Shown piece by piece: positions 1 through 64,000 of a DNA stretch of 64,000 nucleotides. A program made the position numbers and the translations under genes. Numbering within the stretch: the first letter of the stretch is position 1; the number at the start of each line of letters is the position of its first letter. The notes below the pieces were generated by a model that was not told where the DNA came from, did not search any database, and saw only the letters and a program-made list of their open reading frames with translations. Location: positions 1 through 64,000 of the forward strand of contig JAJTHN010000056.1 of the NCBI GenBank assembly GCA_021297895.1. Direction: 5' to 3'. The DNA is from Phycisphaeraceae bacterium (GTDB lineage: Bacteria > Planctomycetota > Phycisphaerae > Phycisphaerales > UBA1924).

Positions 1-1
1 C

Positions 2-139
2 AAGCTGGAGCGAGCCGCACTGGACTACCTCGACGCCCGCAACGAAGACGCCAGGCCGTTCGTCTGGACCGCCGACGCCAACACCATCCTCGGTCGCGTT
101 GCCAAGAATCGTGCGGCTATCTCGCGGTCAGGACACTAG
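2..139 (+). CDS. IS630-family transposase, C-terminal end (partial at window edge)
   Basis: The first 45 codons read through from the window edge to a TAG and contain 'NEDARPFVWTADANTILGRV'. This matches the typical C-terminus of IS630-type DDE transposases (N-x-x-P-x-PFVWTK-x-A-x-x-IL). These enzymes cut and rejoin insertion-sequence ends at TA targets. Only the tail is visible, so I cannot say whether the element is intact or whether the DDE residues survive. No terminal inverted repeat is recognisable just downstream, where the next gene's stop overlaps this one by 4 nt. The family call is fairly firm because of the PFVWT motif; activity is unknown. Confidence 0.75.
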   Translation, partial: KLERAALDYLDARNEDARPFVWTADANTILGRVAKNRAAISRSGH

Positions 140-1047
140 CGCCCCTGCAGCAGCGAGCGGAACAACACGCTGACGCGGCCCACGCTGGAACGCGTGTTCA
201 GCAGCCGGAGCGATCGCACAGCCGTGGCCGCGTGCGCCGCCGTGCGGAAGCCGGGGGAACCGTGCAGGGCCAGGCCAGTCTCAAAGTAGTCGTCCCATGA
301 GCGATCCAGCCCGAGCACCACGTTGCTCGCCCGAATCACTGGATGCTCGACCGCCAATCCCGTCACGAGTTGGTAGCCGATGGCCGCGATCGCCCGCACT
401 TCTGTTCGCTGATCATCGCCAAAGCTCGGCCCCTGTCCGGCCGGCCGCGCGGCGAGCCCAAGCGATCGAGCGACGCCGTAGAGCTCCACGAACAGTGCCC
501 CCCGACGATCGACCTGGATCTCCGACATCGATAACTCGCCATGAACCTGCCCCTGGGCATGGGCGGCCTGCACGGCCCCGAGCAGCTGCTCGAGCGCGTG
601 CTTGGACTCCTCCACGCTCAGCGATCCGCCCTTGAGCCGGAGCAGGCGGTCCAGCGTCACGATGCCGTCCGCGTCGCCCGTAAACGGCGTGATGGCGTAG
701 GGCTCACCGTCGGCATCGTTTCCCCACGCCGTGACCGGCAGAATATGTGCATCCCGAAGCCGGGCGGCCGCGGTCATCGTCTGTGTCCACGCCCGCTCGA
801 ACTCGACGCGTAGCCCGGGCCGCTCCGCCACCGTATCGGGCAGTCGCACGCGGTAAAGAACGTGGTTCTCCCGGGTCCGCTCGTGCTGAACGAGCCATCG
901 CGAGCCGAGCACACCGGGTGCCAACTCACGCAGGAGCACGTACGGGCCGACCTGAGCAGATTGGGACACAGAGACTGTCACGGAGACATCATAGAGGCCT
1001 GGACCCGCCCCGATGCCCGCGGTCGGCCCATCCTCCGCCCCGCCCAC
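136..1047 (-). CDS. Serine/threonine protein kinase-like protein, probable pseudokinase
   Basis: A 303-residue protein laid out like a Pkn2-type bacterial protein kinase. The glycine-loop region 'VGPYVLLRELAPGVLGSRW' is at residues 33-51, a hinge follows, and the catalytic-loop region 'HGELSMSEIQVD' is at 169-180. The normal HRD(L)KPxN motif reads H-G-E here, the activation-loop DFG reads L-Y-G near 189-191, and the VAxK lysine position reads Arg. These losses make phosphotransfer unlikely, so a regulatory or scaffold role is my inference. There is no transmembrane segment. The first 20 residues are weakly supported, and a GTG start closer to residue 25 is possible. It is transcribed divergently from hppD. 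Confidence 0.7.
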   Translation of the reverse strand: MGGAEDGPTAGIGAGPGLYDVSVTVSVSQSAQVGPYVLLRELAPGVLGSRWLVQHERTRENHVLYRVRLPDTVAERPGLRVEFERAWTQTMTAAARLRDAHILPVTAWGNDADGEPYAITPFTGDADGIVTLDRLLRLKGGSLSVEESKHALEQLLGAVQAAHAQGQVHGELSMSEIQVDRRGALFVELYGVARSLGLAARPAGQGPSFGDDQRTEVRAIAAIGYQLVTGLAVEHPVIRASNVVLGLDRSWDDYFETGLALHGSPGFRTAAHAATAVRSLRLLNTRSSVGRVSVLFRSLLQGR

Positions 1048-1198
1048 TCACGCGGCCAGCCCGGCCCCCACTGCCCCACAGGGCGTCCCGAGTGAGTTAT
1101 GCTTCTAGCGAAGTTCACTCGCGGCCACGCTGACCGCCCACGGCGCAAGCGCGGTTGCAGCGACCCGTACACACGCGTCTTGAGCAAAGGAACCGAAC

Positions 1199-2401
1199 AT
1201 GAGCACGATGGCCCCCGCACCCGCCGCCCACATCAAGCCGTCGAACGACCCGTTGCAGCTCATCGATGTTGATCACGTTCAGTTCTACGTTGGTAACGCC
1301 AAGCAGGCGGCGTTCTTCTACGCCAACTGCTTCGGCTTCACGATCGATCAGGTCAGCGATCTCTCCACCGGCTCGCGAGACGCCGCCCACTATCTCCTCA
1401 CGCAGGGCAACATTCGCCTCGTGCTCTCGACGGGCCTCTCGGCCGAACACCCGGCCGCGATGGAGTGCGCGTTGTACGGCGACGGAGTCAAGGACGTCGC
1501 GTTCACCGTGTTCGACGCGGAGAAGGCCTACGACCGCGCGATCAAGAACGGCGCGATGTCCGCATACGAGCCGCGCACGTACAAGGACGAGCACGGCACC
1601 GTCACCATGGCAGGCATCCGCACCTATGGGCGCGCATGCCACTCATTCGTCTCCCGGACCGGCGCGTACGACCTGACCAACATCAAGCAGGGCGGCATCT
1701 TCAAGCCCCGCTTCAAGAAGGTCACCGGGCTCAGCGTCAATGACTTCAACGCGAAGCACCCCTGCGGTCTGAAGTACGTTGACCACCTCGTCGGCAACGT
1801 CGAACTCGGCAAGATGAACTACTGGGTCAAGTGGTACGAAGATGTTCTTGAGTTCAAGCTCTTCAAGCACTTTGACGACAAGGACATCAGCACCGAATAC
1901 TCGGCCCTGATGAGCAAGGTCATGGCCAGCGGCAATCATCTCATCAAGATGCCGATCAACGAGCCCGCCGAGGGCAAGAAGAAGAGCCAGATCGAGGAGT
2001 ATCTCGACTGGCACCATCACACGCCGGGCGTGCAGCACCTGGCGCTGCGTACGGACGATGAACTGCACTCCATCGCCGCACTGCGTGCCCGCGGCGTGGA
2101 CTTCCTCACGCTCCCCGATGCCTATTACGACCTGGTCTGGGGCCGCGTGAACAAGATGCTCAAGGAACACGGCCACGAGGCCGTTCGTGAAGACCACGAC
2201 GCGGTCAAGAAGCTCGGCATCCTCGTCGATGCGGACGAAGACGGGTACCTGCTGCAGCTGTTCACCAAGCCGCTTCAGGACCGCCCGACGCTCTTCTTCG
2301 AGATCATCTGCCGCCGCGGCAGCCAGTCCTTCGGCAAGGGCAACTTCAAGGCTCTCTTCGAAGCCCTGGAGCTCGAGCAGGAACGTCGCGGCAACCTCTA
2401 A
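1199..2401 (+). CDS. hppD: 4-hydroxyphenylpyruvate dioxygenase
   Basis: A 400-residue Fe(II)-dependent dioxygenase that converts 4-hydroxyphenylpyruvate to homogentisate in tyrosine degradation. It has two vicinal-oxygen-chelate modules (about 20-160 and 190-375). The C-terminal module keeps the metal triad: His196 in 'YVDHLVGNV', His280 in 'GVQHLALRT' and Glu368 in 'LFFEIICRRG'. The closing helix 'GNFKALFEALELEQ' that caps the active site is intact. Length is normal or slightly long because of an N-terminal extension of about 20 residues. An AAAGGA sequence lies 7 nt before the ATG. No homogentisate dioxygenase or other pathway gene is in the window. Confidence 0.96.
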   Translation: MSTMAPAPAAHIKPSNDPLQLIDVDHVQFYVGNAKQAAFFYANCFGFTIDQVSDLSTGSRDAAHYLLTQGNIRLVLSTGLSAEHPAAMECALYGDGVKDVAFTVFDAEKAYDRAIKNGAMSAYEPRTYKDEHGTVTMAGIRTYGRACHSFVSRTGAYDLTNIKQGGIFKPRFKKVTGLSVNDFNAKHPCGLKYVDHLVGNVELGKMNYWVKWYEDVLEFKLFKHFDDKDISTEYSALMSKVMASGNHLIKMPINEPAEGKKKSQIEEYLDWHHHTPGVQHLALRTDDELHSIAALRARGVDFLTLPDAYYDLVWGRVNKMLKEHGHEAVREDHDAVKKLGILVDADEDGYLLQLFTKPLQDRPTLFFEIICRRGSQSFGKGNFKALFEALELEQERRGNL

Positions 2402-2428
2402 GCCGACCGGCGGGCGACACGCAGAGTC

Positions 2429-2806
2429 TCAGTCGCCCGAGCGGACGACCGCGTGGGCCCGAAGGGCATCGAGATCCACAAACTCCAGCGCCGCCATGTG
2501 CGTGCTCTCGAGCACAACGGGCGGAGCCTTACCCGCCTCGAATGCCTCCTGCCATCGCCTGGCGCACAGGCACCAGCGATCCCCCGCGCGCAGCCCCGGG
2601 AATCGGTACTCCGGCCGCGGCGTGACCAGGTCGTTGCCCACCGCCACCGTGAAGGCGAGGAACTCCTCCGTCATCACCGCGCAAACGACGTGAACCCCGA
2701 CATCCCCCGGGCCGGTATCGCAGCATCCGGTGCGGAAGTACCCGGTCATGGGGGCGGTTGAGCAGGGTTGCAGCGGCGTGCCGAGCACGTTCTTCGCGGA
2801 AGTCAT
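2429..2806 (-). CDS. DUF2237 family protein
   Basis: A 125-residue protein of the conserved DUF2237 family, whose biochemical role is not established. Family hallmarks are clear: 'NVLGTPLQPCS' near the start, 'GYFRTGCCDTGPGDVG' at about 22-37, 'VCAVMTEEFLAF' at 41-52, 'GNDL..PRPEYRFPGL' and 'GDRWCLCARRWQEA' at about 75-88. The many conserved Cys residues could bind metal or form disulphides, but this is not known. The frame stays open far upstream, but that part is antisense to yebC. The ATG at 2806 has an AGGA 6 nt before it and matches the family N-terminus. It converges on hppD and diverges from yebC across a 42-nt gap. Confidence 0.88.
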   Translation of the reverse strand: MTSAKNVLGTPLQPCSTAPMTGYFRTGCCDTGPGDVGVHVVCAVMTEEFLAFTVAVGNDLVTPRPEYRFPGLRAGDRWCLCARRWQEAFEAGKAPPVVLESTHMAALEFVDLDALRAHAVVRSGD

Positions 2807-2848
2807 GGGGAATCCTACCCTCTGGGCCCATCCGGGAAAGGAGCACGA

Positions 2849-3616
2849 TTGGCCGGCCATAACAAGTGGAGCAAAGTCAAGCACCGCAAAGCCGTCGTCG
2901 ACAAGCGACGCGCCAAGGCCTGGAGCATGTGCTCGCGTGCCATCATCTCCGTCGCCCGCCAGGGCGGTCCGGACCCGGAGTTCAACTTCGCGCTGCGAGC
3001 CGCGATCGATGAGGCCCGCTACTACAACGTGCCGCAGGAGAACATCGAACGCGCGATCAAGAAGGGTGCTGGCGGCGGAACGGGCGACAACTTCGAGCCT
3101 GTCCGCTACGAGGGATACGGCCCCGGCGGCGTGGCCATCGTCGTCGATGCCCTGACCGACAACCGCACGCGAACCGCCGCGGACGTGCGCAACATCTTCG
3201 CCGAGAACGCCGGCAAGTTCGGTGCTTCGGGCTCGGTCGCTCACCTGTTCAAGGCCGTCGCCCGGATCACGATCGTGTCAAAGTCCGTCCAGCCGCTCAG
3301 CAGCGACGCGGCCCTCGAAGCGGCGCTCAACGCCGGAGCGGACGACTGCGTCGAGTCCGCCGGCGAGGACGATCACTCCGTCCAGCCCGGCACCTGGGAC
3401 GTGCTCTGCCCGCCGACCGAACTCGCCGCGGTCAAGGCATCACTCGCGGCCGTCGGCACGATCAAGGTCGAGCGCTCGGGCTTCGACATGCTGGCGATCA
3501 CGACCACCCAAGTATCTCCGGCCGACGCGGAGCCTCTCGCGGAGCTCATCGACGCGCTCGAAGACAACGACGACGTCAAGCACGTCTACTCCAACGCCGT
3601 GTTTCCCGAGGCGTGA
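2849..3616 (+). CDS. yebC: YebC/PmpR-family protein
   Basis: A 255-residue YebC/PmpR-type protein. Members are widely annotated as transcriptional regulators, and some have been linked to relief of ribosome stalling at proline runs. The start is a TTG preceded by AAAGGAG at 5 nt, giving the family's invariant N-terminus '(M)AGHNKWSKVKHRKA'. 'YNVPQENIERAIKKG' lies at about 60-74 and 'YEGYGPGGVAIVVDALTDN' at about 90-108. 'ASGSVAHLF' lies near 130, followed by the two C-terminal alpha/beta domains. It is full length. In many genomes yebC sits beside ruvC; no ruv gene is visible here. Confidence 0.94.
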   Translation: MAGHNKWSKVKHRKAVVDKRRAKAWSMCSRAIISVARQGGPDPEFNFALRAAIDEARYYNVPQENIERAIKKGAGGGTGDNFEPVRYEGYGPGGVAIVVDALTDNRTRTAADVRNIFAENAGKFGASGSVAHLFKAVARITIVSKSVQPLSSDAALEAALNAGADDCVESAGEDDHSVQPGTWDVLCPPTELAAVKASLAAVGTIKVERSGFDMLAITTTQVSPADAEPLAELIDALEDNDDVKHVYSNAVFPEA

Positions 3617-3910
3617 ACGCCCGCCGATGCGAAGCCCGAGCTTCGCCCACAATCGCGCACAAGGGCAAAGGAGCGGGGCCGCCGAGCGCACCAACGCTCC
3701 TGTACCACGACGATGATCGATCGGAGTTGCGCCCGTGCGCGTTGCGCGACACTCCGCCGGGCCCAAAGACCGCCGCGTGAACTGAACACAACAAGTCCGC
3801 TCACGACAATCCGACAATTCCCGGACTCTCTGTGATTCACAGCCCCCATTCGCCCGGCACGAGATACTCGCCCGCGGCAACCGGCGCGGCGCCCAGCCAT
3901 ACCATCGAAC
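3617..3910. other. Intergenic region, no gene seen
   Basis: 294 bases between yebC and the trypsin-like protease gene. The only structure seen is a short hairpin right after the yebC stop (listed separately). Open frames here on either strand are extensions of antisense shadows and lack credible starts or family motifs. Confidence 0.6.
3629..3646 (+). terminator. Weak hairpin after yebC
   Basis: GCGAAGC and GCTTCGC form a perfect 7-bp stem with a CCGA loop, 12 nt after the yebC stop. There is no T-run behind it, so it may be only a 3'-end stabiliser or a weak terminator. Confidence 0.35.
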
Positions 3911-4660
3911 ATGCCCCTCCGCCTTGCAGCACTTCTGGCATGCCCGATCGTCGCCCTCGCCAACCCCGTGGCGACCACAGCCACCACGCCGCCCGCCGCC
4001 ACCGAAGTCTCGGCACCATTCGACCTGCGCACTGTCGACACCTCCATCGTCCAGGTCATCGTTCGAGTGAACAATGACGACGGCAGCGTCACCGTCAAGC
4101 AAGGCACAGGCGTCGTCCTCCCAAACGGCTACGTCTTCAGCGCCGGGCACATGTTCGGCACGTACAGCAGCGTCGAGGTGGTCTTCGGCGGCCGCAACCT
4201 CAGAGGCTTGGGAGGCCCGGGTAGCGGCGGCGTCCGCCTTCAGCATTCCTCCCACTGGAACCCGGACAAGCAGAAGATCTGGTTTTTCTCCGGCACCGAT
4301 GTGGTGCTGCTCGGCGGTGTCGACACGCCCTCCTGGGTCACACCCGCACGGCTGTCCCGCAGCAAGGCCAAGGAAAACGACCTCATGACCGCCGTGGGTC
4401 TGAAGGATCCGCAAACGCCGCGAGTTCGCGCCGGCAACGTGACGATCGAAACGGGCAAGGCGAGTCTTCCAGCGACTTTTGAGGTTGACTTCCCCAGCAC
4501 CCACGGCGACAGCGGCGGTCCCGTCTTTCATCGCGACGGTTCACTGGCCGGTATCCACGTTGCCACCATCACTCGCACCATCACGTACACCGATGGCCGC
4601 CAGGAGCAGCGCGTCTCGTCTCTGGCCTATGACCTGAGCGAACTCCAACTGCCGCGATAA
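3911..4660 (+). CDS. Secreted trypsin-like serine protease
   Basis: A 249-residue protein with a short Sec-type signal (residues 1-18, hydrophobic core 'LAALLACPIVALA') followed by an Ala/Thr-rich linker. The chymotrypsin-fold catalytic triad can be read as His80 in 'VFSAGHMF', Asp130 in 'FSGTDVVLLG' and Ser201 in 'THGDSGGPVF'. The His motif is SAGH rather than the usual TAAH. No PDZ domain follows, so this is not an HtrA/DegP protein but a small stand-alone S1-type peptidase for the periplasm or outside. The ATG lacks a strong Shine-Dalgarno sequence. The protease call is good; substrate unknown. Confidence 0.82.
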   Translation: MPLRLAALLACPIVALANPVATTATTPPAATEVSAPFDLRTVDTSIVQVIVRVNNDDGSVTVKQGTGVVLPNGYVFSAGHMFGTYSSVEVVFGGRNLRGLGGPGSGGVRLQHSSHWNPDKQKIWFFSGTDVVLLGGVDTPSWVTPARLSRSKAKENDLMTAVGLKDPQTPRVRAGNVTIETGKASLPATFEVDFPSTHGDSGGPVFHRDGSLAGIHVATITRTITYTDGRQEQRVSSLAYDLSELQLPR

Positions 4661-4762
4661 CGGCCTCCGGTCCCCTGTTTGCCCCTGCCGCCAACTCAGG
4701 TCTTGCCATCACCCCGGATCACCCCGCTGGAGTTTGGGACTTCACGTCTCTATGCTCCGCCC

Positions 4763-5662
4763 ATGAATTCTCGACTCACTTCAAGCGGTTTGCACTCGCT
4801 CGCATTTTCGGCGGCCATCGTCTCGTCGCTCCTGACGTCGCACGCAGCCGCGCAGGTCGTGTATGCACTCGATGACGGGACCGGCTCGGTCAACATCGGC
4901 CCGACATTTCCCGCCGAGTTCATGTGGGGGAACGTCTTCGACGCCTCCCCGGCCGGTCGACTGATCAACACCATCTCCGTCGCGTATGGCTCACTGCCAA
5001 CATCTCCGGCCACGCCGGTCCGCCTGTATCTGTTCGAAGACCCCACTGACGATCTCGACCCGCGCGACGCCGTGCTCGTCGCAACGACCACCGGGCTGAG
5101 CGATCAGCCGCGGACCAACGTTTTCATCAACTATCCCATCACCCCAACGATCGTCCGCGGCACCTTCTTCGTCGCCGCGAGCTGCCAGGTCGACGGCGTC
5201 TCACTCCGCCCTGGCCGACTGGATCCGCAAACGAACTCCCAAGCAGCTCGAGCGTGGGTCTTTGGCGCGAACACCTTCACATTCCCCGCGCCAACCTTGC
5301 CCGACCTCGCCGCGTCGCCCTACATCCTGAACATGTCGCAGAACATCGTCCGGGGCACCTTCCTCGTTCGCGCGACCGGCTCGTTCATCGCTGACTGTTC
5401 ACCAGCGGACATCGCCAACACCGACGGTGACCCCAACAGCGGCCCGGACAACCAGTTGGACAATGGCGACTTCACGGTCTTCTTCACGGCGTTTTTCGCC
5501 GAGCAAGGGGACCCGGCACGATTGGCCGCGGATATCGCCAACACCGATGGGGTCGTAGCATCGATGTGGCCGGGCGGATCGTCAACCGGCGGCCCCGATG
5601 GGCAAGTCGACAACGGCGACTTTCAGGCGTTCTTTGGCGCCTTCTTCACGGGCTGCCGCTGA
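4763..5662 (+). CDS. Secreted protein with C-terminal GC-type dockerin
   Basis: A 299-residue protein. The signal peptide (about 1-31, ending 'TSHAAAQ') is followed by a beta-rich region of about 190 residues that I do not recognise. The frame is open further upstream, but the ATG at 4763 gives the signal peptide. The last ~90 residues are a dockerin-like module starting 'CSPADIANTDGDP' and holding two repeats with 'DNQLDNGDFTVFFTAFF' and 'DGQVDNGDFQAFFGAFF', ending 'GCR'. Each repeat has an Asp/Asn-rich loop likely to bind calcium. The terminal Cys pair could close the domain by a disulphide. In Phycisphaerales such modules are thought to anchor secreted proteins at the surface. Binding partner unknown. 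Confidence 0.85.
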   Translation: MNSRLTSSGLHSLAFSAAIVSSLLTSHAAAQVVYALDDGTGSVNIGPTFPAEFMWGNVFDASPAGRLINTISVAYGSLPTSPATPVRLYLFEDPTDDLDPRDAVLVATTTGLSDQPRTNVFINYPITPTIVRGTFFVAASCQVDGVSLRPGRLDPQTNSQAARAWVFGANTFTFPAPTLPDLAASPYILNMSQNIVRGTFLVRATGSFIADCSPADIANTDGDPNSGPDNQLDNGDFTVFFTAFFAEQGDPARLAADIANTDGVVASMWPGGSSTGGPDGQVDNGDFQAFFGAFFTGCR

Positions 5663-5913
5663 GATCCGTGACCGAGCCGATCGTGCACAATCAGCAGTGA
5701 GAGTTTGGGCAACTTGCTGCCCGATCTTCATTGACTCTTGACGTTGGCGTGCTCGCCTTCACAAGCCGTTCGTCTATTGTGACCTCTCGATCAGCACTTG
5801 CTGCGCACACCGCTGCGCACAAAGATCGGCGCGTTCGCGTCGACATGCTTTGGCTGCGCTTCGAGCTAAGGCGTCCACTGGTGAGTCCTCCCGCACTTGT
5901 TTCTGGAGTCCCC

Positions 5914-8712
5914 ATGATCAATGCCCATCCGCCCGTGTCCGTCGTCTTTGGCACCCGTCTCCGTGCGTCGGCCATTCTCGCGGCAGCGGTGCTCGGGACC
6001 GCGTCGCTCGCCTCGGCGCAGCAGGTGATCACGCAGTGGAACTTCAACGCCACGACCCAGAGCACCGCCAATCCGCCGCCCTCGGTCGGCGCCGGAACCG
6101 CCTCGCTCATCGGTGGCACGGTCGCCACATACGCCTCGGGATCCGCCACCGGCGGCTCCACCGACCCCGTCACCCCGACCTCCGCGAACTTCGGCTGGAA
6201 CACGACGCAGTACGCCCCGCAGGGCACCGACAACGGCGTTCGCGGCGTGCAGTTTGCAGTGCCCACCACCGGCTTCTCTGCGATTCAAGTCCGCTACGAC
6301 TGCCGTTTCTCGTCCAGCAGCAGCCGATGGACCAGGTTCTTCTACACCACCGACGGCTCGACCTTCACGCCGCTCGCGCCCGTGGGCGGCACCGACCCGT
6401 TCGCCGCCGGCACGGGCGCGACGGGCGACGAGTGGATCCGCAATCGGTCGTTTGACCTGTCGGGCATCCCCGCGGCGAACAACAACCCGAACTTCGCGTT
6501 CCGAGTCGTCCAGGTCTTCGCGCCCGTCGCTTGGAGCCTGAACACCACCCCGCCCCAGCAGGCCCCGGCAAACTCCGCCTATCAGCCCAAGCAGAACACG
6601 TCGATCTACGGCACCGGCGCTGGTGGCGCCGGCGGTACCAACCGCTATGACATGGTCACCGTCTCGGGTACCCCCAGCGCTCTCTCGCCCATCGCGGCGA
6701 ACGGCACCGCGCTGCCCAACTTCGCCTGCTCCACCTCCGGCGGCTCCACCGCGCTCTCCGTCGCGGTTCGTCCCGGGTACAACCCCACCAGCACGGGCAT
6801 CACCGTCACCGCGGACCTCTCGGCCATCGGCGGCTCCGCGAGCGTGCCCATGCCCCTGACCGCGGGCGTCTACACGCTCAACGCCAGCATCGCCCCCGGA
6901 CTGACGGCGGGCATCAAGAACATCGCCGTCACGGTCAGCGACGCGGCCCAGCCTGCCAACGGCCAGCCCACGCCCCGCTCGACCGTCGCCAACATCCCGA
7001 TCACGATCGCCGACTGCGGCTTCGTCTCGACCGCTCCCGTTGTCATCAGTCAGGTCTACGCAAACGCGGGTCAGGGCGGCGCCTCGCTCAACGCCAACTA
7101 CATCGAGATCTTCAACCGTTCCGCGGCCCCCGTCAGCCTTGATGGCTGGTCGGTCCAGGTCACCGGCGCGGGCACGAGCGCCGGGTTCGAAGATCCCGCC
7201 AACGTCCTGCCCCTCTCTGGCACGATCAACCCCGGTCAGTACCGCCTCATCCGCTGGACCACGCCCGCCAGCCTCGGCGCCGCGATCCCGCCGGCGGACT
7301 TCATCCGTCCCGCCGGTGGCAGCCTCCTGAACAACCTCACCGCACGTGTCGCCCTCGCCACCACGACCTCGCCCCTGCTGACCGGCTGCGGCAGCGCCAG
7401 CGTCGTTGATCTCGTCGGGTACGGCTCCGCCGCGGTGTGCTTCGAAGGTGCCGGCGCTGCCCCGGGCCTTGGCGCTGTCGACGGCGCACTGCTCCGCAAG
7501 AGCTCGGGTGCACAGGACTCCAACCAGTCGTTCAATGACTTCGTCGTCGGCGCCGGCACGCCCCGCAACCGCGCCAGCGGTGGCTTCCTCGCGGGCTTCC
7601 CCACCGAAAGCGTCGTGACGGTCTGCCGCGGCGACACCGCGACCGTGAACGTCGCCGTCTCCGCCGCGACCGTCTCCCCCGGGCCGAGCACCGGCATCAC
7701 GGTGACCGCCGACCTCTCAAGCCTCGGCGGTCCGTCGAACTTCCCGCTGGTCAACCTCGGCAACTGGACGCTCAACTACGCGATCCCGTCCAACGCCGTG
7801 CAGGGCCGCTATCCCATCGCCATCACCACCGCCGATGCGCAGGGCCGCGTTGACGTTTCGACTATCACGCTGGCGGTCGCTCGCTGCGAAGCCACGACCT
7901 CGCCGCTGGTCATCTCCGAGATCTTCGGCGGCGGCGGCAACCTGCCCTTCACGCCGTCGGCGGACTATGTCGTGATCTTCAACCGCACGGCGAGCCCGAT
8001 CAACCTCGCCGGCAAGAGCCTCCAGTACGCCTCGAATGCCGCGACCCAGGGCTTCGGTGCGACCGGCGTCATCCCGCTGACGGGCACGATCGCCGCCAAC
8101 GGCTACTTCCTGATCCAGACCGGCGCCGACGGCACCGGCTTCCCGCTCAGTCTCGTCTCCCCGCCGGATCTTGTCGCCAACCCCTCTATCGGCCTGGACA
8201 ACTCCTCCGGCCGGATCGCTCTGGTCGACGGTCTCGACCCCATCGGCAACACGACCTGCGGCCTGAATGTGCTGGACTTCGTGGGCTACGGCACCGCGAT
8301 CACCTTCAACGGCGTCAGCCAGGCCCCGCGCCTGGACAATGCGATCAAGGGCATTCGCCTCAACAGCGGCTGCACCGATCGCGGCCAGAATTCCCTTGAT
8401 TGGACAACCGGCGACGCCTCGTTCTTCCCCAACTTCTCCGGCTCACCGACCTTCTCCTGCGGCCCGCTGGCCACGCGGCCGTGCTCGCCCGCGGACATCG
8501 CCAACACCGACGGTGATGCCGGTGCCGACGGCGTGATCGACAACGGCGACTTCACGCTCTTCTTCACCGCGTTCTTCCTCCCCGAGTCCGACCCCGCCCG
8601 CGTCGCGGCGGACATCGCCGACACCGACGGCAACCCCTGCCGCGACGACGTGGTCGACAACGGTGACTTCTCGTCCTTCTTCACCGCGTTCTTCATCGGC
8701 TGCGGGAACTGA
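5914..8712 (+). CDS. Large secreted protein with tandem lamin-tail domains and GC-type dockerin
   Basis: A 932-residue protein. A signal peptide (about 1-36, 'LGTASLASAQQ') and a beta-sandwich-like N-terminal region ('ITQWNFN...', 'GVRGVQFAV') come first. Then two copies follow of a unit made of an Ig-like stretch ('TGITVTADLS..GG') and a lamin-tail domain. The lamin-tail domains start near 'VVISQVYANAGQGG' (about residue 377) and 'LVISEIFGGGGN' (about 665) and contain 'YIEIFNRSAAPVSL' and 'YVVIFNRTASPINL'. The C-terminus is a dockerin module from 'CSPADIANTDG' to 'FIGCGN'. Start: ATG with GGAG 6 nt before it; the longer upstream frame has no signal peptide. No enzyme motif seen; a structural or adhesive surface role is inferred. 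Confidence 0.85.
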   Translation: MINAHPPVSVVFGTRLRASAILAAAVLGTASLASAQQVITQWNFNATTQSTANPPPSVGAGTASLIGGTVATYASGSATGGSTDPVTPTSANFGWNTTQYAPQGTDNGVRGVQFAVPTTGFSAIQVRYDCRFSSSSSRWTRFFYTTDGSTFTPLAPVGGTDPFAAGTGATGDEWIRNRSFDLSGIPAANNNPNFAFRVVQVFAPVAWSLNTTPPQQAPANSAYQPKQNTSIYGTGAGGAGGTNRYDMVTVSGTPSALSPIAANGTALPNFACSTSGGSTALSVAVRPGYNPTSTGITVTADLSAIGGSASVPMPLTAGVYTLNASIAPGLTAGIKNIAVTVSDAAQPANGQPTPRSTVANIPITIADCGFVSTAPVVISQVYANAGQGGASLNANYIEIFNRSAAPVSLDGWSVQVTGAGTSAGFEDPANVLPLSGTINPGQYRLIRWTTPASLGAAIPPADFIRPAGGSLLNNLTARVALATTTSPLLTGCGSASVVDLVGYGSAAVCFEGAGAAPGLGAVDGALLRKSSGAQDSNQSFNDFVVGAGTPRNRASGGFLAGFPTESVVTVCRGDTATVNVAVSAATVSPGPSTGITVTADLSSLGGPSNFPLVNLGNWTLNYAIPSNAVQGRYPIAITTADAQGRVDVSTITLAVARCEATTSPLVISEIFGGGGNLPFTPSADYVVIFNRTASPINLAGKSLQYASNAATQGFGATGVIPLTGTIAANGYFLIQTGADGTGFPLSLVSPPDLVANPSIGLDNSSGRIALVDGLDPIGNTTCGLNVLDFVGYGTAITFNGVSQAPRLDNAIKGIRLNSGCTDRGQNSLDWTTGDASFFPNFSGSPTFSCGPLATRPCSPADIANTDGDAGADGVIDNGDFTLFFTAFFLPESDPARVAADIADTDGNPCRDDVVDNGDFSSFFTAFFIGCGN

Positions 8713-8773
8713 TCTCGCGCCGATGAGGTGCGAGCACCGTCGTAGTTCGTTTCACAACACGTGAACTCACCCC

Positions 8774-8804
8774 CACCGCCCCGCACAACTTGTGCGGGGC
8801 GGTG
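8774..8804 (+). terminator. Strong hairpin after the dockerin protein gene
   Basis: A perfect GC-rich inverted repeat, CACCGCCCCGCAC / GTGCGGGGCGGTG, 13 bp around an AACTT loop, lies 61 nt beyond the stop of the upstream gene. No T-run follows, so termination may be weak or rely on the stem alone. Confidence 0.6.
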
Positions 8805-8859
8805 TGCATTCGGCAGGGGCACTTCTCGCGCAATGCACATTCCGCTATCATGAACCTCC

Positions 8860-10911
8860 ATGAATCTTGCATCCGCAATTGCGACGATTGGACTTGTTCG
8901 TGCGGTTCCCGGCGAACCCCGGCCGCCGCTCACATCCGAACAACGGCGCAAGCTCCTTGCCGCTGCCCCGCGATGGGGCATATTCGGAGATGCCGGGCGG
9001 CTGGCAATGGGGACTTCGTTCTGTGCAGCGTTCCTGCTTTCCGTCGGCATAGGTGTGCTCTTCTCGCTAAGGTTCAGCGGCGAACTCTTCCTCGACACAT
9101 TGGGATATCGCGCCGAATCCGTTGCCGAACTCGTTGCCTTTCTATTCAGCGGTTCGTATCTGGGCTCGCCCGCGGCGGTGATTCCGTTCATCGGGTTCAC
9201 CCTCCTCGCACTCGCGGCGACGACGTTCGTATGGCTTCGCGCAGGCGCCGTCTTTTCGCTCCGCCGATGGGCGAGTGGCAAGCCGGTTGTCTTCCTCGAG
9301 CGAGAGGCGTGCCCGCGCGTTCGCGTCGGGCGATTCCGGACGCGATTCTGGATTCCCGTTGCGGCGTTGGCGGTACTCGCTCTGGGCGTACTCATCCGCG
9401 AGGCTGGGCTCGAGCACCTGCAGCATCGGCGCAGGACCGAAGCGGCCGCGTTGCGTCAAAGCGTTACGGAAATCGAGGCAGCTTTGAACGAGGATCGCAC
9501 CGCACCGCCAACAGGCCGTGTTGATCGGCTGACGCTGGCTGCGACGCTCGGTGCAGATCTCCGTCGACTGCGCGAATCGCCCGAACTCGGCTTGGCCACG
9601 GGGCCTCCGGAGGTCGTCGGCCTCCGGCCCGATCTGAATCTCTTCAGACCGCTTGTGTATCGGGATTCGACGCTTGGCACAAACGTGGGCGAGGCACTCG
9701 TGCCAACCCCCGACACAACGGATCGACTCTTCGCGCTCATTCGGTCCGGCGACTGGTCGGATCGCCTTGTCGCCATGGCATCGGCGCCCTTGCCGGCTCG
9801 CCGAGTATTCGTTCCCGACGACGCAGATCGGAGCACTCCGGAGGCGACGCTCTGGTGGACCTTTCTCAACGAGGCCGATGAAGTGGGATCTTTCTCGCTC
9901 GCTCTCCTTCGGCATTCCGTGATCGTCGGTGACCTTGCGTCGTTCTCCATCGCGCTCGATGGTTGTTGGTCGCTGTTTGCACTCATCGATGACGCCGCAG
10001 GCATCTCGGGAATGGGGGAGGGCAACCGGTATCTCGTTGAGCTGTGCCGCCACCTCGATTGGGCCGCGCGAGTTCGCCGAACACAACCATGGCTTGACGC
10101 GATTGAGGCGTGCCTGGCAGGCATCAAGCCCATGCCACCAAAGCAGCGGCTGACGCACATGGCGATCCTGAACAGGGATTCGATGTGCATCGAACTTGCC
10201 CGCTCGCGCGCTCGACCCGCTTCACCGAACGTCCAGAATCGCGCGAGCGGCTTGCAGATGCTCCTGGGCGAGATCTTTGGTCTTGACGAGCCGGACGGCA
10301 GGCTTCCACGAGGGTCAATCACGGTTGCCCTCAAGGCAGCCACGGACGTCTATCAGCACGTCGCGGATCTCGAAGCAGAAAGACCATGGACGGCGCGGAG
10401 ACTGGCGATCGTGCGGCCGGACTCACCGCTTCGGCGGCTCGAGACGGTGCCGTCGGTGTTGGAGTACCTGAGTATTCCCGAGGACTTTGATCGCATCACA
10501 CTTTTGCTGCAGTCGACACGACTCACCGTAAAGCTCGAGCGTTACGCCCTTGCGTTCGGCGAGTATCCCACAGAGCGGGACTTCGTGCGGATTTTCACAT
10601 CCGACCCGAATGCAAAGGATCCCTATTCCCTTGGCCTTCTGGGATACTCCAGGATCGCCCCCGAGGAACTCAACGGCAATGAAGAGCCCATCACGATCGC
10701 GCCGCCGCGGGGCTTTGTGCTCTACTCACGCGGCATGGATGCCCACGACGACGAAGCCAAGTTTCCGATCGGATACCCGTCATCACTGAAGAAAGAGGTT
10801 TGGACGCTTCGAACCGGAATGCACTCAACCGTGCCGGAAATCGACATCAAGCTCCCCGATGCACTCTGGGGGCCGCGGGCACGTTTCTCGCTTGATTCGA
10901 ACACAAAATGA
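8860..10911 (+). CDS. Unknown membrane protein with large soluble C-terminal part
   Basis: 683 residues, not recognised. Hydrophobic segments near residues 50-72 ('FCAAFLLSVGIGVLF'), 103-123 ('AAVIPFIGFTLLALAATTFVW') and 166-183 ('FWIPVAALAVLALGVLI') suggest three transmembrane helices. A charged helical stretch (about 184-215) and roughly 470 soluble residues without a family motif follow. The ATG has no clear Shine-Dalgarno sequence, and another ATG lies 11 nt upstream in a different frame. Base and codon use look less GC-biased than in the neighbours (more TT/AA-ending codons), which could mean later acquisition; this is a by-eye impression. It ends in a terminator shared with gdhA. Confidence 0.7.
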   Translation: MNLASAIATIGLVRAVPGEPRPPLTSEQRRKLLAAAPRWGIFGDAGRLAMGTSFCAAFLLSVGIGVLFSLRFSGELFLDTLGYRAESVAELVAFLFSGSYLGSPAAVIPFIGFTLLALAATTFVWLRAGAVFSLRRWASGKPVVFLEREACPRVRVGRFRTRFWIPVAALAVLALGVLIREAGLEHLQHRRRTEAAALRQSVTEIEAALNEDRTAPPTGRVDRLTLAATLGADLRRLRESPELGLATGPPEVVGLRPDLNLFRPLVYRDSTLGTNVGEALVPTPDTTDRLFALIRSGDWSDRLVAMASAPLPARRVFVPDDADRSTPEATLWWTFLNEADEVGSFSLALLRHSVIVGDLASFSIALDGCWSLFALIDDAAGISGMGEGNRYLVELCRHLDWAARVRRTQPWLDAIEACLAGIKPMPPKQRLTHMAILNRDSMCIELARSRARPASPNVQNRASGLQMLLGEIFGLDEPDGRLPRGSITVALKAATDVYQHVADLEAERPWTARRLAIVRPDSPLRRLETVPSVLEYLSIPEDFDRITLLLQSTRLTVKLERYALAFGEYPTERDFVRIFTSDPNAKDPYSLGLLGYSRIAPEELNGNEEPITIAPPRGFVLYSRGMDAHDDEAKFPIGYPSSLKKEVWTLRTGMHSTVPEIDIKLPDALWGPRARFSLDSNTK

Positions 10912-10914
10912 AAG

Positions 10915-10943
10915 AGGCCCGGCGTGCATCTCACGCCGGGCCT
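10915..10943. terminator. Bidirectional intrinsic terminator between convergent genes
   Basis: AGGCCCGGCGTG / CACGCCGGGCCT forms a perfect 12-bp stem with a CATCT loop. It is followed by TTGGGTTT on the plus strand and by CTTTCATTTT on the minus strand. It begins 4 nt after the plus-strand stop and 32 nt beyond the gdhA stop, so it can serve both genes. Confidence 0.85.
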
Positions 10944-10974
10944 TTGGGTTTACTGATCGGCTCCGCGTGTCGAC

Positions 10975-12378
10975 TCACGGGAAGATGCCGCGCACCGCGT
11001 AGACCTTGCCGATCTGCTCGAGTGCGGCGATGTACGCCGCAGAGCGCATATCGGTGTTGTACTTCTTTCGAGCCATCTTCGTCCGCGTCGCCGCGGCGAC
11101 CATGAGGCGGTTGAGTTCCGCATCGACCTTTTCGACGCTCCAGGTCGTGCAGCTCTTGTTCTGCACCCACTCGAAGTATGACACGGTCACGCCGCCGGAG
11201 TTGGCCAGAATCGCCGGGATGATCTCGATGCCGCGGTCCATCAGCACGCGGTCGCCCGCGGGCGTCGTCGGAGCGTTGGCACCCTCGGCAACGACCTTGG
11301 CGTTGATGATCTTGGCCTGATCGGGCTTGATCATCTGCTCCAGAGCGGCCGGCACGAGCACGTCCACCGGCGTCGAGTAGAACTCGTTGGCGGAGATCTT
11401 CGTCGCGCCCTGGCCCTTCTTGTTGCCCGAGCCGGTGACGGCCTGGACCTTCTCGAAGCCGTCGACGCCGCCGTTCTTGGCGACGTACCCGGCCAGCGCG
11501 TGCGCATCGATGCCGCCGTCGTTGCGGATGCCGCCCGTGTGGTCCATGACCGCGACGAGCTTCGCGCCCAGATCCTGGAAGATGCGGGCGGTCCACGACC
11601 CGACGTTGCCGAAGCCCAGCACGCTGAATCGCATGCCCTTGACGTTGATGCCCATCTCGGGCAGGAGTTCGACGCAGACGTCAACGACACCCTGGCCCGT
11701 GGCCTTCTCACGGCCCAGCGAGCCGCCGACTTCAACGGGCTTGCCCGTAACGACGCGGAGCGCATCCCACGATGAGCGGTTGCTGTCGGTCAGCGACTCA
11801 TACGTGTCGGCGAACCACGCCATGACCTGCGCGTTGGTTCCGACGTCCGGCGCGGGAATGTCGTAATCCGGGCCGATGGCGTGGCTGATCGCGGCGCAGA
11901 AGCGCCGCGTGACCCGCATGAGTTCGGCGGGAGACATGGAGTACGGATCGCACTTCACGCCGCCCTTGCCGCCGCCAAAAGGAAGCCGAACCAGCGCGCA
12001 CTTCATCGTCATCAGCAGCGCGAGCGACTTGACGTCGTCCAGATGCACGTGCGGATGGAATCGCAGGCCGCCTTTGTACGGGCCGAGCGCGTTGTTGTGC
12101 TGAACGCGATAGCCCTTGAACAGCCGGTAGTCCCCGTTGTCCATGCGGACGGGGAAGTGGACCATGATCTCGTTCTTGGGCTGCGCGAGGATGATCTGCA
12201 CCTCGTGCGGCACGCCCAGCAGTTCCGCGGCGTGAAGCATCACATCCACGGTTTGCGTGTACAGGTTGTCAGGGTCCGGCGGGAGGCCAACTTCCGCGAA
12301 CACCGGCGAACGCATCACGCCCGCCTTGGCCTGCCCGTTGGACTTTCCTTTGCCGCCCTTTGTTGTCGTCATGCTCAT
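10975..12378 (-). CDS. gdhA: Glutamate dehydrogenase (Glu/Leu/Phe/Val dehydrogenase family)
   Basis: 467 residues. Catalyses reversible oxidative deamination of glutamate to 2-oxoglutarate and ammonia. The family regions are present: 'GPYKGGLRFHP' with substrate lysine, 'LPFGGGKGGVKCDP' with the catalytic lysine, and 'DIPAPDVGT'. The Rossmann motif 'VLGFGNVGSW', 'VAEGANAPTTP' and 'NSGGVTVSYFEW' follow. The size fits the hexameric roughly 45-50 kDa class; NAD versus NADP preference cannot be read safely. The frame is open upstream, but the ATG at 12378 begins a Lys/Gly-rich leader just before the conserved part; a second ATG lies two codons later. No glutamate synthase gene is nearby. Confidence 0.95.
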   Translation of the reverse strand: MSMTTTKGGKGKSNGQAKAGVMRSPVFAEVGLPPDPDNLYTQTVDVMLHAAELLGVPHEVQIILAQPKNEIMVHFPVRMDNGDYRLFKGYRVQHNNALGPYKGGLRFHPHVHLDDVKSLALLMTMKCALVRLPFGGGKGGVKCDPYSMSPAELMRVTRRFCAAISHAIGPDYDIPAPDVGTNAQVMAWFADTYESLTDSNRSSWDALRVVTGKPVEVGGSLGREKATGQGVVDVCVELLPEMGINVKGMRFSVLGFGNVGSWTARIFQDLGAKLVAVMDHTGGIRNDGGIDAHALAGYVAKNGGVDGFEKVQAVTGSGNKKGQGATKISANEFYSTPVDVLVPAALEQMIKPDQAKIINAKVVAEGANAPTTPAGDRVLMDRGIEIIPAILANSGGVTVSYFEWVQNKSCTTWSVEKVDAELNRLMVAAATRTKMARKKYNTDMRSAAYIAALEQIGKVYAVRGIFP

Positions 12379-12584
12379 GGATGTCTCGGTCTTTGGTGAT
12401 CGTCGCTGCGTGTCTACACGCGCATACACGCAAGTTCGTCGGTTCTTGGTCCTTCTGGTCCGATCGGCTACAAGCCCACCGGAACTCAAGTCCCTTCCGA
12501 AATCCTTGTTCTTTCGCCTTCACCGGAGGGGGAACGATCTACGGTTGTTCGCGCGTGCACGTTCGCGCGACCGAAAGGGAACTG

Positions 12585-13013
12585 ATGGTACTGTACTGCG
12601 CTGCGGACCTGTTGTGGGCGACTCGGATCAAGTCCACCGCCGATGCTCTCGGCGTGCCCTGCCGCCCGGCAAGGACCGTTGAAATGCTCGAGGCCCGGCT
12701 GAGCGACAGCCCAGTGCGAGCGCTGCTCGTGGACCTTGAAGCCGGCGAGAACGCACTGGCCCTCATCCGCCGCTTGAGACGCGCTCGCACTTCCGAGCCC
12801 GCCTCCTTGACGACCACTCAATCAGGTGGTGCGTCAGTCGAGACGGTGCGTATCGTCGCCTGGGCTCCGCACGTCAATGTCGCGGGCCTTCAGGAAGCCA
12901 AGGCGCTCGGTGCCGATGCCGTCATGGCCCGCGGGGCGTTCAGCCGATCGCTTCCGGGCCTACTTGCGGCCCTGAATGCGGGAAATGCCGTCGCGAGCGA
13001 TCTCCACAACTGA
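12585..13013 (+). CDS. Stand-alone receiver-like protein, degenerate
   Basis: 142 residues with a likely CheY-like alternating alpha/beta pattern: 'MVLYCAADLLWATRIKSTAD' resembles beta1-alpha1, 'VRALLVDLEAG' resembles the beta3 strand with its Asp, and 'GADAVMARGAF' resembles beta5. The usual Asp/Glu pair after beta1 is reduced to one Asp, and the conserved beta5 Lys reads Arg, so standard phosphorylation chemistry may be lost. No output domain is attached. The start is an ATG with GAAAGGGA 4 nt before it, inside a longer open frame. It is divergent from gdhA and just upstream of rpsA. The fold assignment is inference. Confidence 0.6.
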   Translation: MVLYCAADLLWATRIKSTADALGVPCRPARTVEMLEARLSDSPVRALLVDLEAGENALALIRRLRRARTSEPASLTTTQSGGASVETVRIVAWAPHVNVAGLQEAKALGADAVMARGAFSRSLPGLLAALNAGNAVASDLHN

Positions 13014-13322
13014 CCGATCGGCCACTGCGAGGTTCGGTTTGTTCGCGGTCTGCGCCGGCGACCCGGATCCGTGGTGATTCTCCGCCGGAAACAGGCCGAT
13101 AGTCTGTTTTTGCTACCCAGCGGAGGGCCCTCGCCCGCCCTTCCGGACGCTGGCTCCGGGCGACCTCGCCTCCTACTGTTCCCCCAACGTCTCGCCAGAT
13201 CAGCACCCGCGGCGGAGGCCGCCTGCCCGGTCGCATTGCGCCGACAGGCATCGCGCCCTCTGAATCCGCTGGTCCGGTCGAGAAACACACGCACGCCCGC
13301 GGGAAACGAAAGTACACGCTCC
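13014..13322. other. Leader region upstream of rpsA, no gene seen
   Basis: 309 bases between the receiver-like gene and rpsA. The open frame upstream of rpsA continues through it, but the S1 N-terminus starts cleanly at 13323. AAACAG...CTGTTTTT (13089-13110) could be a weak 6-bp terminator for the upstream gene. The rest is GC-rich and may hold the rpsA promoter and leader; no recognisable regulatory RNA was seen. Confidence 0.5.
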
Positions 13323-15080
13323 ATGATCGACGAAACCCTGATCGCCTCTCTCAACCTGTCCGGTGATGAAGCCGAGAAGCTCCTCGGCGGCACGATGGAC
13401 ATGTCGGCCATTCTCGGCCAGCAGATGGGCGATCTCCAGGAAGGCCAGATCCTCGAGGGCGAGGTTGTCGGCTTTGCTGGTGATGATGTGGTCATCGAAG
13501 TCGGCCTCAAGTCCGAGGGCCTCGTGCCCAAGGAAGAGTTCGACGGCGCCGAGGTCAAGATCGGTGACAAGATCAAGGTCCTGCTGGACAAGATCGATGG
13601 CGAGGGCGGGCTGGTTCAGATTTCCAAGCGCAAGGCCGACCGCCAGATCAACTGGCAGCGTCTGGTGGACACGACCCGCGAGGGCGATGTCATCGAGGGC
13701 AAGGTCACGCGCAAGATCAAGGGTGGCCTGCTGGTGGACATCGGCGTCCCCGCATTCCTGCCCGCGTCGCAGGTTGACGTTCGTCGTCCGGCGGAGATCG
13801 GCGACTACATCGGCCGCACGGTTCGTGCGAGCGTGCTGAAGATCGATCTGGAGCGTCGGAACATCGTCGTTTCCCGCCGCAAGCTGATCGAGGAGGAGCG
13901 CGAGAGCGCCAAGAAGCGTCTCATGGAGACGCTCAAGGAAGGCGAGATCGTGCCGGGCGAGGTCAAGAACATCGCCGACTTCGGCGCGTTCATCGACCTG
14001 GGCGGTATCGACGGCCTGCTGCACATCACCGACATGTCCTGGGGCCGCATCAACCACCCCAGCGAGATGGTCAAGATCGGTCAGAAGGTCGAGGTCAAGG
14101 TCCTCAACATCGACCGCGAGAAGGAGAAGATCGCCCTGGGCCTCAAGCAGAAGGAAGCCAGCCCCTGGGAGGAGATCGAGAACCAGTACCCGGTCGGCTC
14201 GCGCGTCCGCGGCTCGGTGGTCAACATCGTCTCGTACGGCGCGTTCGTCCGCCTGCAGGACGGCATCGAGGGTCTGGTCCACATCTCCGAGATGTCCTGG
14301 ACCCGCCGCGTCAATCACCCGTCGGAGCTGGTCAAGCCGGGCGACGAGGTCGATGTGGTTGTGCTCGAGATCGACAAGAACAAGCAGGAAATCTCCCTCG
14401 GCATGAAGCAGGTCGAGGTCAATCCGTGGGAGCTGGTCAGCGAGAAGTATCCCCGCGGCACCGTCATCGAGGGCACCGTCCGCAATCTCACGAACTACGG
14501 CGCGTTCGTCGAGATCGAGCCGGGCATCGACGGCCTGCTCCACGTCTCGGATATCTCCTGGACCAAGAAGGTCACGCACGCCAACGAGGCGCTCAAGAAG
14601 GGCGATGTCGTCAAGTGCGTGGTGCTCGATGTCGAGCGCGACAAGCAGCGCATCGGCCTGGGCGTCAAGCAGCTGACCGAGGATCCGTGGGTCAACCTCA
14701 TTCCCGAGCACTACAAGCCGGGCATGGTCGTCCGCGGCAAGGTCACGAAGATCACCAACTTCGGCGTCTTCGTTGAACTCGAGTCCGACCTGGAAGGCCT
14801 CCTGCACATCTCCGAACTCTCCGACCAGAAGGTCGAGAACCCGCAGGACGTCGTCAAGATCGGCGACGAGATCGACGTCAAGATCCTGCGTGTCGACACC
14901 TCCGACCGCAAGATCGGCCTCTCGCTCAAGCGCGCCCAGTGGGGCGACACGTCCGAGCGCGACGCCTCGACCCGCACGCCGTCCTCTACGCCCGCTCGCG
15001 GTGGCTCCCCCACCCGCGGCGGCATGGACTCCCACGGCGCGATGGGCACCGACAAGATCTCCTTCAACCCGAAGCAGTAA
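13323..15080 (+). CDS. rpsA: 30S ribosomal protein S1
   Basis: 585 residues with six S1 OB-fold repeats, the normal count for a full-length S1. They start near 'GQILEGEVVGF' (41), 'GDVIEGKVTRKIKGG' (121), 'GEIVPGEVKNIADFGAFID' (207), 'GSRVRGSVVNIVSYGAFV' (292), 'GTVIEGTVRNLTNYGAFVE' and 'GMVVRGKVTKITNFGVFVE'. Repeats 3-6 keep the RNA-binding 'GLLHIS(D/E)(M/L)SW' pattern; 1 and 2 are divergent, as usual for the ribosome-anchoring repeats. S1 binds mRNA and unfolds it at the 30S subunit during initiation. The tail is Ser/Thr/Gly/Arg-rich. The ATG follows a purine-poor leader with no strong Shine-Dalgarno sequence. An intrinsic terminator follows. Confidence 0.96.
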   Translation: MIDETLIASLNLSGDEAEKLLGGTMDMSAILGQQMGDLQEGQILEGEVVGFAGDDVVIEVGLKSEGLVPKEEFDGAEVKIGDKIKVLLDKIDGEGGLVQISKRKADRQINWQRLVDTTREGDVIEGKVTRKIKGGLLVDIGVPAFLPASQVDVRRPAEIGDYIGRTVRASVLKIDLERRNIVVSRRKLIEEERESAKKRLMETLKEGEIVPGEVKNIADFGAFIDLGGIDGLLHITDMSWGRINHPSEMVKIGQKVEVKVLNIDREKEKIALGLKQKEASPWEEIENQYPVGSRVRGSVVNIVSYGAFVRLQDGIEGLVHISEMSWTRRVNHPSELVKPGDEVDVVVLEIDKNKQEISLGMKQVEVNPWELVSEKYPRGTVIEGTVRNLTNYGAFVEIEPGIDGLLHVSDISWTKKVTHANEALKKGDVVKCVVLDVERDKQRIGLGVKQLTEDPWVNLIPEHYKPGMVVRGKVTKITNFGVFVELESDLEGLLHISELSDQKVENPQDVVKIGDEIDVKILRVDTSDRKIGLSLKRAQWGDTSERDASTRTPSSTPARGGSPTRGGMDSHGAMGTDKISFNPKQ

Positions 15081-15119
15081 GTCGGTCAGGCCTCGAAATC
15101 TCACTGTCCAAAATGCACA

Positions 15120-15142
15120 AGCCCCGGGAACATCCCGGGGCT
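15120..15142 (+). terminator. Intrinsic terminator of rpsA
   Basis: AGCCCCGGG / CCCGGGGCT forms a 9-bp stem with an AACAT loop, followed by TTGCTTTTTG, 39 nt after the rpsA stop. Confidence 0.88.
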
Positions 15143-15748
15143 TTGCTTTTTGTCCGCCGACCACCGGCGGTGGAGTAGGGCTTGGAAAGGGAAGACGTCA
15201 GGGGCTCAATGCTCGAACAGCAATTCGTGCCATTCTTCCGGCTGAATCGCGTGCTCTGCTCCGGATCGATTCGCGGCCACTTCGCATCAACGGTGGGATC
15301 AGCACATCGCCAGGAAGCTCAGAAGAGCGAGGATCAGCACTCGCTGGCGGATGGTTGTCAGCTCGATCGCGTTCCAGGCAAGCGTGCGGCTCATCTTCGG
15401 TTCTCCTGGCGACCGTTCCGGGCGACAAGGTCGTGGCCGCGACAGGAGCGGCTCGACGAAGGGACAGAAACAACCTGCGTGCCAGCAGCGCAGGAACGGC
15501 CTTGTGGCGTAATCCAACATGCCTCAGGGCTGTGGCTCGTGCAAGTTCTCGCCCCTTCGGCTCTCGGCCGGGTCGTCGCCGTGGGGCTTTCGTGCCGGTA
15601 CACGCCGCGGTGATGGATACTCTCGGACCAACCGGGCAGGTTCGAGGACTTTCACCGCCCGTGACCGAGCGCGGGCCGCGGCGGGTTCGTATGCTGTTCC
15701 GTGTTGCGGATCGCGGGGGTGCTGTCGCCAAGCGACACGGAGTGTTGC
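15143..15748. other. Long intergenic region
   Basis: 606 bases between the rpsA terminator and the next plus-strand gene. Several frames are open on both strands, but they show no family motif. The only credible coding candidate is the 31-codon minus-strand ORF listed separately. No tRNA or recognisable riboswitch was seen. Confidence 0.5.
15299..15394 (-). CDS. Possible small membrane peptide (31 residues)
   Basis: A short ORF beginning 'MSRTLAWNAIELTTIRQR' and ending in a hydrophobic run 'VLILALLSFLAMC'. It has a clear AGGAG 8 nt before the ATG, unusual among the shadow ORFs around it. The pattern (basic N-terminus, one hydrophobic helix, terminal Cys) suits a small membrane peptide. I do not recognise it, and it could be chance; conservation would decide. 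Confidence 0.3.
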   Translation of the reverse strand: MSRTLAWNAIELTTIRQRVLILALLSFLAMC

Positions 15749-17755
15749 ATGAACACCACAAGGCCCACAACGGCTCCAACGCCAACCCGTCCGATATCCG
15801 CCTCGCCCATGGCACGGACCGATGCGTTCGGCTCTGTCGTCCGCGGGATCGCTCGACGCGGACTCTGCTCGCTGCTTCTGCCGGCGGGCGCGCTGGGCAT
15901 GATGGCCGCGCTTGCTGAGGCCACGTTCGCACAAGCCGACATCCGCCCGCCGACGCCGATCACCAAGCCTGCGCTCGCGACCGTGCCGCCGACTCCGGCG
16001 GACACGATGCGCGCGTACCGATCGATCCGCACGTGGGTTGACGGCTGGGGCCTTCCGCCGCGGCCTGCTGCCGGGGACCTGCCGATCGCCAGCGGCGCAA
16101 ACGTGGCCCTGCGTCTGGAGGGACAGGTGATCGCGCAGGGCACGCGAATGGCGCTCACGACAGCCGGCGAAACCGCCGACCGCGCGATCTGGGAAGCGGT
16201 GGTGCGGACCTTCGAGCAGGCGGACCGGCGACTGCCGGTGGAGCGGGACGTGCTGCGCGGCGAGCGACTCCGCGAACTCGGGCCGTCGATCGCGCTCTCG
16301 CTCGAACTTGCCGGAGCCGTGGTGACCATCGAGCCGAAGACGCTGGATGACCTCGACGCGATGCTCGCTCCGGGAATTGATGGCCTCGCGGTTCGTGTCG
16401 CGGGCACGCCCGACCAGAGTGCTTCGGGCGAACTGGAGGCGATGTTCCCGGGCGCGATGCTCGCGGCGAACCTCGCGCCGAGCGAGGCGATGCGACCGCT
16501 GGTCAGCAAAGCAACCGGACAGCCAACGCTCGCTCTGCTCTCGCCCGGAGAGCTCCGCGAACGGCACAATGTGACGTTCTACCGCTTCCGCACCACACAC
16601 CTTGCGCAGCCCACAGTGGGGGTTGAGCCGATGTTCCTCGATCGCGGAGCACGCCTGATCGGGCTGGACCGTGTCGATTCGCGAGCCGACCTGGTGGCCT
16701 TTGCGGCGGACCTCGCCGGCAATCTCATCCGCAGGCGATATCCGGGCGTTGAGCCTCTCGGGCTTTTCGGGACGCACCTGCCGTGGACCGGCAAGTTTGA
16801 CCCCGCGATCGCGAGCATTCCCGAGCAGATGCTCGCGTACAGAGCGCTGACGATGTTCGCCCAGACCCCGGGCGTCGATCCGGACCGAGCGCGGGAGGCG
16901 ATGACGCTCGCCGAAGTTCTGCTGCGTGCGGCTGCGACGCCGACGGATGAGCGCGCGATGGCGTGGGAGAATCCGGTCGACGCCGCGGCGGTGCTGCTGG
17001 CGATGGGCGACCCCGCAAAGGCCCCGACGCCCGAGGTTCGGCGACTGATCGAGCGATGCACCGAAACCGTGCTCTCGGCGATGAGCAGCCGGGGTGGCGA
17101 GGCAATCCCGCAGCCCGCACGGGCGTTTGTCGCGCTGGCCGCGACCCGCATCCCCGTGCAGGCGGACCGAGCGCGAGCGCTCGTGCGCGACCTGTTCAAG
17201 GGCACGCAGGATGACGCGCTGGTCACGCACATGCCGTGGCTCGGCTGGGCGGAACTCGATCTGGCGGGCTCCGGTGCGGATGTGCCCGCGGCGATCTCGC
17301 TCCGAAGGATGCGGGATCTGGTGTACGTCCACCAGATCCGGCCCGACGACGCCGGAGCCGACGGCCCGGATCTCGTCGGCGGCATCGTGTTCACCAAGTC
17401 GCGCAATCCGCTCCCGACATGGCAGGCGGCCCGACCTATCGCTTTCATCGCCACGATGCTCGGCGATCCGCGGCTGACGGCACCCGACGAGCGGTCACGC
17501 GAACTGGTGCGGCTGCTCACGTCGCTGCGATTCTTGCGGCAATTGCAGGCCGACGACTCGACCGCGTGGATGCAGGCGCTGCCCGGGAGCGCCCGAGGCG
17601 GCATCCGCTCGGCGCCGTGGGATCAACGCATGCCGGTCGACGCGACCGCGATCACGCTTATGGCGATCACCGAGAGCATCAGGAGTCTGGACGCTCTTTC
17701 GCCCGCCAAGTCCGGCGGCATCGCGGCCCCGGCCGCCCCGCGAGCACCGCAGTGA
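15749..17755 (+). CDS. Secreted or periplasmic protein of unknown function
   Basis: 668 residues, family not recognised. An unusually long, basic leader with a hydrophobic core 'LLLPAGALGMMAALA' (about 44-58) and 'EATFAQ' looks like a signal peptide. The middle (about 90-200) has a repeated strand-helix pattern around 'VALRLEGQVIAQGT'. The second half is mostly helical, with Ala/Arg-rich helices such as 'DRAREAMTLAEVLLRAAA' and 'RAFVALAATRIPV' that recall alpha/alpha-toroid proteins; this is only an impression. The ATG has GGAG 6 nt before it. It converges on the solute-binding protein gene with a 33-nt gap. No catalytic motif seen. Confidence 0.68.
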   Translation: MNTTRPTTAPTPTRPISASPMARTDAFGSVVRGIARRGLCSLLLPAGALGMMAALAEATFAQADIRPPTPITKPALATVPPTPADTMRAYRSIRTWVDGWGLPPRPAAGDLPIASGANVALRLEGQVIAQGTRMALTTAGETADRAIWEAVVRTFEQADRRLPVERDVLRGERLRELGPSIALSLELAGAVVTIEPKTLDDLDAMLAPGIDGLAVRVAGTPDQSASGELEAMFPGAMLAANLAPSEAMRPLVSKATGQPTLALLSPGELRERHNVTFYRFRTTHLAQPTVGVEPMFLDRGARLIGLDRVDSRADLVAFAADLAGNLIRRRYPGVEPLGLFGTHLPWTGKFDPAIASIPEQMLAYRALTMFAQTPGVDPDRAREAMTLAEVLLRAAATPTDERAMAWENPVDAAAVLLAMGDPAKAPTPEVRRLIERCTETVLSAMSSRGGEAIPQPARAFVALAATRIPVQADRARALVRDLFKGTQDDALVTHMPWLGWAELDLAGSGADVPAAISLRRMRDLVYVHQIRPDDAGADGPDLVGGIVFTKSRNPLPTWQAARPIAFIATMLGDPRLTAPDERSRELVRLLTSLRFLRQLQADDSTAWMQALPGSARGGIRSAPWDQRMPVDATAITLMAITESIRSLDALSPAKSGGIAAPAAPRAPQ

Positions 17756-17788
17756 CACCCCGCGTCACCCCTTGACCGTCTCGGGCGG

Positions 17789-19723
17789 TCAGCCGCCGAC
17801 CTGCCGCGCGATCTCGACGACCTTGCGGTAGTTGGTCTTGAAGAACTGTGTCGCCTGGATCTTGGCCCGAGTGCCGCGTTCGGGGTCGCGCCAGCGGCGG
17901 GTATCGTCGGCGATGGCTCGATAGTTCGCCTCGGTGAACTCAAGGGTTCGTCCATCGCGAAGTGTGTGCGGCGGGAGCGCGTAGAACAGCCGCTCCATCT
18001 CGGCGAGTTTCTCGGGCGGGAAGGCCTCGTTGCCGCGGGCCTGGTTCAGCGCGATCCAGGCTGCGCGAAGGTCATCGGACGTGTCGATGCCGAAGGCGCC
18101 CATCATCACGATCATGCCGTCGCGCCAGCCGCGGGTACCGGTATCGCTGGCAATCTCGAACGGATTGGTCTGATCGGCGAAGTGCTCGAGATAGGGCTTC
18201 GCGTACATATCGCGCCGCACGGGCATTCGGCGCAGGCGGTGCTTACTGGGGCCGAGCACGCGATCGTCGGCCTTAAAGGCAAACTCCGCCGGAACGGTCG
18301 GTCGCGCCGCGGCGTCGCCCTCGGATGCATCGCCGCTCGCGGCGGGGAACTGCCAGAGCGCTTGAGCCTCGACCGTCAGACAGAACTCAACGAAGCGGCG
18401 CGCAAGCTCCGGATGCGGCCCGCCACGAAGGATCGAGACGGGGTCGGCATCGATGTACACGGTGCCGGGCGGGTCGATGTAGCCGACGCGGGAGGTCGCG
18501 GCGGTCTCGCCGGGACGCATGATGGCCTGAGCCTGGCCGCGGCCGTAGAAGTCGATCGCAACCCCCGCCGCGGCGTCACCCTGGCTGACATCCTGCGGCG
18601 GAACGGTACTGGCCGACGCGAACCCGCGGGCGTTGGCGGAGATCTCGCGCAGGACGCGCCAGCCCTTTTCCCAGCCGTACGAATTGAGGATCGAGTCGTA
18701 GAGCGTCGCAACGGAGCCGGACTGACGCGGATCGGCCAGCGCGAGGCGATCGAGATAGCCCCACGCGGTCAGATCGTCAAAGCCATCGGGCTCGGGGAGT
18801 TGGAGTTCGGCGAGAATCGGGCGGTTGTAGACGATGCCGAAACCCGAAAGGGCCGAGCCGAACCAGTGCTGCCAGTCCTCGGGACGGTCTTTCGTGCGGT
18901 TATCCTGCCAGAGTTGGCCGGTGCCGACTTTGTTGGTTCCGTAGATTGCGTCGAGGTGATCCTGCGTGAAGGCCGGCGACGGCGCGGTGCTGATCCGGAT
19001 CTGGAAGAGCCTCTCGCAGCGGGCGAGGTCCAAGCGGGTTTCGACCGTGTCGGTGCCACCCGCTGCTTTGGCCAGCGCGAGTGGCCGGAGGCTCGCGGCT
19101 CCTTTAACCAGCGCTTCGGACGGGATGCGCAGGGTCAGAGATCGGCCCTGCCATGACACGCGCGCGTCGACCTGACGGAGAGTGCCGAGCGCATCCGGGT
19201 CGAGCGGCTCACGCGGACGGCCGATCGTGACAGTCTGCACGCCGGCGGAGGCAGGAAGCCGCGTGCTGACGGTCACGCCGCGAGAGCGGAGACGGTCGTG
19301 ATCGAACGTGCCGCCGCCGAACATGATGTCGAAGTTGGTCGAACCGGTCGCGAAACCGGCCTCGAGGGAGAATGCGGGGTCGAGCAGCCGACTCTCGTCG
19401 CTGGCGCGGGCATCGGAAAGCTGCCGCTGCGCCTCACGGACAAACATGGCCTCGAGCAATCGCAGGATCTCGGTCGTTCCGCCCGGAGCCCGGTAGTCGA
19501 TGGCCACGCCCTGACCGAAGTTCCGGCGGTGCCAGCGATCGAATGCCCACGCGAACTCATCACGGATCTGCTCGATGTGCGGCGTAACGACGATCAGCCT
19601 GAGAGTCGCCCCGCCCGCGGCCGCGCCGTCGGTACCGGCAACATCCGCCCGGCGCGCACGCTGAGCAAAGAACGGTACCGCGAGCACGACCGCAAACAGG
19701 AAGACGATGACATACTTGGCCAT
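17789..19723 (-). CDS. Extracellular solute-binding protein, orphan
   Basis: 644 residues. An N-terminal membrane anchor or signal (2-20, 'KYVIVFLFAVVLAVPFFA') is followed by a type 2 periplasmic-binding fold. Motifs are 'LRLIVVTPHIEQIRDEFAWA', 'GGTTEILRLLEAMF', 'FDIMFGGGTFDHDRL', 'GFGIVYNRPILAEL' and 'PDGFDDLTAWGYLDRLALADP'. This is the pattern of ABC-type substrate-binding proteins for Fe3+, polyamines or similar small ligands. It is about 250-300 residues longer than usual, with an extra C-terminal helical part (from about 490). No permease or ATPase gene lies next to it, so transport partner and ligand are unknown. The ATG at 19723 starts the hydrophobic anchor. Confidence 0.78.
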   Translation of the reverse strand: MAKYVIVFLFAVVLAVPFFAQRARRADVAGTDGAAAGGATLRLIVVTPHIEQIRDEFAWAFDRWHRRNFGQGVAIDYRAPGGTTEILRLLEAMFVREAQRQLSDARASDESRLLDPAFSLEAGFATGSTNFDIMFGGGTFDHDRLRSRGVTVSTRLPASAGVQTVTIGRPREPLDPDALGTLRQVDARVSWQGRSLTLRIPSEALVKGAASLRPLALAKAAGGTDTVETRLDLARCERLFQIRISTAPSPAFTQDHLDAIYGTNKVGTGQLWQDNRTKDRPEDWQHWFGSALSGFGIVYNRPILAELQLPEPDGFDDLTAWGYLDRLALADPRQSGSVATLYDSILNSYGWEKGWRVLREISANARGFASASTVPPQDVSQGDAAAGVAIDFYGRGQAQAIMRPGETAATSRVGYIDPPGTVYIDADPVSILRGGPHPELARRFVEFCLTVEAQALWQFPAASGDASEGDAAARPTVPAEFAFKADDRVLGPSKHRLRRMPVRRDMYAKPYLEHFADQTNPFEIASDTGTRGWRDGMIVMMGAFGIDTSDDLRAAWIALNQARGNEAFPPEKLAEMERLFYALPPHTLRDGRTLEFTEANYRAIADDTRRWRDPERGTRAKIQATQFFKTNYRKVVEIARQVGG

Positions 19724-19773
19724 GCCGCGATGGTATCGCCCACGGGCCACGGCGCGATGTCGTACAGTCCGAC

Positions 19774-20667
19774 ATGGCCAGTGTGCACGTTGCCCTCAGC
19801 ACGCACCGAACGCTACACCTCCGCAGGACGCTGCTGGGGGTGAGCGTGCAGTCTCGTCCCGCAACAAGCGTCATCGTGAGCGTGGACGGCGACCCGGACG
19901 ATGTTCGGCGGGTTGTTCGCGACGCGAGCGCGGAGTTCGGTCTGCGGATTGTTCTGACCATGCGGCCACATCAGGGGGTGTGCAGATCTGCGCAGGTCCG
20001 CAACAACGCGGTACGGGCGTTGCGTGATCCGCGCGCGGGTGTGATCACCCGCCCCGACGACATCGTCGTGTTCTACGACGGCGACTGCTGCCCGGCGCCG
20101 GATGCGCTCGAGCAGCACAGCCGCCTTCACGAAGCATCGGGCTCCCGCGGCGTGGTGCTCGGGCACTGGATCCCGCTGACACCGGAACAGACCGAGGCTT
20201 TCGATGAAGCCGCTCTGCGTGCCGGGAACTGGCCCGCGAAGGTCGATCCAAAACTGCTGAGCAAACTCGCCCACCGCGAGAAACGCTACCGCCGACAGAT
20301 GTTCCTGAAGCGAATCTGGCTCGAGAAGGCCCACAAGCCCAAACTCGCCAGCGGGAACTTCTCCGTTCGGCTCGGCGACTATATGAGCGTGAACGGTTTC
20401 GATGAGGGGTATGAGGGATACGGGCAGGAGGATGACGACCTCGGCCGCAGGCTGTACGACGCGGGCGTGCGTCCGATCGTTGGCGTGCGACAGTGCCTGG
20501 TGTTTCACCAGTGGCACGTATCGCGAGCCCCCACCGACTGGCACAACGCGCCGGGCGTCGTGCGGTTCAACGAACGCTATCGAGTACGTAGTGAACTCGG
20601 AATGGACCACCCGAAGAATCAGCCGGCGAGTTCGGTCGAGGTTTTTGAGCCCGTGCCGGTCGCGTGA
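19774..20667 (+). CDS. GT-A family glycosyltransferase with galactosyltransferase-type C-terminal motif
   Basis: 297 residues. It opens like a GT2 enzyme ('VHVALSTHRTLHLRRTLLGV'), has a metal-binding DxD-like 'VVFYDGDCCPAPDAL' at about 98-112, and a later block 'LASGNFSVRLGDYMSVNGFD'. That block and 'GYGQEDDDLGRRLYDAG' match the acceptor-side W/Y-G-x-E-D-D-D-L motif of galactosyltransferase-like enzymes. It probably transfers a sugar from a nucleotide donor onto a surface glycan; donor and acceptor are unknown. It diverges from the solute-binding protein across 50 nt. The next gene follows closely and its open frame overlaps this stop. Confidence 0.85.
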   Translation: MASVHVALSTHRTLHLRRTLLGVSVQSRPATSVIVSVDGDPDDVRRVVRDASAEFGLRIVLTMRPHQGVCRSAQVRNNAVRALRDPRAGVITRPDDIVVFYDGDCCPAPDALEQHSRLHEASGSRGVVLGHWIPLTPEQTEAFDEAALRAGNWPAKVDPKLLSKLAHREKRYRRQMFLKRIWLEKAHKPKLASGNFSVRLGDYMSVNGFDEGYEGYGQEDDDLGRRLYDAGVRPIVGVRQCLVFHQWHVSRAPTDWHNAPGVVRFNERYRVRSELGMDHPKNQPASSVEVFEPVPVA

Positions 20668-20717
20668 ATCACGGTCCGGAGTGTGAGGGTGCAGGCCGGC
20701 GAAAAAAGGAGGACGGC

Positions 20718-21386
20718 GTGGGGATCGATCTTGATGCATGGATACGTCGGCTGGATTCCGCGGTTGAGCGAGCGCGTGCCGCGGACCCGATGCCCGATTC
20801 GCTCGCAACGGCGGGTGATGAATTCGGGCATCGGCGGCAAATCGACCGGGCGCTGCTGGCCTGGCGGAGCCGCAACAGCGCGAGCATCGGAGCGGTCAGC
20901 ACGCTTGCAGCAACGAGTGCGATCCAGACCGACAACCCATCAACGGATGTGAGGCTCTTCGAAGCGCTCTGTGATGGCCACCTCGACATCGACGCATTGC
21001 TCGGACCGGGACCGACGCTCCTCGATTTGGATCTGCGCACGATCGAGGTCCAGACCGAGCGGCAGTTGATCGCGATGCACGCGTGCTGGGCGCTCTCCCG
21101 GGTTCGGATGCGCTCGGACTTGCGTACGCGGACGCTCGCGTCGGCACGGTGGTTCATCGAACACCTGCAGCCGGACAACGCGACGAACCATCCGTGGGCG
21201 CTGCATGTCTTTCTTCTTCTCTCTCATATCGACGATGCGCTCGCGGGCGAAGCGGAGCTGTACGCGGACACGATGCTCGTCAACGCCCAGGTAAGCCTTG
21301 GGCGTGCGGACCGGTTCAGCCGCGTGATCCTCGAGGACTGCGCGAGCGAACTGCGAGCGTTTGTCGCGGCGGAGCACGACCGCTGA
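20718..21386 (+). CDS. Unknown soluble protein next to a glycosyltransferase
   Basis: 222 residues, not recognised. The start is set by an excellent AAAGGAGG 5 nt before a GTG at 20718; the frame is open back to 20664, where a GTG overlaps the preceding stop. The protein is helical, rich in Ala, Leu, Arg and Asp, with no signal peptide, transmembrane segment or obvious motif. The spacing (50 nt) suggests co-transcription with the glycosyltransferase, so a role in the same process is possible but unproven. Confidence 0.7.
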   Translation: MGIDLDAWIRRLDSAVERARAADPMPDSLATAGDEFGHRRQIDRALLAWRSRNSASIGAVSTLAATSAIQTDNPSTDVRLFEALCDGHLDIDALLGPGPTLLDLDLRTIEVQTERQLIAMHACWALSRVRMRSDLRTRTLASARWFIEHLQPDNATNHPWALHVFLLLSHIDDALAGEAELYADTMLVNAQVSLGRADRFSRVILEDCASELRAFVAAEHDR

Positions 21387-21440
21387 GGTGGCCCGCCCGC
21401 CCGGACCGCCCCTTTCCAATCGCTCCGCCGTATCGCACCG

Positions 21441-22562
21441 TCAAAAGCCGCCGGCCATGGTGCCGACCTCACCTCGACGCAGGAACGCCTCGAGCGCGCT
21501 CGTATCCCCGAAGTTCGCCTGAGCGTCGCCCGTGAGATCCACCGGTGATGTCGACATCAGGTACAGATCCTCGATGCGGACCCGGCCGTCACCGTCCCGG
21601 TCAGCATTATTCACACCTGGAACTACAAGTGAGAACCGCGAGAAGAACTCCGACCAGATTCGCGGCGCGCTGCCGACCTGATACTCGTGAGTGCCGCCGA
21701 TGACTTCGGTCGCTCGGAACTCCGCGCCGCCTGAGCGATAGATCGCGGTATTGTGGGTGACGGTGACGACCGTGGAGCCCGACTGCGTCGTTCGCGTGCC
21801 GGTGACGGGGCGGGAGTCTGTCGCGTCGGGAGTTGCCGCGGCACCGTTCCAGCGAATCCAAAACTCTCGCTGCTGCTGATCCTGAACGATCCGTGACACA
21901 CCCGAGGTCACGATCGAATCTTCGCCCTTGCCGCGCCAGAACCAGACAGGCACCGGGCCTGCTGGCTTGCAGAACGACTCTGGGACTCCGTAAGCGTCGC
22001 ACCATCCGCCTGAGACCGGCGCGAACGCTGCGACGCTCCTCAGCCCGGCACCGGCGAACGTCGCGGTCATCATCGCGCCGCTGGAGAAGCCCGTCATGAA
22101 CACCCGCGATGAATCGGCTCGTTCGCTCGGCCGAGTACCGAGGTGATCGATGAGCGCGGCGAGGAACCCGAGATCGTCGCGGGCCGCGATGCTCGGCGGA
22201 GTGCCTTCGGGCACTGGTCCGCCGTCCCATCGCCACGCGTTCCAGATGCCGCTGGTCGGCGCGGTGCCCGGCATCGCGCCCGGGTAGATGATCATCAGGC
22301 GACTTGCGTCGGCGACCGCATTCCAGCCCGATGTGTTGGCGATGTTCTGCGGCGAACTGGCCCCCGGATGAAGCACAAGGACCGTCGGCAGAGACTCGCC
22401 GGCAGGCACCCCCACGGGTCGATACTCGACCCACGTGCGCTGGACAAGCCCTGTTCGCTCAGCAAACACGGCGGTCCGCACAACGCTCTGCGCATGAACC
22501 GCGGACGGGCCAGACATACAGACGGCCGCGACGACAACCCGGGCTCTGAACGATGCTCGCAT
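21441..22562 (-). CDS. Secreted PHB-depolymerase/feruloyl-esterase-like hydrolase with dockerin-like C-terminus
   Basis: 373 residues. A signal peptide (1-25, ending 'PSAVHAQ') and an alpha/beta-hydrolase domain of the LpqC/PHB-depolymerase/feruloyl esterase type come first. Motifs are 'PTVLVLHPGASSPQNIANTS' (oxyanion side), 'IIYPGAMPG', 'DDLGFLAALIDHL' and 'VFMTGFSSGAMM' with nucleophile Ser160. 'GGTHEYQ' probably supplies the catalytic His. The last ~60 residues carry calcium-loop sequence 'NADRDGDGRVRIEDLYLM' and 'DLTGDAQANFGDTSALEAFL', like a type I dockerin and unlike the GC-type modules elsewhere here. It probably cleaves ester bonds in a plant or algal polymer or polyester outside the cell. 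The ATG at 22562 starts the signal peptide. Confidence 0.85.
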   Translation of the reverse strand: MRASFRARVVVAAVCMSGPSAVHAQSVVRTAVFAERTGLVQRTWVEYRPVGVPAGESLPTVLVLHPGASSPQNIANTSGWNAVADASRLMIIYPGAMPGTAPTSGIWNAWRWDGGPVPEGTPPSIAARDDLGFLAALIDHLGTRPSERADSSRVFMTGFSSGAMMTATFAGAGLRSVAAFAPVSGGWCDAYGVPESFCKPAGPVPVWFWRGKGEDSIVTSGVSRIVQDQQQREFWIRWNGAAATPDATDSRPVTGTRTTQSGSTVVTVTHNTAIYRSGGAEFRATEVIGGTHEYQVGSAPRIWSEFFSRFSLVVPGVNNADRDGDGRVRIEDLYLMSTSPVDLTGDAQANFGDTSALEAFLRRGEVGTMAGGF

Positions 22563-22634
22563 AATCGCGAAACGCTCCAAACAGTCGAGTATTTCACCGC
22601 CGCATGCGATCGCGGTGTTGAAGTCCAACCGGGG

Positions 22635-23039
22635 CTATCTCCCCGCCCCGCCATCAACCTGATCCTGCCGAACGGAGATATACAGCCCCATCAGGTAAAA
22701 CACGGTCACGATGCCGAGCAGAGTGGTCGCCCAGCCGCCCTGGTTCATCAGAAACAGAGCGATGACGCCGACGCTGAAGATCAGCGACATGACCCAGGAG
22801 ATGATCATCTCGCTGGACGAGCTGGCCCGGAGCATTCGGTCGCTGACTCGCCGGACCATCGCCCCCATGAGCAGCATCGCGGCGTTGAAGCCCCCCCAAA
22901 TGATCGCCGCACCGGGCATCTGCGCCAGGAGAAGCACACCCATGCCGACGATCGCCACAAACACGCTCGCGACAAAGACGAACGTCGGTGAACGCCACAT
23001 CGGCTCGGACTGCTCGGACTGGTGAGGGTCAGCGACCAT
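22635..23039 (-). CDS. Small four-helix membrane protein, unknown
   Basis: 134 residues with four hydrophobic segments: 'FVFVASVFVAIVGMGVLLLA', 'AAIIWGGFNAAMLLMGAM', 'WVMSLIFSVGVIALFLM' and 'LLGIVTVFYLMGLYISV'. The family is not recognised. It lies 72 nt upstream of the esterase on the same strand and diverges from aspS. The start could also be the ATG 13 codons later ('MWRSPTF'), which would begin right before helix 1. Confidence 0.65.
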   Translation of the reverse strand: MVADPHQSEQSEPMWRSPTFVFVASVFVAIVGMGVLLLAQMPGAAIIWGGFNAAMLLMGAMVRRVSDRMLRASSSSEMIISWVMSLIFSVGVIALFLMNQGGWATTLLGIVTVFYLMGLYISVRQDQVDGGAGR

Positions 23040-23148
23040 CGGCCATTATTCGCTGTCTCGACGCGGGTCGCTCGTGGGCGAAGAACGCTTCCCATGCCGA
23101 GGACAGGACGATCTGCGAGCGCCGAGAGGCCACCCTACAGTTGGCCCC

Positions 23149-25050
23149 ATGTTTACGCGAACCCATACCTGCGGCGAACTTCGTGCATCCCACATCGGCC
23201 AGACCGTCCGGCTCAACGGCTGGGTGAACTCCTATCGCGATCACGGAAACCTCATCTTTATCGATCTGCGCGATCGTTACGGCGTGACGCAACTGGTCTT
23301 TGACACCGACGACGCCAAGAACGCCGGCGCCGCCGATGCCGGCGACAAGCACGCCCACACAGGCATGATGGGCGCCGCGGACAAACTCCGCAACGAGGAC
23401 GTGATTTCCGTCGAGGGCACGGTTCGCATCCGTTCCGGCGGCGAGAACCCGAAACTCGATACGGGCAAGGTCGAAGTCGTCGTCACGAGCCTCGTTCTGC
23501 TGAACAAGACCGAGAACCCGCCTTTCCTTCCCGATGTCATCGGCACACTCCCGAACGAGGAAGTTCGCCTGAAGTACCGGTACATCGACCTGCGGCGGCC
23601 CGCGATGCAGAAGATCGTTTCGACCCGGAGCAAGGCTCTGCAATCGGTGCGGAAGTACTTCGTCGACGCCAACATGTTCACCGAGGTCGAGACCCCCGTT
23701 CTCTACAAGAGCACGCCCGAGGGCGCACGCGAGTTCCTCGTGCCATGCCGGAATGTACCGGGGTCGTTCTACGCGTTGCCTCAAAGCCCGCAGTTGTTCA
23801 AGCAGATTTTGATGGTCAGTGGGTGCGACAGGTATCTGCAGATCTGCCGTTGCTTCCGCGATGAGGATCCGCGCGCCGACCGCCAGGCGGAGTTCACGCA
23901 GATCGACCTTGAGATGAGCTTCGTCCGCCGCGAGCACATCATGACCATGATGGAGGGCTTCGTCCGGCACTTCTGGAAGGACATGCTCGGCTACGACGTG
24001 CCGCCGATGCAGCGCATGACGTATCGCAACGCGATGGAGACCTACGGCATCGACCGCCCGGACACGCGCTACGGGCTGCACATCACGGACATCTCCGAGA
24101 TCGCCGCGAAGACCGATTTCAAGGTGTTCCGCGATGCTCTTGCCAAGGGCGCCGACCGCCCGCGGTTCAACTCCAAACGCGGCGTGGTCAAGGCCATTCG
24201 TGTGCCGGGCGGAGCCGAGAAACTCACGCGCAAGATCACCGACGGCTACAGCGATCTGGCCAAGCGCTTCGGCGCGGGCGGAGTCGCGACGGCCAAGTAC
24301 ATCGCCGACCCTGCGGGCGCGAAGTTCGACACGGGCTGCGCGAAGTTCCTCGAGCCGATCAAGGCCGAGCTTGTCGCCGCGCTCGGCCTTGAACCGGGCG
24401 ACACGCTTCTGTTCATCGCCGACACGTACTCGGTCGCAACCAAGGCGATCGGCGAACTCCGACAACAGGTGGCCCGCGACACGAACGTGGTCCCGAAGCC
24501 GGGCGCCGAGGGCGGACCGTGGAACTTCCTGTGGGTGATCGACTTCCCGATGTTCGAGAAGAACAAGGACACGGGCAAGTGGATCGCGATGCACCATCCC
24601 TTCACCGCGCCCCGCGATGATCAGCGTGACCTGTTCGTGAGCGCGAGCGTCGATGACGACGACACCATCGAGTCGATCGTCAGCGCCGGGTACGACATCG
24701 TGCTCAACGGCAGCGAGATCGCGGGCGGATCTGTCCGTATTCACGACCGCGACGTGCAGAGCAAGGTCTTCCAGCTCCTCGGTCTCACGCCCGAGCAGGC
24801 CAAGGAGAAGTTCAGCTTCCTCCTCGAAGCCCTGTCCTTCGGCGCGCCCCCGCATGCGGGCATTGCCTTCGGCTTCGATCGGCTCATCATGCACATCTGC
24901 GGCACGGACAACATCCGCGACGTCATCGCGTTCCCCAAAACGCAGGTCGGCGCGGACCTCATGACCCGCGCCCCAAGCGCTGCGACGCCCGCGCAACTCA
25001 AGGACCTGTTCATCGCCAGCACCTGGACCCCGGAGCCGAGCAAGGCCTGA
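23149..25050 (+). CDS. aspS: Aspartyl-tRNA synthetase
   Basis: 633 residues, bacterial-type AspRS. An N-terminal OB-fold anticodon-binding domain ('VRLNGWVNSYRDHGNLIFID') is followed by the class II core. That core has 'FTEVETPVLYKSTPEGARE', 'YALPQSPQLFKQ', motif 2 'CFRDEDPRADRQAEFTQID' and motif 3 'GIAFGFDRLIMHI' near 570. The GAD domain typical of bacterial enzymes sits at about 310-440. It charges tRNA-Asp with aspartate; whether it also charges tRNA-Asn cannot be judged by eye, and no gatCAB genes are in the window. The ATG at 23149 gives the family N-terminus 'MFTRTHTCGELR'. It is followed 12 nt later by a membrane protein gene on the same strand. Confidence 0.97.
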   Translation: MFTRTHTCGELRASHIGQTVRLNGWVNSYRDHGNLIFIDLRDRYGVTQLVFDTDDAKNAGAADAGDKHAHTGMMGAADKLRNEDVISVEGTVRIRSGGENPKLDTGKVEVVVTSLVLLNKTENPPFLPDVIGTLPNEEVRLKYRYIDLRRPAMQKIVSTRSKALQSVRKYFVDANMFTEVETPVLYKSTPEGAREFLVPCRNVPGSFYALPQSPQLFKQILMVSGCDRYLQICRCFRDEDPRADRQAEFTQIDLEMSFVRREHIMTMMEGFVRHFWKDMLGYDVPPMQRMTYRNAMETYGIDRPDTRYGLHITDISEIAAKTDFKVFRDALAKGADRPRFNSKRGVVKAIRVPGGAEKLTRKITDGYSDLAKRFGAGGVATAKYIADPAGAKFDTGCAKFLEPIKAELVAALGLEPGDTLLFIADTYSVATKAIGELRQQVARDTNVVPKPGAEGGPWNFLWVIDFPMFEKNKDTGKWIAMHHPFTAPRDDQRDLFVSASVDDDDTIESIVSAGYDIVLNGSEIAGGSVRIHDRDVQSKVFQLLGLTPEQAKEKFSFLLEALSFGAPPHAGIAFGFDRLIMHICGTDNIRDVIAFPKTQVGADLMTRAPSAATPAQLKDLFIASTWTPEPSKA

Positions 25051-25062
25051 TCGGAAGTGGTC

Positions 25063-25974
25063 ATGCCCGCAGACGCCGCGCAAAGCCCGATGCAGGAGGC
25101 CCGCGACGCGCAGAGCACGCTCGACGAAGCGATGCGCGCCGAGCGCGAGCTGCATATTCGCCACCCGATCTGGTACTGGGCGACGCTCGTCGGTCCGCTG
25201 CTCGTCTGGGCGGTGCTCTTTGCTCTTGTCCTCATCCGATGGGGCCCGCTCTGGGTCGTGAAGCTCGGCGGACTTATCGCGCTGATCGAGAGCGTCGCCG
25301 GACGGTTCATCATCCTGGTGGGCACGCAGCCGGGCAGCGCGTTCGAGTCGGTGTTCCTGAGCCCGGTGCAGTTGTTCGTGCTGGTGACGCTCGTCGATGC
25401 GACCATCTGCGCATACGCATGCTTCCACACGGGTTTCGTGTACAGGCTGCCGCGCATCGGCCCTGCGCTCATGCGTTACCGGCTCTGGGTCCGCGATCGC
25501 GTTCTGGCCAGCACCTGGGCCCGGCAGTCTGCCGTGCTGACCGTTCTGGCGTACACCGCCGCACCGCTCTGGTTCACCGGCGCGGCCCTGGGCTCACTGC
25601 TTGCGATGGCCCTCGGCATGAGCCGCCCCGCGGCATTCGTCACGGTGATGACCGGAATGACACTCGGCAACGCCCTGATGCTCCTGGCCGCGGACCTGAT
25701 CGCCAGCATGCCCGCGCTGCAGGAGATCAATCCATGGTGGCTCGTCGTCGTGGTTTGTCTCATGGTCGCGACGACATCCGCGGCCATCTTCGGGCTCTCG
25801 CGCTGGCGCAGCCGCTCACGGCCCGCGGCGGCCGTTGAAGGATCGTCCCACACGCCCGCCAAGGGCGTGGCCGCGGACTCTTCACCCTCTACGCCCGCGG
25901 CGTCGGCACCACCGGCACAGGCCAGCGATGCGCCAGCGACCATTGGGCAAACCACGCCGAAGCAGCCGGGCTAA
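25063..25974 (+). CDS. Membrane protein resembling the small multidrug export family
   Basis: 303 residues. Hydrophobic segments lie near 'YWATLVGPLLVWAVLFALVL', 'VQLFVLVTLVDATICAYACF', 'AVLTVLAYTAAPLWFTGAAL' and 'WWLVVVVCLMVATTSAAIFG'. The block 'LGSLLAMALGMSRPAAFVTV' with 'GMTLGNALMLL' resembles putative small multidrug export proteins, whose substrate is not established. The C-terminal ~50 residues are a Pro/Ala/Ser-rich tail. The ATG at 25063 has GGAAG 5 nt before it, better than the GTG two codons earlier. Likely co-transcribed with aspS. Its last 86 nt overlap the opposing SDR gene. Confidence 0.72.
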   Translation: MPADAAQSPMQEARDAQSTLDEAMRAERELHIRHPIWYWATLVGPLLVWAVLFALVLIRWGPLWVVKLGGLIALIESVAGRFIILVGTQPGSAFESVFLSPVQLFVLVTLVDATICAYACFHTGFVYRLPRIGPALMRYRLWVRDRVLASTWARQSAVLTVLAYTAAPLWFTGAALGSLLAMALGMSRPAAFVTVMTGMTLGNALMLLAADLIASMPALQEINPWWLVVVVCLMVATTSAAIFGLSRWRSRSRPAAAVEGSSHTPAKGVAADSSPSTPAASAPPAQASDAPATIGQTTPKQPG

Positions 25975-26698
25975 GCACCGGGATCCGCTGTCCTGAATTT
26001 TCGTCGAACTCGCCCTGTGCGGCGCGAGCGATGACCTCCGCAACGTCGCTCGGCGAGAGCGACTGATCCGCCGGAACCTCGCTGGTGTTGAACGCCGCGC
26101 GGAGCATTTCGGTCTCGACCGCTCCGGGATTGATGCTCAGCACACGCACGCCGATGGGCTCGCCTTCGCGCGCGGCGCTGAGCGTGAGCATGTCCATCGC
26201 CGACTTGCTCGCCGCGTACGCGAAGAAACCCGGAAAGGGATCGAACGAGGCCATGCTCGACACGTTGATCACGCGGCCGATGCGCGACGGATGCTCTCGA
26301 TGCTGCCGCTCGAAAATCGGCCACGCGGCGATCATCGCCGCCGCGGGCGCGAGCGCGTTGAGCCGCAGCGCTCGCTCGACATCGCCGGCGGTGGTTTGGG
26401 ACATCGGCTTGCGCTCACCGAGACCCGCGTTATTCACAAGAATATCGAGCCGGCCGAACCGATCGACCGCCCGCGCAACGAGCAATCTGGCCTGTTCCGG
26501 ATCGCTCAGATCCGCGCCAACGACCTCGATCAGTCCATCACTCGGGCACATCGCCGCGGTGTGCTGCAGTTCGGCCCGCCGTCGCGCTGCGATGACCAGT
26601 GCGAATCCGCGTCGGGACAGTGCTACGGCCGCTTGGCGTCCGATGCCGGAAGATGCCCCCGTGACGATCGCAACCGGTCGCTCGCGCATCGCGTTCAT
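25889..26698 (-). CDS. Short-chain dehydrogenase/reductase
   Basis: 269-residue classical SDR. Cofactor motif 'VTGASSGIGRQAAVAL' is at 11-26 and the NNAG motif 'ILVNNAGLGE' near 90. Catalytic Ser and Tyr-x-x-x-Lys are in 'VINVSSMASF' and 'FFAYAASKSAMDML'. The Arg-containing start of the cofactor loop ('AARRRAEL') suggests NADP(H). Substrate unknown. The C-terminal ~28 codons are encoded opposite the tail of the preceding gene; both reading frames look genuine. A second Met at codon 4 could be the true start. Confidence 0.9.
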   Translation of the reverse strand: MNAMRERPVAIVTGASSGIGRQAAVALSRRGFALVIAARRRAELQHTAAMCPSDGLIEVVGADLSDPEQARLLVARAVDRFGRLDILVNNAGLGERKPMSQTTAGDVERALRLNALAPAAAMIAAWPIFERQHREHPSRIGRVINVSSMASFDPFPGFFAYAASKSAMDMLTLSAAREGEPIGVRVLSINPGAVETEMLRAAFNTSEVPADQSLSPSDVAEVIARAAQGEFDENSGQRIPVLSPAASAWFAQWSLAHRWPVPVVPTPRA

Positions 26699-26765
26699 GG
26701 TGATTCATAGGCCGCGCCGGGAGGCGCCAGCGGTCCCGGCGATCGCGCGGATACCTTCACCAACC

Positions 26766-27638
26766 ATGAGCGACGCAAGAACGGTGACCGTGATCGATGA
26801 GCCGAACGGGCTGGACGCCGCGGCGGGCTGCATCTTTGTGCCCACCATGGGCGCGCTGCACGAAGGCCACGCCTCGCTGATCAGACAGGCTCGCACGCTC
26901 GCCGACGCGGCACGCGGAGCTCGCCCCCGCGTGATGGTGAGCATCTTCGTCAACCCGACGCAGTTCAACGACCCGGCGGACCTCTCTAGATATCCGCGAA
27001 CCTTTGACAGCGATCTGACGTTGTGCGCTCAGAGCGGTGCAGACGTGATTTTCGCTCCGAGCGTTAAGACCATGTACCCGCCAAGCGACATGCCCCCGGT
27101 GCCGACGCTGCCGATGGCCGCGACGGAGCCCGGGCTGGAAGATGCACTCCGCCCCGGCCACTTCGCGGGCGTTTGTCAGGTCGTGCTCCGTCTCTTCCGC
27201 CTCGTGCGACCGCGCGCCTGCATCCTGGGCGAAAAGGACTGGCAACAACTCGCCGTGCTCTCGGCCATGACGAAGGAGCAGGGGCTGAACATCGCGATCG
27301 TGCCCGGACCGACGATTCGCGAAGCCGACGGGCTGGCCATGAGCAGCCGGAACCGGTTCATTCCGCCTGCCGATCGACCACGTGCGGCACAGATCAGTGC
27401 CGCTCTGCGTGCCGCCGGCACGGTCGGGAGCCCGGCGGCAGCGGAACTCGCGATGCGCCGGGTGCTGGCGGAAGCAGGTTTGGAGGTGCAATACGCCGTC
27501 GTCCGTCAAGCGGCGACGCTCACCGCCATGCCCATCGATTGGCGGGAACGAAACGTCAAGGGGCGGGCGTTGATCGCCGCGGTTCTCGGACCGGTCCGAC
27601 TGATCGATAACGCCCCTTGGCCCTCGGGCGAGGTTTGA
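26766..27638 (+). CDS. panC: Pantothenate synthetase
   Basis: 290 residues. Condenses pantoate and beta-alanine with ATP to make pantothenate, the precursor of coenzyme A. ATP-binding 'FVPTMGALHEGHASLI' at about 23-38 holds the HIGH-like motif. 'VSIFVNPTQFNDPADLSRYP', 'HFAGVCQVVLRLFRLVRPR', 'LGEKDWQQLAVL' and the KMSKS-like 'EADGLAMSSRNRF' follow. Length is normal. The ATG at 26766 fits the family N-terminus; the long open frame upstream is antisense to the SDR gene. No panB or panD nearby. Confidence 0.96.
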   Translation: MSDARTVTVIDEPNGLDAAAGCIFVPTMGALHEGHASLIRQARTLADAARGARPRVMVSIFVNPTQFNDPADLSRYPRTFDSDLTLCAQSGADVIFAPSVKTMYPPSDMPPVPTLPMAATEPGLEDALRPGHFAGVCQVVLRLFRLVRPRACILGEKDWQQLAVLSAMTKEQGLNIAIVPGPTIREADGLAMSSRNRFIPPADRPRAAQISAALRAAGTVGSPAAAELAMRRVLAEAGLEVQYAVVRQAATLTAMPIDWRERNVKGRALIAAVLGPVRLIDNAPWPSGEV

Positions 27639-27766
27639 CCAACCGTGGGCATCGGCCCAGTTTGCCAGCCCGCCCGCCTGGCATACTTTCGCACCCGAGG
27701 GGAACCCTCACGCAGAGCCGATCAGACCTTATCGCCTCGCGTCGTGCGTGGCGGGAGGATGATCCC

Positions 27767-28183
27767 ATGGGCGACACGAACGAGAGCAACGCCTCAGGAA
27801 CCGCGCTGCTGAAGAAGCTCAACATGTTCAGCGACCACGACTTCGCCCCGGGCGAGCGTCGCCGACATGAGCGCAAGCGCCTCAAGGCCGCGTGCACCAT
27901 TCACGAAATCGATCAGTTCTCGATCGTCGGCCCCGGCTGCAAGTGCGAATCGATCGACGTGTCCCGCTCCGGAGTCGCCGTCTCCAGCCGCAAAATGTTC
28001 CACAAAGGCACCCACGTCGTGCTGCTCCTTCCGCTGAACGGCGGCCAGAACAAGGCGATGGTCGGCAAGGTGCAGTATTCGCGCTACAGCAAGCAGGCGA
28101 TGTACATCGTGGGCGTGCGGTTCGGCGCCCCGCCGAGCACCGTTGAGTTCCAGCGCTGGCTGATCGAGAACAAGGTTGCCTGA
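27767..28183 (+). CDS. PilZ-domain protein
   Basis: 138 residues. The PilZ c-di-GMP-binding signature is present: an RxxxR-type stretch 'ERRRHERKR' (R33-R37) and 'DVSRSG' (D64-x-S66-x-x-G69), with a beta-barrel pattern behind it. It probably binds cyclic di-GMP and controls motility, polysaccharide or pilus function by protein contact. No other domain is attached. GGGAGGA lies 7 nt before the ATG. The pilT/pilC cluster about 10 kb away is a possible target, which is speculation. Confidence 0.85.
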   Translation: MGDTNESNASGTALLKKLNMFSDHDFAPGERRRHERKRLKAACTIHEIDQFSIVGPGCKCESIDVSRSGVAVSSRKMFHKGTHVVLLLPLNGGQNKAMVGKVQYSRYSKQAMYIVGVRFGAPPSTVEFQRWLIENKVA

Positions 28184-28268
28184 GGGCGATCCCCCGCCCG
28201 GTCGATTGCACCGACGAGCACCGATGGGCTATCCTCGCGGTTCACACCCGCACACACGAGGATCGCCC

Positions 28269-29423
28269 GTGCTCAAGACGCCGCTCAATGCCTTCCATGT
28301 CCAGCACAACGCCAAGATGGTCGACTTTGCCGGGTGGGAAATGCCCATATTCTACCCGCGCTCCGGGCCCGATGGCGCTCCGGCCGGCGGCATCGTGCAG
28401 GAGCATCACCAAGTGCGCAATTCCGGCGGCATGTTCGATGTCTCGCACATGGGCCGCGTGAAGATCACGGGCATCCACGCGGCGCGGCTGCTCGAGCGCC
28501 TGTGCACGCGGGCGATCCGCAGCATGATCAAGGGCCAGTGCCGCTACTCGTTCGTGTGCAACGAGCAGGGTGGCATCATGGACGACGTCATCGTCTACCG
28601 CTACGACGAGGACGACTTCCTGGTCGTCGTCAACGCCTCCAACCGCGAGAAGCTGCTCCCCCACTTCCGACGCGTCGCCGAGGCCGGGCAGCTCAAGGTC
28701 AAGATCGATGACCAGACCATGTCGACCGCGATGGTCGCCGTTCAGGGCCCCAAAGTCATCGACTTCATCGGCAAGGTCTCGCGCGAAGTCCCCACACTGA
28801 AGCGCTACGCGTTCGCCGTCAAGAACCTCGTGTTCGTCAAGCTCACGGTCTCCCGCACGGGCTACACGGGCGAAGACGGCGTCGAGGTCATCCTGCCCGG
28901 CGGCATGGTGGGGATGGCAATGAAGATGATCCTCAAGGATGTCGACCCGAACGATCCCAACGCCCTCATCCGACCCGCGGGTCTTGGCGCCCGCGATACG
29001 CTCCGGATGGAAGCAGGCATGCCGCTCTACGGCCACGAACTCTCGGAAGAGACCAGCCCGCTTGCGACCGGCTTCGACTTTGCCGTCAGTCTCGACAAGG
29101 ACCAGGGGGACCGCGGCGAGTCGTTCATCGGCATGGATGCACTCAAGCGCCAGCGCGACGCGGGCGGCCCCGCCCAGAAACTCGCCGGGTTCAAGCTTGA
29201 CGGCAAGCGCTCCGCACGCCAGGGCATGAAGATCATGGTCAAGGACCGCGTCGTCGGCACGGTCACAAGCGGCTGCCCGTCGCCGACACTCGGGTACCCC
29301 ATCGCGATGGGCTACCTCGACAAGGAACTGCTGGCCGACGGCACCGCGATCGAGATCGACACCGGCAAAGACCGGATTGCCGGCGTGGTCACCAAGATGC
29401 CGTTCTACAGGCCTGCCAAGTAA
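28269..29423 (+). CDS. gcvT: Glycine cleavage system T protein (aminomethyltransferase)
   Basis: 384 residues. Transfers the methylene unit from aminomethyl-lipoyl H protein to tetrahydrofolate, releasing ammonia. Motifs: 'HNAKMVDFAGWEMPIFY' near the start, 'FDVSHMGRVKITG', the catalytic-Asp region 'GIMDDVIVYRY', 'SRTGYTGEDGVEV', 'GLGARDTLRMEAGMPLYGHE' and the C-terminal barrel 'GTVTSGCPSPTLGYPIAMGY'. The start is GTG at 28269 with GAGG 7 nt before it. Its partners gcvH and gcvP are not in the window, and no glycine riboswitch fits in the 85-nt gap upstream. Confidence 0.95.
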   Translation: MLKTPLNAFHVQHNAKMVDFAGWEMPIFYPRSGPDGAPAGGIVQEHHQVRNSGGMFDVSHMGRVKITGIHAARLLERLCTRAIRSMIKGQCRYSFVCNEQGGIMDDVIVYRYDEDDFLVVVNASNREKLLPHFRRVAEAGQLKVKIDDQTMSTAMVAVQGPKVIDFIGKVSREVPTLKRYAFAVKNLVFVKLTVSRTGYTGEDGVEVILPGGMVGMAMKMILKDVDPNDPNALIRPAGLGARDTLRMEAGMPLYGHELSEETSPLATGFDFAVSLDKDQGDRGESFIGMDALKRQRDAGGPAQKLAGFKLDGKRSARQGMKIMVKDRVVGTVTSGCPSPTLGYPIAMGYLDKELLADGTAIEIDTGKDRIAGVVTKMPFYRPAK

Positions 29424-29481
29424 CAGCCCGCCCGACTGCTTCTCGGCGCAGATCGCGGGTCACTGTCCTGGCGTCCCGATG

Positions 29482-31467
29482 CTACCGCTGCTGCACCGAC
29501 ACGCTCTGGACGCTCGCCGAACCGGGAACTCGACGGATCCAGCGCGAAACGTTGGGATCGCCGAGCAGTTCCGCGGCACCCGCCGGTGTGTCGCTGAGCT
29601 TCCGCGCCAGTGCCGCGGCGATCAGGCCCATGAACATCGGCTGCGGCCGCAGAGGCCGGCTCGTCAGTTCAGGGTGGAACTGGGCCCCGATGAAGAATGG
29701 ATGCGTGACATCCTCGCTCTTGGCCGTGACATCGCCCGGCATCGGCAGTTCCATGATCTGCATGATCGGCTGCGTCGGATGCCGCCCGCTAAAGACCAGA
29801 CCGGCCCGTTCAAGTCGATCGATGTAGCCGGGCTCAACCTCATAGCGATGACGGAACCGCTCGCGCACCGAGAGACGCTTGGCGTACAAGAAGTGGGCAA
29901 GCGAACCCTCGCGGATGAGCACGTCCTGCCCACCCAGACGCATCGAGCCCCCGAGCCCCTCGATGGCTTTCTGCTCGGGCAGTTCGCTGATGATCGCGGC
30001 GGCGCAGTGCGGGTCGAACTCCGTGCTGTTGGCCTCGCGCAGCCCGAGCACGTTTCGCGCAAACTCGATCACCGCCACCTGGAAGCCCAGGCAGATGCCC
30101 AGATACGGCAGTTTGTTCATGCGGCAGTGCCGCACGACCGAGATCTTCCCCTCCACGCCGCGCGACCCGAAGCCGCCGGGCACGATGACCGCATCGAGGC
30201 CCATCAGCCTCGTCGGCACGCTCGCATCGGTCAGTTCCGTCGTGTCGATCCAGTGGAGATTGATGTTCGTATCCAGGTGGCTCGAACAGTGCTCGACCGC
30301 CTTTCCGATACTCGCGTACGCATCGCGCAGGTCGGCGTACTTGCCGGTGATGCCCAGCTCGATCGTGCGCGGGTGGGCCTTGGTCAGCCGGCGGACGAAC
30401 GTTCCCCACAATTCGCGTGAACGGTCCTCGTGCGCCGCGTCCACACGCTCGTGCAGCCCCACGATGCTCAGAATCTCGCGGTCCAGCCCGTCGGCACGCA
30501 TCTCATCCGGAATCGTGTAAATGCTCTGGCGATCATGCAGGCTGAATGTCCGCTTGAGCGGAACGTTGCTGAACATCGCGATCTTCTGCAACACCGTCGG
30601 CGTGCACGGCTCGGTCGCCCGGCAGGCGATCACGTGCGGCTGAATGCCCGCTTCCATCAGCCTCTTGATGCCGAGCTGGGCCGGCTTGGACTTCTGCTCG
30701 CCCAGCACCTGCGGCTTGATGACGTACGTCAGCGCGACAAAGCACACGCTCCCCGGCCCCTCTTCGAACGCCAGTTCGCGCAGGGCCTCGATGAAGAACC
30801 CGTTCTCGTAGTCCCCGACCGTCCCGCCGACCTCCACAAACACCACGTCCGCCGGACGCTCACCATCACCCGCAACCGCCAGTTCGCGGATCTTCCGCTT
30901 CACCTCGCCGGTGACGTGAGGAATCATCTGCACATCGCGGCCCAGGTACTCGCCGTGCCGCTCGCGCTCGAGGATCTGAGAGAAAATCCGCCCGCTGGTG
31001 GTGAAGTTCTTGTTCGTCAGGTCCTGATCGATCATTCGCTCATACGTACCGAGGTCCATGTCGCACTCGGTTCCGTCCTGAAGCACGAACACCTCGCCGT
31101 GGCGATACGGGTTCAGCGTGCCGGCGTCGATGTTCAAGTAGCCCTCGAGCTTGATCGGGGCGACGCAAAGGCCCTTGTCCTTGAAGAGTTTGGCGAGGCT
31201 CGAGGCAAAGATGCCTTTGCCCAGCCCGCTCATGACCGTGCCGAAGACCACGATGTACTTGTGCAGGCCGCGCCGATAGCCCGGCGGGACTGGGGAGTAA
31301 TGCTCGCTCGCGGACGTGTTGGCGGTTCCTGCCAGCAGATCGCTGGACGGGTCGGTCTCGGCCTCAGGCTCGATTCCGCCGTTGGGCTCGCGCGGGTCAC
31401 GCGCAAAGTCCTGGCTCAGACGTGCTCGCCGATGGAACGCGTTGTCGGGGCCTTGTTGGTCGGGCAT
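29482..31467 (-). CDS. pyrG: CTP synthase, divergent type
   Basis: 661 residues, about 110 more than the E. coli enzyme because of an Asp/Pro-rich N-terminal extension (about 1-65) and a C-terminal tail. The amidoligase domain reads 'KYIVVFGTVMSGLGKGI' where the family usually has VTGGVVSSLGKG, and 'GYLNIDAGTLNPYRHGEVF' where it has DPYINVDPGT. The P-loop lysine, 'ECDMDLGTYER' and 'VEVGGTVGDYE' for Mg-ATP are kept. The glutaminase domain has nucleophile Cys in 'YLGICLGFQVAV' and His/Glu in 'FIGAQFHPELTSRP'. It should make CTP from UTP, ATP and glutamine. The ATG at 31467 lacks a strong Shine-Dalgarno sequence; an in-frame upstream start is possible. Confidence 0.92.
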   Translation of the reverse strand: MPDQQGPDNAFHRRARLSQDFARDPREPNGGIEPEAETDPSSDLLAGTANTSASEHYSPVPPGYRRGLHKYIVVFGTVMSGLGKGIFASSLAKLFKDKGLCVAPIKLEGYLNIDAGTLNPYRHGEVFVLQDGTECDMDLGTYERMIDQDLTNKNFTTSGRIFSQILERERHGEYLGRDVQMIPHVTGEVKRKIRELAVAGDGERPADVVFVEVGGTVGDYENGFFIEALRELAFEEGPGSVCFVALTYVIKPQVLGEQKSKPAQLGIKRLMEAGIQPHVIACRATEPCTPTVLQKIAMFSNVPLKRTFSLHDRQSIYTIPDEMRADGLDREILSIVGLHERVDAAHEDRSRELWGTFVRRLTKAHPRTIELGITGKYADLRDAYASIGKAVEHCSSHLDTNINLHWIDTTELTDASVPTRLMGLDAVIVPGGFGSRGVEGKISVVRHCRMNKLPYLGICLGFQVAVIEFARNVLGLREANSTEFDPHCAAAIISELPEQKAIEGLGGSMRLGGQDVLIREGSLAHFLYAKRLSVRERFRHRYEVEPGYIDRLERAGLVFSGRHPTQPIMQIMELPMPGDVTAKSEDVTHPFFIGAQFHPELTSRPLRPQPMFMGLIAAALARKLSDTPAGAAELLGDPNVSRWIRRVPGSASVQSVSVQQR

Positions 31468-31720
31468 ACCCGAGTCTACCAGCCCCAACGCGGGGTCGTC
31501 GGTCCCTTCATGAATCCGGCCTTGCCCGCCCAAAAGCCGCGGCCGCTACCGCTCACGTAGACTTCCCTCCTGCCCCGGCCCGGCGTGAACACGGTGAGCG
31601 TGCTCCGCTCATCGCCTGTCGGCGGCCCGCGGGCAGCGCGACCGATCAGCAATCGCCGACCGCAACGCCGCGCTCCGACCAGCCCGGCTTCGTGCATCCC
31701 GGCCCCGAACAGGACCACGC

Positions 31721-33592
31721 ATGTTCAACACGGTCTCACGGTTCACCGCCGCATCCTCAATCCCGAAGCAGGCCGCCACGGATCTCCGCGTTTCGCGGCT
31801 GGTCCTTCTGACGCTCACGCTGCTGTGCATCCTCACGGGCACGCTCGTTCCGAACGTCGCCGAGGCGCGTCAGACCATCCCCGGCACGGTCACGAGCGAC
31901 CCGCGCATCGACCCGTTGACCGGACGCGACCTGGCCAACTGGCCGCCCGATCGGGACTTCGACCATCGGCACCTCAAGCTCGAGATCGACATTCCGGACA
32001 TGGAGGTGCCCCAGTTCGCGGCAACCGCGACGCTCGAAATCGAGGCCTTGGGCATGCCGCGGTCAAGCCTTCGCCTCGACGCACGCCGCACGATGACGTT
32101 CTCATCGATCCGCGTCAACGACACGCCGGCCAAGTTCACGCACGAGCGCGATGTGCTGACGATCGACATCACCCCGCCGCTGCAGCCCGGTGCAAAGGCG
32201 ATGGTCCGCATGGAGTACTCCGCCGACGAGCCCTTCGGCGAGGGCGTGGGGCTGAACTGGTTCCGCACGCGTCCCGGCAGAGAGAACGAAGGCGCGATGC
32301 TGTACTCGCAGGGTCAGGCCAACTGGAACAGCTATTGGTTCCCCTGTCACGACTTCCCCAATGAGCGTTTGAGCACGGAGATCATCGCCACCGTGCCCGC
32401 CGGGTACACCGTCGTCAGCAATGGCCGCGAGGTCGACCGCAAGTCCGAAGGCGACCGCGTCCGATCGCACTGGCTTCAGGAGAAGCCCCATCCGGCGTAC
32501 CTCGTGGTGCTCATCGTCGGCAAGTTCGACATCGTTGATGTTGGCGGCGCCGACACGCTCCGCCCGGGCCTGCCCATGCCCGTCTACGGCCCGCCGGGCT
32601 CGGCCGACGCCCTGCGGGAGGTCTTCAAGATCACGCCGCGCGCGATCGCGATGTTCGAGCGGCTGCTCGGCGAGCCCTACCCGTGGGATCAGTACGCGCA
32701 GATCATCGTCCGCAACTTCCGCTGGCAGGGCATGGAGAACACCGGTGCCAGCACGCTCAACGAGTTCGTCGCCGGCGGAAACGTCAACGCCCGCGAAGAT
32801 CTGATCATCCACGAGATCGTCCATCAATGGTTGGGCAATCTCGTGACATGCAGGTCGTGGGAGCATGTCTGGCTTCAGGAGGGATTCGCCACGCTGGCCG
32901 AGGCCCTCTGGGTCGAGGAGCGCGACGGCCGCGACGCATACCTCGCGCGCGTGGCTTCCGCGATCGAGCGTCTGGACAAGACGCTCACCGGTCGCGCGCC
33001 GATCGACATCCCGCTCGTCTCCAACCGATACTCCGAGCCCGACGACACTTTCGTCAAGCCGGAGGACGCGTACATCAAGGGCGGCATGGTCCTTCACATG
33101 CTCCGCGAGCAGGTCGGCAATGACCTCTTCTGGCGGGCGACGCGGCTCTACCTCCAACGCGGCAAGCGGACGGGCCTCGTCGAGACCGACGATCTCCGCC
33201 GGGCGTTCGAGTACACCACCGGGCGGAGTTTCGAAAGGTTCTTTGACCAGTGGACACGCCGACCCGGCATGCCCCGCCTGTCGATCGACCTGCGATGGGA
33301 TGCACCGACCCAGACGCTGACCGTCACCGCCGAGCAAACCCAGTTCATCGACGCGGACAACCCGGCCTACGCCCTGCGCATCCCGATTGTCGCGACGCTC
33401 GCCAACGGCACACGCCAGACCATCAACATCGACACCGCGCAGCGTCGGGTCGAGTCAAGGCTGCGTCTACCCGCGGCACCGACGAACCTCTCCGTCGATC
33501 CTGACCTTACCAACCTCGCGGTCTACCGCGTGACAAAGCCCCAGCCCGCTCCCGTCGAGCCGCCGCCCGCCGACGTCCCGGGCGACCGCTGA
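31721..33592 (+). CDS. Secreted M1-family zinc aminopeptidase
   Basis: 623 residues. A signal peptide (about 1-50, 'LVLLTLTLLCILTGTLVPN') precedes an aminopeptidase-N-like beta domain and the catalytic domain. The exopeptidase motif reads 'WQGMENTGAS' in place of GAMEN, and the zinc site is 'HEIVHQWLGN' followed 18 residues later by Glu in 'LQEGFA'. 'YIKGGMVLHML' carries the usual C-terminal catalytic-domain pattern. It ends after a short beta domain and a Pro-rich tail, so it lacks the long helical C-domain of PepN. It likely trims peptides in the periplasm. AGGA lies 6 nt before the ATG. A paralogue starts 13 nt after its stop. Confidence 0.92.
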   Translation: MFNTVSRFTAASSIPKQAATDLRVSRLVLLTLTLLCILTGTLVPNVAEARQTIPGTVTSDPRIDPLTGRDLANWPPDRDFDHRHLKLEIDIPDMEVPQFAATATLEIEALGMPRSSLRLDARRTMTFSSIRVNDTPAKFTHERDVLTIDITPPLQPGAKAMVRMEYSADEPFGEGVGLNWFRTRPGRENEGAMLYSQGQANWNSYWFPCHDFPNERLSTEIIATVPAGYTVVSNGREVDRKSEGDRVRSHWLQEKPHPAYLVVLIVGKFDIVDVGGADTLRPGLPMPVYGPPGSADALREVFKITPRAIAMFERLLGEPYPWDQYAQIIVRNFRWQGMENTGASTLNEFVAGGNVNAREDLIIHEIVHQWLGNLVTCRSWEHVWLQEGFATLAEALWVEERDGRDAYLARVASAIERLDKTLTGRAPIDIPLVSNRYSEPDDTFVKPEDAYIKGGMVLHMLREQVGNDLFWRATRLYLQRGKRTGLVETDDLRRAFEYTTGRSFERFFDQWTRRPGMPRLSIDLRWDAPTQTLTVTAEQTQFIDADNPAYALRIPIVATLANGTRQTINIDTAQRRVESRLRLPAAPTNLSVDPDLTNLAVYRVTKPQPAPVEPPPADVPGDR

Positions 33593-33604
33593 GTTCTGCG
33601 ACCG

Positions 33605-36600
33605 ATGCTTCCGCCAGAGCGCCATGCCCGTCCATCCTCCGCCCCCATTCCGACACCTGCACCCATGATCACCCACGATCGCTTCAATGCCCGTCGCGTA
33701 TCGAGCCGCTCCTCGGCCCCCGCACGCCTCGCCAGGATCCTCGTCCTGACGGGCACCTCGGTGGGCCTGATCGCCCCGGCAGCCGCTCTCGCGTTCGACC
33801 TGCACGACTTCTCGTGCGAGCACTGCCGCGCAGAGTTCGCGCGGGCCATGGCCCGTCGAGACACAGGCCCGCGCGCCGACGAGTTTGACGCGGCCACCGG
33901 CCGCGACCTGCGGAACTTCGCGCCGGATCGCTCCGCGGATCTTCAGCACCTCAAGCTCGAACTGTCGATCCCGGACATGAACATCCCGCGCCTCTCGGGC
34001 GTCGCGACGATCAGTTTCGAGGCCATCGGCTCCCCGGTCGACCGAATCGTGCTCAACGCCCACCTGCTGCGGATCGAGGGCGTCGAGTTCCAGGGCAAGC
34101 CCGTGCCGTACGAACACGACAGCCGCACGCTCCGCATCCGCATCGAGCCGCCGCTGCCCGAGGGCCAGCGCGATGACGTGACCGTTCGCTACACACTCAA
34201 CGACCCGCCCGAAGGACTGACCTGGACGCTCGAATCGCCCGCGTGGCCGGGCCGACCGGCGCAGATCCACACCCAAGGCCAGCCGGAAACCAACCGCTAC
34301 TGGTTCCCAACGCACGACTCACCAAACGAGCGGCTCAGCACCGAGACCATCGTCACGGTGCCGGAGGGATACCAGGTCGTTTCCAACGGCAAGTTGCTCT
34401 CGCGAAAGGTCACCGACAACCCCGACTTCGTCGGCGGCAAGGCCGAGACGTTCCACTACCTCCAGCGCAAGGAGCACGTCCCGTACCTGGTCTCGCTGAT
34501 CGTCGGCAAGTTCGATGTCGTCGATGTGGGCACGAAGGAACTGCCAATGCCCGTGTTCGTGCCGCCCGGAACGGGGCCGCTCGTGCAGCAGACCTACGGC
34601 CGGACGCCGCAGATGATGCGCGTGTTCCAGAACGTCCTGGAAGAGCAGTACCCGTGGGATCAGTACGCCCAGGCCGTCGTCTGGAACTTCGGTGCCGGCG
34701 GCATGGAGAACACCAGCGCCACCACGATGTACGACACGGCGATTCTCTCGAAGCAGGCCCTCCTCGACGGCGACCTTGACCGGCTCATCGCCCACGAACT
34801 GGCGCACCAGTGGTTCGGCAACTTCCTGACCTGCAATTCCTGGGAGCACATCTGGCTCAACGAGGGCTTCGCGACATACTTCGAGAGCGTCTGGCTCGAA
34901 GAACGCGACGGCGTGAACAGCTACTACTGGGGCATCTGGAACGACCGCACGCGCCTTGCGATGAACGACGCGCCCGACGCCCGCAACGACACGCCAAGCG
35001 CCCCCGAGGCGCAGGGCATGGCCTCGAAGGTCTACCGCGAGCCGTGGGACGTCTTCCGCCGTCCGGCCAATCCGTATCCCAAGGGATCGCTCGTTCTGCA
35101 CATGCTCCGCGTCCGCTACGGAGACAACCTCTTCCGCCAGATGCTCATCGAGTACGTCGAGCGCCACAAGAACCGAACGGTCGAGACCAGCGACTTCCGC
35201 AAAGTCGTCGAGGACCTCTCGGGCGAGAGCCTCGAGCGGTTCTTCAATCAGTGGGTGTATCGGCCCGGCGTGCCCCGGGTGCGCGTCTCGCCGCGCTGGA
35301 TCGCGGGCACAAAGACGCTTGAGGTCGAGATCGAGCAGCTGCAGAACATCGACGCGTGGAACCCGGCATTCGACCTCGACATACCGGTATGGGTCTCCAT
35401 GACCGACGACCCGGGCGTGAGCGACTGGATCAAGCTCCCCGCACGCACCGAAACACGCACCAATGTCGCTCGTTTCGAGCTCAACCGCGAGCCGCGGCTC
35501 ATTACCGTCGACCCCATGCTCGCCAGCGCCGCGATCTACGAGGTTCAGAGCCCCGCCCCGATGCTCGCTCGACTGATCAACAACGGTCCGACGCTCGTGT
35601 CGCGGCTTCAGGCCATGTCCGACCTCGACCGCGCATCCCGAGGTCCGGACAACGCGCTCAGCGCCGAGTCCGCTCGCCCGCTGGTGGAGATTGCCCGAAA
35701 CGAACGCGCGTTCTTCGCCACCCGAGTGCACGCGCTGACCACACTGGGCCGCGCCCGCTCCGCTTCGCTCCTGACCGATCTCGCACGCAGCCCCGCAAAG
35801 GACGCACGGGTACGCCGCGCGTATGCCGATGCCGTGGGCCGGCTCATCGGCGAGGATTCGGGTAGGGATCTGGACGAGCCGACGCGCCAGGCTGTGCTCG
35901 CCGCGCTTGCGCCGCTGGCCCAGAGTGATGAGAGCTTCGCGACGCGTGCCAGCGCCCTGCGATCCCTCGGACGGCTCAACGACGAACGCGCGATCCCCAT
36001 CATTCTCGCGGCACTGGAGCAGGAAAGCCAGCACGACCAGATCCGCCAGGGCGCGATCGACGCGCTCGGCAGAATGAAGCGCCCCGAAACTCTCCCCGCG
36101 CTCGTCCGCATGACCGACCCCGGAAGGCTCAATCGCACGCGCGCCGCGGCGATCCGCGCCATCGGGGAGTTCGCCCCCGTCGCCCCGTCGCAGGTCGCCG
36201 AAGCCCTGATGCCGCTGCTGCTCGACCGCGAATCACGCGTCGTCCGCAGCGCCGGCGAGGTGCTCAGCACCCTCGCCGATCCTCGTGTAGGCGAGGCACT
36301 CACGCGACACGCGGGCGCAGCCCGGTCGGACAATCAGAAGCGGCAGGCCCAGGCATGGCTCGAATCATCGCGAAGGGCCAGCGATCCCGCGGCGGCCACC
36401 CTCGCCCGCGCTCAGGAGGAGGATCGCCAGCGTGCCGAACGCGAGCGCCTAGCCGCACAGGCCGCGCTCACAGCCGAACAACTCCGTGCAGCGATGTCTC
36501 AGGACGACGCGGCTCGCACCGCGGACATGGAACGGGTCCGCCAGGAGCGCGAGCGGCTGGAACAGGACCGGGCGGCCATGGAAGCCGCACGGCTGGCCGG

Positions 36601-37903
36601 CGATGCCGATCGGCAGAGACTCGAGGCCGAGCGCGACGCCGAACGCCAACGCGCCGAACAGGAACGCTCCGCCCGCGAGGCGACGATCGCCCGCATGGAG
36701 GAGGAGCGCCGTGCTCGCGAAGCCGCAGCGTTGCAGGCCGAGCAGGAACGACAGGCTCGCGAGGCCGCGGCGCTGAAGGCGGAGCAAGAGCGTCGCGCCC
36801 GCGAGGAGGCCGCGGCACGCGCCGAACAGGAACGCCAGGCGGCGGAACTCGCTCGCCAGCGTGCCGCGGAGGCCGAAGCCCAGCAGCAGCGCCTCCGCGA
36901 CGAAAAGAAGAGAATGCAGGATGAACTCGAGGCTGCGCGCCAGCGCACCGAGCAGATCCGCAAGGAGATGCAGGACCAGATCGCCGCTCTGGAACGGGAG
37001 CGAGAGGCCGCACGTCAGGCCGCACTCGCCGCCGAAGCGGCGCAAGCAGCCCAGGCCGCCCAGCCCGCTCCGCAGCCCCCCACCGCTCCGATCGAGCCAA
37101 CGCCGCAGCCCGCCCCCGCTCCGACCACGCCCGCCCAGCCGAGTGCCGATTCGACCCCCGCCGTCGATGCGCAACTCCGAGAGCTCCGCACTCAGCAGCA
37201 GATCCTTGCTGATCAACTCCGATCCGCGCAGGAGGAGCAGGCCCGCATGGCCCTTGAACTCCAGAATGCGCGCGCCGAACGCGAGCGCCTGGCCCAGCAG
37301 CGCACCGCACCCGCCGCTTCGGCGACCGCTCCGGCCACGGCACTCATCCGCGACCCGGCGTGGCTGCCCATCCGCAGTATCGCCGATTGGGTTCAGGGCG
37401 ATGCCGAACTCCGCGAAGCCTCGATGGACCCTGCGGGCTTCTTCGCCCGCTACGGCTTCATCGTCGAGACCTACAACGGCACGCACTACCTGCTCGTGTG
37501 GAATCGCCCGGGCTTCCGGCTCACGCAGCAGACCGGCGCATGGCGGGTTCTCCGAACGCTCGTGGCCAACGATGCGAACGGCCACTTCGTGCAGTTCACG
37601 CTCGACGACACCGGCGCCAGGCTCCTGGGCGATCTGACACAGGCCAACATCGGGCGCAACATGGCCATCATCGTGAACGATGTGGTCTATCTCGCCCCGC
37701 AGATCGCCAGCCGCGTCGGGCGTCAGGCCCAGCTCGCCGGGTCATTCAGTGCCGAGGAAGCGAACAAGCTCTCGCAGGACCTCTCCCGCCCCGGAGCGCT
37801 GACCATGCGAATCGCCGTCTCGCCCGGCGAACTCCCCGGCGAGCGCGACCTGCGCCAGGACATGCTGCTCTACGGCCCCGCCGGCAAACCGCCGACCCCC
37901 TGA
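33605..37903 (+). CDS. M1 metallopeptidase fused to HEAT-like repeats, coiled coil and SecD P1-head-like domain
   Basis: 1,432 residues in five parts. (1) Signal peptide, about 1-64 (core 'ILVLTGTSVGLIAPAAALA'); Met21 is an alternative start. (2) M1 peptidase, about 85-650: 'GAGGMENTSA', zinc site H397-E398-x-x-H401 in 'HELAHQWFGN' and E420 in 'LNEGFAT'. (3) HEAT-like helical pairs, about 658-918. (4) Charged coiled coil rich in E, R, A and Q, about 937-1142, a Pro/Ala linker to about 1182, and a second short coil to about 1235. (5) About 1249-1419, resembling the SecD periplasmic P1 head: 'GTHYLLVW', 'VQFTLDDTGARLLGDL', 'NIGRNMAIIVNDVVYLAPQI' and 'LAGSFSAEEANKLSQDL'. Parts 2 and 4 are firm; part 5 is a motif-level match. 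Probably periplasmic or surface-exposed. Confidence 0.88.
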   Translation: MLPPERHARPSSAPIPTPAPMITHDRFNARRVSSRSSAPARLARILVLTGTSVGLIAPAAALAFDLHDFSCEHCRAEFARAMARRDTGPRADEFDAATGRDLRNFAPDRSADLQHLKLELSIPDMNIPRLSGVATISFEAIGSPVDRIVLNAHLLRIEGVEFQGKPVPYEHDSRTLRIRIEPPLPEGQRDDVTVRYTLNDPPEGLTWTLESPAWPGRPAQIHTQGQPETNRYWFPTHDSPNERLSTETIVTVPEGYQVVSNGKLLSRKVTDNPDFVGGKAETFHYLQRKEHVPYLVSLIVGKFDVVDVGTKELPMPVFVPPGTGPLVQQTYGRTPQMMRVFQNVLEEQYPWDQYAQAVVWNFGAGGMENTSATTMYDTAILSKQALLDGDLDRLIAHELAHQWFGNFLTCNSWEHIWLNEGFATYFESVWLEERDGVNSYYWGIWNDRTRLAMNDAPDARNDTPSAPEAQGMASKVYREPWDVFRRPANPYPKGSLVLHMLRVRYGDNLFRQMLIEYVERHKNRTVETSDFRKVVEDLSGESLERFFNQWVYRPGVPRVRVSPRWIAGTKTLEVEIEQLQNIDAWNPAFDLDIPVWVSMTDDPGVSDWIKLPARTETRTNVARFELNREPRLITVDPMLASAAIYEVQSPAPMLARLINNGPTLVSRLQAMSDLDRASRGPDNALSAESARPLVEIARNERAFFATRVHALTTLGRARSASLLTDLARSPAKDARVRRAYADAVGRLIGEDSGRDLDEPTRQAVLAALAPLAQSDESFATRASALRSLGRLNDERAIPIILAALEQESQHDQIRQGAIDALGRMKRPETLPALVRMTDPGRLNRTRAAAIRAIGEFAPVAPSQVAEALMPLLLDRESRVVRSAGEVLSTLADPRVGEALTRHAGAARSDNQKRQAQAWLESSRRASDPAAATLARAQEEDRQRAERERLAAQAALTAEQLRAAMSQDDAARTADMERVRQERERLEQDRAAMEAARLAGDADRQRLEAERDAERQRAEQERSAREATIARMEEERRAREAAALQAEQERQAREAAALKAEQERRAREEAAARAEQERQAAELARQRAAEAEAQQQRLRDEKKRMQDELEAARQRTEQIRKEMQDQIAALEREREAARQAALAAEAAQAAQAAQPAPQPPTAPIEPTPQPAPAPTTPAQPSADSTPAVDAQLRELRTQQQILADQLRSAQEEQARMALELQNARAERERLAQQRTAPAASATAPATALIRDPAWLPIRSIADWVQGDAELREASMDPAGFFARYGFIVETYNGTHYLLVWNRPGFRLTQQTGAWRVLRTLVANDANGHFVQFTLDDTGARLLGDLTQANIGRNMAIIVNDVVYLAPQIASRVGRQAQLAGSFSAEEANKLSQDLSRPGALTMRIAVSPGELPGERDLRQDMLLYGPAGKPPTP

Positions 37904-37920
37904 ACGCCGCCCGCGCGGCA

Positions 37921-38667
37921 TCAGGGCCCTGTGTCCTCAAGGCTGCGAGGTGATGTGCTCGCGACCAGCCGAATCGGCTCGATCCGGTCGGCGTTGGCCA
38001 TGAGTGCCTTCTCGACGAACTCGCCGCGCTGCGCGTCCCATTCGTTGACCACCCATGCCTGCCGCTCGCCGTCGTACTCCGCGTAGCTGTTGCCCTGCGG
38101 CATGACGGTCATGTCGATCGTCGCGCGGCGCAGCCTCGGGCCAATGTCGTACTCAAGTTCAAACGTCGCCCGCAGCACGCCATCGAGCAGAGGCCGCTCG
38201 GTCCGAGTCACCTCCGAGCCGACGGTGCGATCGACGATGAGCCAGATCACCTTCGGGCCGCGGAGATTCTGCGTCACGCTCCCGATGCTCACGCTCGTCG
38301 CATCGCGAACCTCCAGCGTCGTCACCTCGCGAAGGTCCGCATCCGGATCCTCAGCCGAGACAAACTGGATGCGATCGCCGACGATCGGGTTCTCATCCGG
38401 GTCCAGCACATCGCCCGGATAGGGCCCGAACTCATCGCCCGTCCGCACCAGCGCGAGCATGCGATGCATCACCGTTCGCGCCAGCACCTGCGTGCTTGCG
38501 CCCTCGCTTATCGACGTGAATCGCTTGAAGAGCACGTCCAGCGCAACCAGCGTCGAGGCCATGATCGTCGCGCTGATCGTCAGGGCGATCAGCAGTTCGA
38601 TCATCGAGAAACCTCGCCCGCACTCTCGCCTCGAGGCTCCGGCCTGTTTCAGTTCGGAGTGCTTCAC
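37921..38667 (-). CDS. Type IV pilin/pseudopilin-like protein (PilW-type position)
   Basis: 248 residues. A prepilin leader ends at 'GRGFSMIELLIALTISATIM', with the Gly-Phe cleavage site and Glu at +5 recognised by prepilin peptidase, followed by a hydrophobic helix and a beta-rich globular part. It is the last gene of the pil cluster. The start is GTG within a GTGA overlap with the upstream stop, preceded by a strong AAGGAGG, so translation is coupled. A minor pilin or secretion pseudopilin; which system is not clear. Confidence 0.85.
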   Translation of the reverse strand: MKHSELKQAGASRRECGRGFSMIELLIALTISATIMASTLVALDVLFKRFTSISEGASTQVLARTVMHRMLALVRTGDEFGPYPGDVLDPDENPIVGDRIQFVSAEDPDADLREVTTLEVRDATSVSIGSVTQNLRGPKVIWLIVDRTVGSEVTRTERPLLDGVLRATFELEYDIGPRLRRATIDMTVMPQGNSYAEYDGERQAWVVNEWDAQRGEFVEKALMANADRIEPIRLVASTSPRSLEDTGP

Positions 38668-41555
38668 TTGCGGCCCTCCTTGTAGGTGCCCAGGACCGGA
38701 TACGCGGACAAAGGCAGCATGATCCCGTCGGGCATCGGCGCATCCGGATCCCAGTTCAACGCGACTCGACCCATGCCGTAGAACGGCACCGCACGCGCGC
38801 CCGCCGCGATCTGTGCGGCGGTCGGATTCTGCGTCGGTCCAAGGTCCGGCAGGCCGTCACCGTCCAGGTCCCACCCGACGATTCGCTGGCCGTTGACCAG
38901 CGGCAGGGTCGCCGGGTCGAGCGACTCGCGATCACCATCATCCGGTCCGAAGTAACCGAGCGAGACGTTGAAGTTCGCGGTGTTGCCCACGGGCTGACCG
39001 TACTGGACCAGCGGGCCCTCGCCGCGAACCGGGGCGTAGGTTGTCAGCAGCGTGCCGTTGATCGTCGTGGTGCCGCGCACGTCCAGCACTCCGGCGACGA
39101 TCGTGCCCTGCAGCGTGACATTCTGCGCAGCACTGGCGAGCCCGGCGGTGACAGCGGCATCCGTCGGTGAGTTGAAGTGACCGATATCCACTGAGTAATT
39201 CGGTGCCATGAGCGAGCTCTTGGCAATCTCCGGCAGGTCCGCCGAGTCCGGATTCATCTGCGGGTCGCTCGGGCTGGTCGGGTGCCTCTGGCTGAACTGC
39301 GTCGAGCCGGTGAACTGGATCTTGTTACGCACGTTCTCAAACACCTGAGGCGTATCCGTCGCGAGGCTCCCCACAAACGTCGAGTTGTGGAAGCGGATGT
39401 TGTTGCTGTACAGCTTCGTGTCGCGGGCCGCACCCGTTCGGGTCTGGCCGTCGATCACGGGAGGATCCGGAAAGTCGTTGTAGTTCGCAGGGCCGTCGAT
39501 GATGTTGCCGGTGGTGTACCGGAGAAAGTCCGACTTATCCAGCGGCGCCGTGGTCGCGACCGGGCGGCCCTGCGTCGCGTTCCACTCCAGCCGTCCGTAT
39601 AGCGCCCAGTTCTGATGCGTGTTGCCCTGGATCGACTGCACATGGGTCACGCCGATAAACGTGCAGTTGACGAACAGCGCGTTGTTGCCCCGCGGGATTC
39701 GCACATTGCGGAAGGTCATGTTCTCGTACCGCGGCCGGATGTACCAGTCCGTGAACTGCGGGCTGTTGAACGGCATCTTCTCCCACAAGTCCTGCCCCGT
39801 CAGCGCCCGAGCCTGCGCGTTGGTCATCGTCGCGGGATTGAAGTACCGCGGCCGGCTGCGATCCGACTTGGTCTCGACGTATGTCGCCAGATCCGAAGTC
39901 CCGATGCCGAGCTGCGCCGCGACCTGCTGGGCAAAGGTCTGCCCATCGGCGAGATTGGTCATGCTGTTACGCGAGTTCGTGAACGAACTGTCGGAGATGC
40001 TCGGCAAGTCATCGGCGGAGCGCCCAAAGAGCGTCGGTGCTGTTCCCTTCGCGGCGACGGTCGAGCCCTGCAGATATGTCGAGAGATTCGCCCCGCCGCG
40101 CGCCAGGCTCCACGCCTGGCTCGTCGCGCGGAACTCCAGACGGCCGCGGACCTTGGCGTAGGGATCGTTCCGATCCAGCACGCCGTTGCGCCAGCCCGCC
40201 ATCACATCAGGATACAGCCCGGTGATCGCGTCGAAGTCCGTGATCGCCTCGCCCGAGTCCCACCGGCCGTTGTTGTTCGAGTCGGTGAATCCGGAGACCT
40301 GGTTCCGATTGCGGTCCGGCACACAACTGTCGATCAGCAGGGCCAGATCTTCGTTGACGGTGAACTCCGCCGTGTTGCCCGCCGCGGGCGTGCCAGCGGT
40401 CAGGGCGTTGCTCAGCGTCACGCGTCGATCGCCGTTGGAGTCAAAGTGCGACAGGAAGATGTCGTAGTCGTCAACATACCCATCGCGCGTGAAGTCGGCG
40501 AACGCGCTGTCGGCCTGGCCATCGTTGTTGTAGTCGAGCGCATTGGACGGAATGCCCAGGGACTCCGTGCGGTGATTGACGCGAAGCCGCGAGTCGCTGT
40601 CGACATCGCGGGCCCTTACGCCCGTGAAGAAGTCGTTGAGTTTCCGGTCGAGCGTGCTGTCAAGCTCGTAGAAGTCCGATCGCGTCACGAGCGGATCGCC
40701 GTTGGTCGAGGCGACATCGTTGTAGGTCACGCCGAGATTGCCGTTGACCATCGCGTTGCGACCGACCAGCACGCGCGACGCCGAGAGAATGCCGTGACGG
40801 TGGCGCTTTGCGATGCGGAAATCCTGCTGGATCGTCCGCGTCAGCGCCCGCGAAGCCTCACCGGCCGACGCCGCACCGTACGCGAAACTCGAACCGTCAC
40901 GCGAAACGCTCGAGTACCCCGTGACGAACACGCGGACCGTGACGCCGTCGGCCAGCGGGGCATAGACGATCTGGTAAGCAGACGGACTCGCGGGAGGGGC
41001 CCCGTTCTCGCGATCCTGCGTCGTGCCCTCCAGCGCAATCGCCGGAGTGCTGACCCAGTTGCGATCGCGGTACTCATCGTCATCCGTGCCGGCGGGCGCA
41101 CTGACCTTCGCGGCGTCCTCCGGAACACCGGAGATCGACACGGTGTTCACATCCGCGTTGTGGATGTTCACCAACGCATCAGCGATGCCTCGCGGCGTGG
41201 TCTGCTCGGCGTATCCGATCGGCGGCATCACCCGAACCTGACCGTCGCCCGATTCGGGCGCGCCATCCCAGATTCGCTCTCCGAAGCCCTGATCCACCTG
41301 CCCGCGCTCAACAACAAACCTTGCCGAAGCCGACGCCAGCCGCGATGCGGCAACACTCAGCCCGGTCTCCGCCGCCGCCAGGGCGGAATTGACCTGAATG
41401 TGGGTCGCCGCGGTACGCAGGTTGCCCTGACTCACGACCGCAAGCGCGACGCTCAGCGACCCGAAGATCACCAGGAACATCATCGCCAGCACGGACACCA
41501 CGCCGCGCCGTCGATTCGCGAACATCAGCTTGGTCGCACGCTCAAACGCTCGCAT
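38664..41555 (-). CDS. Large PilX-like pilus assembly protein with EF-hand-like loops
   Basis: 963 residues. The N-terminus has a basic stretch and one helix, 'RRRGVVSVLAMMFLVIFGSL', followed by 'NLRTAATHIQVNSALAAAET', the classic PilX-type start without a cleavable GF(T/S)LxE leader. The rest is a large, mostly beta domain. Inside lie Asp/Asn-rich loops: 'DYNNDGQADSAFADFTRDGY', 'DSNGDRRVT' and 'DSNNNGRWDSGEAITDFD' (about 335-445), and 'DLDGDGLPDLG' near 900. They are typical of calcium-binding EF-hand or dockerin-like repeats. PilX proteins are usually under 250 residues, so this is an oversized relative. GAAGGGAA lies 5 nt before the ATG at 41555. Confidence 0.75.
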   Translation of the reverse strand: MRAFERATKLMFANRRRGVVSVLAMMFLVIFGSLSVALAVVSQGNLRTAATHIQVNSALAAAETGLSVAASRLASASARFVVERGQVDQGFGERIWDGAPESGDGQVRVMPPIGYAEQTTPRGIADALVNIHNADVNTVSISGVPEDAAKVSAPAGTDDDEYRDRNWVSTPAIALEGTTQDRENGAPPASPSAYQIVYAPLADGVTVRVFVTGYSSVSRDGSSFAYGAASAGEASRALTRTIQQDFRIAKRHRHGILSASRVLVGRNAMVNGNLGVTYNDVASTNGDPLVTRSDFYELDSTLDRKLNDFFTGVRARDVDSDSRLRVNHRTESLGIPSNALDYNNDGQADSAFADFTRDGYVDDYDIFLSHFDSNGDRRVTLSNALTAGTPAAGNTAEFTVNEDLALLIDSCVPDRNRNQVSGFTDSNNNGRWDSGEAITDFDAITGLYPDVMAGWRNGVLDRNDPYAKVRGRLEFRATSQAWSLARGGANLSTYLQGSTVAAKGTAPTLFGRSADDLPSISDSSFTNSRNSMTNLADGQTFAQQVAAQLGIGTSDLATYVETKSDRSRPRYFNPATMTNAQARALTGQDLWEKMPFNSPQFTDWYIRPRYENMTFRNVRIPRGNNALFVNCTFIGVTHVQSIQGNTHQNWALYGRLEWNATQGRPVATTAPLDKSDFLRYTTGNIIDGPANYNDFPDPPVIDGQTRTGAARDTKLYSNNIRFHNSTFVGSLATDTPQVFENVRNKIQFTGSTQFSQRHPTSPSDPQMNPDSADLPEIAKSSLMAPNYSVDIGHFNSPTDAAVTAGLASAAQNVTLQGTIVAGVLDVRGTTTINGTLLTTYAPVRGEGPLVQYGQPVGNTANFNVSLGYFGPDDGDRESLDPATLPLVNGQRIVGWDLDGDGLPDLGPTQNPTAAQIAAGARAVPFYGMGRVALNWDPDAPMPDGIMLPLSAYPVLGTYKEGRK

Positions 41556-41639
41556 GGCAGTTCCCTTCAAGCCCCCGGACCCGATACACGCCGTCGCCCT
41601 GCTCGGCCCGCTCCCCGACACCATCCGATCGTCCCGCCG

Positions 41640-42344
41640 TTACGGCTGAATGAACACAAGCCTCGCCATCTCCCGCGGCGCGGCATCCAACGGTCCCTGG
41701 TAGAACGCCGTGATCGTCACACGCAGCGGAAACTGATCCACCGCGACCGGAGGGCTGCTCTGGGTCGCGTTGCTCGCCACCGCCGTCGATGTGTCAAAGG
41801 GCAGCACCTTTTCCACCCGCACGCGCTGGCTCCACCCCTGCATGGAGACCGGCTCACCCTCGGCGTTCTCCATGATCGTGCCGTCGGGCATCACTTCGCT
41901 GATCGCCAGGCCCGCGGAGTCGATCGGCCCGGCGAACGTCGCGCCCGCGCCGAACGTCGCGCCGTCGTAGTCATCAAGGTCGTTGTAGTACAGGAACGAT
42001 GTCTCACTCGTCTCCGGCCCCCACCCCTGGAGCGTCGCCGACTGCCCCGTGCCCTCGAAGTACAGGCCCGTCACCGGATCGTGACGGGGCAGACGCCGCA
42101 TCCGCTCACGCAGCTCCGTACACAGGTACATCCCTGTCGCGGCACTTGTCGAGTAGCGATTGTGCGCAAAGAACATCGCCTGGCTTTCGATCAAGGCCAG
42201 CACGCCAACGCCCAGAATCACCAGCGCCAGCGCCGCCTCGAGCAGCGTGAATCCGCCGCGACGACGCGATCGCCCTCGCGTGCCTTCCCGCCGCCCCACG
42301 CGCCCCTGCACGCCCGCACGGTCGATCACTTCATGCGCGTTCAT
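41640..42344 (-). CDS. Type IV pilin/pseudopilin-like protein (PilV/GspI-type)
   Basis: 234 residues. A long basic leader ends at 'RRGGFTLLEAALALVILGVG', a textbook class III signal with Glu at +5, then the N-terminal pilin helix and a short beta domain. 'GMYLCTELRERMRRLP' directly after the helix is typical of PilV-type proteins. The ATG at 42344 has AAGGAGCGGAG upstream; an open frame continues further back without merit. It lies between pilC and the PilX-like gene, all on one strand. Confidence 0.88.
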   Translation of the reverse strand: MNAHEVIDRAGVQGRVGRREGTRGRSRRRGGFTLLEAALALVILGVGVLALIESQAMFFAHNRYSTSAATGMYLCTELRERMRRLPRHDPVTGLYFEGTGQSATLQGWGPETSETSFLYYNDLDDYDGATFGAGATFAGPIDSAGLAISEVMPDGTIMENAEGEPVSMQGWSQRVRVEKVLPFDTSTAVASNATQSSPPVAVDQFPLRVTITAFYQGPLDAAPREMARLVFIQP

Positions 42345-42416
42345 GCGTGCTCCGCTCCTTCCGTCCGACACTCCGCACCCGGTCGGCCGCACATCGCGGC
42401 CCCGCGATCCGAACCA

Positions 42417-43643
42417 TCACTTGACAATCTGCGACATCTTGAAGATCGGCAGGATGATCGCCATCGCGATGAAACCCACCACCGAGCCCATCAGGATGAT
42501 CATGATCGGCTCGATCATGCTGGTAACCGCCTTGATCTGATCCTTGAGCGTCTTGGCGTAGTACGTGCTGATTTCATCGAGCACCTCGCCGAGCTTGCCC
42601 GATTCCTCGCCCGCACTGATCATCTGGACCACCGCCTGCGGGAGCAGCTTTGTCCGCGTGAGCGTCGAGCAGATCTTCTTGCCCTGCTTGACGCTCGCCT
42701 CCACGCTCCGCCACATCGACTCGTACAGCCGATTGCCCGAGATATCGCCCGTGATGCTGATCACGTCAAGCATCGGCACGCCGGCATTGACCAGCTGGCC
42801 CATCGTCTGGAGCGATCGCGAGATGTACAGAGCCCGGAACATCCCCTTGACCACCGGGATGCTCAGCTTGGCCTTATCCAGGAAGAAGCCGCCGACCTCC
42901 GTTCGCGCAAAGGCGAAGAAGCCCGCCGCGACGACAACCAGGGCCCCGATGATGAACGGCCACCGCTGCACCATGAAGTCCGACACACCCATCAGGAAGT
43001 TCGTCGCCCACGGCAGCGCGTCCTCCTTGCCCTGGAAGACGGTCTTGAACTTGGGCAGCACGAACGTCAGCAGGAACACCGTCACCAGAACCGCCATCGT
43101 GCCGATCACGCCCGGGTAGATCGCTGCACCGACGACCATCTTGCGGGTCTCGATCTGCTGGGCGATGTAGTCGGCGATGCGATCGAGCATCTCCGCGAAC
43201 GAACCGGACATTTCCGACGCACGCGTCATGTTGATGTAGAGCGGGCCGAAGAGCTTCGGGTACTTCTGCAGCGCCTGGCTGAACTGCTTGCCCGCCTCGA
43301 CATCGTTCTTCAGAGACAGGATCACCTTCTTGAAGCCCGGATGCTGCGTCTGCTCCGCGATGCCCTCGAGCGCCGACCGCAGATTGATGCCCGCCCGCAT
43401 CATCACCGCCAGCTGCGTCGTGAAGTCCAGAACGTGCTTGGCCTTGGGCCGTCCCGCGTTCATGTCGCGGAACTTCTCCATCAGCGATGCACGGTCCAGA
43501 CCCGCGATCATCGGGTTGACCTGCAGCACGTGCTGGCCCTGATTGCGCAGGATCGTCGCGGCCGTCGCCACGCTGTCGGCAACGACAACGCCGCTGACGA
43601 CCTGCCCCGTGCTGTTGCGAACCTGATAGCGATAGTTCGGCAT
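42417..43643 (-). CDS. pilC: Type IV pilus/type II secretion inner-membrane platform protein
   Basis: 408 residues, PilC/GspF family. Two homologous helical cytoplasmic domains (about 70-195 and 273-395) surround three transmembrane segments. The first carries 'FTTQLAVMMRAGINLRSALE', the second 'SLQTMGQLVNAGVPMLDVIS'. The TM segments include 'VLVTVFLLTFVLPKF' and the C-terminal 'IMIILMGSVVGFIAMAIILP'. It forms the rotor-like platform that connects the assembly ATPase to pilin subunits. It starts 20 nt after the pilT stop, so the two are co-transcribed. The N-terminal 'MPNYRYQVRNSTGQVVSGVV' is standard. Confidence 0.94.
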   Translation of the reverse strand: MPNYRYQVRNSTGQVVSGVVVADSVATAATILRNQGQHVLQVNPMIAGLDRASLMEKFRDMNAGRPKAKHVLDFTTQLAVMMRAGINLRSALEGIAEQTQHPGFKKVILSLKNDVEAGKQFSQALQKYPKLFGPLYINMTRASEMSGSFAEMLDRIADYIAQQIETRKMVVGAAIYPGVIGTMAVLVTVFLLTFVLPKFKTVFQGKEDALPWATNFLMGVSDFMVQRWPFIIGALVVVAAGFFAFARTEVGGFFLDKAKLSIPVVKGMFRALYISRSLQTMGQLVNAGVPMLDVISITGDISGNRLYESMWRSVEASVKQGKKICSTLTRTKLLPQAVVQMISAGEESGKLGEVLDEISTYYAKTLKDQIKAVTSMIEPIMIILMGSVVGFIAMAIILPIFKMSQIVK

Positions 43644-43663
43644 CGTGCGCTCCGGCGTCCTGC

Positions 43664-44755
43664 TCAGGCGGCCAGCATGCGGTCAAGCTTGTCCGGCATG
43701 GTCGCCGCGGCGATCGCGTCCTCACGCGAGATCATCCCGTTGAAGTACAGCTCCCCGATCGAGCGATCCAGCGTCTGCATGCCCATCGCGCGATTCGTCT
43801 CGATCACGTTGGGGATCTCGAACGTCCGGCTCTCACGGATGAGGTTCCTGACAGCCGGCGTGCACAGCAGCACCTCCACCGCGGGACACATGCCCGGCTT
43901 GTCGCTCCGCGAGAACAGCGTCTGGCTCACCACGGCCTGCAGCGTATTGGCGAGCATCGAACGGATCTGGTTCTGCTGGCCCGCGGGATACATGTCGATG
44001 ATGCGTTCGACCGTCTGGGCCGCGCTGCACGTGTGCAGCGTGCTGAGCACCAGGTGGCCCGTCTCGGCCGCCGTGATCGCGAGCTGCGTCGTCTCCAGGT
44101 CGCGCATTTCGCCCACCAGGATGATGTCCGGATCCTGACGCAGCGCGTGCTTGAGCGCACTGGCGAACGTCGGCATGTCCGACCCCAGCTCACGCTGCTC
44201 GATCAGCGACCGCGCCGAGTTGAACGTGTACTCAACAGGATCCTCGAGCGTGATGATGTGCTTGCTGTACCGCTCGTTCATCGCCTGAATCATCGCCGCC
44301 AGCGTCGTGCTCTTGCCCGAGCCCGTCTCGCCCGTCACCAGAACCAGACCCCGCGGCAGGTACGTCAGCCTCGTGATCACCTCCGGCAGGCTCAGCTTCT
44401 CCAGCGGCGGAACCTTCGTCTTGACCACACGCATCGCAAAGCCGAGCTGCCCCTTCTGCACGTGCGCGTTGACACGGTACCGGGCCAGCCCCTCGGCGAA
44501 GTACGAAAAGTCAGAGTCCTTGCTCTGCTCAAACCGTGCCATCGCCTCCTTGTTGGCCATCTGCTCAAGGAACCGCCGCGCGTTCTCGGGCGTCAGAATC
44601 CCGAGCCCCGCGAGCGGCTGCACCACGGTGTTCACCCGCACCATCGGCACGTGATTGGCAATGAGGTGGATGTCCGACGCGTCCGCGTCCTGCGCCGCCT
44701 TGAGAACCTCCAGCAGGCCCATGTTGGACGTCGAGAAATTGGCTGTCGCGCTCAT
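43664..44755 (-). CDS. pilT: Twitching motility/pilus retraction ATPase
   Basis: 363 residues, normal for PilT. Secretion-ATPase domain with Walker A 'GETGSGKST' (142-150), an Asp-box-like 'ITLEDPVEYTFNS', Walker B 'PDIILVGEMRDLET', and His-box 'AAETGHLVLSTLHT'. The PilT-specific 'AVRNLIRES' is near 298. It powers depolymerisation of type IV pili. The ATG at 44755 has GGAG 5 nt before it; the open frame upstream encodes only Arg/Gly-rich sequence. It is the first gene of the cluster. The extension ATPase PilB, major pilin PilA and secretin PilQ are not in the window. Confidence 0.95.
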   Translation of the reverse strand: MSATANFSTSNMGLLEVLKAAQDADASDIHLIANHVPMVRVNTVVQPLAGLGILTPENARRFLEQMANKEAMARFEQSKDSDFSYFAEGLARYRVNAHVQKGQLGFAMRVVKTKVPPLEKLSLPEVITRLTYLPRGLVLVTGETGSGKSTTLAAMIQAMNERYSKHIITLEDPVEYTFNSARSLIEQRELGSDMPTFASALKHALRQDPDIILVGEMRDLETTQLAITAAETGHLVLSTLHTCSAAQTVERIIDMYPAGQQNQIRSMLANTLQAVVSQTLFSRSDKPGMCPAVEVLLCTPAVRNLIRESRTFEIPNVIETNRAMGMQTLDRSIGELYFNGMISREDAIAAATMPDKLDRMLAA

Positions 44756-45067
44756 GTTCGCTCCAGAGTCAGACCCATCGCGCCGCGCACCGCCGCGCAT
44801 CATCCCCTTTCTCGGCCGGAATTTCCGCCTGCTTGCCCCGCTTGAGCGATCGCCCTCACCCGCCTCTCTCCGCGCCCCATCCCCACCCGCACACCCCTCA
44901 CACCCCGCGCACCTCTCCAGACTTCTCGGCCCACGCCCGCTCCCCACACCGCCCCGCTTCAAAACGAACGCGGGCCCGGAAACCTCGCGGCTCCCGGGCC
45001 CGTCATGATCGCTCGTGCAATTGTCGTCCTGAGCCGGCGAGAGCCCCCTATGGCCCGAGAACCCGAA
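44756..45067. other. Intergenic region upstream of pilT
   Basis: 312 bases between pilT and the DUF4139 gene. It holds the terminator of the latter (listed separately) and presumably the pilT promoter, which I cannot place. Open frames here are low-complexity and not credible. Confidence 0.6.
44971..45002 (-). terminator. Probable intrinsic terminator of the DUF4139 gene
   Basis: CGGGCCCGG and CCGGGCCCG pair over 9 bp with a 14-nt loop. Read on the minus strand, the hairpin is followed by TTCGTTTTGAAG, 65 nt beyond the gene's stop. Confidence 0.65.
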
Positions 45068-47314
45068 TCACTGCGCGTTGGCCGTGCGAACGGCGTTCTC
45101 GAGGGTCGCGCGTGCCTGCTCGAGCTTGGTTTGCTCGGTCACACGCCGGGCGACCATCGAATCAATCTCCGACTCCTGGCGGTTCATCTTCGTCAGCAGA
45201 TTCCGGTACGTGTCGGTGTTTCGGTCCAGGGTTCCGAGCATGCCGCTGACGCGAGTCTGATCCTTGCGCAGCTTCTCGACTTCCTGATCGATCTGCGTGA
45301 TCACGCGCTCCTGCGCCTCCACCGCGCCGCGCAGCCGCGCGAGCTCCTCGAACATCGCCATGACCGCCGGGCTGATCTTGCCCTCTTTCTGATACGCCAT
45401 CAGCGTCTCTCGCGAGAAGTCGAAGATGCCAAGCGTCTCCAGATCGGTTCGCTCCTGTCGCACCGTCAGGCTCGCGCTCTTGCCCGCGGGTACATCGAGG
45501 CGGAATCGGTACATCGACTGCGTCTGCTCGTCGGCCTTGGCCGGCGCCTTGAGATCCCACCCATCCAGCCGCGGATGCTCCGCGATGATCTCTCGTCCAC
45601 GCTTGAGGTCCTTGTTATCGAACGTGTACGTCACATCGCTCACGCTCGCGACGCTCTGCTGCACCGTGCCGAGAACGATCTTGATCTGCCGCACCGTCCG
45701 GTCGCCAGCGTTACGCACCGTGACCGCGACGTCAAGGTCCACCGCGTACGCCAGCAGCCGCTTGTCACCGGGGGCGATCTGTCCGATCTGCGCATCGCCG
45801 GCGTATGACGCCCCGTCGAACACGCTCATCGGCCCCGGCAGCAACTGCAGTTCCGACGTATTGCGAATCTCCACCCCGCGCATCGGATGATCCGCCCGAT
45901 CGCCCTGGTTGAAGATGCTCACCCGCCGCGCATCCACATTCGTCGTCAGGAACGGAATCATCGCCGAGCGCTGCCGCTCGATGGTCACCGGCGTGTTCAT
46001 CTCGAACTGGAAGATCTCACCGACCTCGCCCGCGGTCGCCTGGGCCTTGGGCGCGTAGTCGCTCATGTTCTGCGCCCGCACGTCGAATCCCGAATAGCCC
46101 GCTCGGTCGCGCCCCGCTTCCCCGCCGCCACCGGACCCCGGAGAACCCGGCGCGCTCGCTCGGGCCATCCGCATCGGTGCCGCATCCGCCGCCGGGGCCA
46201 TCGGCTGGGGCATCCGGAACGGGGATCCCGTAGTACCGCTCCGAGGGTCGCCGCTCGGCGGCAACCCCGCCTCCATGTTGTTCACCGCCAACTCAAACAC
46301 CCGCGGCGAAACGCCCGGGATCGTCGGCACCGCCACCAGCGGCCGCCCCATGTACAACGGCTCGTAAAGGTCCATCTGGAAACTCACCGGCCTGCCGCTC
46401 ACCAGCGCCAGCCGCACGTTCGTCCAATCCTGGTCGGTCGTGTTCTCAACAATCGCCCAACCCTGCATCACACCCGTCGATGCCCCGCCCGCCTTCGCAT
46501 CGCTCTCGGGCAGAATCATCCGGTAGCTCGTCTTCCAGACCGGCGTCTCGTGAACATACCCCACGGCGACGCGACGCTCGCCCGGCCCCGACAGCGTGAT
46601 GTCCAGCGTCTTGGTCCGCTCGGCTCGAGACTCCGCCAGCGCCATCAGGGCCCGATTCAGGTCCGCCGCAAGATCCTTGTCCTCAATCTCAAACGATGTG
46701 ATCGTCGGCACCTGCACCGACCGAATCCCCTTCTCCGTCAGGATGTTCACCACCGCCGTGTCGATCACCGCCGGCGATCCTCCGCCGCTCCCGCCACCCT
46801 GCGGAACCTCGCGTGTCTCCACACTCAACACGGTCCCACGCACCGGCGCATCGGCCGTCATGAGCGTCACCATCGACCCTCGCAGCCGCGAGAGCAGACT
46901 CGGGATCGACGGGTTGTCGCCGATCTGCAACGCGAACGACCCGAGCCGACGGGAGATCGGGTCCTTCGTCGGGTAGGACACGCTGTCCACCCGCCCGCCA
47001 TCCAGGTCCAGCACCTGCAAGCTCTTGATCACATCGTTGATCTGGCTCACGTCAAACGGCATCGACAACTTCGCGTCGTTGCTCACCGTTCCCGTGCGCT
47101 GAAAGTACCCCACGCCGGAGCGGTACAGCACCACCCGGCTCAGATTCAAACCCGCCGCTCGCTCCGCCTGAGCAACGTCCGCCGCCTTGGCCCCCTGCGC
47201 GGCGTTCCCGCCGTCTCGCCCCTGGGCCGCCGCCATCGGCGCGATCGCCATCATCGTCCCCGCAACAAGACCGATCACCACCGCGACCGCGTTTCCGTTC
47301 ATCTTCCTGCTCAT
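45068..47314 (-). CDS. DUF4139 (MuiA-like) secreted protein
   Basis: 748 residues. A signal peptide (about 1-31, 'VVIGLVAGTMMAIAPMAAAQ') precedes a beta-rich region with 'RVVLYRSGVGYFQRTGTV' and 'VIKSLQVLDLDGGRV'. The DUF4139 part follows with 'YVHETPVWKTSYRMIL' and 'GWAIVENTTDQDWTNVRLAL', then a C-terminal coiled coil ('RGAVEAQERVITQIDQEVEK'). A Met/Pro/Ala/Gly-rich low-complexity insert sits at about 365-430. DUF4139 proteins are sometimes named mucoidy inhibitor A; molecular function is unsettled. GGAG lies 6 nt before the ATG at 47314; an upstream frame extension lacks a signal peptide. Confidence 0.85.
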   Translation of the reverse strand: MSRKMNGNAVAVVIGLVAGTMMAIAPMAAAQGRDGGNAAQGAKAADVAQAERAAGLNLSRVVLYRSGVGYFQRTGTVSNDAKLSMPFDVSQINDVIKSLQVLDLDGGRVDSVSYPTKDPISRRLGSFALQIGDNPSIPSLLSRLRGSMVTLMTADAPVRGTVLSVETREVPQGGGSGGGSPAVIDTAVVNILTEKGIRSVQVPTITSFEIEDKDLAADLNRALMALAESRAERTKTLDITLSGPGERRVAVGYVHETPVWKTSYRMILPESDAKAGGASTGVMQGWAIVENTTDQDWTNVRLALVSGRPVSFQMDLYEPLYMGRPLVAVPTIPGVSPRVFELAVNNMEAGLPPSGDPRSGTTGSPFRMPQPMAPAADAAPMRMARASAPGSPGSGGGGEAGRDRAGYSGFDVRAQNMSDYAPKAQATAGEVGEIFQFEMNTPVTIERQRSAMIPFLTTNVDARRVSIFNQGDRADHPMRGVEIRNTSELQLLPGPMSVFDGASYAGDAQIGQIAPGDKRLLAYAVDLDVAVTVRNAGDRTVRQIKIVLGTVQQSVASVSDVTYTFDNKDLKRGREIIAEHPRLDGWDLKAPAKADEQTQSMYRFRLDVPAGKSASLTVRQERTDLETLGIFDFSRETLMAYQKEGKISPAVMAMFEELARLRGAVEAQERVITQIDQEVEKLRKDQTRVSGMLGTLDRNTDTYRNLLTKMNRQESEIDSMVARRVTEQTKLEQARATLENAVRTANAQ

Positions 47315-47708
47315 GTTCAACTCCAGAGGGTGCTCGACAGACATCTCCAACGCGTTCACAAACACCCGGTTCCCGCCACAGCGTACATGCTCGCCAGCGG
47401 CCCGCGGGTTCACACAATCCGCAGATATCCGCCCGATCGTCACCGATGCGGCCACCTTCCTGCCAGTAGATTCCCCTTTGCGCCCATTCTCAAGCAGGTC
47501 GGCCCAGAAAGGCCGCATGCCCGAAAATCCCCCACCGCAGCACCGCCCGCCTCTCCCCTCCTGACAATCCGCGGCGTTTCAACGCAAACGGCCCTCCACG
47601 TCGCTTCCCAACCCCACCCGTCCCTCTCTACCCTTCCGGGGCCTTCCGCGCTCGGCTCGCCCCACCTCCGCCCGCCGCGACGCGTCGGTTCGTCCCCCGG
47701 AGCACTTC
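47315..47708. other. Divergent intergenic region
   Basis: 394 bases between two diverging genes (DUF4139 on minus, FAD/Fe-S oxidoreductase on plus). It must hold both promoters, but no -35/-10 pair or operator stands out. It is pyrimidine-rich near 47540-47700. No coding sequence seen. Confidence 0.6.
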
Positions 47709-50700
47709 ATGCAACTCCCGGTTCTCAAGCTTCCCATCTCCGGCGTCGAAACGCCCTCCGATGCTCGCCGCTCCGCAATCGCCGCAGACCTCGCCAAACT
47801 CGCCCGCGGCCAAGTCCGCTTCGGCCGCCACGACCGAATGCTCTACGCCACCGACGCCTCGCTCTACCAGGTCGAGCCACTCGGCGTCGTCGTCCCGGCA
47901 GACATCAACGACGCTCAAGCCGTCGTTGAGTACTGCTTCGAGCACAAACTCCCCATCCTCCCCCGCGGCGGCGGCACATCGCTCGCCGGACAATGCACCG
48001 CTGAGGCCATCGTCCTGGACTGCTCCGCGTTCCTCCGCGGCATCCGCGACCTGAACACCGCCGACCGCACCGTCTACGCCGAGGCCGGCGTCGCGCTCGA
48101 TGAACTCAACAACGAACTTGCACGCCGCGGCGCCGGTCTGTTCTTCGCCCCCGACCCCGCCACCACCGCGCAGGCCACCATCGGCGGCTGCATCGGCAAC
48201 AACGCCGCCGGCTCACGCAGCGTCAAGTTCGGACGCACGGTCGACTCCATTCTCGCCATCGACACCATCCTTTCCAGCGGCGCACGCGTCCGCTTCGCGC
48301 CCGCCGCAGGCCGCGAGAACGCCATCGCGCTCAAACTCGCCGACCGTGTCATCGAGATCACCCGCGCGCACGAGGCCCTGATCCGCGAGCGATTCCCCAA
48401 GACCCTCCGCCGCAACGCCGGCCTCGCACTCGACCTCATCCTCGCCCAGCTCGATGCGGGCGCCGACGCGCACACGCTGAACCTCGCCCCGCTGCTCTGC
48501 GGCAGCGAGGGCACGCTCGCCATCACCACCGGCGCACTCTGCAAGCTCTTTCCCACGCCCCGCGGCAAGGGCCTTGCGCTCCTGAGTTTCCCGAGTGTCG
48601 ACGCCGCGATCGACCTCGTTCCGACGATTCTTCAGACCGGCCCGAGCGCTGTCGAACTTGTCGACGATGTGGTGATCGAAGCCGCACTGGGCAACATCGA
48701 GTGCGCACGCTACGTCGAGGCCTTCCCACGCCTGCCCTCGGGCGACCTTCCCGGCGCGGTGCTCTATGTCGAGTATCAGGAACCCGCCCCGACCGACGTC
48801 GATTCACGCTTTGATCGCTTGCGATCGCTGATCGCCGCGGCTCCCGCCCGCTTCCTCTCCGACCCCGGACAAATGGCCGACGCGTGGAAACTCCGCAAAG
48901 CCGGCGAGCCGCTGCTGCACAGCCTTCCGGGCGCTCGCAAGCCCCTGACCTTTGTCGAGGACAACGCGGTACCGGTTGAGAATCTGGGCCGATTCGTCCG
49001 CGAGTTCCGCAAAATCGTTCAGCGCGAAGGCACTCGCGCCGCATTCTGGGCCCACGCCAGTGTCGGTGTCCTGCACGTGCGCCCACTGCTCGACCCCCAC
49101 AACCAGGCCGACAAGGACGCACTGATCCGCATCGCCGTCGAGGTCGCCGACCTCGCCCGGGCCTGCGGCGGGATCATGTCCGGCGAACACGGCGACGGCA
49201 AAGTCCGAGGCCCGCTCATCGAGCGGTTCTTCGGCCCCGAACTCCTCAGCGCCTTCCGCCAGGTCAAGGCCGCCTTCGATCCTGCGGGCATCCTCAATCC
49301 CGGCAACATCGTCAATCCGGGTCCCGTCGCGTCGATCCTCCAGCGCACACGCATGGAGCCGAGCGCTCCGCAGGACGCGAACGGACACACCGACCCGAAC
49401 GCTCTCCCCCACGTTCCGCCGACGCAAACTTACTTCAACTACGACCGCGATGAGGGCTTCGCACACGCCGTCGAACGCTGCAACGGCGCGGGCGTCTGCC
49501 GCAAGCAGTCCGGCGGCACGATGTGCCCCTCATACCGCGCCACCATGGACGAGCGTCACAGCACCCGCGGCCGCGGCAACGCCCTCCGTCTGGCCATCAC
49601 CGGCCAACTCGCCGACGCAAACGCCACCGACACGGACCGCTACGCCGATCCGCAGACCATCGCCACGCTCGATCTCTGCCTGTCCTGCAAGGCGTGCAAA
49701 AGCGAGTGCCCCAGCAACGTCGACATCAGCAAACTCAAGGCCGAGTACACCGCCCAGCGCTACCGCGCACAGGGCCGCGTACCGATCTCCGAACTCCTCG
49801 TCGGCCACGTCCGCACACTCAATCGCATCGGCTCGCTCACTCCGGGCCTCGCGAACTTCGTCAATTCCCTCCCGCCGATGCGAGCCCTCATCAACCGCGT
49901 GATGCACATGCACCCGGCTCGCAGCATGCCGAAGTTCTCGACGAGCCTGTACCGCCGCGCACGCACACTGAAGCGACACGATGACGCCGCGGCAACCGCG
50001 GCGTCCACCTCACGCGTCGCCATGTTCGCGGATTGCTTCACGACGTACAACGAGAGCGACGTCGGCATCGCCGCGCTCCGCCTGTTGTCGCGGCTCGGAT
50101 GGGATGTTGATCTGCCGCGGACCGGCTGCTGCGGCCGATCGATGATCAGTGTCGGCATGCTCGAACAAGCCATCGAAACCGCCGACGCCACGATCGCCGC
50201 GCTCCGCCCGGCCATCCTCGATCCGAACATCGACGCGATTCTCTTTGTCGAACCCAGTTGCCTCAGCGCGGTGAAGGACGATTGGCTCGAGCTCAACTGC
50301 AAGTCCCCGCTGGACCTCCGCAAAGACCTCGCCGCCAAAGCCATGCTCGTCGAAGAGTTCATCGAGTCCCGCTGGACGCGGCACCCGAACCAGAGCACCG
50401 TCAAGGCGCTCTCCGCCGCCGGAAGCGACGGCCCGCCCATTCTCCTGCACGCCCACTGCCACCAGAAGGCCCTCTGGGGCGCAGAGAGTTCCGCCAGGAT
50501 CCTGCGCCGAATCGCCGCACGCCGCCTGACCGTCCTGAACACCGGCTGCTGCGGCATGGCCGGCAGTTTCGGCTATGACGCGGACAAGTTCGACCTGTCC
50601 ATACGCATCGCGCACCTGTCAGGCCAGAACGGCGAACCCGGCGGCGGCGTCATGCCCCTCATCTCCACTCACCGCGCCGCCAACGCCGACGCGATCGTCC

Positions 50701-50816
50701 TGGCCACTGGCACGAGTTGCCGCCACCAGATCAAGGACGCCTCATCCCCCGCCACCCCCCACGCACTCCACCCCGTTCAATGGCTCAACAGCCTCATCGA
50801 GGACGGAGCCGAGTAG
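47709..50816 (+). CDS. Fused FAD-linked oxidase and Fe-S protein (D-2-hydroxyacid/D-lactate dehydrogenase type)
   Basis: 1,035 residues joining GlcD-like and GlpC/GlcF-like halves. FAD_binding_4 domain at about 50-190 has 'PILPRGGGTSLAGQC' and 'TIGGCIGNNAAGSRS'. The FAD-oxidase C-terminal domain runs to about 540, with 'SGEHGDGKVRGPL' near its end. Two 4Fe-4S sites follow: 'CNGAGVCRKQSGGTMCPSY' near 593 and 'CLSCKACKSECPSNVD' near 657. Two CCG domains contain 'TGCCGRSM' (about 807) and 'TGCCGMAGSFGYD' (about 945). It oxidises a 2-hydroxyacid, probably D-lactate or glycolate, and passes electrons through its clusters to the membrane chain. GGAG lies 7 nt before the ATG. Exact substrate not determined. 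Confidence 0.92.
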   Translation: MQLPVLKLPISGVETPSDARRSAIAADLAKLARGQVRFGRHDRMLYATDASLYQVEPLGVVVPADINDAQAVVEYCFEHKLPILPRGGGTSLAGQCTAEAIVLDCSAFLRGIRDLNTADRTVYAEAGVALDELNNELARRGAGLFFAPDPATTAQATIGGCIGNNAAGSRSVKFGRTVDSILAIDTILSSGARVRFAPAAGRENAIALKLADRVIEITRAHEALIRERFPKTLRRNAGLALDLILAQLDAGADAHTLNLAPLLCGSEGTLAITTGALCKLFPTPRGKGLALLSFPSVDAAIDLVPTILQTGPSAVELVDDVVIEAALGNIECARYVEAFPRLPSGDLPGAVLYVEYQEPAPTDVDSRFDRLRSLIAAAPARFLSDPGQMADAWKLRKAGEPLLHSLPGARKPLTFVEDNAVPVENLGRFVREFRKIVQREGTRAAFWAHASVGVLHVRPLLDPHNQADKDALIRIAVEVADLARACGGIMSGEHGDGKVRGPLIERFFGPELLSAFRQVKAAFDPAGILNPGNIVNPGPVASILQRTRMEPSAPQDANGHTDPNALPHVPPTQTYFNYDRDEGFAHAVERCNGAGVCRKQSGGTMCPSYRATMDERHSTRGRGNALRLAITGQLADANATDTDRYADPQTIATLDLCLSCKACKSECPSNVDISKLKAEYTAQRYRAQGRVPISELLVGHVRTLNRIGSLTPGLANFVNSLPPMRALINRVMHMHPARSMPKFSTSLYRRARTLKRHDDAAATAASTSRVAMFADCFTTYNESDVGIAALRLLSRLGWDVDLPRTGCCGRSMISVGMLEQAIETADATIAALRPAILDPNIDAILFVEPSCLSAVKDDWLELNCKSPLDLRKDLAAKAMLVEEFIESRWTRHPNQSTVKALSAAGSDGPPILLHAHCHQKALWGAESSARILRRIAARRLTVLNTGCCGMAGSFGYDADKFDLSIRIAHLSGQNGEPGGGVMPLISTHRAANADAIVLATGTSCRHQIKDASSPATPHALHPVQWLNSLIEDGAE

Positions 50817-50889
50817 ACCCGCGCGTCGCGCCGAGTCTTCCGCAATCGCCTTCCGTAAGGCGAATCGTTCCGTTACCCCGAGCGCGGCG

Positions 50890-51159
50890 TCACACCCGCA
50901 TCGCCTTCTCCACAAGACCACCTGCCGCCTTGAGGTCCTTGCTCGCCAGCACCGCCTGAACCTTCGCGGGCTCGGCACCGGCCTTCACGAGCCACTCACC
51001 GAGCCTCGCCCAGAGCTTGTCCTGCGCCTTGCCCGGCGTGCTCAGCGCCAGCTCGCTGAGCGTCTCGCCCAACTTCTGCGTCACCGCCGCGTCTCGATGC
51101 TCGTAAAACCGACCAACGATCTTTTTCTGATACGGCGAGAAGTACTGTCCACCGGCCAT
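50890..51159 (-). CDS. Small conserved-looking protein, unknown
   Basis: 89 residues starting 'MAGGQYFSPYQKKIVGRFYE' with CGGAG 5 nt before the ATG. Helical and charged, no transmembrane segment. I believe small proteins with this 'G..FSPYQ..I..R.YE' N-terminus recur in planctomycetes, but this is from memory. Function unknown. It converges on the FAD/Fe-S gene and diverges from the CoA-transferase gene. Confidence 0.65.
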   Translation of the reverse strand: MAGGQYFSPYQKKIVGRFYEHRDAAVTQKLGETLSELALSTPGKAQDKLWARLGEWLVKAGAEPAKVQAVLASKDLKAAGGLVEKAMRV

Positions 51160-51324
51160 GGCTGCTCCGTGCGATTGGCCGAATCGGGGCCCCCTGAGTT
51201 GCCCCCAAATTTCGGCACCATTTTTACGAACATACGCGGGATTTATCACCCGCCGATTGCGGCATTTCGTAGCAGCATAGCTCCAGACGCCGCCACTCGC
51301 GCATTCTCGCGGCTAGCGTCAGTC

Positions 51325-52803
51325 ATGGCACACACCTACCCCTCGATCACGCCTCAGGAAGCCGCCAACCTCGTAAGAACTGGATCAATGGTCGGTTTCT
51401 CCGGCTTCACTGCGAGCGGATCCCCCAAGGCCGTGCCCGCCGCGCTCGCCCAACGCGCCCGCGACGAGCGCGCCGCCGGTCGCGAGTTCAAGTTCAAGTT
51501 GCTCTCCGGCGCATCCTGCGGCAAGGCTGATGAGGATCTCGGGGCCGCCGAGGCCCTGAGTTGGCGTGCGCCGTTCCAGTCCGCCAAGAGCCTCCGCAAC
51601 GCCATCAACGCCGGCAAAGTCGCGTTCATGGACATGCACCTGTCGGACGTCGCCCAGAAACTCGAGTTCGGGTTCCTGGGTGAAATGGACCTGGCCGTCG
51701 TCGAGGCGACCGACATCACGCCCGATGGGCGTGTCTATCTCACCAGCGGCGTTGGGATCACGCCGTCGATCCTGCGCGTCGCCAAGCGTGTGGTGATCGA
51801 GATCAACGAGGCTGTCAGCAAGCGTCTGTACGAGATGCACGACATCGCTCGGCTGCTGCCACCGCCGCACCGCTCGCCGATCGCGATCCTCGACCCGCTG
51901 GATCGAATCGGCACGCCCTTCGCAGTCGTTGACCCCAAGAAGGTCGTCGGCGTCCTGCGCACGAATCAGCCCGACGGCAATGAACCATTCAGCCCGCCCG
52001 ACGCGATCAGCACACAGATCGCCGGGCACGTTGAGGCGTTTCTGGTTGCGGAGATGAAGGCCGGGCGCATTCCGCCGCAGTTCCTGCCCTTGCAGGCGGG
52101 CGTGGGCAATGTCAGCAACGCGGTGATGACGGCGCTCGGTCAGAGCCAGAACATCCCCGCGTTTTCGATGTACACGGAAGTGCTTCAGGACGCGCAGATC
52201 GCTCTGATGCGCTCGGGCCGGCTCCTGGGCGCGAGCACCTGCTCGCTGACCCTCAGCGATGCGGTGATGCAGGAGGTCTACAGCGACATGGACTTCTTCG
52301 CGCCGCGCATCGTCCTGCGGCCGCAGGAACTGAGCAACAACCCCGGCGTCGTGCGGCGGCTGGGCGTCATCGCGATCAACACCGTACTGGAGATGGACCT
52401 GACCGGCTGCGCAAACTCGACGCACGTCATGGGCACCCAACTCATGAACGGCGTAGGCGGGTCGGGAGACTTCACCCGGAACGCCTACCTCTCGATCCTC
52501 ATGGCACCCAGCACCGCCAAGGGCGGGAGCATCTCAACGGTCGTTCCCATGACGCCGCACGTGGATCACAACGAGCACAGCATTCAGATCCTCGTCACCG
52601 AGCAAGGCCTCGCCGACCTGCGCGGCCTCGGGCCGACCGAGCGGGCCGAGACGATCATCTCCAAGTGTGCTCACCCGATGTACCGCGACGCGCTCCGCGC
52701 GTACACCCGCTCGTGCGCACCGGCGCACCTCAGGCAGAACCTAGAAACCGCATTCGCCTGGCACCTCAACCTCGCACGTACCGGGAAGATGCTCCCGACG
52801 TGA
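51325..52803 (+). CDS. Acetyl-CoA hydrolase/succinate:acetate CoA-transferase family enzyme
   Basis: 492 residues of the Cat1/AarC type. 'GSMVGFSGFTASGSPKAVP' at the start, 'GVGNVSNAVMTAL', and the catalytic Glu in 'AFSMYTEVLQDAQ' (about Glu285) which forms the enzyme-CoA thioester. 'ANSTHVMGTQLMNGVGGSGDF' and 'ILVTEQGLADLRGLGPTERA' complete the family pattern. It moves CoA between acetyl-CoA and succinate or a similar acid, linking acetate to the citric acid cycle. The frame is open far upstream, but the family starts at the ATG at 51325. Its stop lies next to that of the opposing LuxR-type gene. Confidence 0.93.
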   Translation: MAHTYPSITPQEAANLVRTGSMVGFSGFTASGSPKAVPAALAQRARDERAAGREFKFKLLSGASCGKADEDLGAAEALSWRAPFQSAKSLRNAINAGKVAFMDMHLSDVAQKLEFGFLGEMDLAVVEATDITPDGRVYLTSGVGITPSILRVAKRVVIEINEAVSKRLYEMHDIARLLPPPHRSPIAILDPLDRIGTPFAVVDPKKVVGVLRTNQPDGNEPFSPPDAISTQIAGHVEAFLVAEMKAGRIPPQFLPLQAGVGNVSNAVMTALGQSQNIPAFSMYTEVLQDAQIALMRSGRLLGASTCSLTLSDAVMQEVYSDMDFFAPRIVLRPQELSNNPGVVRRLGVIAINTVLEMDLTGCANSTHVMGTQLMNGVGGSGDFTRNAYLSILMAPSTAKGGSISTVVPMTPHVDHNEHSIQILVTEQGLADLRGLGPTERAETIISKCAHPMYRDALRAYTRSCAPAHLRQNLETAFAWHLNLARTGKMLPT

Positions 52804-52804
52804 C

Positions 52805-53119
52805 TCACGCCCGCATGGATCCCGCCGGGTCCGGCTTGAGTTCGCGGAACGCCGGATTGGGCATGAGCATGGCCACTTCCTCGTTTCGCTCCGGGACGAC
52901 ACCCTGGAGCACGAGGCGGACCAGTTCGATGCGGCTGCGAACGTTCAGCGTCGCGTAGATCCGCCGAACATGCGTGTGCACCGTCTCGCGGCTGCGAAAA
53001 AGCCGCTTGCCGATCTCGGCCTCCGTCATCGGCTCAAGCAGCATCGGCAGGATCTGTGCCTGTGCCGGTGTGAGCCGGGCGAGAATCGGTTCGAGATTCA
53101 TTGGCTGCAACTCGCTCAT
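52805..53119 (-). CDS. Small LuxR-type helix-turn-helix protein without receiver domain
   Basis: 104 residues. A GerE/LuxR DNA-binding domain fills the middle: 'LTPAQAQILPMLLEPMTEAE' then 'IGKRLFRSRETVHTHVRRIY' and 'LNVRSRIELVRLVL'. There is no receiver or sensor domain, so it may bind DNA constitutively or be controlled by a partner. AGAGGGC lies 3-4 nt before the ATG at 53119; the longer frame upstream is unconvincing. Target genes unknown; it has no same-strand neighbour close by. Confidence 0.85.
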   Translation of the reverse strand: MSELQPMNLEPILARLTPAQAQILPMLLEPMTEAEIGKRLFRSRETVHTHVRRIYATLNVRSRIELVRLVLQGVVPERNEEVAMLMPNPAFRELKPDPAGSMRA

Positions 53120-53414
53120 GATGCCCTCTGCAATCTGGCGGACCGGGCGAATACGAGATACGCGCCCGGCCCTCCCGCACGAACAGACTCGACACAAGGA
53201 CCGTGACGCGAGGCCCCTCTTCGAGATGTTCAAACGGACCCACAAAGACCCACTCAGTTGAACGCCTGAGTGTGCCGTATGTTTCGGCCTAAAGAGGCTC
53301 AATTCACCGGTTGGGGTGATTTTCCCCACTTTTGGGCATGCTCACCCTCGATTCTGGCGAGCCAAGCTTGATGCGACGCGCCCAAATCATCCACAAAAAC
53401 GGAAAGATCGAGCG
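53120..53414. other. Intergenic region, no gene seen
   Basis: 295 bases between the LuxR-type gene and the aldo/keto reductase gene, both on the minus strand. It probably carries the regulator's promoter. It looks less GC-rich around 53260-53410. No hairpin with a T-run was found for the upstream operon. Confidence 0.5.
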
Positions 53415-54230
53415 TCAGCGAACTGCTTGAACGTTCTGAGCCAGGTGCGTCGGGCTGACGGTGCCGACGATGGCCGACGCGACGCCGGGAGTTTCGCAGA
53501 TCGCGCGAAGCGTCGCTGACGGGTCGCCCGCATGTCCGCTGGCGAGAGGCTTCTTGATGAGCACGCCCACGCCGCGACGACGCGCGAAGGCCAGCGCGGG
53601 CTGCTCGACCTGACCGTGAGCCACCGGCGCGAGCATGAGCACATCGGCGACGACCGCCGCCAGCGCGGCACCTTCGCTTGTGCCGGCGGAGACGCCCGCG
53701 CATCGGACGAGCCCGCGCTGCTGGAGGCGCTGGAGCTCGCCGATGGCCTCGCCGCGCTGGAGGATAGCGACATCGGCCGCCCCGGGGCCTGAAGATGCAA
53801 AGTGCAGAAGAACGATGTCGAGCCGATCGGTCGCGAGCCTGCGGAGGCTGCGCTCGACACTGTCACGAATCGCCTCGGCTGAAAAATCGTACGAAGAGGT
53901 CGCCGAGCCCGGGTCGAAGCTCTCGCCGACCTTTGTGCAGAGCACCCAGCGGTCACGCGGGGCGACCCGCGGCAGGAGCACGCCCATCCGCTCCTCGCTT
54001 GTGCCGTAGGCCGGTGCGGTGTCGATGAGCCGGACATTGAGATCCGCCGCGGTCGACAGCAGCGTGATGACTTCGTCATCACTCGGGATGCGCACAGGTT
54101 TGGGGTACTTGAGCCCCTCGCTGCGACCGAGGGCGACCGTGCCAAGGCCGAGCGCCGAGACCATGAGCCCCGTCTTGCCCAATGGGCGGAGCGGGAGAGG
54201 TTGAGTCGGGGCGGGCGATGGGCTGCTCAT
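53415..54230 (-). CDS. Aldo/keto reductase
   Basis: 271 residues, NAD(P)H-dependent aldo/keto reductase. 'GLGTVALGRSEGLKYP' opens the barrel. The catalytic Asp and Tyr are in 'LIDTAPAYGTSEERMG', Lys in 'WVLCTKVGE' and His in 'DIVLLHFASSGPG'. The C-terminus 'TPGVASAIVGTVSPTHLAQN' is a usual cofactor-side signature. Somewhat short for the family (usually about 300-330). The ATG at 54230 overlaps the upstream stop as ATGA, so it is translationally coupled to the FAD oxidoreductase. Substrate unknown. Confidence 0.9.
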   Translation of the reverse strand: MSSPSPAPTQPLPLRPLGKTGLMVSALGLGTVALGRSEGLKYPKPVRIPSDDEVITLLSTAADLNVRLIDTAPAYGTSEERMGVLLPRVAPRDRWVLCTKVGESFDPGSATSSYDFSAEAIRDSVERSLRRLATDRLDIVLLHFASSGPGAADVAILQRGEAIGELQRLQQRGLVRCAGVSAGTSEGAALAAVVADVLMLAPVAHGQVEQPALAFARRRGVGVLIKKPLASGHAGDPSATLRAICETPGVASAIVGTVSPTHLAQNVQAVR

Positions 54231-55606
54231 GATCGCGCCCCTGCCGCGCGGTGCGTTGGTGCCGTCCACCGCACATTCTGATCGAGCCACGGCAGGACCG
54301 CGGGTCGGGGAACGGGCCAGGAGGACAGATCCGGGCTCACCATCGATTCAGACGCCGCAGCCGCGCGCGGCAGATCTGCGTGCATCGCGAGCACCTTGTC
54401 TGCGACAAGCGGTGCGAAGGCGAGTTTGGTGGGCCACGCCGCGATGACCTCGCCGCCCGCAACGGGCACACGTGTGATCACCGGCTCATCCGGCCGCGTG
54501 CCGTCTGCCGTCAGGCCCTCGGCGCGAACCCATCTCGTGGTAGCGAACTCCGCTTGCGTCAGATCGACCCACGGCAGACAGGCCCGCAACTCATCGCGCA
54601 CGTGGGCGATCAGGTCCGCGGGGCTCATGCTCACGCCGCGCTCGGCGGGCAGGCCACCGATGTTCCAGACCACGCGACCGGCGTCGTCGCGCTGGCTGGT
54701 GATGGTGATGCGTGGCTTGTCGGAAAGGCTGCCGGCGATGCAGTGGCCGAAGATCATGGGCAGTTTCGCCGCGCGAGCCATGACCATGTGCAGGGGCCGG
54801 ACTTGTGACGGCGCGCGCGACGCCAGGCCGAGCGCTGCGAGCATCGGCGCGTTGCCCTCGCCGGCGCACATGACCACGGCCCTCGCGGCGAGCGTCAGGC
54901 GGTCGCCGCCGCCGGGCGAAGTGATCGCAACCTGCAGCGGACCGTCGGCGATGATCTGCGCGTTGCCCATCAGCAGCGCGGGCACGATCGAGTGCTCGTC
55001 TGTGCCGCCTGCGCGCTGCGCCGCTCGCGCCAGCGATGCCATCAGTGACGCCGGGTCGATGACGGTCTCGTCGACTTCGTAGACACCAACGTTCGAAGGC
55101 GCATCGACGAAGGCATCGGGCCGCGACCCGACCGCGAGCGCCCGTACGGGGGTCCGTAGAGCCTTGCTCGCCGCGAGGCCCGCAAGGCGCGAAAGCGTGC
55201 CCGTGGTTGTCCAGAGCAGTTGCGATCGGCTGAGAACTCGCACGTCGGAGAGGTCGGGCGTAGCGATCGCCGGATCATCGCGGCGAGTGGAGAGGTCACG
55301 TGGGCTGAGCGCATCGGCCCAACGTTGCGGCATGGCGGCGATGGCCAGCGATGCGCGGCTGGCGCTCCCGGTCAGCGCATACTTCACCCCGCCGTGGATG
55401 ATCCCCTGCGAGCCGATGGTCTGACCGTCGCCGAGAGCCGTGCGCTCGACAAGCAACGCCGCGAGCCCTGCGCGGCGGAGGGCCCAGAGCGTCCAGAGCC
55501 CCGCGATGCCGCCGCCGATGATCACGGCATCGACGCTTAGGCTCGGCACGCCCGCATCACGGCTCCCGGGATCGTGGCTTGTTTTCCTGTCGCTGCCGTT
55601 CGTCAT
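54227..55606 (-). CDS. FAD-dependent oxidoreductase (DAO family)
   Basis: 459 residues. A dinucleotide-binding motif 'AVIIGGGIAGLWTLWALRRA' sits at about 27-46, with 'LLVERTALGDGQTIGSQGII' after it. This is the DAO-fold pattern of glycerol-3-phosphate dehydrogenase and glycine or D-amino-acid oxidase relatives. The C-terminal half holds 'RPLHMVMARAAKLPMIFGHC' and 'WPTKLAFAPLVADKV'. Substrate cannot be named. The ATG at 55606 overlaps the crcB stop (ATGA), and its stop overlaps the aldo/keto reductase start, so it is locked into the operon. Confidence 0.85.
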   Translation of the reverse strand: MTNGSDRKTSHDPGSRDAGVPSLSVDAVIIGGGIAGLWTLWALRRAGLAALLVERTALGDGQTIGSQGIIHGGVKYALTGSASRASLAIAAMPQRWADALSPRDLSTRRDDPAIATPDLSDVRVLSRSQLLWTTTGTLSRLAGLAASKALRTPVRALAVGSRPDAFVDAPSNVGVYEVDETVIDPASLMASLARAAQRAGGTDEHSIVPALLMGNAQIIADGPLQVAITSPGGGDRLTLAARAVVMCAGEGNAPMLAALGLASRAPSQVRPLHMVMARAAKLPMIFGHCIAGSLSDKPRITITSQRDDAGRVVWNIGGLPAERGVSMSPADLIAHVRDELRACLPWVDLTQAEFATTRWVRAEGLTADGTRPDEPVITRVPVAGGEVIAAWPTKLAFAPLVADKVLAMHADLPRAAAASESMVSPDLSSWPVPRPAVLPWLDQNVRWTAPTHRAAGARS

Positions 55607-56034
55607 GGCGTCGGAGCTCCCCTTGGCAAGAACAACACGAAGGCGCCAGCGGCAGCGAGGATTCCCAGGCCGTTGCTCAGCAGCACGTACACGAGCATCG
55701 TGCCGGCACGGCCGTCGCGGAGCAGTTGGACACTCTCGATGGCCAGCGACGAGAACGTCGTGAATCCCCCGAGTACGCCGACGGCCAGGAGCATCCACAG
55801 CCGCGTCACCACCGGGCTCGCGTCGGCTTGCATCGGCGAGCCGCCGGGCAGCAGCCTCGCGGCGAAAACACCGATGAGCGCACAGCCGAGCAGATTGACC
55901 GCGAGCGTTCCGGCGGGGAAGCCCGGGCTGGAGGGGCGAATGACACCGACGAGCAGGAATCGCAGCAGCGAACCGCACGCACCGCCGAGGGCGACCAGAA
56001 GCGCGACAGGCGTGGACAGCAGCAAGGACTTCAC
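55603..56034 (-). CDS. crcB: Fluoride channel CrcB/Fluc
   Basis: 143 residues with four membrane helices. Fluc signatures: 'LLVALGGACGSLLRFLLVGV' at the start, 'FPAGTLAVNLLGCALIGVF' with the pore Asn, and 'GVLGGFTTFSSLAIESVQLL' with the Phe-box region. It forms a dual-topology dimer that exports fluoride. The GTG at 56034 gives the family-like 'MKSLLLSTPVALLV'; a GTG at 56070 is possible but would overlap pdxH by 28 nt. Fluoride genes often follow a fluoride riboswitch; here crcB is inside an operon and none is seen. Confidence 0.92.
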   Translation of the reverse strand: MKSLLLSTPVALLVALGGACGSLLRFLLVGVIRPSSPGFPAGTLAVNLLGCALIGVFAARLLPGGSPMQADASPVVTRLWMLLAVGVLGGFTTFSSLAIESVQLLRDGRAGTMLVYVLLSNGLGILAAAGAFVLFLPRGAPTP

Positions 56035-56042
56035 GTACGAGC

Positions 56043-56801
56043 CTACGGCTGCAACCGCGTGCTGGTCCACGCCGAGGCGACAAAGCCATCGGCATCATCG
56101 ATCCGGGCGGGCGTGAGGGTGCGTGTCCAAACGGCTCGGTCGTGAAGGCGGGCGGAGTGACCTCGCCAGAGTTCGCAGCGGGAGATCCAGATTCGGAACC
56201 CGCCCCAGTGCGCGGGACGCGGCACATCGAAGCCCGCCGATGCAGCCCGGCTCAGGGCCTCGAGTTCGGCACGCCGGCCCGCAACGCCAAAACGGGCCTC
56301 GGCCTGCTCGTTCTGACGCAGAAGGAGTTCCCGGCTCTCGAGCGGCTCGCTCTGGTTGCTCGCCCACGCCGCGACGCGGCTGAGCACCGGACGCGATCGA
56401 AAGTACGCATCGCTCTCCTGCGCGGGGCTCCGCGTGGCCAGGCCCTCGATGCGCACCTGGCGATCAAGGTGATCCCAGTGAAACGTCGCGGCGACGCGCG
56501 GGTTAGCGAGGATCGCTCGACCCTTGCGCGACTGTTCGTTGGTGTAGAAGACACAGAATCCACGTTCGAGATCGATCTTGCGGCAGAGAACGATCCGGGC
56601 GCTCGGCCAGCCGTCGGGATCGATCGTCGACAGCGACATCGCGTTGGGGTTGGGCTGCACGCCCTTGCTCGCGGCTTCTGTCATCCACGCCTGGAGCGTG
56701 CTCAGCGGTTCCGAGGGAAGTTCCTCCGGCAGCGTCTCGTTGCTGAATATGCACGCGCCGGAGAGCGGATCGATCACGGTCGGATGAGCTGGATCAACCA
56801 T
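56043..56801 (-). CDS. pdxH: Pyridoxine/pyridoxamine 5'-phosphate oxidase
   Basis: 252 residues. FMN enzyme making pyridoxal 5'-phosphate. 'NPNAMSLSTIDPDGWPSARI' and 'VFYTNEQSRKGRAILANPRV' bind FMN. 'QVRIEGLATRSPAQESDAYF', 'ASNQSEP' and 'PAHWGGFRIW' are further family motifs. The tail ends 'RLHDRAVWTRT..LTPARIDD', close to the usual RLHDR...W...RL.P. The N-terminus is about 25 residues longer than the E. coli enzyme. ATG at 56801 chosen; a TTG two codons earlier is possible. First gene of the pdxH-crcB-FAD-AKR run, divergent from dnaB. Confidence 0.95.
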   Translation of the reverse strand: MVDPAHPTVIDPLSGACIFSNETLPEELPSEPLSTLQAWMTEAASKGVQPNPNAMSLSTIDPDGWPSARIVLCRKIDLERGFCVFYTNEQSRKGRAILANPRVAATFHWDHLDRQVRIEGLATRSPAQESDAYFRSRPVLSRVAAWASNQSEPLESRELLLRQNEQAEARFGVAGRRAELEALSRAASAGFDVPRPAHWGGFRIWISRCELWRGHSARLHDRAVWTRTLTPARIDDADGFVASAWTSTRLQP

Positions 56802-57080
56802 GCTCAACGATAGTGACCGAACACCCAGAAGGAGGCGGAGTCGCGGCCGCCGCCAGACCGAATCGCCCGCGATCCCGCCGGGTGCGAACGGGTACCGGAC
56901 GGGTCTGACGGCTCTATGTCAGTGGACAGATTGCGGACAGGCCTGTCGCTTGCGCGGAGAAACGCGAGAAGGCCGGTACGCCCCACGAATCCGACGTAGT
57001 CTTCGATCGGAACTCCGCCGAGCGTCGGCGCCGACACGAGCCGACCGAGCATCGCATGCACGAATGGGCCCGCTGAGCAC

Positions 57081-58832
57081 ATGAGCATTTTCCAGCCGGA
57101 ACAAACCGAGACCCGTGGCAGAGGGCGCGACCGCGACCGCGATCGTCGCCCGGCGGCGCTTGGGCCGCTGTTCGAGAAGCAGCCGCCGCAGAGCCCCGAA
57201 GCCGAGATGGCGCTGCTGGGGGCGATGGTTCTGGATCCTCGCGTGATCGTGGATGTGATGCAGATCGTCCGCGGTCCGGAGTCGTTCTACGCCGACCATC
57301 ACGCGGCGATCTACGCGTCGATCACGGAGTTGTACGACCGCACGAGCACGGTGGACCTGGTGCTGCTGCTGGAGACGCTGCGCGACAAACGCGAACTCGA
57401 GGCGGTCGGCGGAACCGCGTACCTGGAGAAACTCGCGGCAGAGGCGCCGCCGTCGGTCAACGCGCCGCACTTTGCCAAGATCGTCGCGGACAAGTACAAG
57501 CTGCGCAAGCTCATCGACGCGGCCGGAACGATCCTCTTTGAGACCTATCAGGGAGGCCAGGCCACCGGCGAGGAGGCGAAGAAACTCATCGATGCGGCTG
57601 AGCAGCGCATCTTCGAGATTGCTCAGGAGGAAGACGTCAGCCAGGTCGAGAGCCTCAGCGAGCTGCTCAGCAAGGAATACGACCGGCTCATCGCGATCGA
57701 CATGGGTCAGAACGCCGACATGGGCGTGCTGACGGGATATCACGATCTTGACCGCGACCTTGGCGGTCTGCAACGCGGCGAAATGCTGATCCTCGCGGCG
57801 CGTCCGAGCATGGGAAAAACGGCGCTGGTGCTAAACATCGCCGAACAGATCGCGCTGGGCACGGACCAGCCTGCCAGCACGCACGCGGTTCGCGAGGGTG
57901 TGCCGATCGGGGTGTTCAGCCTCGAAATGAGCAAAAGCTCGCTCAGCCAGCGTCTGCTGAGTTCGTGGTCGGGGATCAGTTCGCAGAAGATCCGCTCGGG
58001 TCAACTGAGCAAGCGCCCGCCCAACGACGAGTACGCGCTGCTGCTGGCCGCGGCGCAGCAACTGGGTACCGCGCCAATCTACATCGATGACACGCCCGGG
58101 CTGACGCTGATGGCCATGCGAGCCCGAGCGCGGCGGATGGTCGCGCAGCACAAGGTCCGCGTCATCATGATTGACTACCTCCAGCTTCTGAGCAGCCCGG
58201 CGCAGGCGCGGGAGAGCCGTCAGGTCGAGGTGTCGGCGATCAGTCGCGGAATCAAGGCGCTGGCCCGCGAGCTGCAGGTGCCGATCATCGCCCTGAGCCA
58301 GCTCAATCGCGGGCCGGAGGGGCGCGACGGCAACCGGCCGCGGCTGAGTGACCTGCGTGAATCGGGATCGCTGGAGCAGGACGCGGACGTCGTACTGCTT
58401 CTGCACCGCGAGGAGTACTACCACATCCAGGATCCGGAGTGGCAGAGCAGCAACCCGGACAAGATCGGCCTTGCGGAACTCATCATCGCCAAGCAGCGCA
58501 ACGGTCCGACGGGCGTTGTCAAGCTGACTTGGGACTCAACGACGACGCGCTTCAAGAATCACGCAGAGGCGGTGCCGTACGAGCAGTACGGGTCGAAGCC
58601 GGCGTCGCAGGCCCAGACTCCGGCCAACCCGTTCGCCTCCCCAGGCAACGCGGGCCCGAGTGCCGCTCCGATGGCCGTCGACGACTCGATGGTGGAGGCC
58701 GATCCGTTCGCATCGCCGCCGCCCACTGCGCCGCGGGGCGGCTGGCACTCGGGGCGGATGCAGGGGCCGGTGGAAAATCACCGTGACGGCGGAGGTCCGG
58801 ATCGGGACGATGATGAGCCCGCACCGTTCTGA
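57081..58832 (+). CDS. dnaB: Replicative DNA helicase
   Basis: 583 residues. DnaB N-terminal helical domain (about 35-140, 'PQSPEAEMALLGAMVLDP', 'AIYASITELYDRTSTVDLVL'), then the RecA-like core. Walker A 'AARPSMGKTALVLNIA' is near 241, with 'FSLEMSKSSLSQRLL', Walker B 'VRVIMIDYLQLL', and the arginine-finger region 'LSQLNRGPEGRDG' and 'LRESGSLEQDADVVLLLHR'. It unwinds DNA ahead of the replisome as a hexamer. No intein. The start has an Arg/Asp-rich stretch (10-22), and the last ~60 residues are a Pro/Ala/Asp-rich tail longer than in E. coli DnaB. Confidence 0.97.
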   Translation: MSIFQPEQTETRGRGRDRDRDRRPAALGPLFEKQPPQSPEAEMALLGAMVLDPRVIVDVMQIVRGPESFYADHHAAIYASITELYDRTSTVDLVLLLETLRDKRELEAVGGTAYLEKLAAEAPPSVNAPHFAKIVADKYKLRKLIDAAGTILFETYQGGQATGEEAKKLIDAAEQRIFEIAQEEDVSQVESLSELLSKEYDRLIAIDMGQNADMGVLTGYHDLDRDLGGLQRGEMLILAARPSMGKTALVLNIAEQIALGTDQPASTHAVREGVPIGVFSLEMSKSSLSQRLLSSWSGISSQKIRSGQLSKRPPNDEYALLLAAAQQLGTAPIYIDDTPGLTLMAMRARARRMVAQHKVRVIMIDYLQLLSSPAQARESRQVEVSAISRGIKALARELQVPIIALSQLNRGPEGRDGNRPRLSDLRESGSLEQDADVVLLLHREEYYHIQDPEWQSSNPDKIGLAELIIAKQRNGPTGVVKLTWDSTTTRFKNHAEAVPYEQYGSKPASQAQTPANPFASPGNAGPSAAPMAVDDSMVEADPFASPPPTAPRGGWHSGRMQGPVENHRDGGGPDRDDDEPAPF

Positions 58833-58839
58833 GCAGGGC

Positions 58840-59721
58840 TCAGAGCGAGGTGTTGCCACCGCCATTGGTGCCGGAGGAGAAGGCTGTGGAGAACGACATG
58901 ACGGTGTTGTCGCGATAGATCCCGGTGCCGAAGAACCGGAGCCCCTCGCCGGTCAGCGACACCTCGTTGGAGACGCAGCAGCGGGTGATGAGATTGCCGA
59001 CGCCGCCGCCGGAGGACATGACGATGCCGCGGTAGAAAGGCGTGCCGCTGCCGTTCCAATCGAACCCGCCGACGTTGCAGTCCTCGATTCGGCAATTGGC
59101 GCCAGAGACGGTGATGCCCGTGATGAGGCTGATGGTCTCGGCTGCGGCGGCGACGGCGCCCACGCCCGTAACCGTGCAGCGCCGCACGATCGTTCGGGTC
59201 GAACCCGCGAAGTTGGTCGCGATGCCAGTGAACTTGCTGTTGTGCACCCACAGGTCCTCGATCAGCAAGTCCGTGCTTGCCGCGGTGAGACCCAGCCCAA
59301 ACTCGGCACCAACGACCCTGCCGTTCCGGATGGTCACGCGGGATCGAACGCCCGAGATGAAGATCACACGGCTGCTTGCCGCGGTGCTCGACGAGGTGAC
59401 GGTGTAACCGTTGAGATTCAAGCTGACGTCGCTGGCCGAGATGGTGATGACAGCCGCACCGCTGCCGGAGAGGTTGCCCGTAAGGATGTACGAACCCGGC
59501 TGCGTGATCGTCGCGCCCGATGTTCCGCCGGGGATCGCCGTGAGCCCAACGGCGGTGCTGGCCGCGGGGATGCGGTTGTAGATTTCATCGAGCGTCCGTC
59601 CCGTTCCGGCCACTGAACCGGCCGGCGGATTCAACGGCCCGGCCGCTGCCCGCGAGGCGAGGACCGCGATTCCAGCAAGACCGGCCGCTCCAAGCACTGC
59701 CCGACGTTCCAAGTCACTCAT
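58840..59721 (-). CDS. Tat-exported parallel beta-helix protein
   Basis: 293 residues. The N-terminus 'MSDLERRAVLGAAGLAGIAV' is a twin-arginine-like export signal with cleavage around 'ASRAAAG'. The body has repeating short strands ('ITISASDVSLNLNGYTV', 'VTIRNGRVVGAEFG', 'LLIEDLWVHNSKFTGIAT', 'CRIEDCNVGGF') typical of right-handed parallel beta-helices such as those binding or cutting polysaccharide. No lyase or hydrolase active site can be pointed to. It converges on dnaB with an 7-nt gap. The enzyme versus binding role is open. Confidence 0.78.
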   Translation of the reverse strand: MSDLERRAVLGAAGLAGIAVLASRAAAGPLNPPAGSVAGTGRTLDEIYNRIPAASTAVGLTAIPGGTSGATITQPGSYILTGNLSGSGAAVITISASDVSLNLNGYTVTSSSTAASSRVIFISGVRSRVTIRNGRVVGAEFGLGLTAASTDLLIEDLWVHNSKFTGIATNFAGSTRTIVRRCTVTGVGAVAAAAETISLITGITVSGANCRIEDCNVGGFDWNGSGTPFYRGIVMSSGGGVGNLITRCCVSNEVSLTGEGLRFFGTGIYRDNTVMSFSTAFSSGTNGGGNTSL

Positions 59722-59783
59722 GCGGAGAACATACCACAGGCGCGCCAGGCCGCAAGGCAGGTTCCCCCCTCACCCTCAGCGGC

Positions 59784-60611
59784 TCATGGGTACTCCTGCC
59801 TGGTCGGACGCATCATCACCTCGTTGAGATGCACGCCCGCGGGTTGACTGGCCACAAGCAGCACCACGCGAGCGACATCCTCGGGCGTGAGCACGGGGTC
59901 GATCGACTTCATAAAGGCGCCGAAGGACACGGGGTCGTATCCCGCAACGCTCTGGAACTCGCTGGCGACGATGCCGGGCTCGATCGTCGTCACGCGCACG
60001 CCGCGCGGGCCACAGGTGCGACGAAGGCTCTCGGCGAGCATGTGCACCGCGGCCTTGGCCGAGCCGTACATGCTCGAGAACGGCGAGAGATTGCGCCCGA
60101 CGGTCGAGCCGAGGACCATGATGTCACGCGCCGTGGCGGGCCAGTCGCCGGGAACTTCGGGCGGCTTGGCCGCGGGCGGTGCGCCGACCTGCGGCGTTGC
60201 GACACCGATCATGCGCTCGCTTGCTGCACGCATGAGTTTCGCGGCGGCGAGAACGTTGACCCTGAACACCGCCTCCCACTGCGACGGGTCCGAGTCGTAC
60301 ACGCTGCCGCGAAGCCCGCGTCCGGCATTGACGATGACCAGATCGGCCTGCCCGCCGAACTCCGCCCGGCACGTGTCGAGCATCGCCGCGACGACGGAAT
60401 CATCACCCGCATCACCGCTCACGCACGCGACGCGCCCGCCACGGGAGGCGATCTGCTCCGCGACGGCGGCGAGCCGATCGGCACGCCTCGCATTGATGAC
60501 CACCGATGCCCCCGCCGCGGCAAGTGCTCGTGCGATCGCCTCGCCAATACCCGCCGAAGCACCGGTGACAATCGCCCTTCGCCCCGCCAACGCACGCTCG
60601 TTCACGCTCAT
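59784..60611 (-). CDS. Short-chain dehydrogenase/reductase
   Basis: 275-residue classical SDR. 'VTGASAGIGEAIARALAAAG' binds the cofactor, 'NARRADRL' suggests NADP(H), and 'LVIVNAGRG' replaces NNAG with VNAG. Catalytic Ser is in 'DIMVLGSTVGRN', and Tyr and Lys in 'FSSMYGSAKAAVHML'. A short insert rich in Pro/Ala (about 143-160) is unusual. The family member is not further identified. It starts 36 nt after the stop of the lipoprotein gene and is probably in the same operon. Confidence 0.9.
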   Translation of the reverse strand: MSVNERALAGRRAIVTGASAGIGEAIARALAAAGASVVINARRADRLAAVAEQIASRGGRVACVSGDAGDDSVVAAMLDTCRAEFGGQADLVIVNAGRGLRGSVYDSDPSQWEAVFRVNVLAAAKLMRAASERMIGVATPQVGAPPAAKPPEVPGDWPATARDIMVLGSTVGRNLSPFSSMYGSAKAAVHMLAESLRRTCGPRGVRVTTIEPGIVASEFQSVAGYDPVSFGAFMKSIDPVLTPEDVARVVLLVASQPAGVHLNEVMMRPTRQEYP

Positions 60612-60647
60612 CGCCGATGATAGCGGTGCGGGAACTCGGCACCGTTC

Positions 60648-61547
60648 TCAGCCCGGAATCGACGCGCGGGTGATGAGCAGCCCGGACGGCGCATCGGGGA
60701 TGGAGCGAGCGGGCTTCGCGGTGGCCGCGGACGGAATCAGAATCGTCGTGGTCGCGCTGGTCGCCGCGGCGGACAGCGGGCGGAAGTCGCGCAGCGGGTC
60801 CGCCCCCGCCGTCACGGGCCACTCGAGCGGCTCCAGCGCCGGACGCATGCGTCCGAGCAGCAGACGCGAAGCGGGCGTCGTCAGGGGCATTGCCAGATCG
60901 GCCATCAGGACCGCGGGCGTGCCTTCGGGCGACAGGCTCGTGATGCGCCGGGCGATCGCCTGCACGGCGAGGTCTCGCGCTCGCGGCGATGCTGAATCCA
61001 GTTGCGTCGCGGCGATCGTCAGCGGACGGCTGCGGCTGCGTTCGATCACGCGGACGATCGTGCACGTTCGCGGCCGCGCGTTGCCCCAGGTCGCGCTTCC
61101 CGGTGTCTGCGGCGTGTCGCTGAGCCAGAAGGTCGCCTCGTCGACAACATCGAAGCGAGCGGCGCGGACCGCGACGGCGTTGTGCGGCCCGGCCGCGATG
61201 CCGTCGACCGAGCCCGAACCAATCACCGTGAACCCCGGCAGACGCGAGGCCAGATCGTCGAGTTGACCGCGACTGGCGCCGATGAACGCGATCACATCGG
61301 TTTCGGCCGCGAGCAGCGCCGCCGCCACGGCCGCGGGATCATGGGCCGCCGCCGTCTCTGCCGGCTCGGCGAACGTGTACGCGGCCATCGTCACATTGAT
61401 ATCGCGCGGGCGAAGCACCGCATCGAGCAGCCCCGGTCGCTTCTCAACGCCGGCGCATGCGGCGAGCCCCGTCAGGCACGCGCCGACGACCAGGAACGCG
61501 AGAAGGCACCGCAACCACGCCCGCCGATCAATCCAGTCCATCCACAT
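60648..61547 (-). CDS. Lipoprotein with degenerate endonuclease/exonuclease/phosphatase fold
   Basis: 299 residues. A lipobox 'LAAC' ends at Cys31, so it is likely a membrane-anchored lipoprotein. The body follows the EEP (DNase I-like) layout: 'DVIAFIGAS' at about 84-92 where the family has D-V-(I/V)-x-x-Q-E, and 'FWLSDTPQTPGSATWGNARP' with 'RTCTIVRV', a family hallmark (W..A.PR). 'AATQLDSASPRARDLAVQAI' stands where N-T-H-L-D-H is normal, and 'VLMADLAMP' where G-D-F-N is normal. The catalytic Glu, His, Asp and Asn positions are all changed, so hydrolase activity is unlikely. It starts 16 nt after the aroA stop. Fold call is by motif alignment only. Confidence 0.7.
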   Translation of the reverse strand: MWMDWIDRRAWLRCLLAFLVVGACLTGLAACAGVEKRPGLLDAVLRPRDINVTMAAYTFAEPAETAAAHDPAAVAAALLAAETDVIAFIGASRGQLDDLASRLPGFTVIGSGSVDGIAAGPHNAVAVRAARFDVVDEATFWLSDTPQTPGSATWGNARPRTCTIVRVIERSRSRPLTIAATQLDSASPRARDLAVQAIARRITSLSPEGTPAVLMADLAMPLTTPASRLLLGRMRPALEPLEWPVTAGADPLRDFRPLSAAATSATTTILIPSAATAKPARSIPDAPSGLLITRASIPG

Positions 61548-61563
61548 GACTTCGCTCCCGTGC

Positions 61564-63153
61564 TCAGCCGATCATCGCCCACAGGTCACGCCAGTACGCC
61601 GGATAGGTCTTGGCGACACAGCCCGGATCGGCCACCTCGATCCCCGGCAGAGCCAGCCCGAAGAGCGCCAGGGCCATGGCCATGCGGTGATCGCGGTAGG
61701 TCTCCAGCCTCACGGGCCCCGCGGGCGGCCGCGAACGCAGCCCTGCCGCGGGCGGCGTGATGCGCAAGGCCTCGCCGTCGCCATCGCTGAGAATCTCGAC
61801 GCCGACACCCACGCGGGTCAGTTCGGCGCTCAGGGCCGCGAGGCGGTCCGTTTCCTTGACGCGCAGCGTGTGGAGCCCGCGCAGTGTGCTCGGGCCCCTG
61901 GCGAAGCAGCAGACCACGCTCAGCGCCATCGCCGCATCGGGAATGTCGGCGAGGTCGGCATCGATGCCGCGGAGCGTCTCCGGACCGGTCACCGCAAAGT
62001 GCGAGGCGGTGCGTTCAACCTGCGCGCCCATGCGCTCGAGCAGGTCGACAAGATGCACATCCCCTTGCAGCGCGGCACCCCAGCCGCCGAGCGATTCCGC
62101 GGGCGATGCGGCGGTGCGTTCACGCCCGTGCCCATTTCGCGCGTTGCCCCCATCGCCGCGGGCCGGCGCCGCCGCGCTGGCGTTGTCGCCCGTCACCGCC
62201 TCGAACATCACGCGGGCCCTGCTCCCCGGGCACATCGCCGCGGCGGCCCAGAAGTACCCGGCGCTGCTGGCATCGGGCTCGATCGCCAGGTCGAACGGCG
62301 CGACGCCCAGTCGCGTCGCCAGCACCGTCACACGCTTGTCGGGGCGGATCGCGGGCATCGCCTCCTCCGGTTCGTGCGCCGGGCCGACGAAGACCTCCGC
62401 GGGCGCGCCGTCGACCGATCCGCGCACGTCCGCCCCCAGGCGCCGCAGCAGTTGCAGCGTCATCGTCACATACGGTCGGCTCGTCACACCATCGGGCAGG
62501 CTCACCGTCAGGCCGCGGCGGAGCCACGGGGCGATCAGCAGCAGCGCCGACACGAACTGCGACGAGGCGACACGGCCGAACTCGATGCGATCGGCGATGT
62601 GCGAGCGGTCCCGCGCGGGGGTGATGAGCACCGGCGGCACGCCGTTGCGTCCCTCGTGCCGGACCTCGACGCCAAGGGCCCGCAGCGTCGTGACCAGTTC
62701 GCCGATGGGCCGCTCGCGCATTCGCGCGTCGCCGTCGATCGTGATTCCTTCGCTTGAGACCGGCGCGAGAATCGCCGCGGCGGTCAGGAACCGCACCGCC
62801 GTGCCCGCGTTGCCGAGATCAAGCCTGGTGTTCGGCTGCGCGGGGTTCCAGACCCCCGCCACGCCGTCGACACGGACCGACGCGGTGCCCGTGCGATGGA
62901 TCCTCGCCCCCAACTGCTCGAGCGCGATGATCATGCGCTCGGTGTCATCGGCCCCGAGCAGCGCGCCGGTGATGGTGCTGCTGCCCCCCGCCAGCGATGC
63001 CAGCAGCAGCGCGCGGTTGGTCAGCGACTTGCTCCCCGGCACGCGCACGGTCGCGTCGAAGCGCCGCCCGCCCAGCACCGGGATCCGCACCGCCGGCGCA
63101 TCGCCCGCGCGGCCCGCGGCGAGGGTGTCCAGGTCAACGATCGATGTGCTCAC
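61564..63153 (-). CDS. aroA: 3-phosphoshikimate 1-carboxyvinyltransferase (EPSP synthase)
   Basis: 529 residues, about 100 more than E. coli AroA. Joins shikimate-3-phosphate and phosphoenolpyruvate in the chorismate pathway. Motifs: 'VPGSKSLTNRALLLASLAGG', 'LDLGNAGTAVRFLTA', 'GDARMRERPIGELV', 'VASSQFVSALLLIAP', 'EPDASSAGYFWAA', 'LRVKETDRLAALSAEL' and 'TYRDHRMAMALALFGLALPG'. The LGNAGTAxR motif is followed by Phe where E. coli has Pro101. A Gly/Ala/Asn/Arg-rich insert of about 40 residues follows 'EAVTGDNAS' before 'LQGDVHLVDLLERMG'. It lies 36 nt after an unknown gene and 16 nt before the lipoprotein gene. Confidence 0.95.
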   Translation of the reverse strand: MSTSIVDLDTLAAGRAGDAPAVRIPVLGGRRFDATVRVPGSKSLTNRALLLASLAGGSSTITGALLGADDTERMIIALEQLGARIHRTGTASVRVDGVAGVWNPAQPNTRLDLGNAGTAVRFLTAAAILAPVSSEGITIDGDARMRERPIGELVTTLRALGVEVRHEGRNGVPPVLITPARDRSHIADRIEFGRVASSQFVSALLLIAPWLRRGLTVSLPDGVTSRPYVTMTLQLLRRLGADVRGSVDGAPAEVFVGPAHEPEEAMPAIRPDKRVTVLATRLGVAPFDLAIEPDASSAGYFWAAAAMCPGSRARVMFEAVTGDNASAAAPARGDGGNARNGHGRERTAASPAESLGGWGAALQGDVHLVDLLERMGAQVERTASHFAVTGPETLRGIDADLADIPDAAMALSVVCCFARGPSTLRGLHTLRVKETDRLAALSAELTRVGVGVEILSDGDGEALRITPPAAGLRSRPPAGPVRLETYRDHRMAMALALFGLALPGIEVADPGCVAKTYPAYWRDLWAMIG

Positions 63154-63189
63154 GCGCAGCCTCCCTTCCGTCCGGTCGGCCCCCGGGCC

Positions 63190-63678
63190 TCAGCCCAGCG
63201 CAATCGTTCCGCCCTCTTTCACATCCATGCTCACCAGGCTCCCGATGCCGAAGCCCTCGGCCCGCTGCCCCGGGGCGGTCAGCGTCGCGATGATCGGCAT
63301 GGGCAAGCCGTCGACGGCGATCGCCCCGCCGGCGTTGAGCACCAGCGCGTTGCGTGCGGCATCGATCGCCAGAACGGTGCCCTGCACCCGGCGCGGGCGG
63401 CCGTAGAGCGGCTCGATGTACCGGCCGCCGGCCCCAACCGTGTCGACACGCCGGGCCTCGACCCGCACCACCGCCGCGACCGGGCGGCCGACCTTGGCCG
63501 CCAGCGCCGTCTCCGCGCCGGCCTCGGGACGGAGGTACAGCCGGTAGTTGCTCCCCGGAACCGAGAGCACCGCGACCGCCGGGCGATCGCCCGATGCGGG
63601 CGTGAACTCCTCGATCACCCCGCGAAGGATGTGCGTGGCCGCCGCTGAACCGTGACTCTGTACCGGGGCTGTCTGCAT
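63190..63678 (-). CDS. Unknown protein upstream of aroA
   Basis: 162 residues, not recognised. Beta-rich: 'ILRGVIEEFTP', 'AVLSVPGSNYRLYLRP', 'RVQGTVLAIDAARNALVLN' and 'EGFGIGSLVSMDVKEGGTI' suggest an OB- or SH3-like barrel, which is inference. No signal peptide or membrane segment. The ATG at 63678 has AGGAG 7 nt before it; the longer open frame runs into the tRNA and is not real. Probably heads the aroA operon. Confidence 0.7.
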   Translation of the reverse strand: MQTAPVQSHGSAAATHILRGVIEEFTPASGDRPAVAVLSVPGSNYRLYLRPEAGAETALAAKVGRPVAAVVRVEARRVDTVGAGGRYIEPLYGRPRRVQGTVLAIDAARNALVLNAGGAIAVDGLPMPIIATLTAPGQRAEGFGIGSLVSMDVKEGGTIALG

Positions 63679-63814
63679 CCGCGTGCTCCTGCTGCGACGC
63701 CGGGCCGTGGCCGTCCATCGACCCGTGCGAGCGTGGCGAGCATACGCACAGGGACCACCGACCGCAAAGGTCGGCCACGCGGCACCGGGCCGCCGAAAGC
63801 ACCGCCAAAAACAA

Positions 63815-63840
63815 ACCGACGGCCCGCGTGGGCCGTCGGT
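63815..63840 (-). terminator. Intrinsic terminator of tRNA-Ala
   Basis: ACCGACGGCCC / GGGCCGTCGGT makes a perfect 11-bp stem with a 4-nt loop. On the minus strand it is followed by TTTGTTTTTGG, 12 nt after the tRNA 3' end. Confidence 0.9.
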
Positions 63841-63851
63841 TCTCTCATCAG

Positions 63852-63926
63852 TGGAGGCAAGGGGACTCGAACCCCTGACCTCATCCATGCCATGGATGCG
63901 CTCTACCAAAACTGAGCTATGCCCCC
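63852..63926 (-). tRNA. tRNA-Ala (anticodon GGC)
   Basis: Read on the minus strand, GGGGGCA pairs with TGCCTCC (one G-U) as the acceptor stem with discriminator A. The D-arm starts AGCTCAG and closes GAGC. The anticodon stem CATCC/GGATG holds loop ATGGCAT with anticodon GGC, and the T-arm is GGGGTTCGAACCCC-like. 75 nt; CCA is not encoded. GGC reads alanine codons GCC and GCU. A terminator follows; the promoter would lie in 63927-64000 but cannot be placed. Confidence 0.95.
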
Positions 63927-64000
63927 GGGTGGGGTCCACTGGTCCCTCGCTCCGGCCGGGGCCGGCGTGAGGGGAGAGGATGGTAGCATGGCAATCGGCT

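Follow-up and report, generated by a model that had tools for sequence, protein, structure and literature searches.

A SecD P1 head in permuted segment order at the C-terminus of a predicted exported M1 aminopeptidase of a Phycisphaeraceae bacterium

Here we describe a protein in which a SecD P1 head is attached, with its segments in swapped order, to the C-terminus of an M1 aminopeptidase that is predicted to be exported. The gene is located in the first 64,000 nucleotides of contig JAJTHN010000056.1 (termed the window here) from the assembly of a Phycisphaeraceae bacterium (G000), and the same permuted fusion was found in a second genus (G015). The presence of a swapped-order SecD head on a peptidase suggests the reuse of a gripping module outside the SecDF motor and shows that evolution can relocate and permute a domain belonging to a core export machine. 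The features are as follows; residue numbers refer to the whole frame.

31721-33592 (+): tandem M1 paralogue, 623 aa, without SecD head or HEAT repeats (frame list, Pfam)
33605-37903 (+): complete open frame of 1432 aa, predicted from frame, Pfam and codon usage to encode an exported M1 aminopeptidase that carries a permuted SecD head
33665-33793 (+): Met21 as the likely true start, with a Sec-type signal peptide at residues 21-63 (sequence, hydrophobicity)
33956-34417 (+): peptidase M1 N-terminal domain, residues 118-271 (Pfam PF17900)
34601-35254 (+): peptidase M1 catalytic domain, residues 333-550 (Pfam PF01433, residue check)
35642-36424 (+): HEAT-like helical region, about residues 680-940, equivalent of M1 domain IV (Pfam HEAT_2, orthologues, G015 fold match)
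36437-37060 (+): long E/R/A/Q-rich helix, residues 945-1152, missing in G015 (composition, periodicity)
37061-37156 (+): Pro/Ala linker, residues 1153-1184 (sequence)
37157-37333 (+): second, short helix-forming stretch, residues 1185-1243 (sequence)
37349-37792 (+): SecD P1 head (segment B), residues 1249-1396 (PF22599, sequence matches to SecDF in the PDB, fold)
37793-37879 (+): segment A, residues 1397-1425, which precedes the head in SecDF and follows it here (segment-A and SecDF profiles)

The reading frame and its M1 peptidase part

The frame is not interrupted, as the original prediction had stated. G+C at codon position 3 remains at 0.75-0.90 in every 150-codon block, and the frame therefore reads as coding throughout. 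Met21 is the likely true start because the signal peptide begins there: a basic stretch is followed by a hydrophobic core and by ALA, after which the signal peptide would be cleaved at a site placed by eye. Residues 42-66 form the only strongly hydrophobic stretch of the whole protein. Just past the signal peptide lies a C-x-x-C motif (FSCEHCR, residues 69-75, 33809-33829), and several orthologues carry such a motif at this place as well (CLHC, CQYC).

The zinc ligands His397, His401 and Glu420 and the general base Glu398 were found at exactly the positions named in the original prediction and make up a complete HExxH-x18-E site. The GxMEN exopeptidase motif is present (GGMEN at 365-369), the position of the catalytic tyrosine is filled by Tyr491 in PYPKGS, ahead of KGS, and both are invariant in an alignment of ten rows. 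All Pfam matches exceed the curated cut-offs (M1 4.5e-44, M1_N 2.3e-9, HEAT_2 6.1e-14, SecDF_P1_head 6.2e-17). The HEAT-like region is 26-36% identical to its orthologues. Such M1-HEAT orthologues, whose frames span about 870-1000 codons, are common across the family, and M1-HEAT proteins were found in many phyla. For the G015 orthologue, the structure prediction was matched to PepN, IRAP and ERAP across about 890 columns, with Foldseek E-values down to 3e-33; the HEAT-like part therefore corresponds to the helical domain that M1 enzymes usually have. Thus, of the architecture first regarded as unusual as a whole, only the C-terminal extension remains so, whereas the M1 and HEAT parts form an ordinary M1 layout. 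The protein shares the zinc site, GxMEN, the M1_N and catalytic domains and the HEAT-like domain with known M1 aminopeptidases (PepN, IRAP/ERAP, LTA4H and the Deinococcus M1 enzyme 6a8z), to which it adds a C-terminal helix, a linker and the SecD head. By its sequence it is the M1-HEAT orthologue of its lineage, a predicted exported (periplasmic) zinc aminopeptidase. The M1 paralogue ends 12 bases before the frame begins, and many relatives have the same tandem pair.

Between the HEAT-like region and the head, a coiled coil of about 200 residues had been proposed. The E/R/A/Q composition of the long helix is indeed that of a coiled coil or a single alpha-helix, but the heptad signal is borderline (power at 3.5 residues of 0.98 versus 0.96 for the 95% null) and the helix is not a constant part of the fusion. 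In G015 the C-terminal unit is attached to the HEAT part by about 30 Pro/Ala-rich residues without the long helix, and in the full-length model of this protein the linker (887-921) is disordered between enzyme and head. Because G015 has a short linker instead, the long helix can be regarded as a spacer that was added or lost. In G001, G007 and G009 the orthologue has a similar short helix at its end.

The C-terminal SecD head and its segment order

The SecD-profile search proposed with the original prediction gave a significant match of PF22599 (SecDF_P1_head) to residues 1323-1399 with 62 bits against a cut-off of 27. The NCBIfam SecD model TIGR01129 matched residues 1322-1405 at 3.5e-13 with a score under its full-length cut-off, as expected for a partial domain, and the solved SecDF 5xam was matched by sequence at 5.7e-9. 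For structure prediction with AlphaFold2, an alignment was used that combined residues 1249-1432 (184 aa) with the G015 unit and with SecDF segments from relatives, 25 in number. The resulting model has a mean pLDDT of 95.2 and a pTM of 0.87, and its first nine Foldseek matches are all SecDF or SecD. With VIA-align, a Z-score of 11.0 was obtained for SecDF 5xan (108 residues, 3.0 A), compared with 4.3 for the best unrelated chain. According to this model the C-terminal unit has the fold of the SecDF P1 head. The original claim of a SecD P1-head-like domain on an M1 peptidase, here one predicted to be exported, is thus supported by profile, sequence match to a solved structure, predicted fold and a second genome, and none of the three results named with it as refuting was obtained.

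The fusion head resembles the P1 heads of SecD and SecDF (PF22599; 3aqo, 5xan, 5xam) in profile, predicted fold and periplasmic side, and it shares lineage-specific stretches with the SecDF proteins of the same family at 31-42% identity. Unlike SecD and SecDF, the fusion lacks the transmembrane motor and the remaining P1 base, its segments are permuted and it is joined to a peptidase. No membrane segment was found beyond the signal peptide, and the transmembrane helices and proton path of a SecDF motor are accordingly missing. Both fusion genomes keep one true SecDF, which in G000 is located at C64.

The C-terminal block had been read as following the order of the SecD head. The head is present, but the last ~29 residues correspond to the segment that SecDF carries before its head, a permutation that was missed. 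In the SecDF of the same genome, GAGVLNFRIGVRPGDLTEEASLREQLRQRGP (segment A) is followed by ARWFRL... (head, segment B), whereas in the fusion segment B comes first and the chain closes with GALTMRIAVSPGELPGERDLRQDMLLYGP plus seven residues; the G015 fusion closes with NLSLRITPRPGELEDEAELRTTIRERGP plus two residues. This order first became apparent from secondary matches of the tail, which fell before the head in the SecDF proteins of G036, G063 and G070. A segment-A profile built from relatives, with the own SecDF left out, was run on the final 50 residues of each fusion and scored 25.1 and 31.3 bits, while none of 5000 shuffled versions of the P0001 tail exceeded 9.9 bits. When the tail was moved to the front, a single continuous match to the SecDF profile was obtained and the best-domain score increased from 140.6 to 163.3 (+22.7; shuffles at most 148.8) and from 84.9 to 110.7 (+25.8; at most 97.2), the real tail beating all of the 500 shuffled-tail controls. 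These sequence comparisons show that the segment order of the SecD head is swapped in the fusion relative to SecDF; none of the secDF genes examined has the permuted order. The VIA-align match to 5xan ends at model residue 149-150, and the tail is modelled with a confident strand (151-156) and helix (165-175). We infer from the model that the tail segment fills the same place in the fold as segment A of SecDF.

Distribution and origin of the fusion

The permuted unit was found in two of 163 genomes of the family, covering 74 genera, with E-values of 6.5e-104 (G000) and 1.2e-100 (G015); the next matches, at 1.8e-35, were SecDF-sized frames. A sample of 397 genomes from the class contained it twice, and one of 392 genomes from the phylum contained it once, in G000 itself. 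In G015 the permuted fusion lies in one frame on the orthologous protein, the unit is 31% identical, the two units have invariant positions in common and the M1 site is complete in both proteins. That two genes were joined by a sequencing or assembly error can be practically dismissed: the assembly is fragmented into 84 contigs, but another genus carries the same unit in frame, codon usage is continuous across the frame and a misjoin would lack a source, since no secDF gene examined has the permuted order. The survey of genomes suggested with the original prediction thus contradicts a merged-gene error.

Within G000, only SecDF and the fusion protein scored above the PF22599 cut-off; a third match (E 0.09) on a response regulator was considered noise. 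A 1350-aa frame in G006 was rejected as a long fusion, being only an open frame that lies upstream of an M1-HEAT protein of the ordinary kind. No SecD head was found at the locus itself in 80 M1-HEAT loci of named genomes from many phyla, and a single-sequence search of genome contigs with the whole protein retrieved no relative. Among the 61 genomes searched first, G021 alone gave no match to the SecDF P1 head. Neither a SecD-peptidase fusion nor a permuted SecD was described in the literature searched, mainly open papers, which is weak evidence of absence.

Judged by sequence, the head most likely derives from a copy of a SecDF gene of this lineage, attached with its segments in permuted order. 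The permutation could have arisen by a tandem duplication trimmed at both ends, leaving the head followed by the strand-helix segment that normally stands before it. In an alignment to solved SecDF, the strand after the head in SecD resembles the start of segment A, and a crossover at this short similarity is therefore a plausible route. A single origin of the two fusions is likely: in the M1 tree both fall into one weak group of four, and a sister relation is not rejected (p-AU 0.205). In the head tree, the branches are long and the origin of the two fused heads is not placed.

Possible roles of the head

In SecDF, the P1 head is described as having a substrate-binding pocket and as pulling chains when the proton-driven membrane part moves it (PMC11470409, PMC7793623). 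Because this membrane part is absent, the fusion cannot be a motor of the SecDF type; it could hold a chain and not pull it. Because the SecD head binds unfolded polypeptide, we propose that the tethered head would act as a passive grip, catching exported chains or peptides and holding them near the active site, so that the local substrate concentration for the exported aminopeptidase would be raised. The long helix of G000 would keep the grip at a distance from the enzyme or hold protomers together, and in G015 the short disordered linker would do the tethering. By analogy to SecDF, we give about an even chance to the head being a polypeptide-binding module that feeds or positions substrates for the peptidase. 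The wider reading, in which the head of a Sec motor escaped by circular permutation and is now a portable module feeding a periplasmic peptidase, is more tentative. For the two functions suggested originally, a peptide grip or a placement near emerging chains, the evidence on location is the signal peptide, and both are inferences.

It is rather unlikely that the head is a neutral or merely stabilizing decoration, that is, an accidentally duplicated piece of secDF that folds and has no dedicated role or aids folding and assembly. The fusion occurs in so few of the family genomes that it is generally not needed, and the long low-complexity helix is confined to G000. The head of G015 is strongly divergent, with a tree branch of 3.5 changes per column, and its part of the full-length model is of low confidence, which could mean relaxed constraint. 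However, an unneeded tail of 184 residues should decay, whereas this unit was kept in two genera with shared invariant positions, and the head of G000 is modelled with high confidence. Still less likely, the head might be a docking module that places the peptidase at the translocon exit, with PpiD-like chaperones, SecYEG or SecDF as partners, where emerging or stalled chains would be trimmed. In work on E. coli and Vibrio, cross-links were found between the SecD head and PpiD, and the head is located at the exit of SecY (PMC7793623, PMC11470409), and due to its signal peptide the protein would share a compartment with these partners, but it has no membrane anchor.

A role of the head as a tethered grip would be of wider interest, as polypeptide binding by the SecD head apart from the proton-driven part is hard to test within SecDF. 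A natural, soluble head-only protein that is apparently folded and permuted, and sits on an enzyme with measurable activity, would offer a direct test.

Several genomes of the same order encode small proteins of secreted or lipoprotein-like type, with frames of about 270-520 aa, that carry a SecDF P1 head without the motor. They were found in G027, G067, G040 and G060, at the following loci.

L097: 4492-5421 (-), free-standing head protein
L104: 3175-4077 (+), free-standing head protein
L099: 3559-4362 (-), free-standing head protein
L098: 3672-5225 (-), free-standing head protein

Two of them have a lipobox and one adjoins secDF. Like the fusion, they carry a SecD head outside the SecDF motor; in contrast to it, their segment order is normal as far as it was read, they have no peptidase and some bear a lipobox. 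If the portable-module reading is true, they would be further cases of reuse. Downstream of the fusion gene, convergent genes at 37921-43643 (-) resemble parts of type II secretion systems or type IV pili as named by eye, among them a GspF/PilC-like membrane protein and pseudopilin-like proteins that bear N-terminal methylation motifs.
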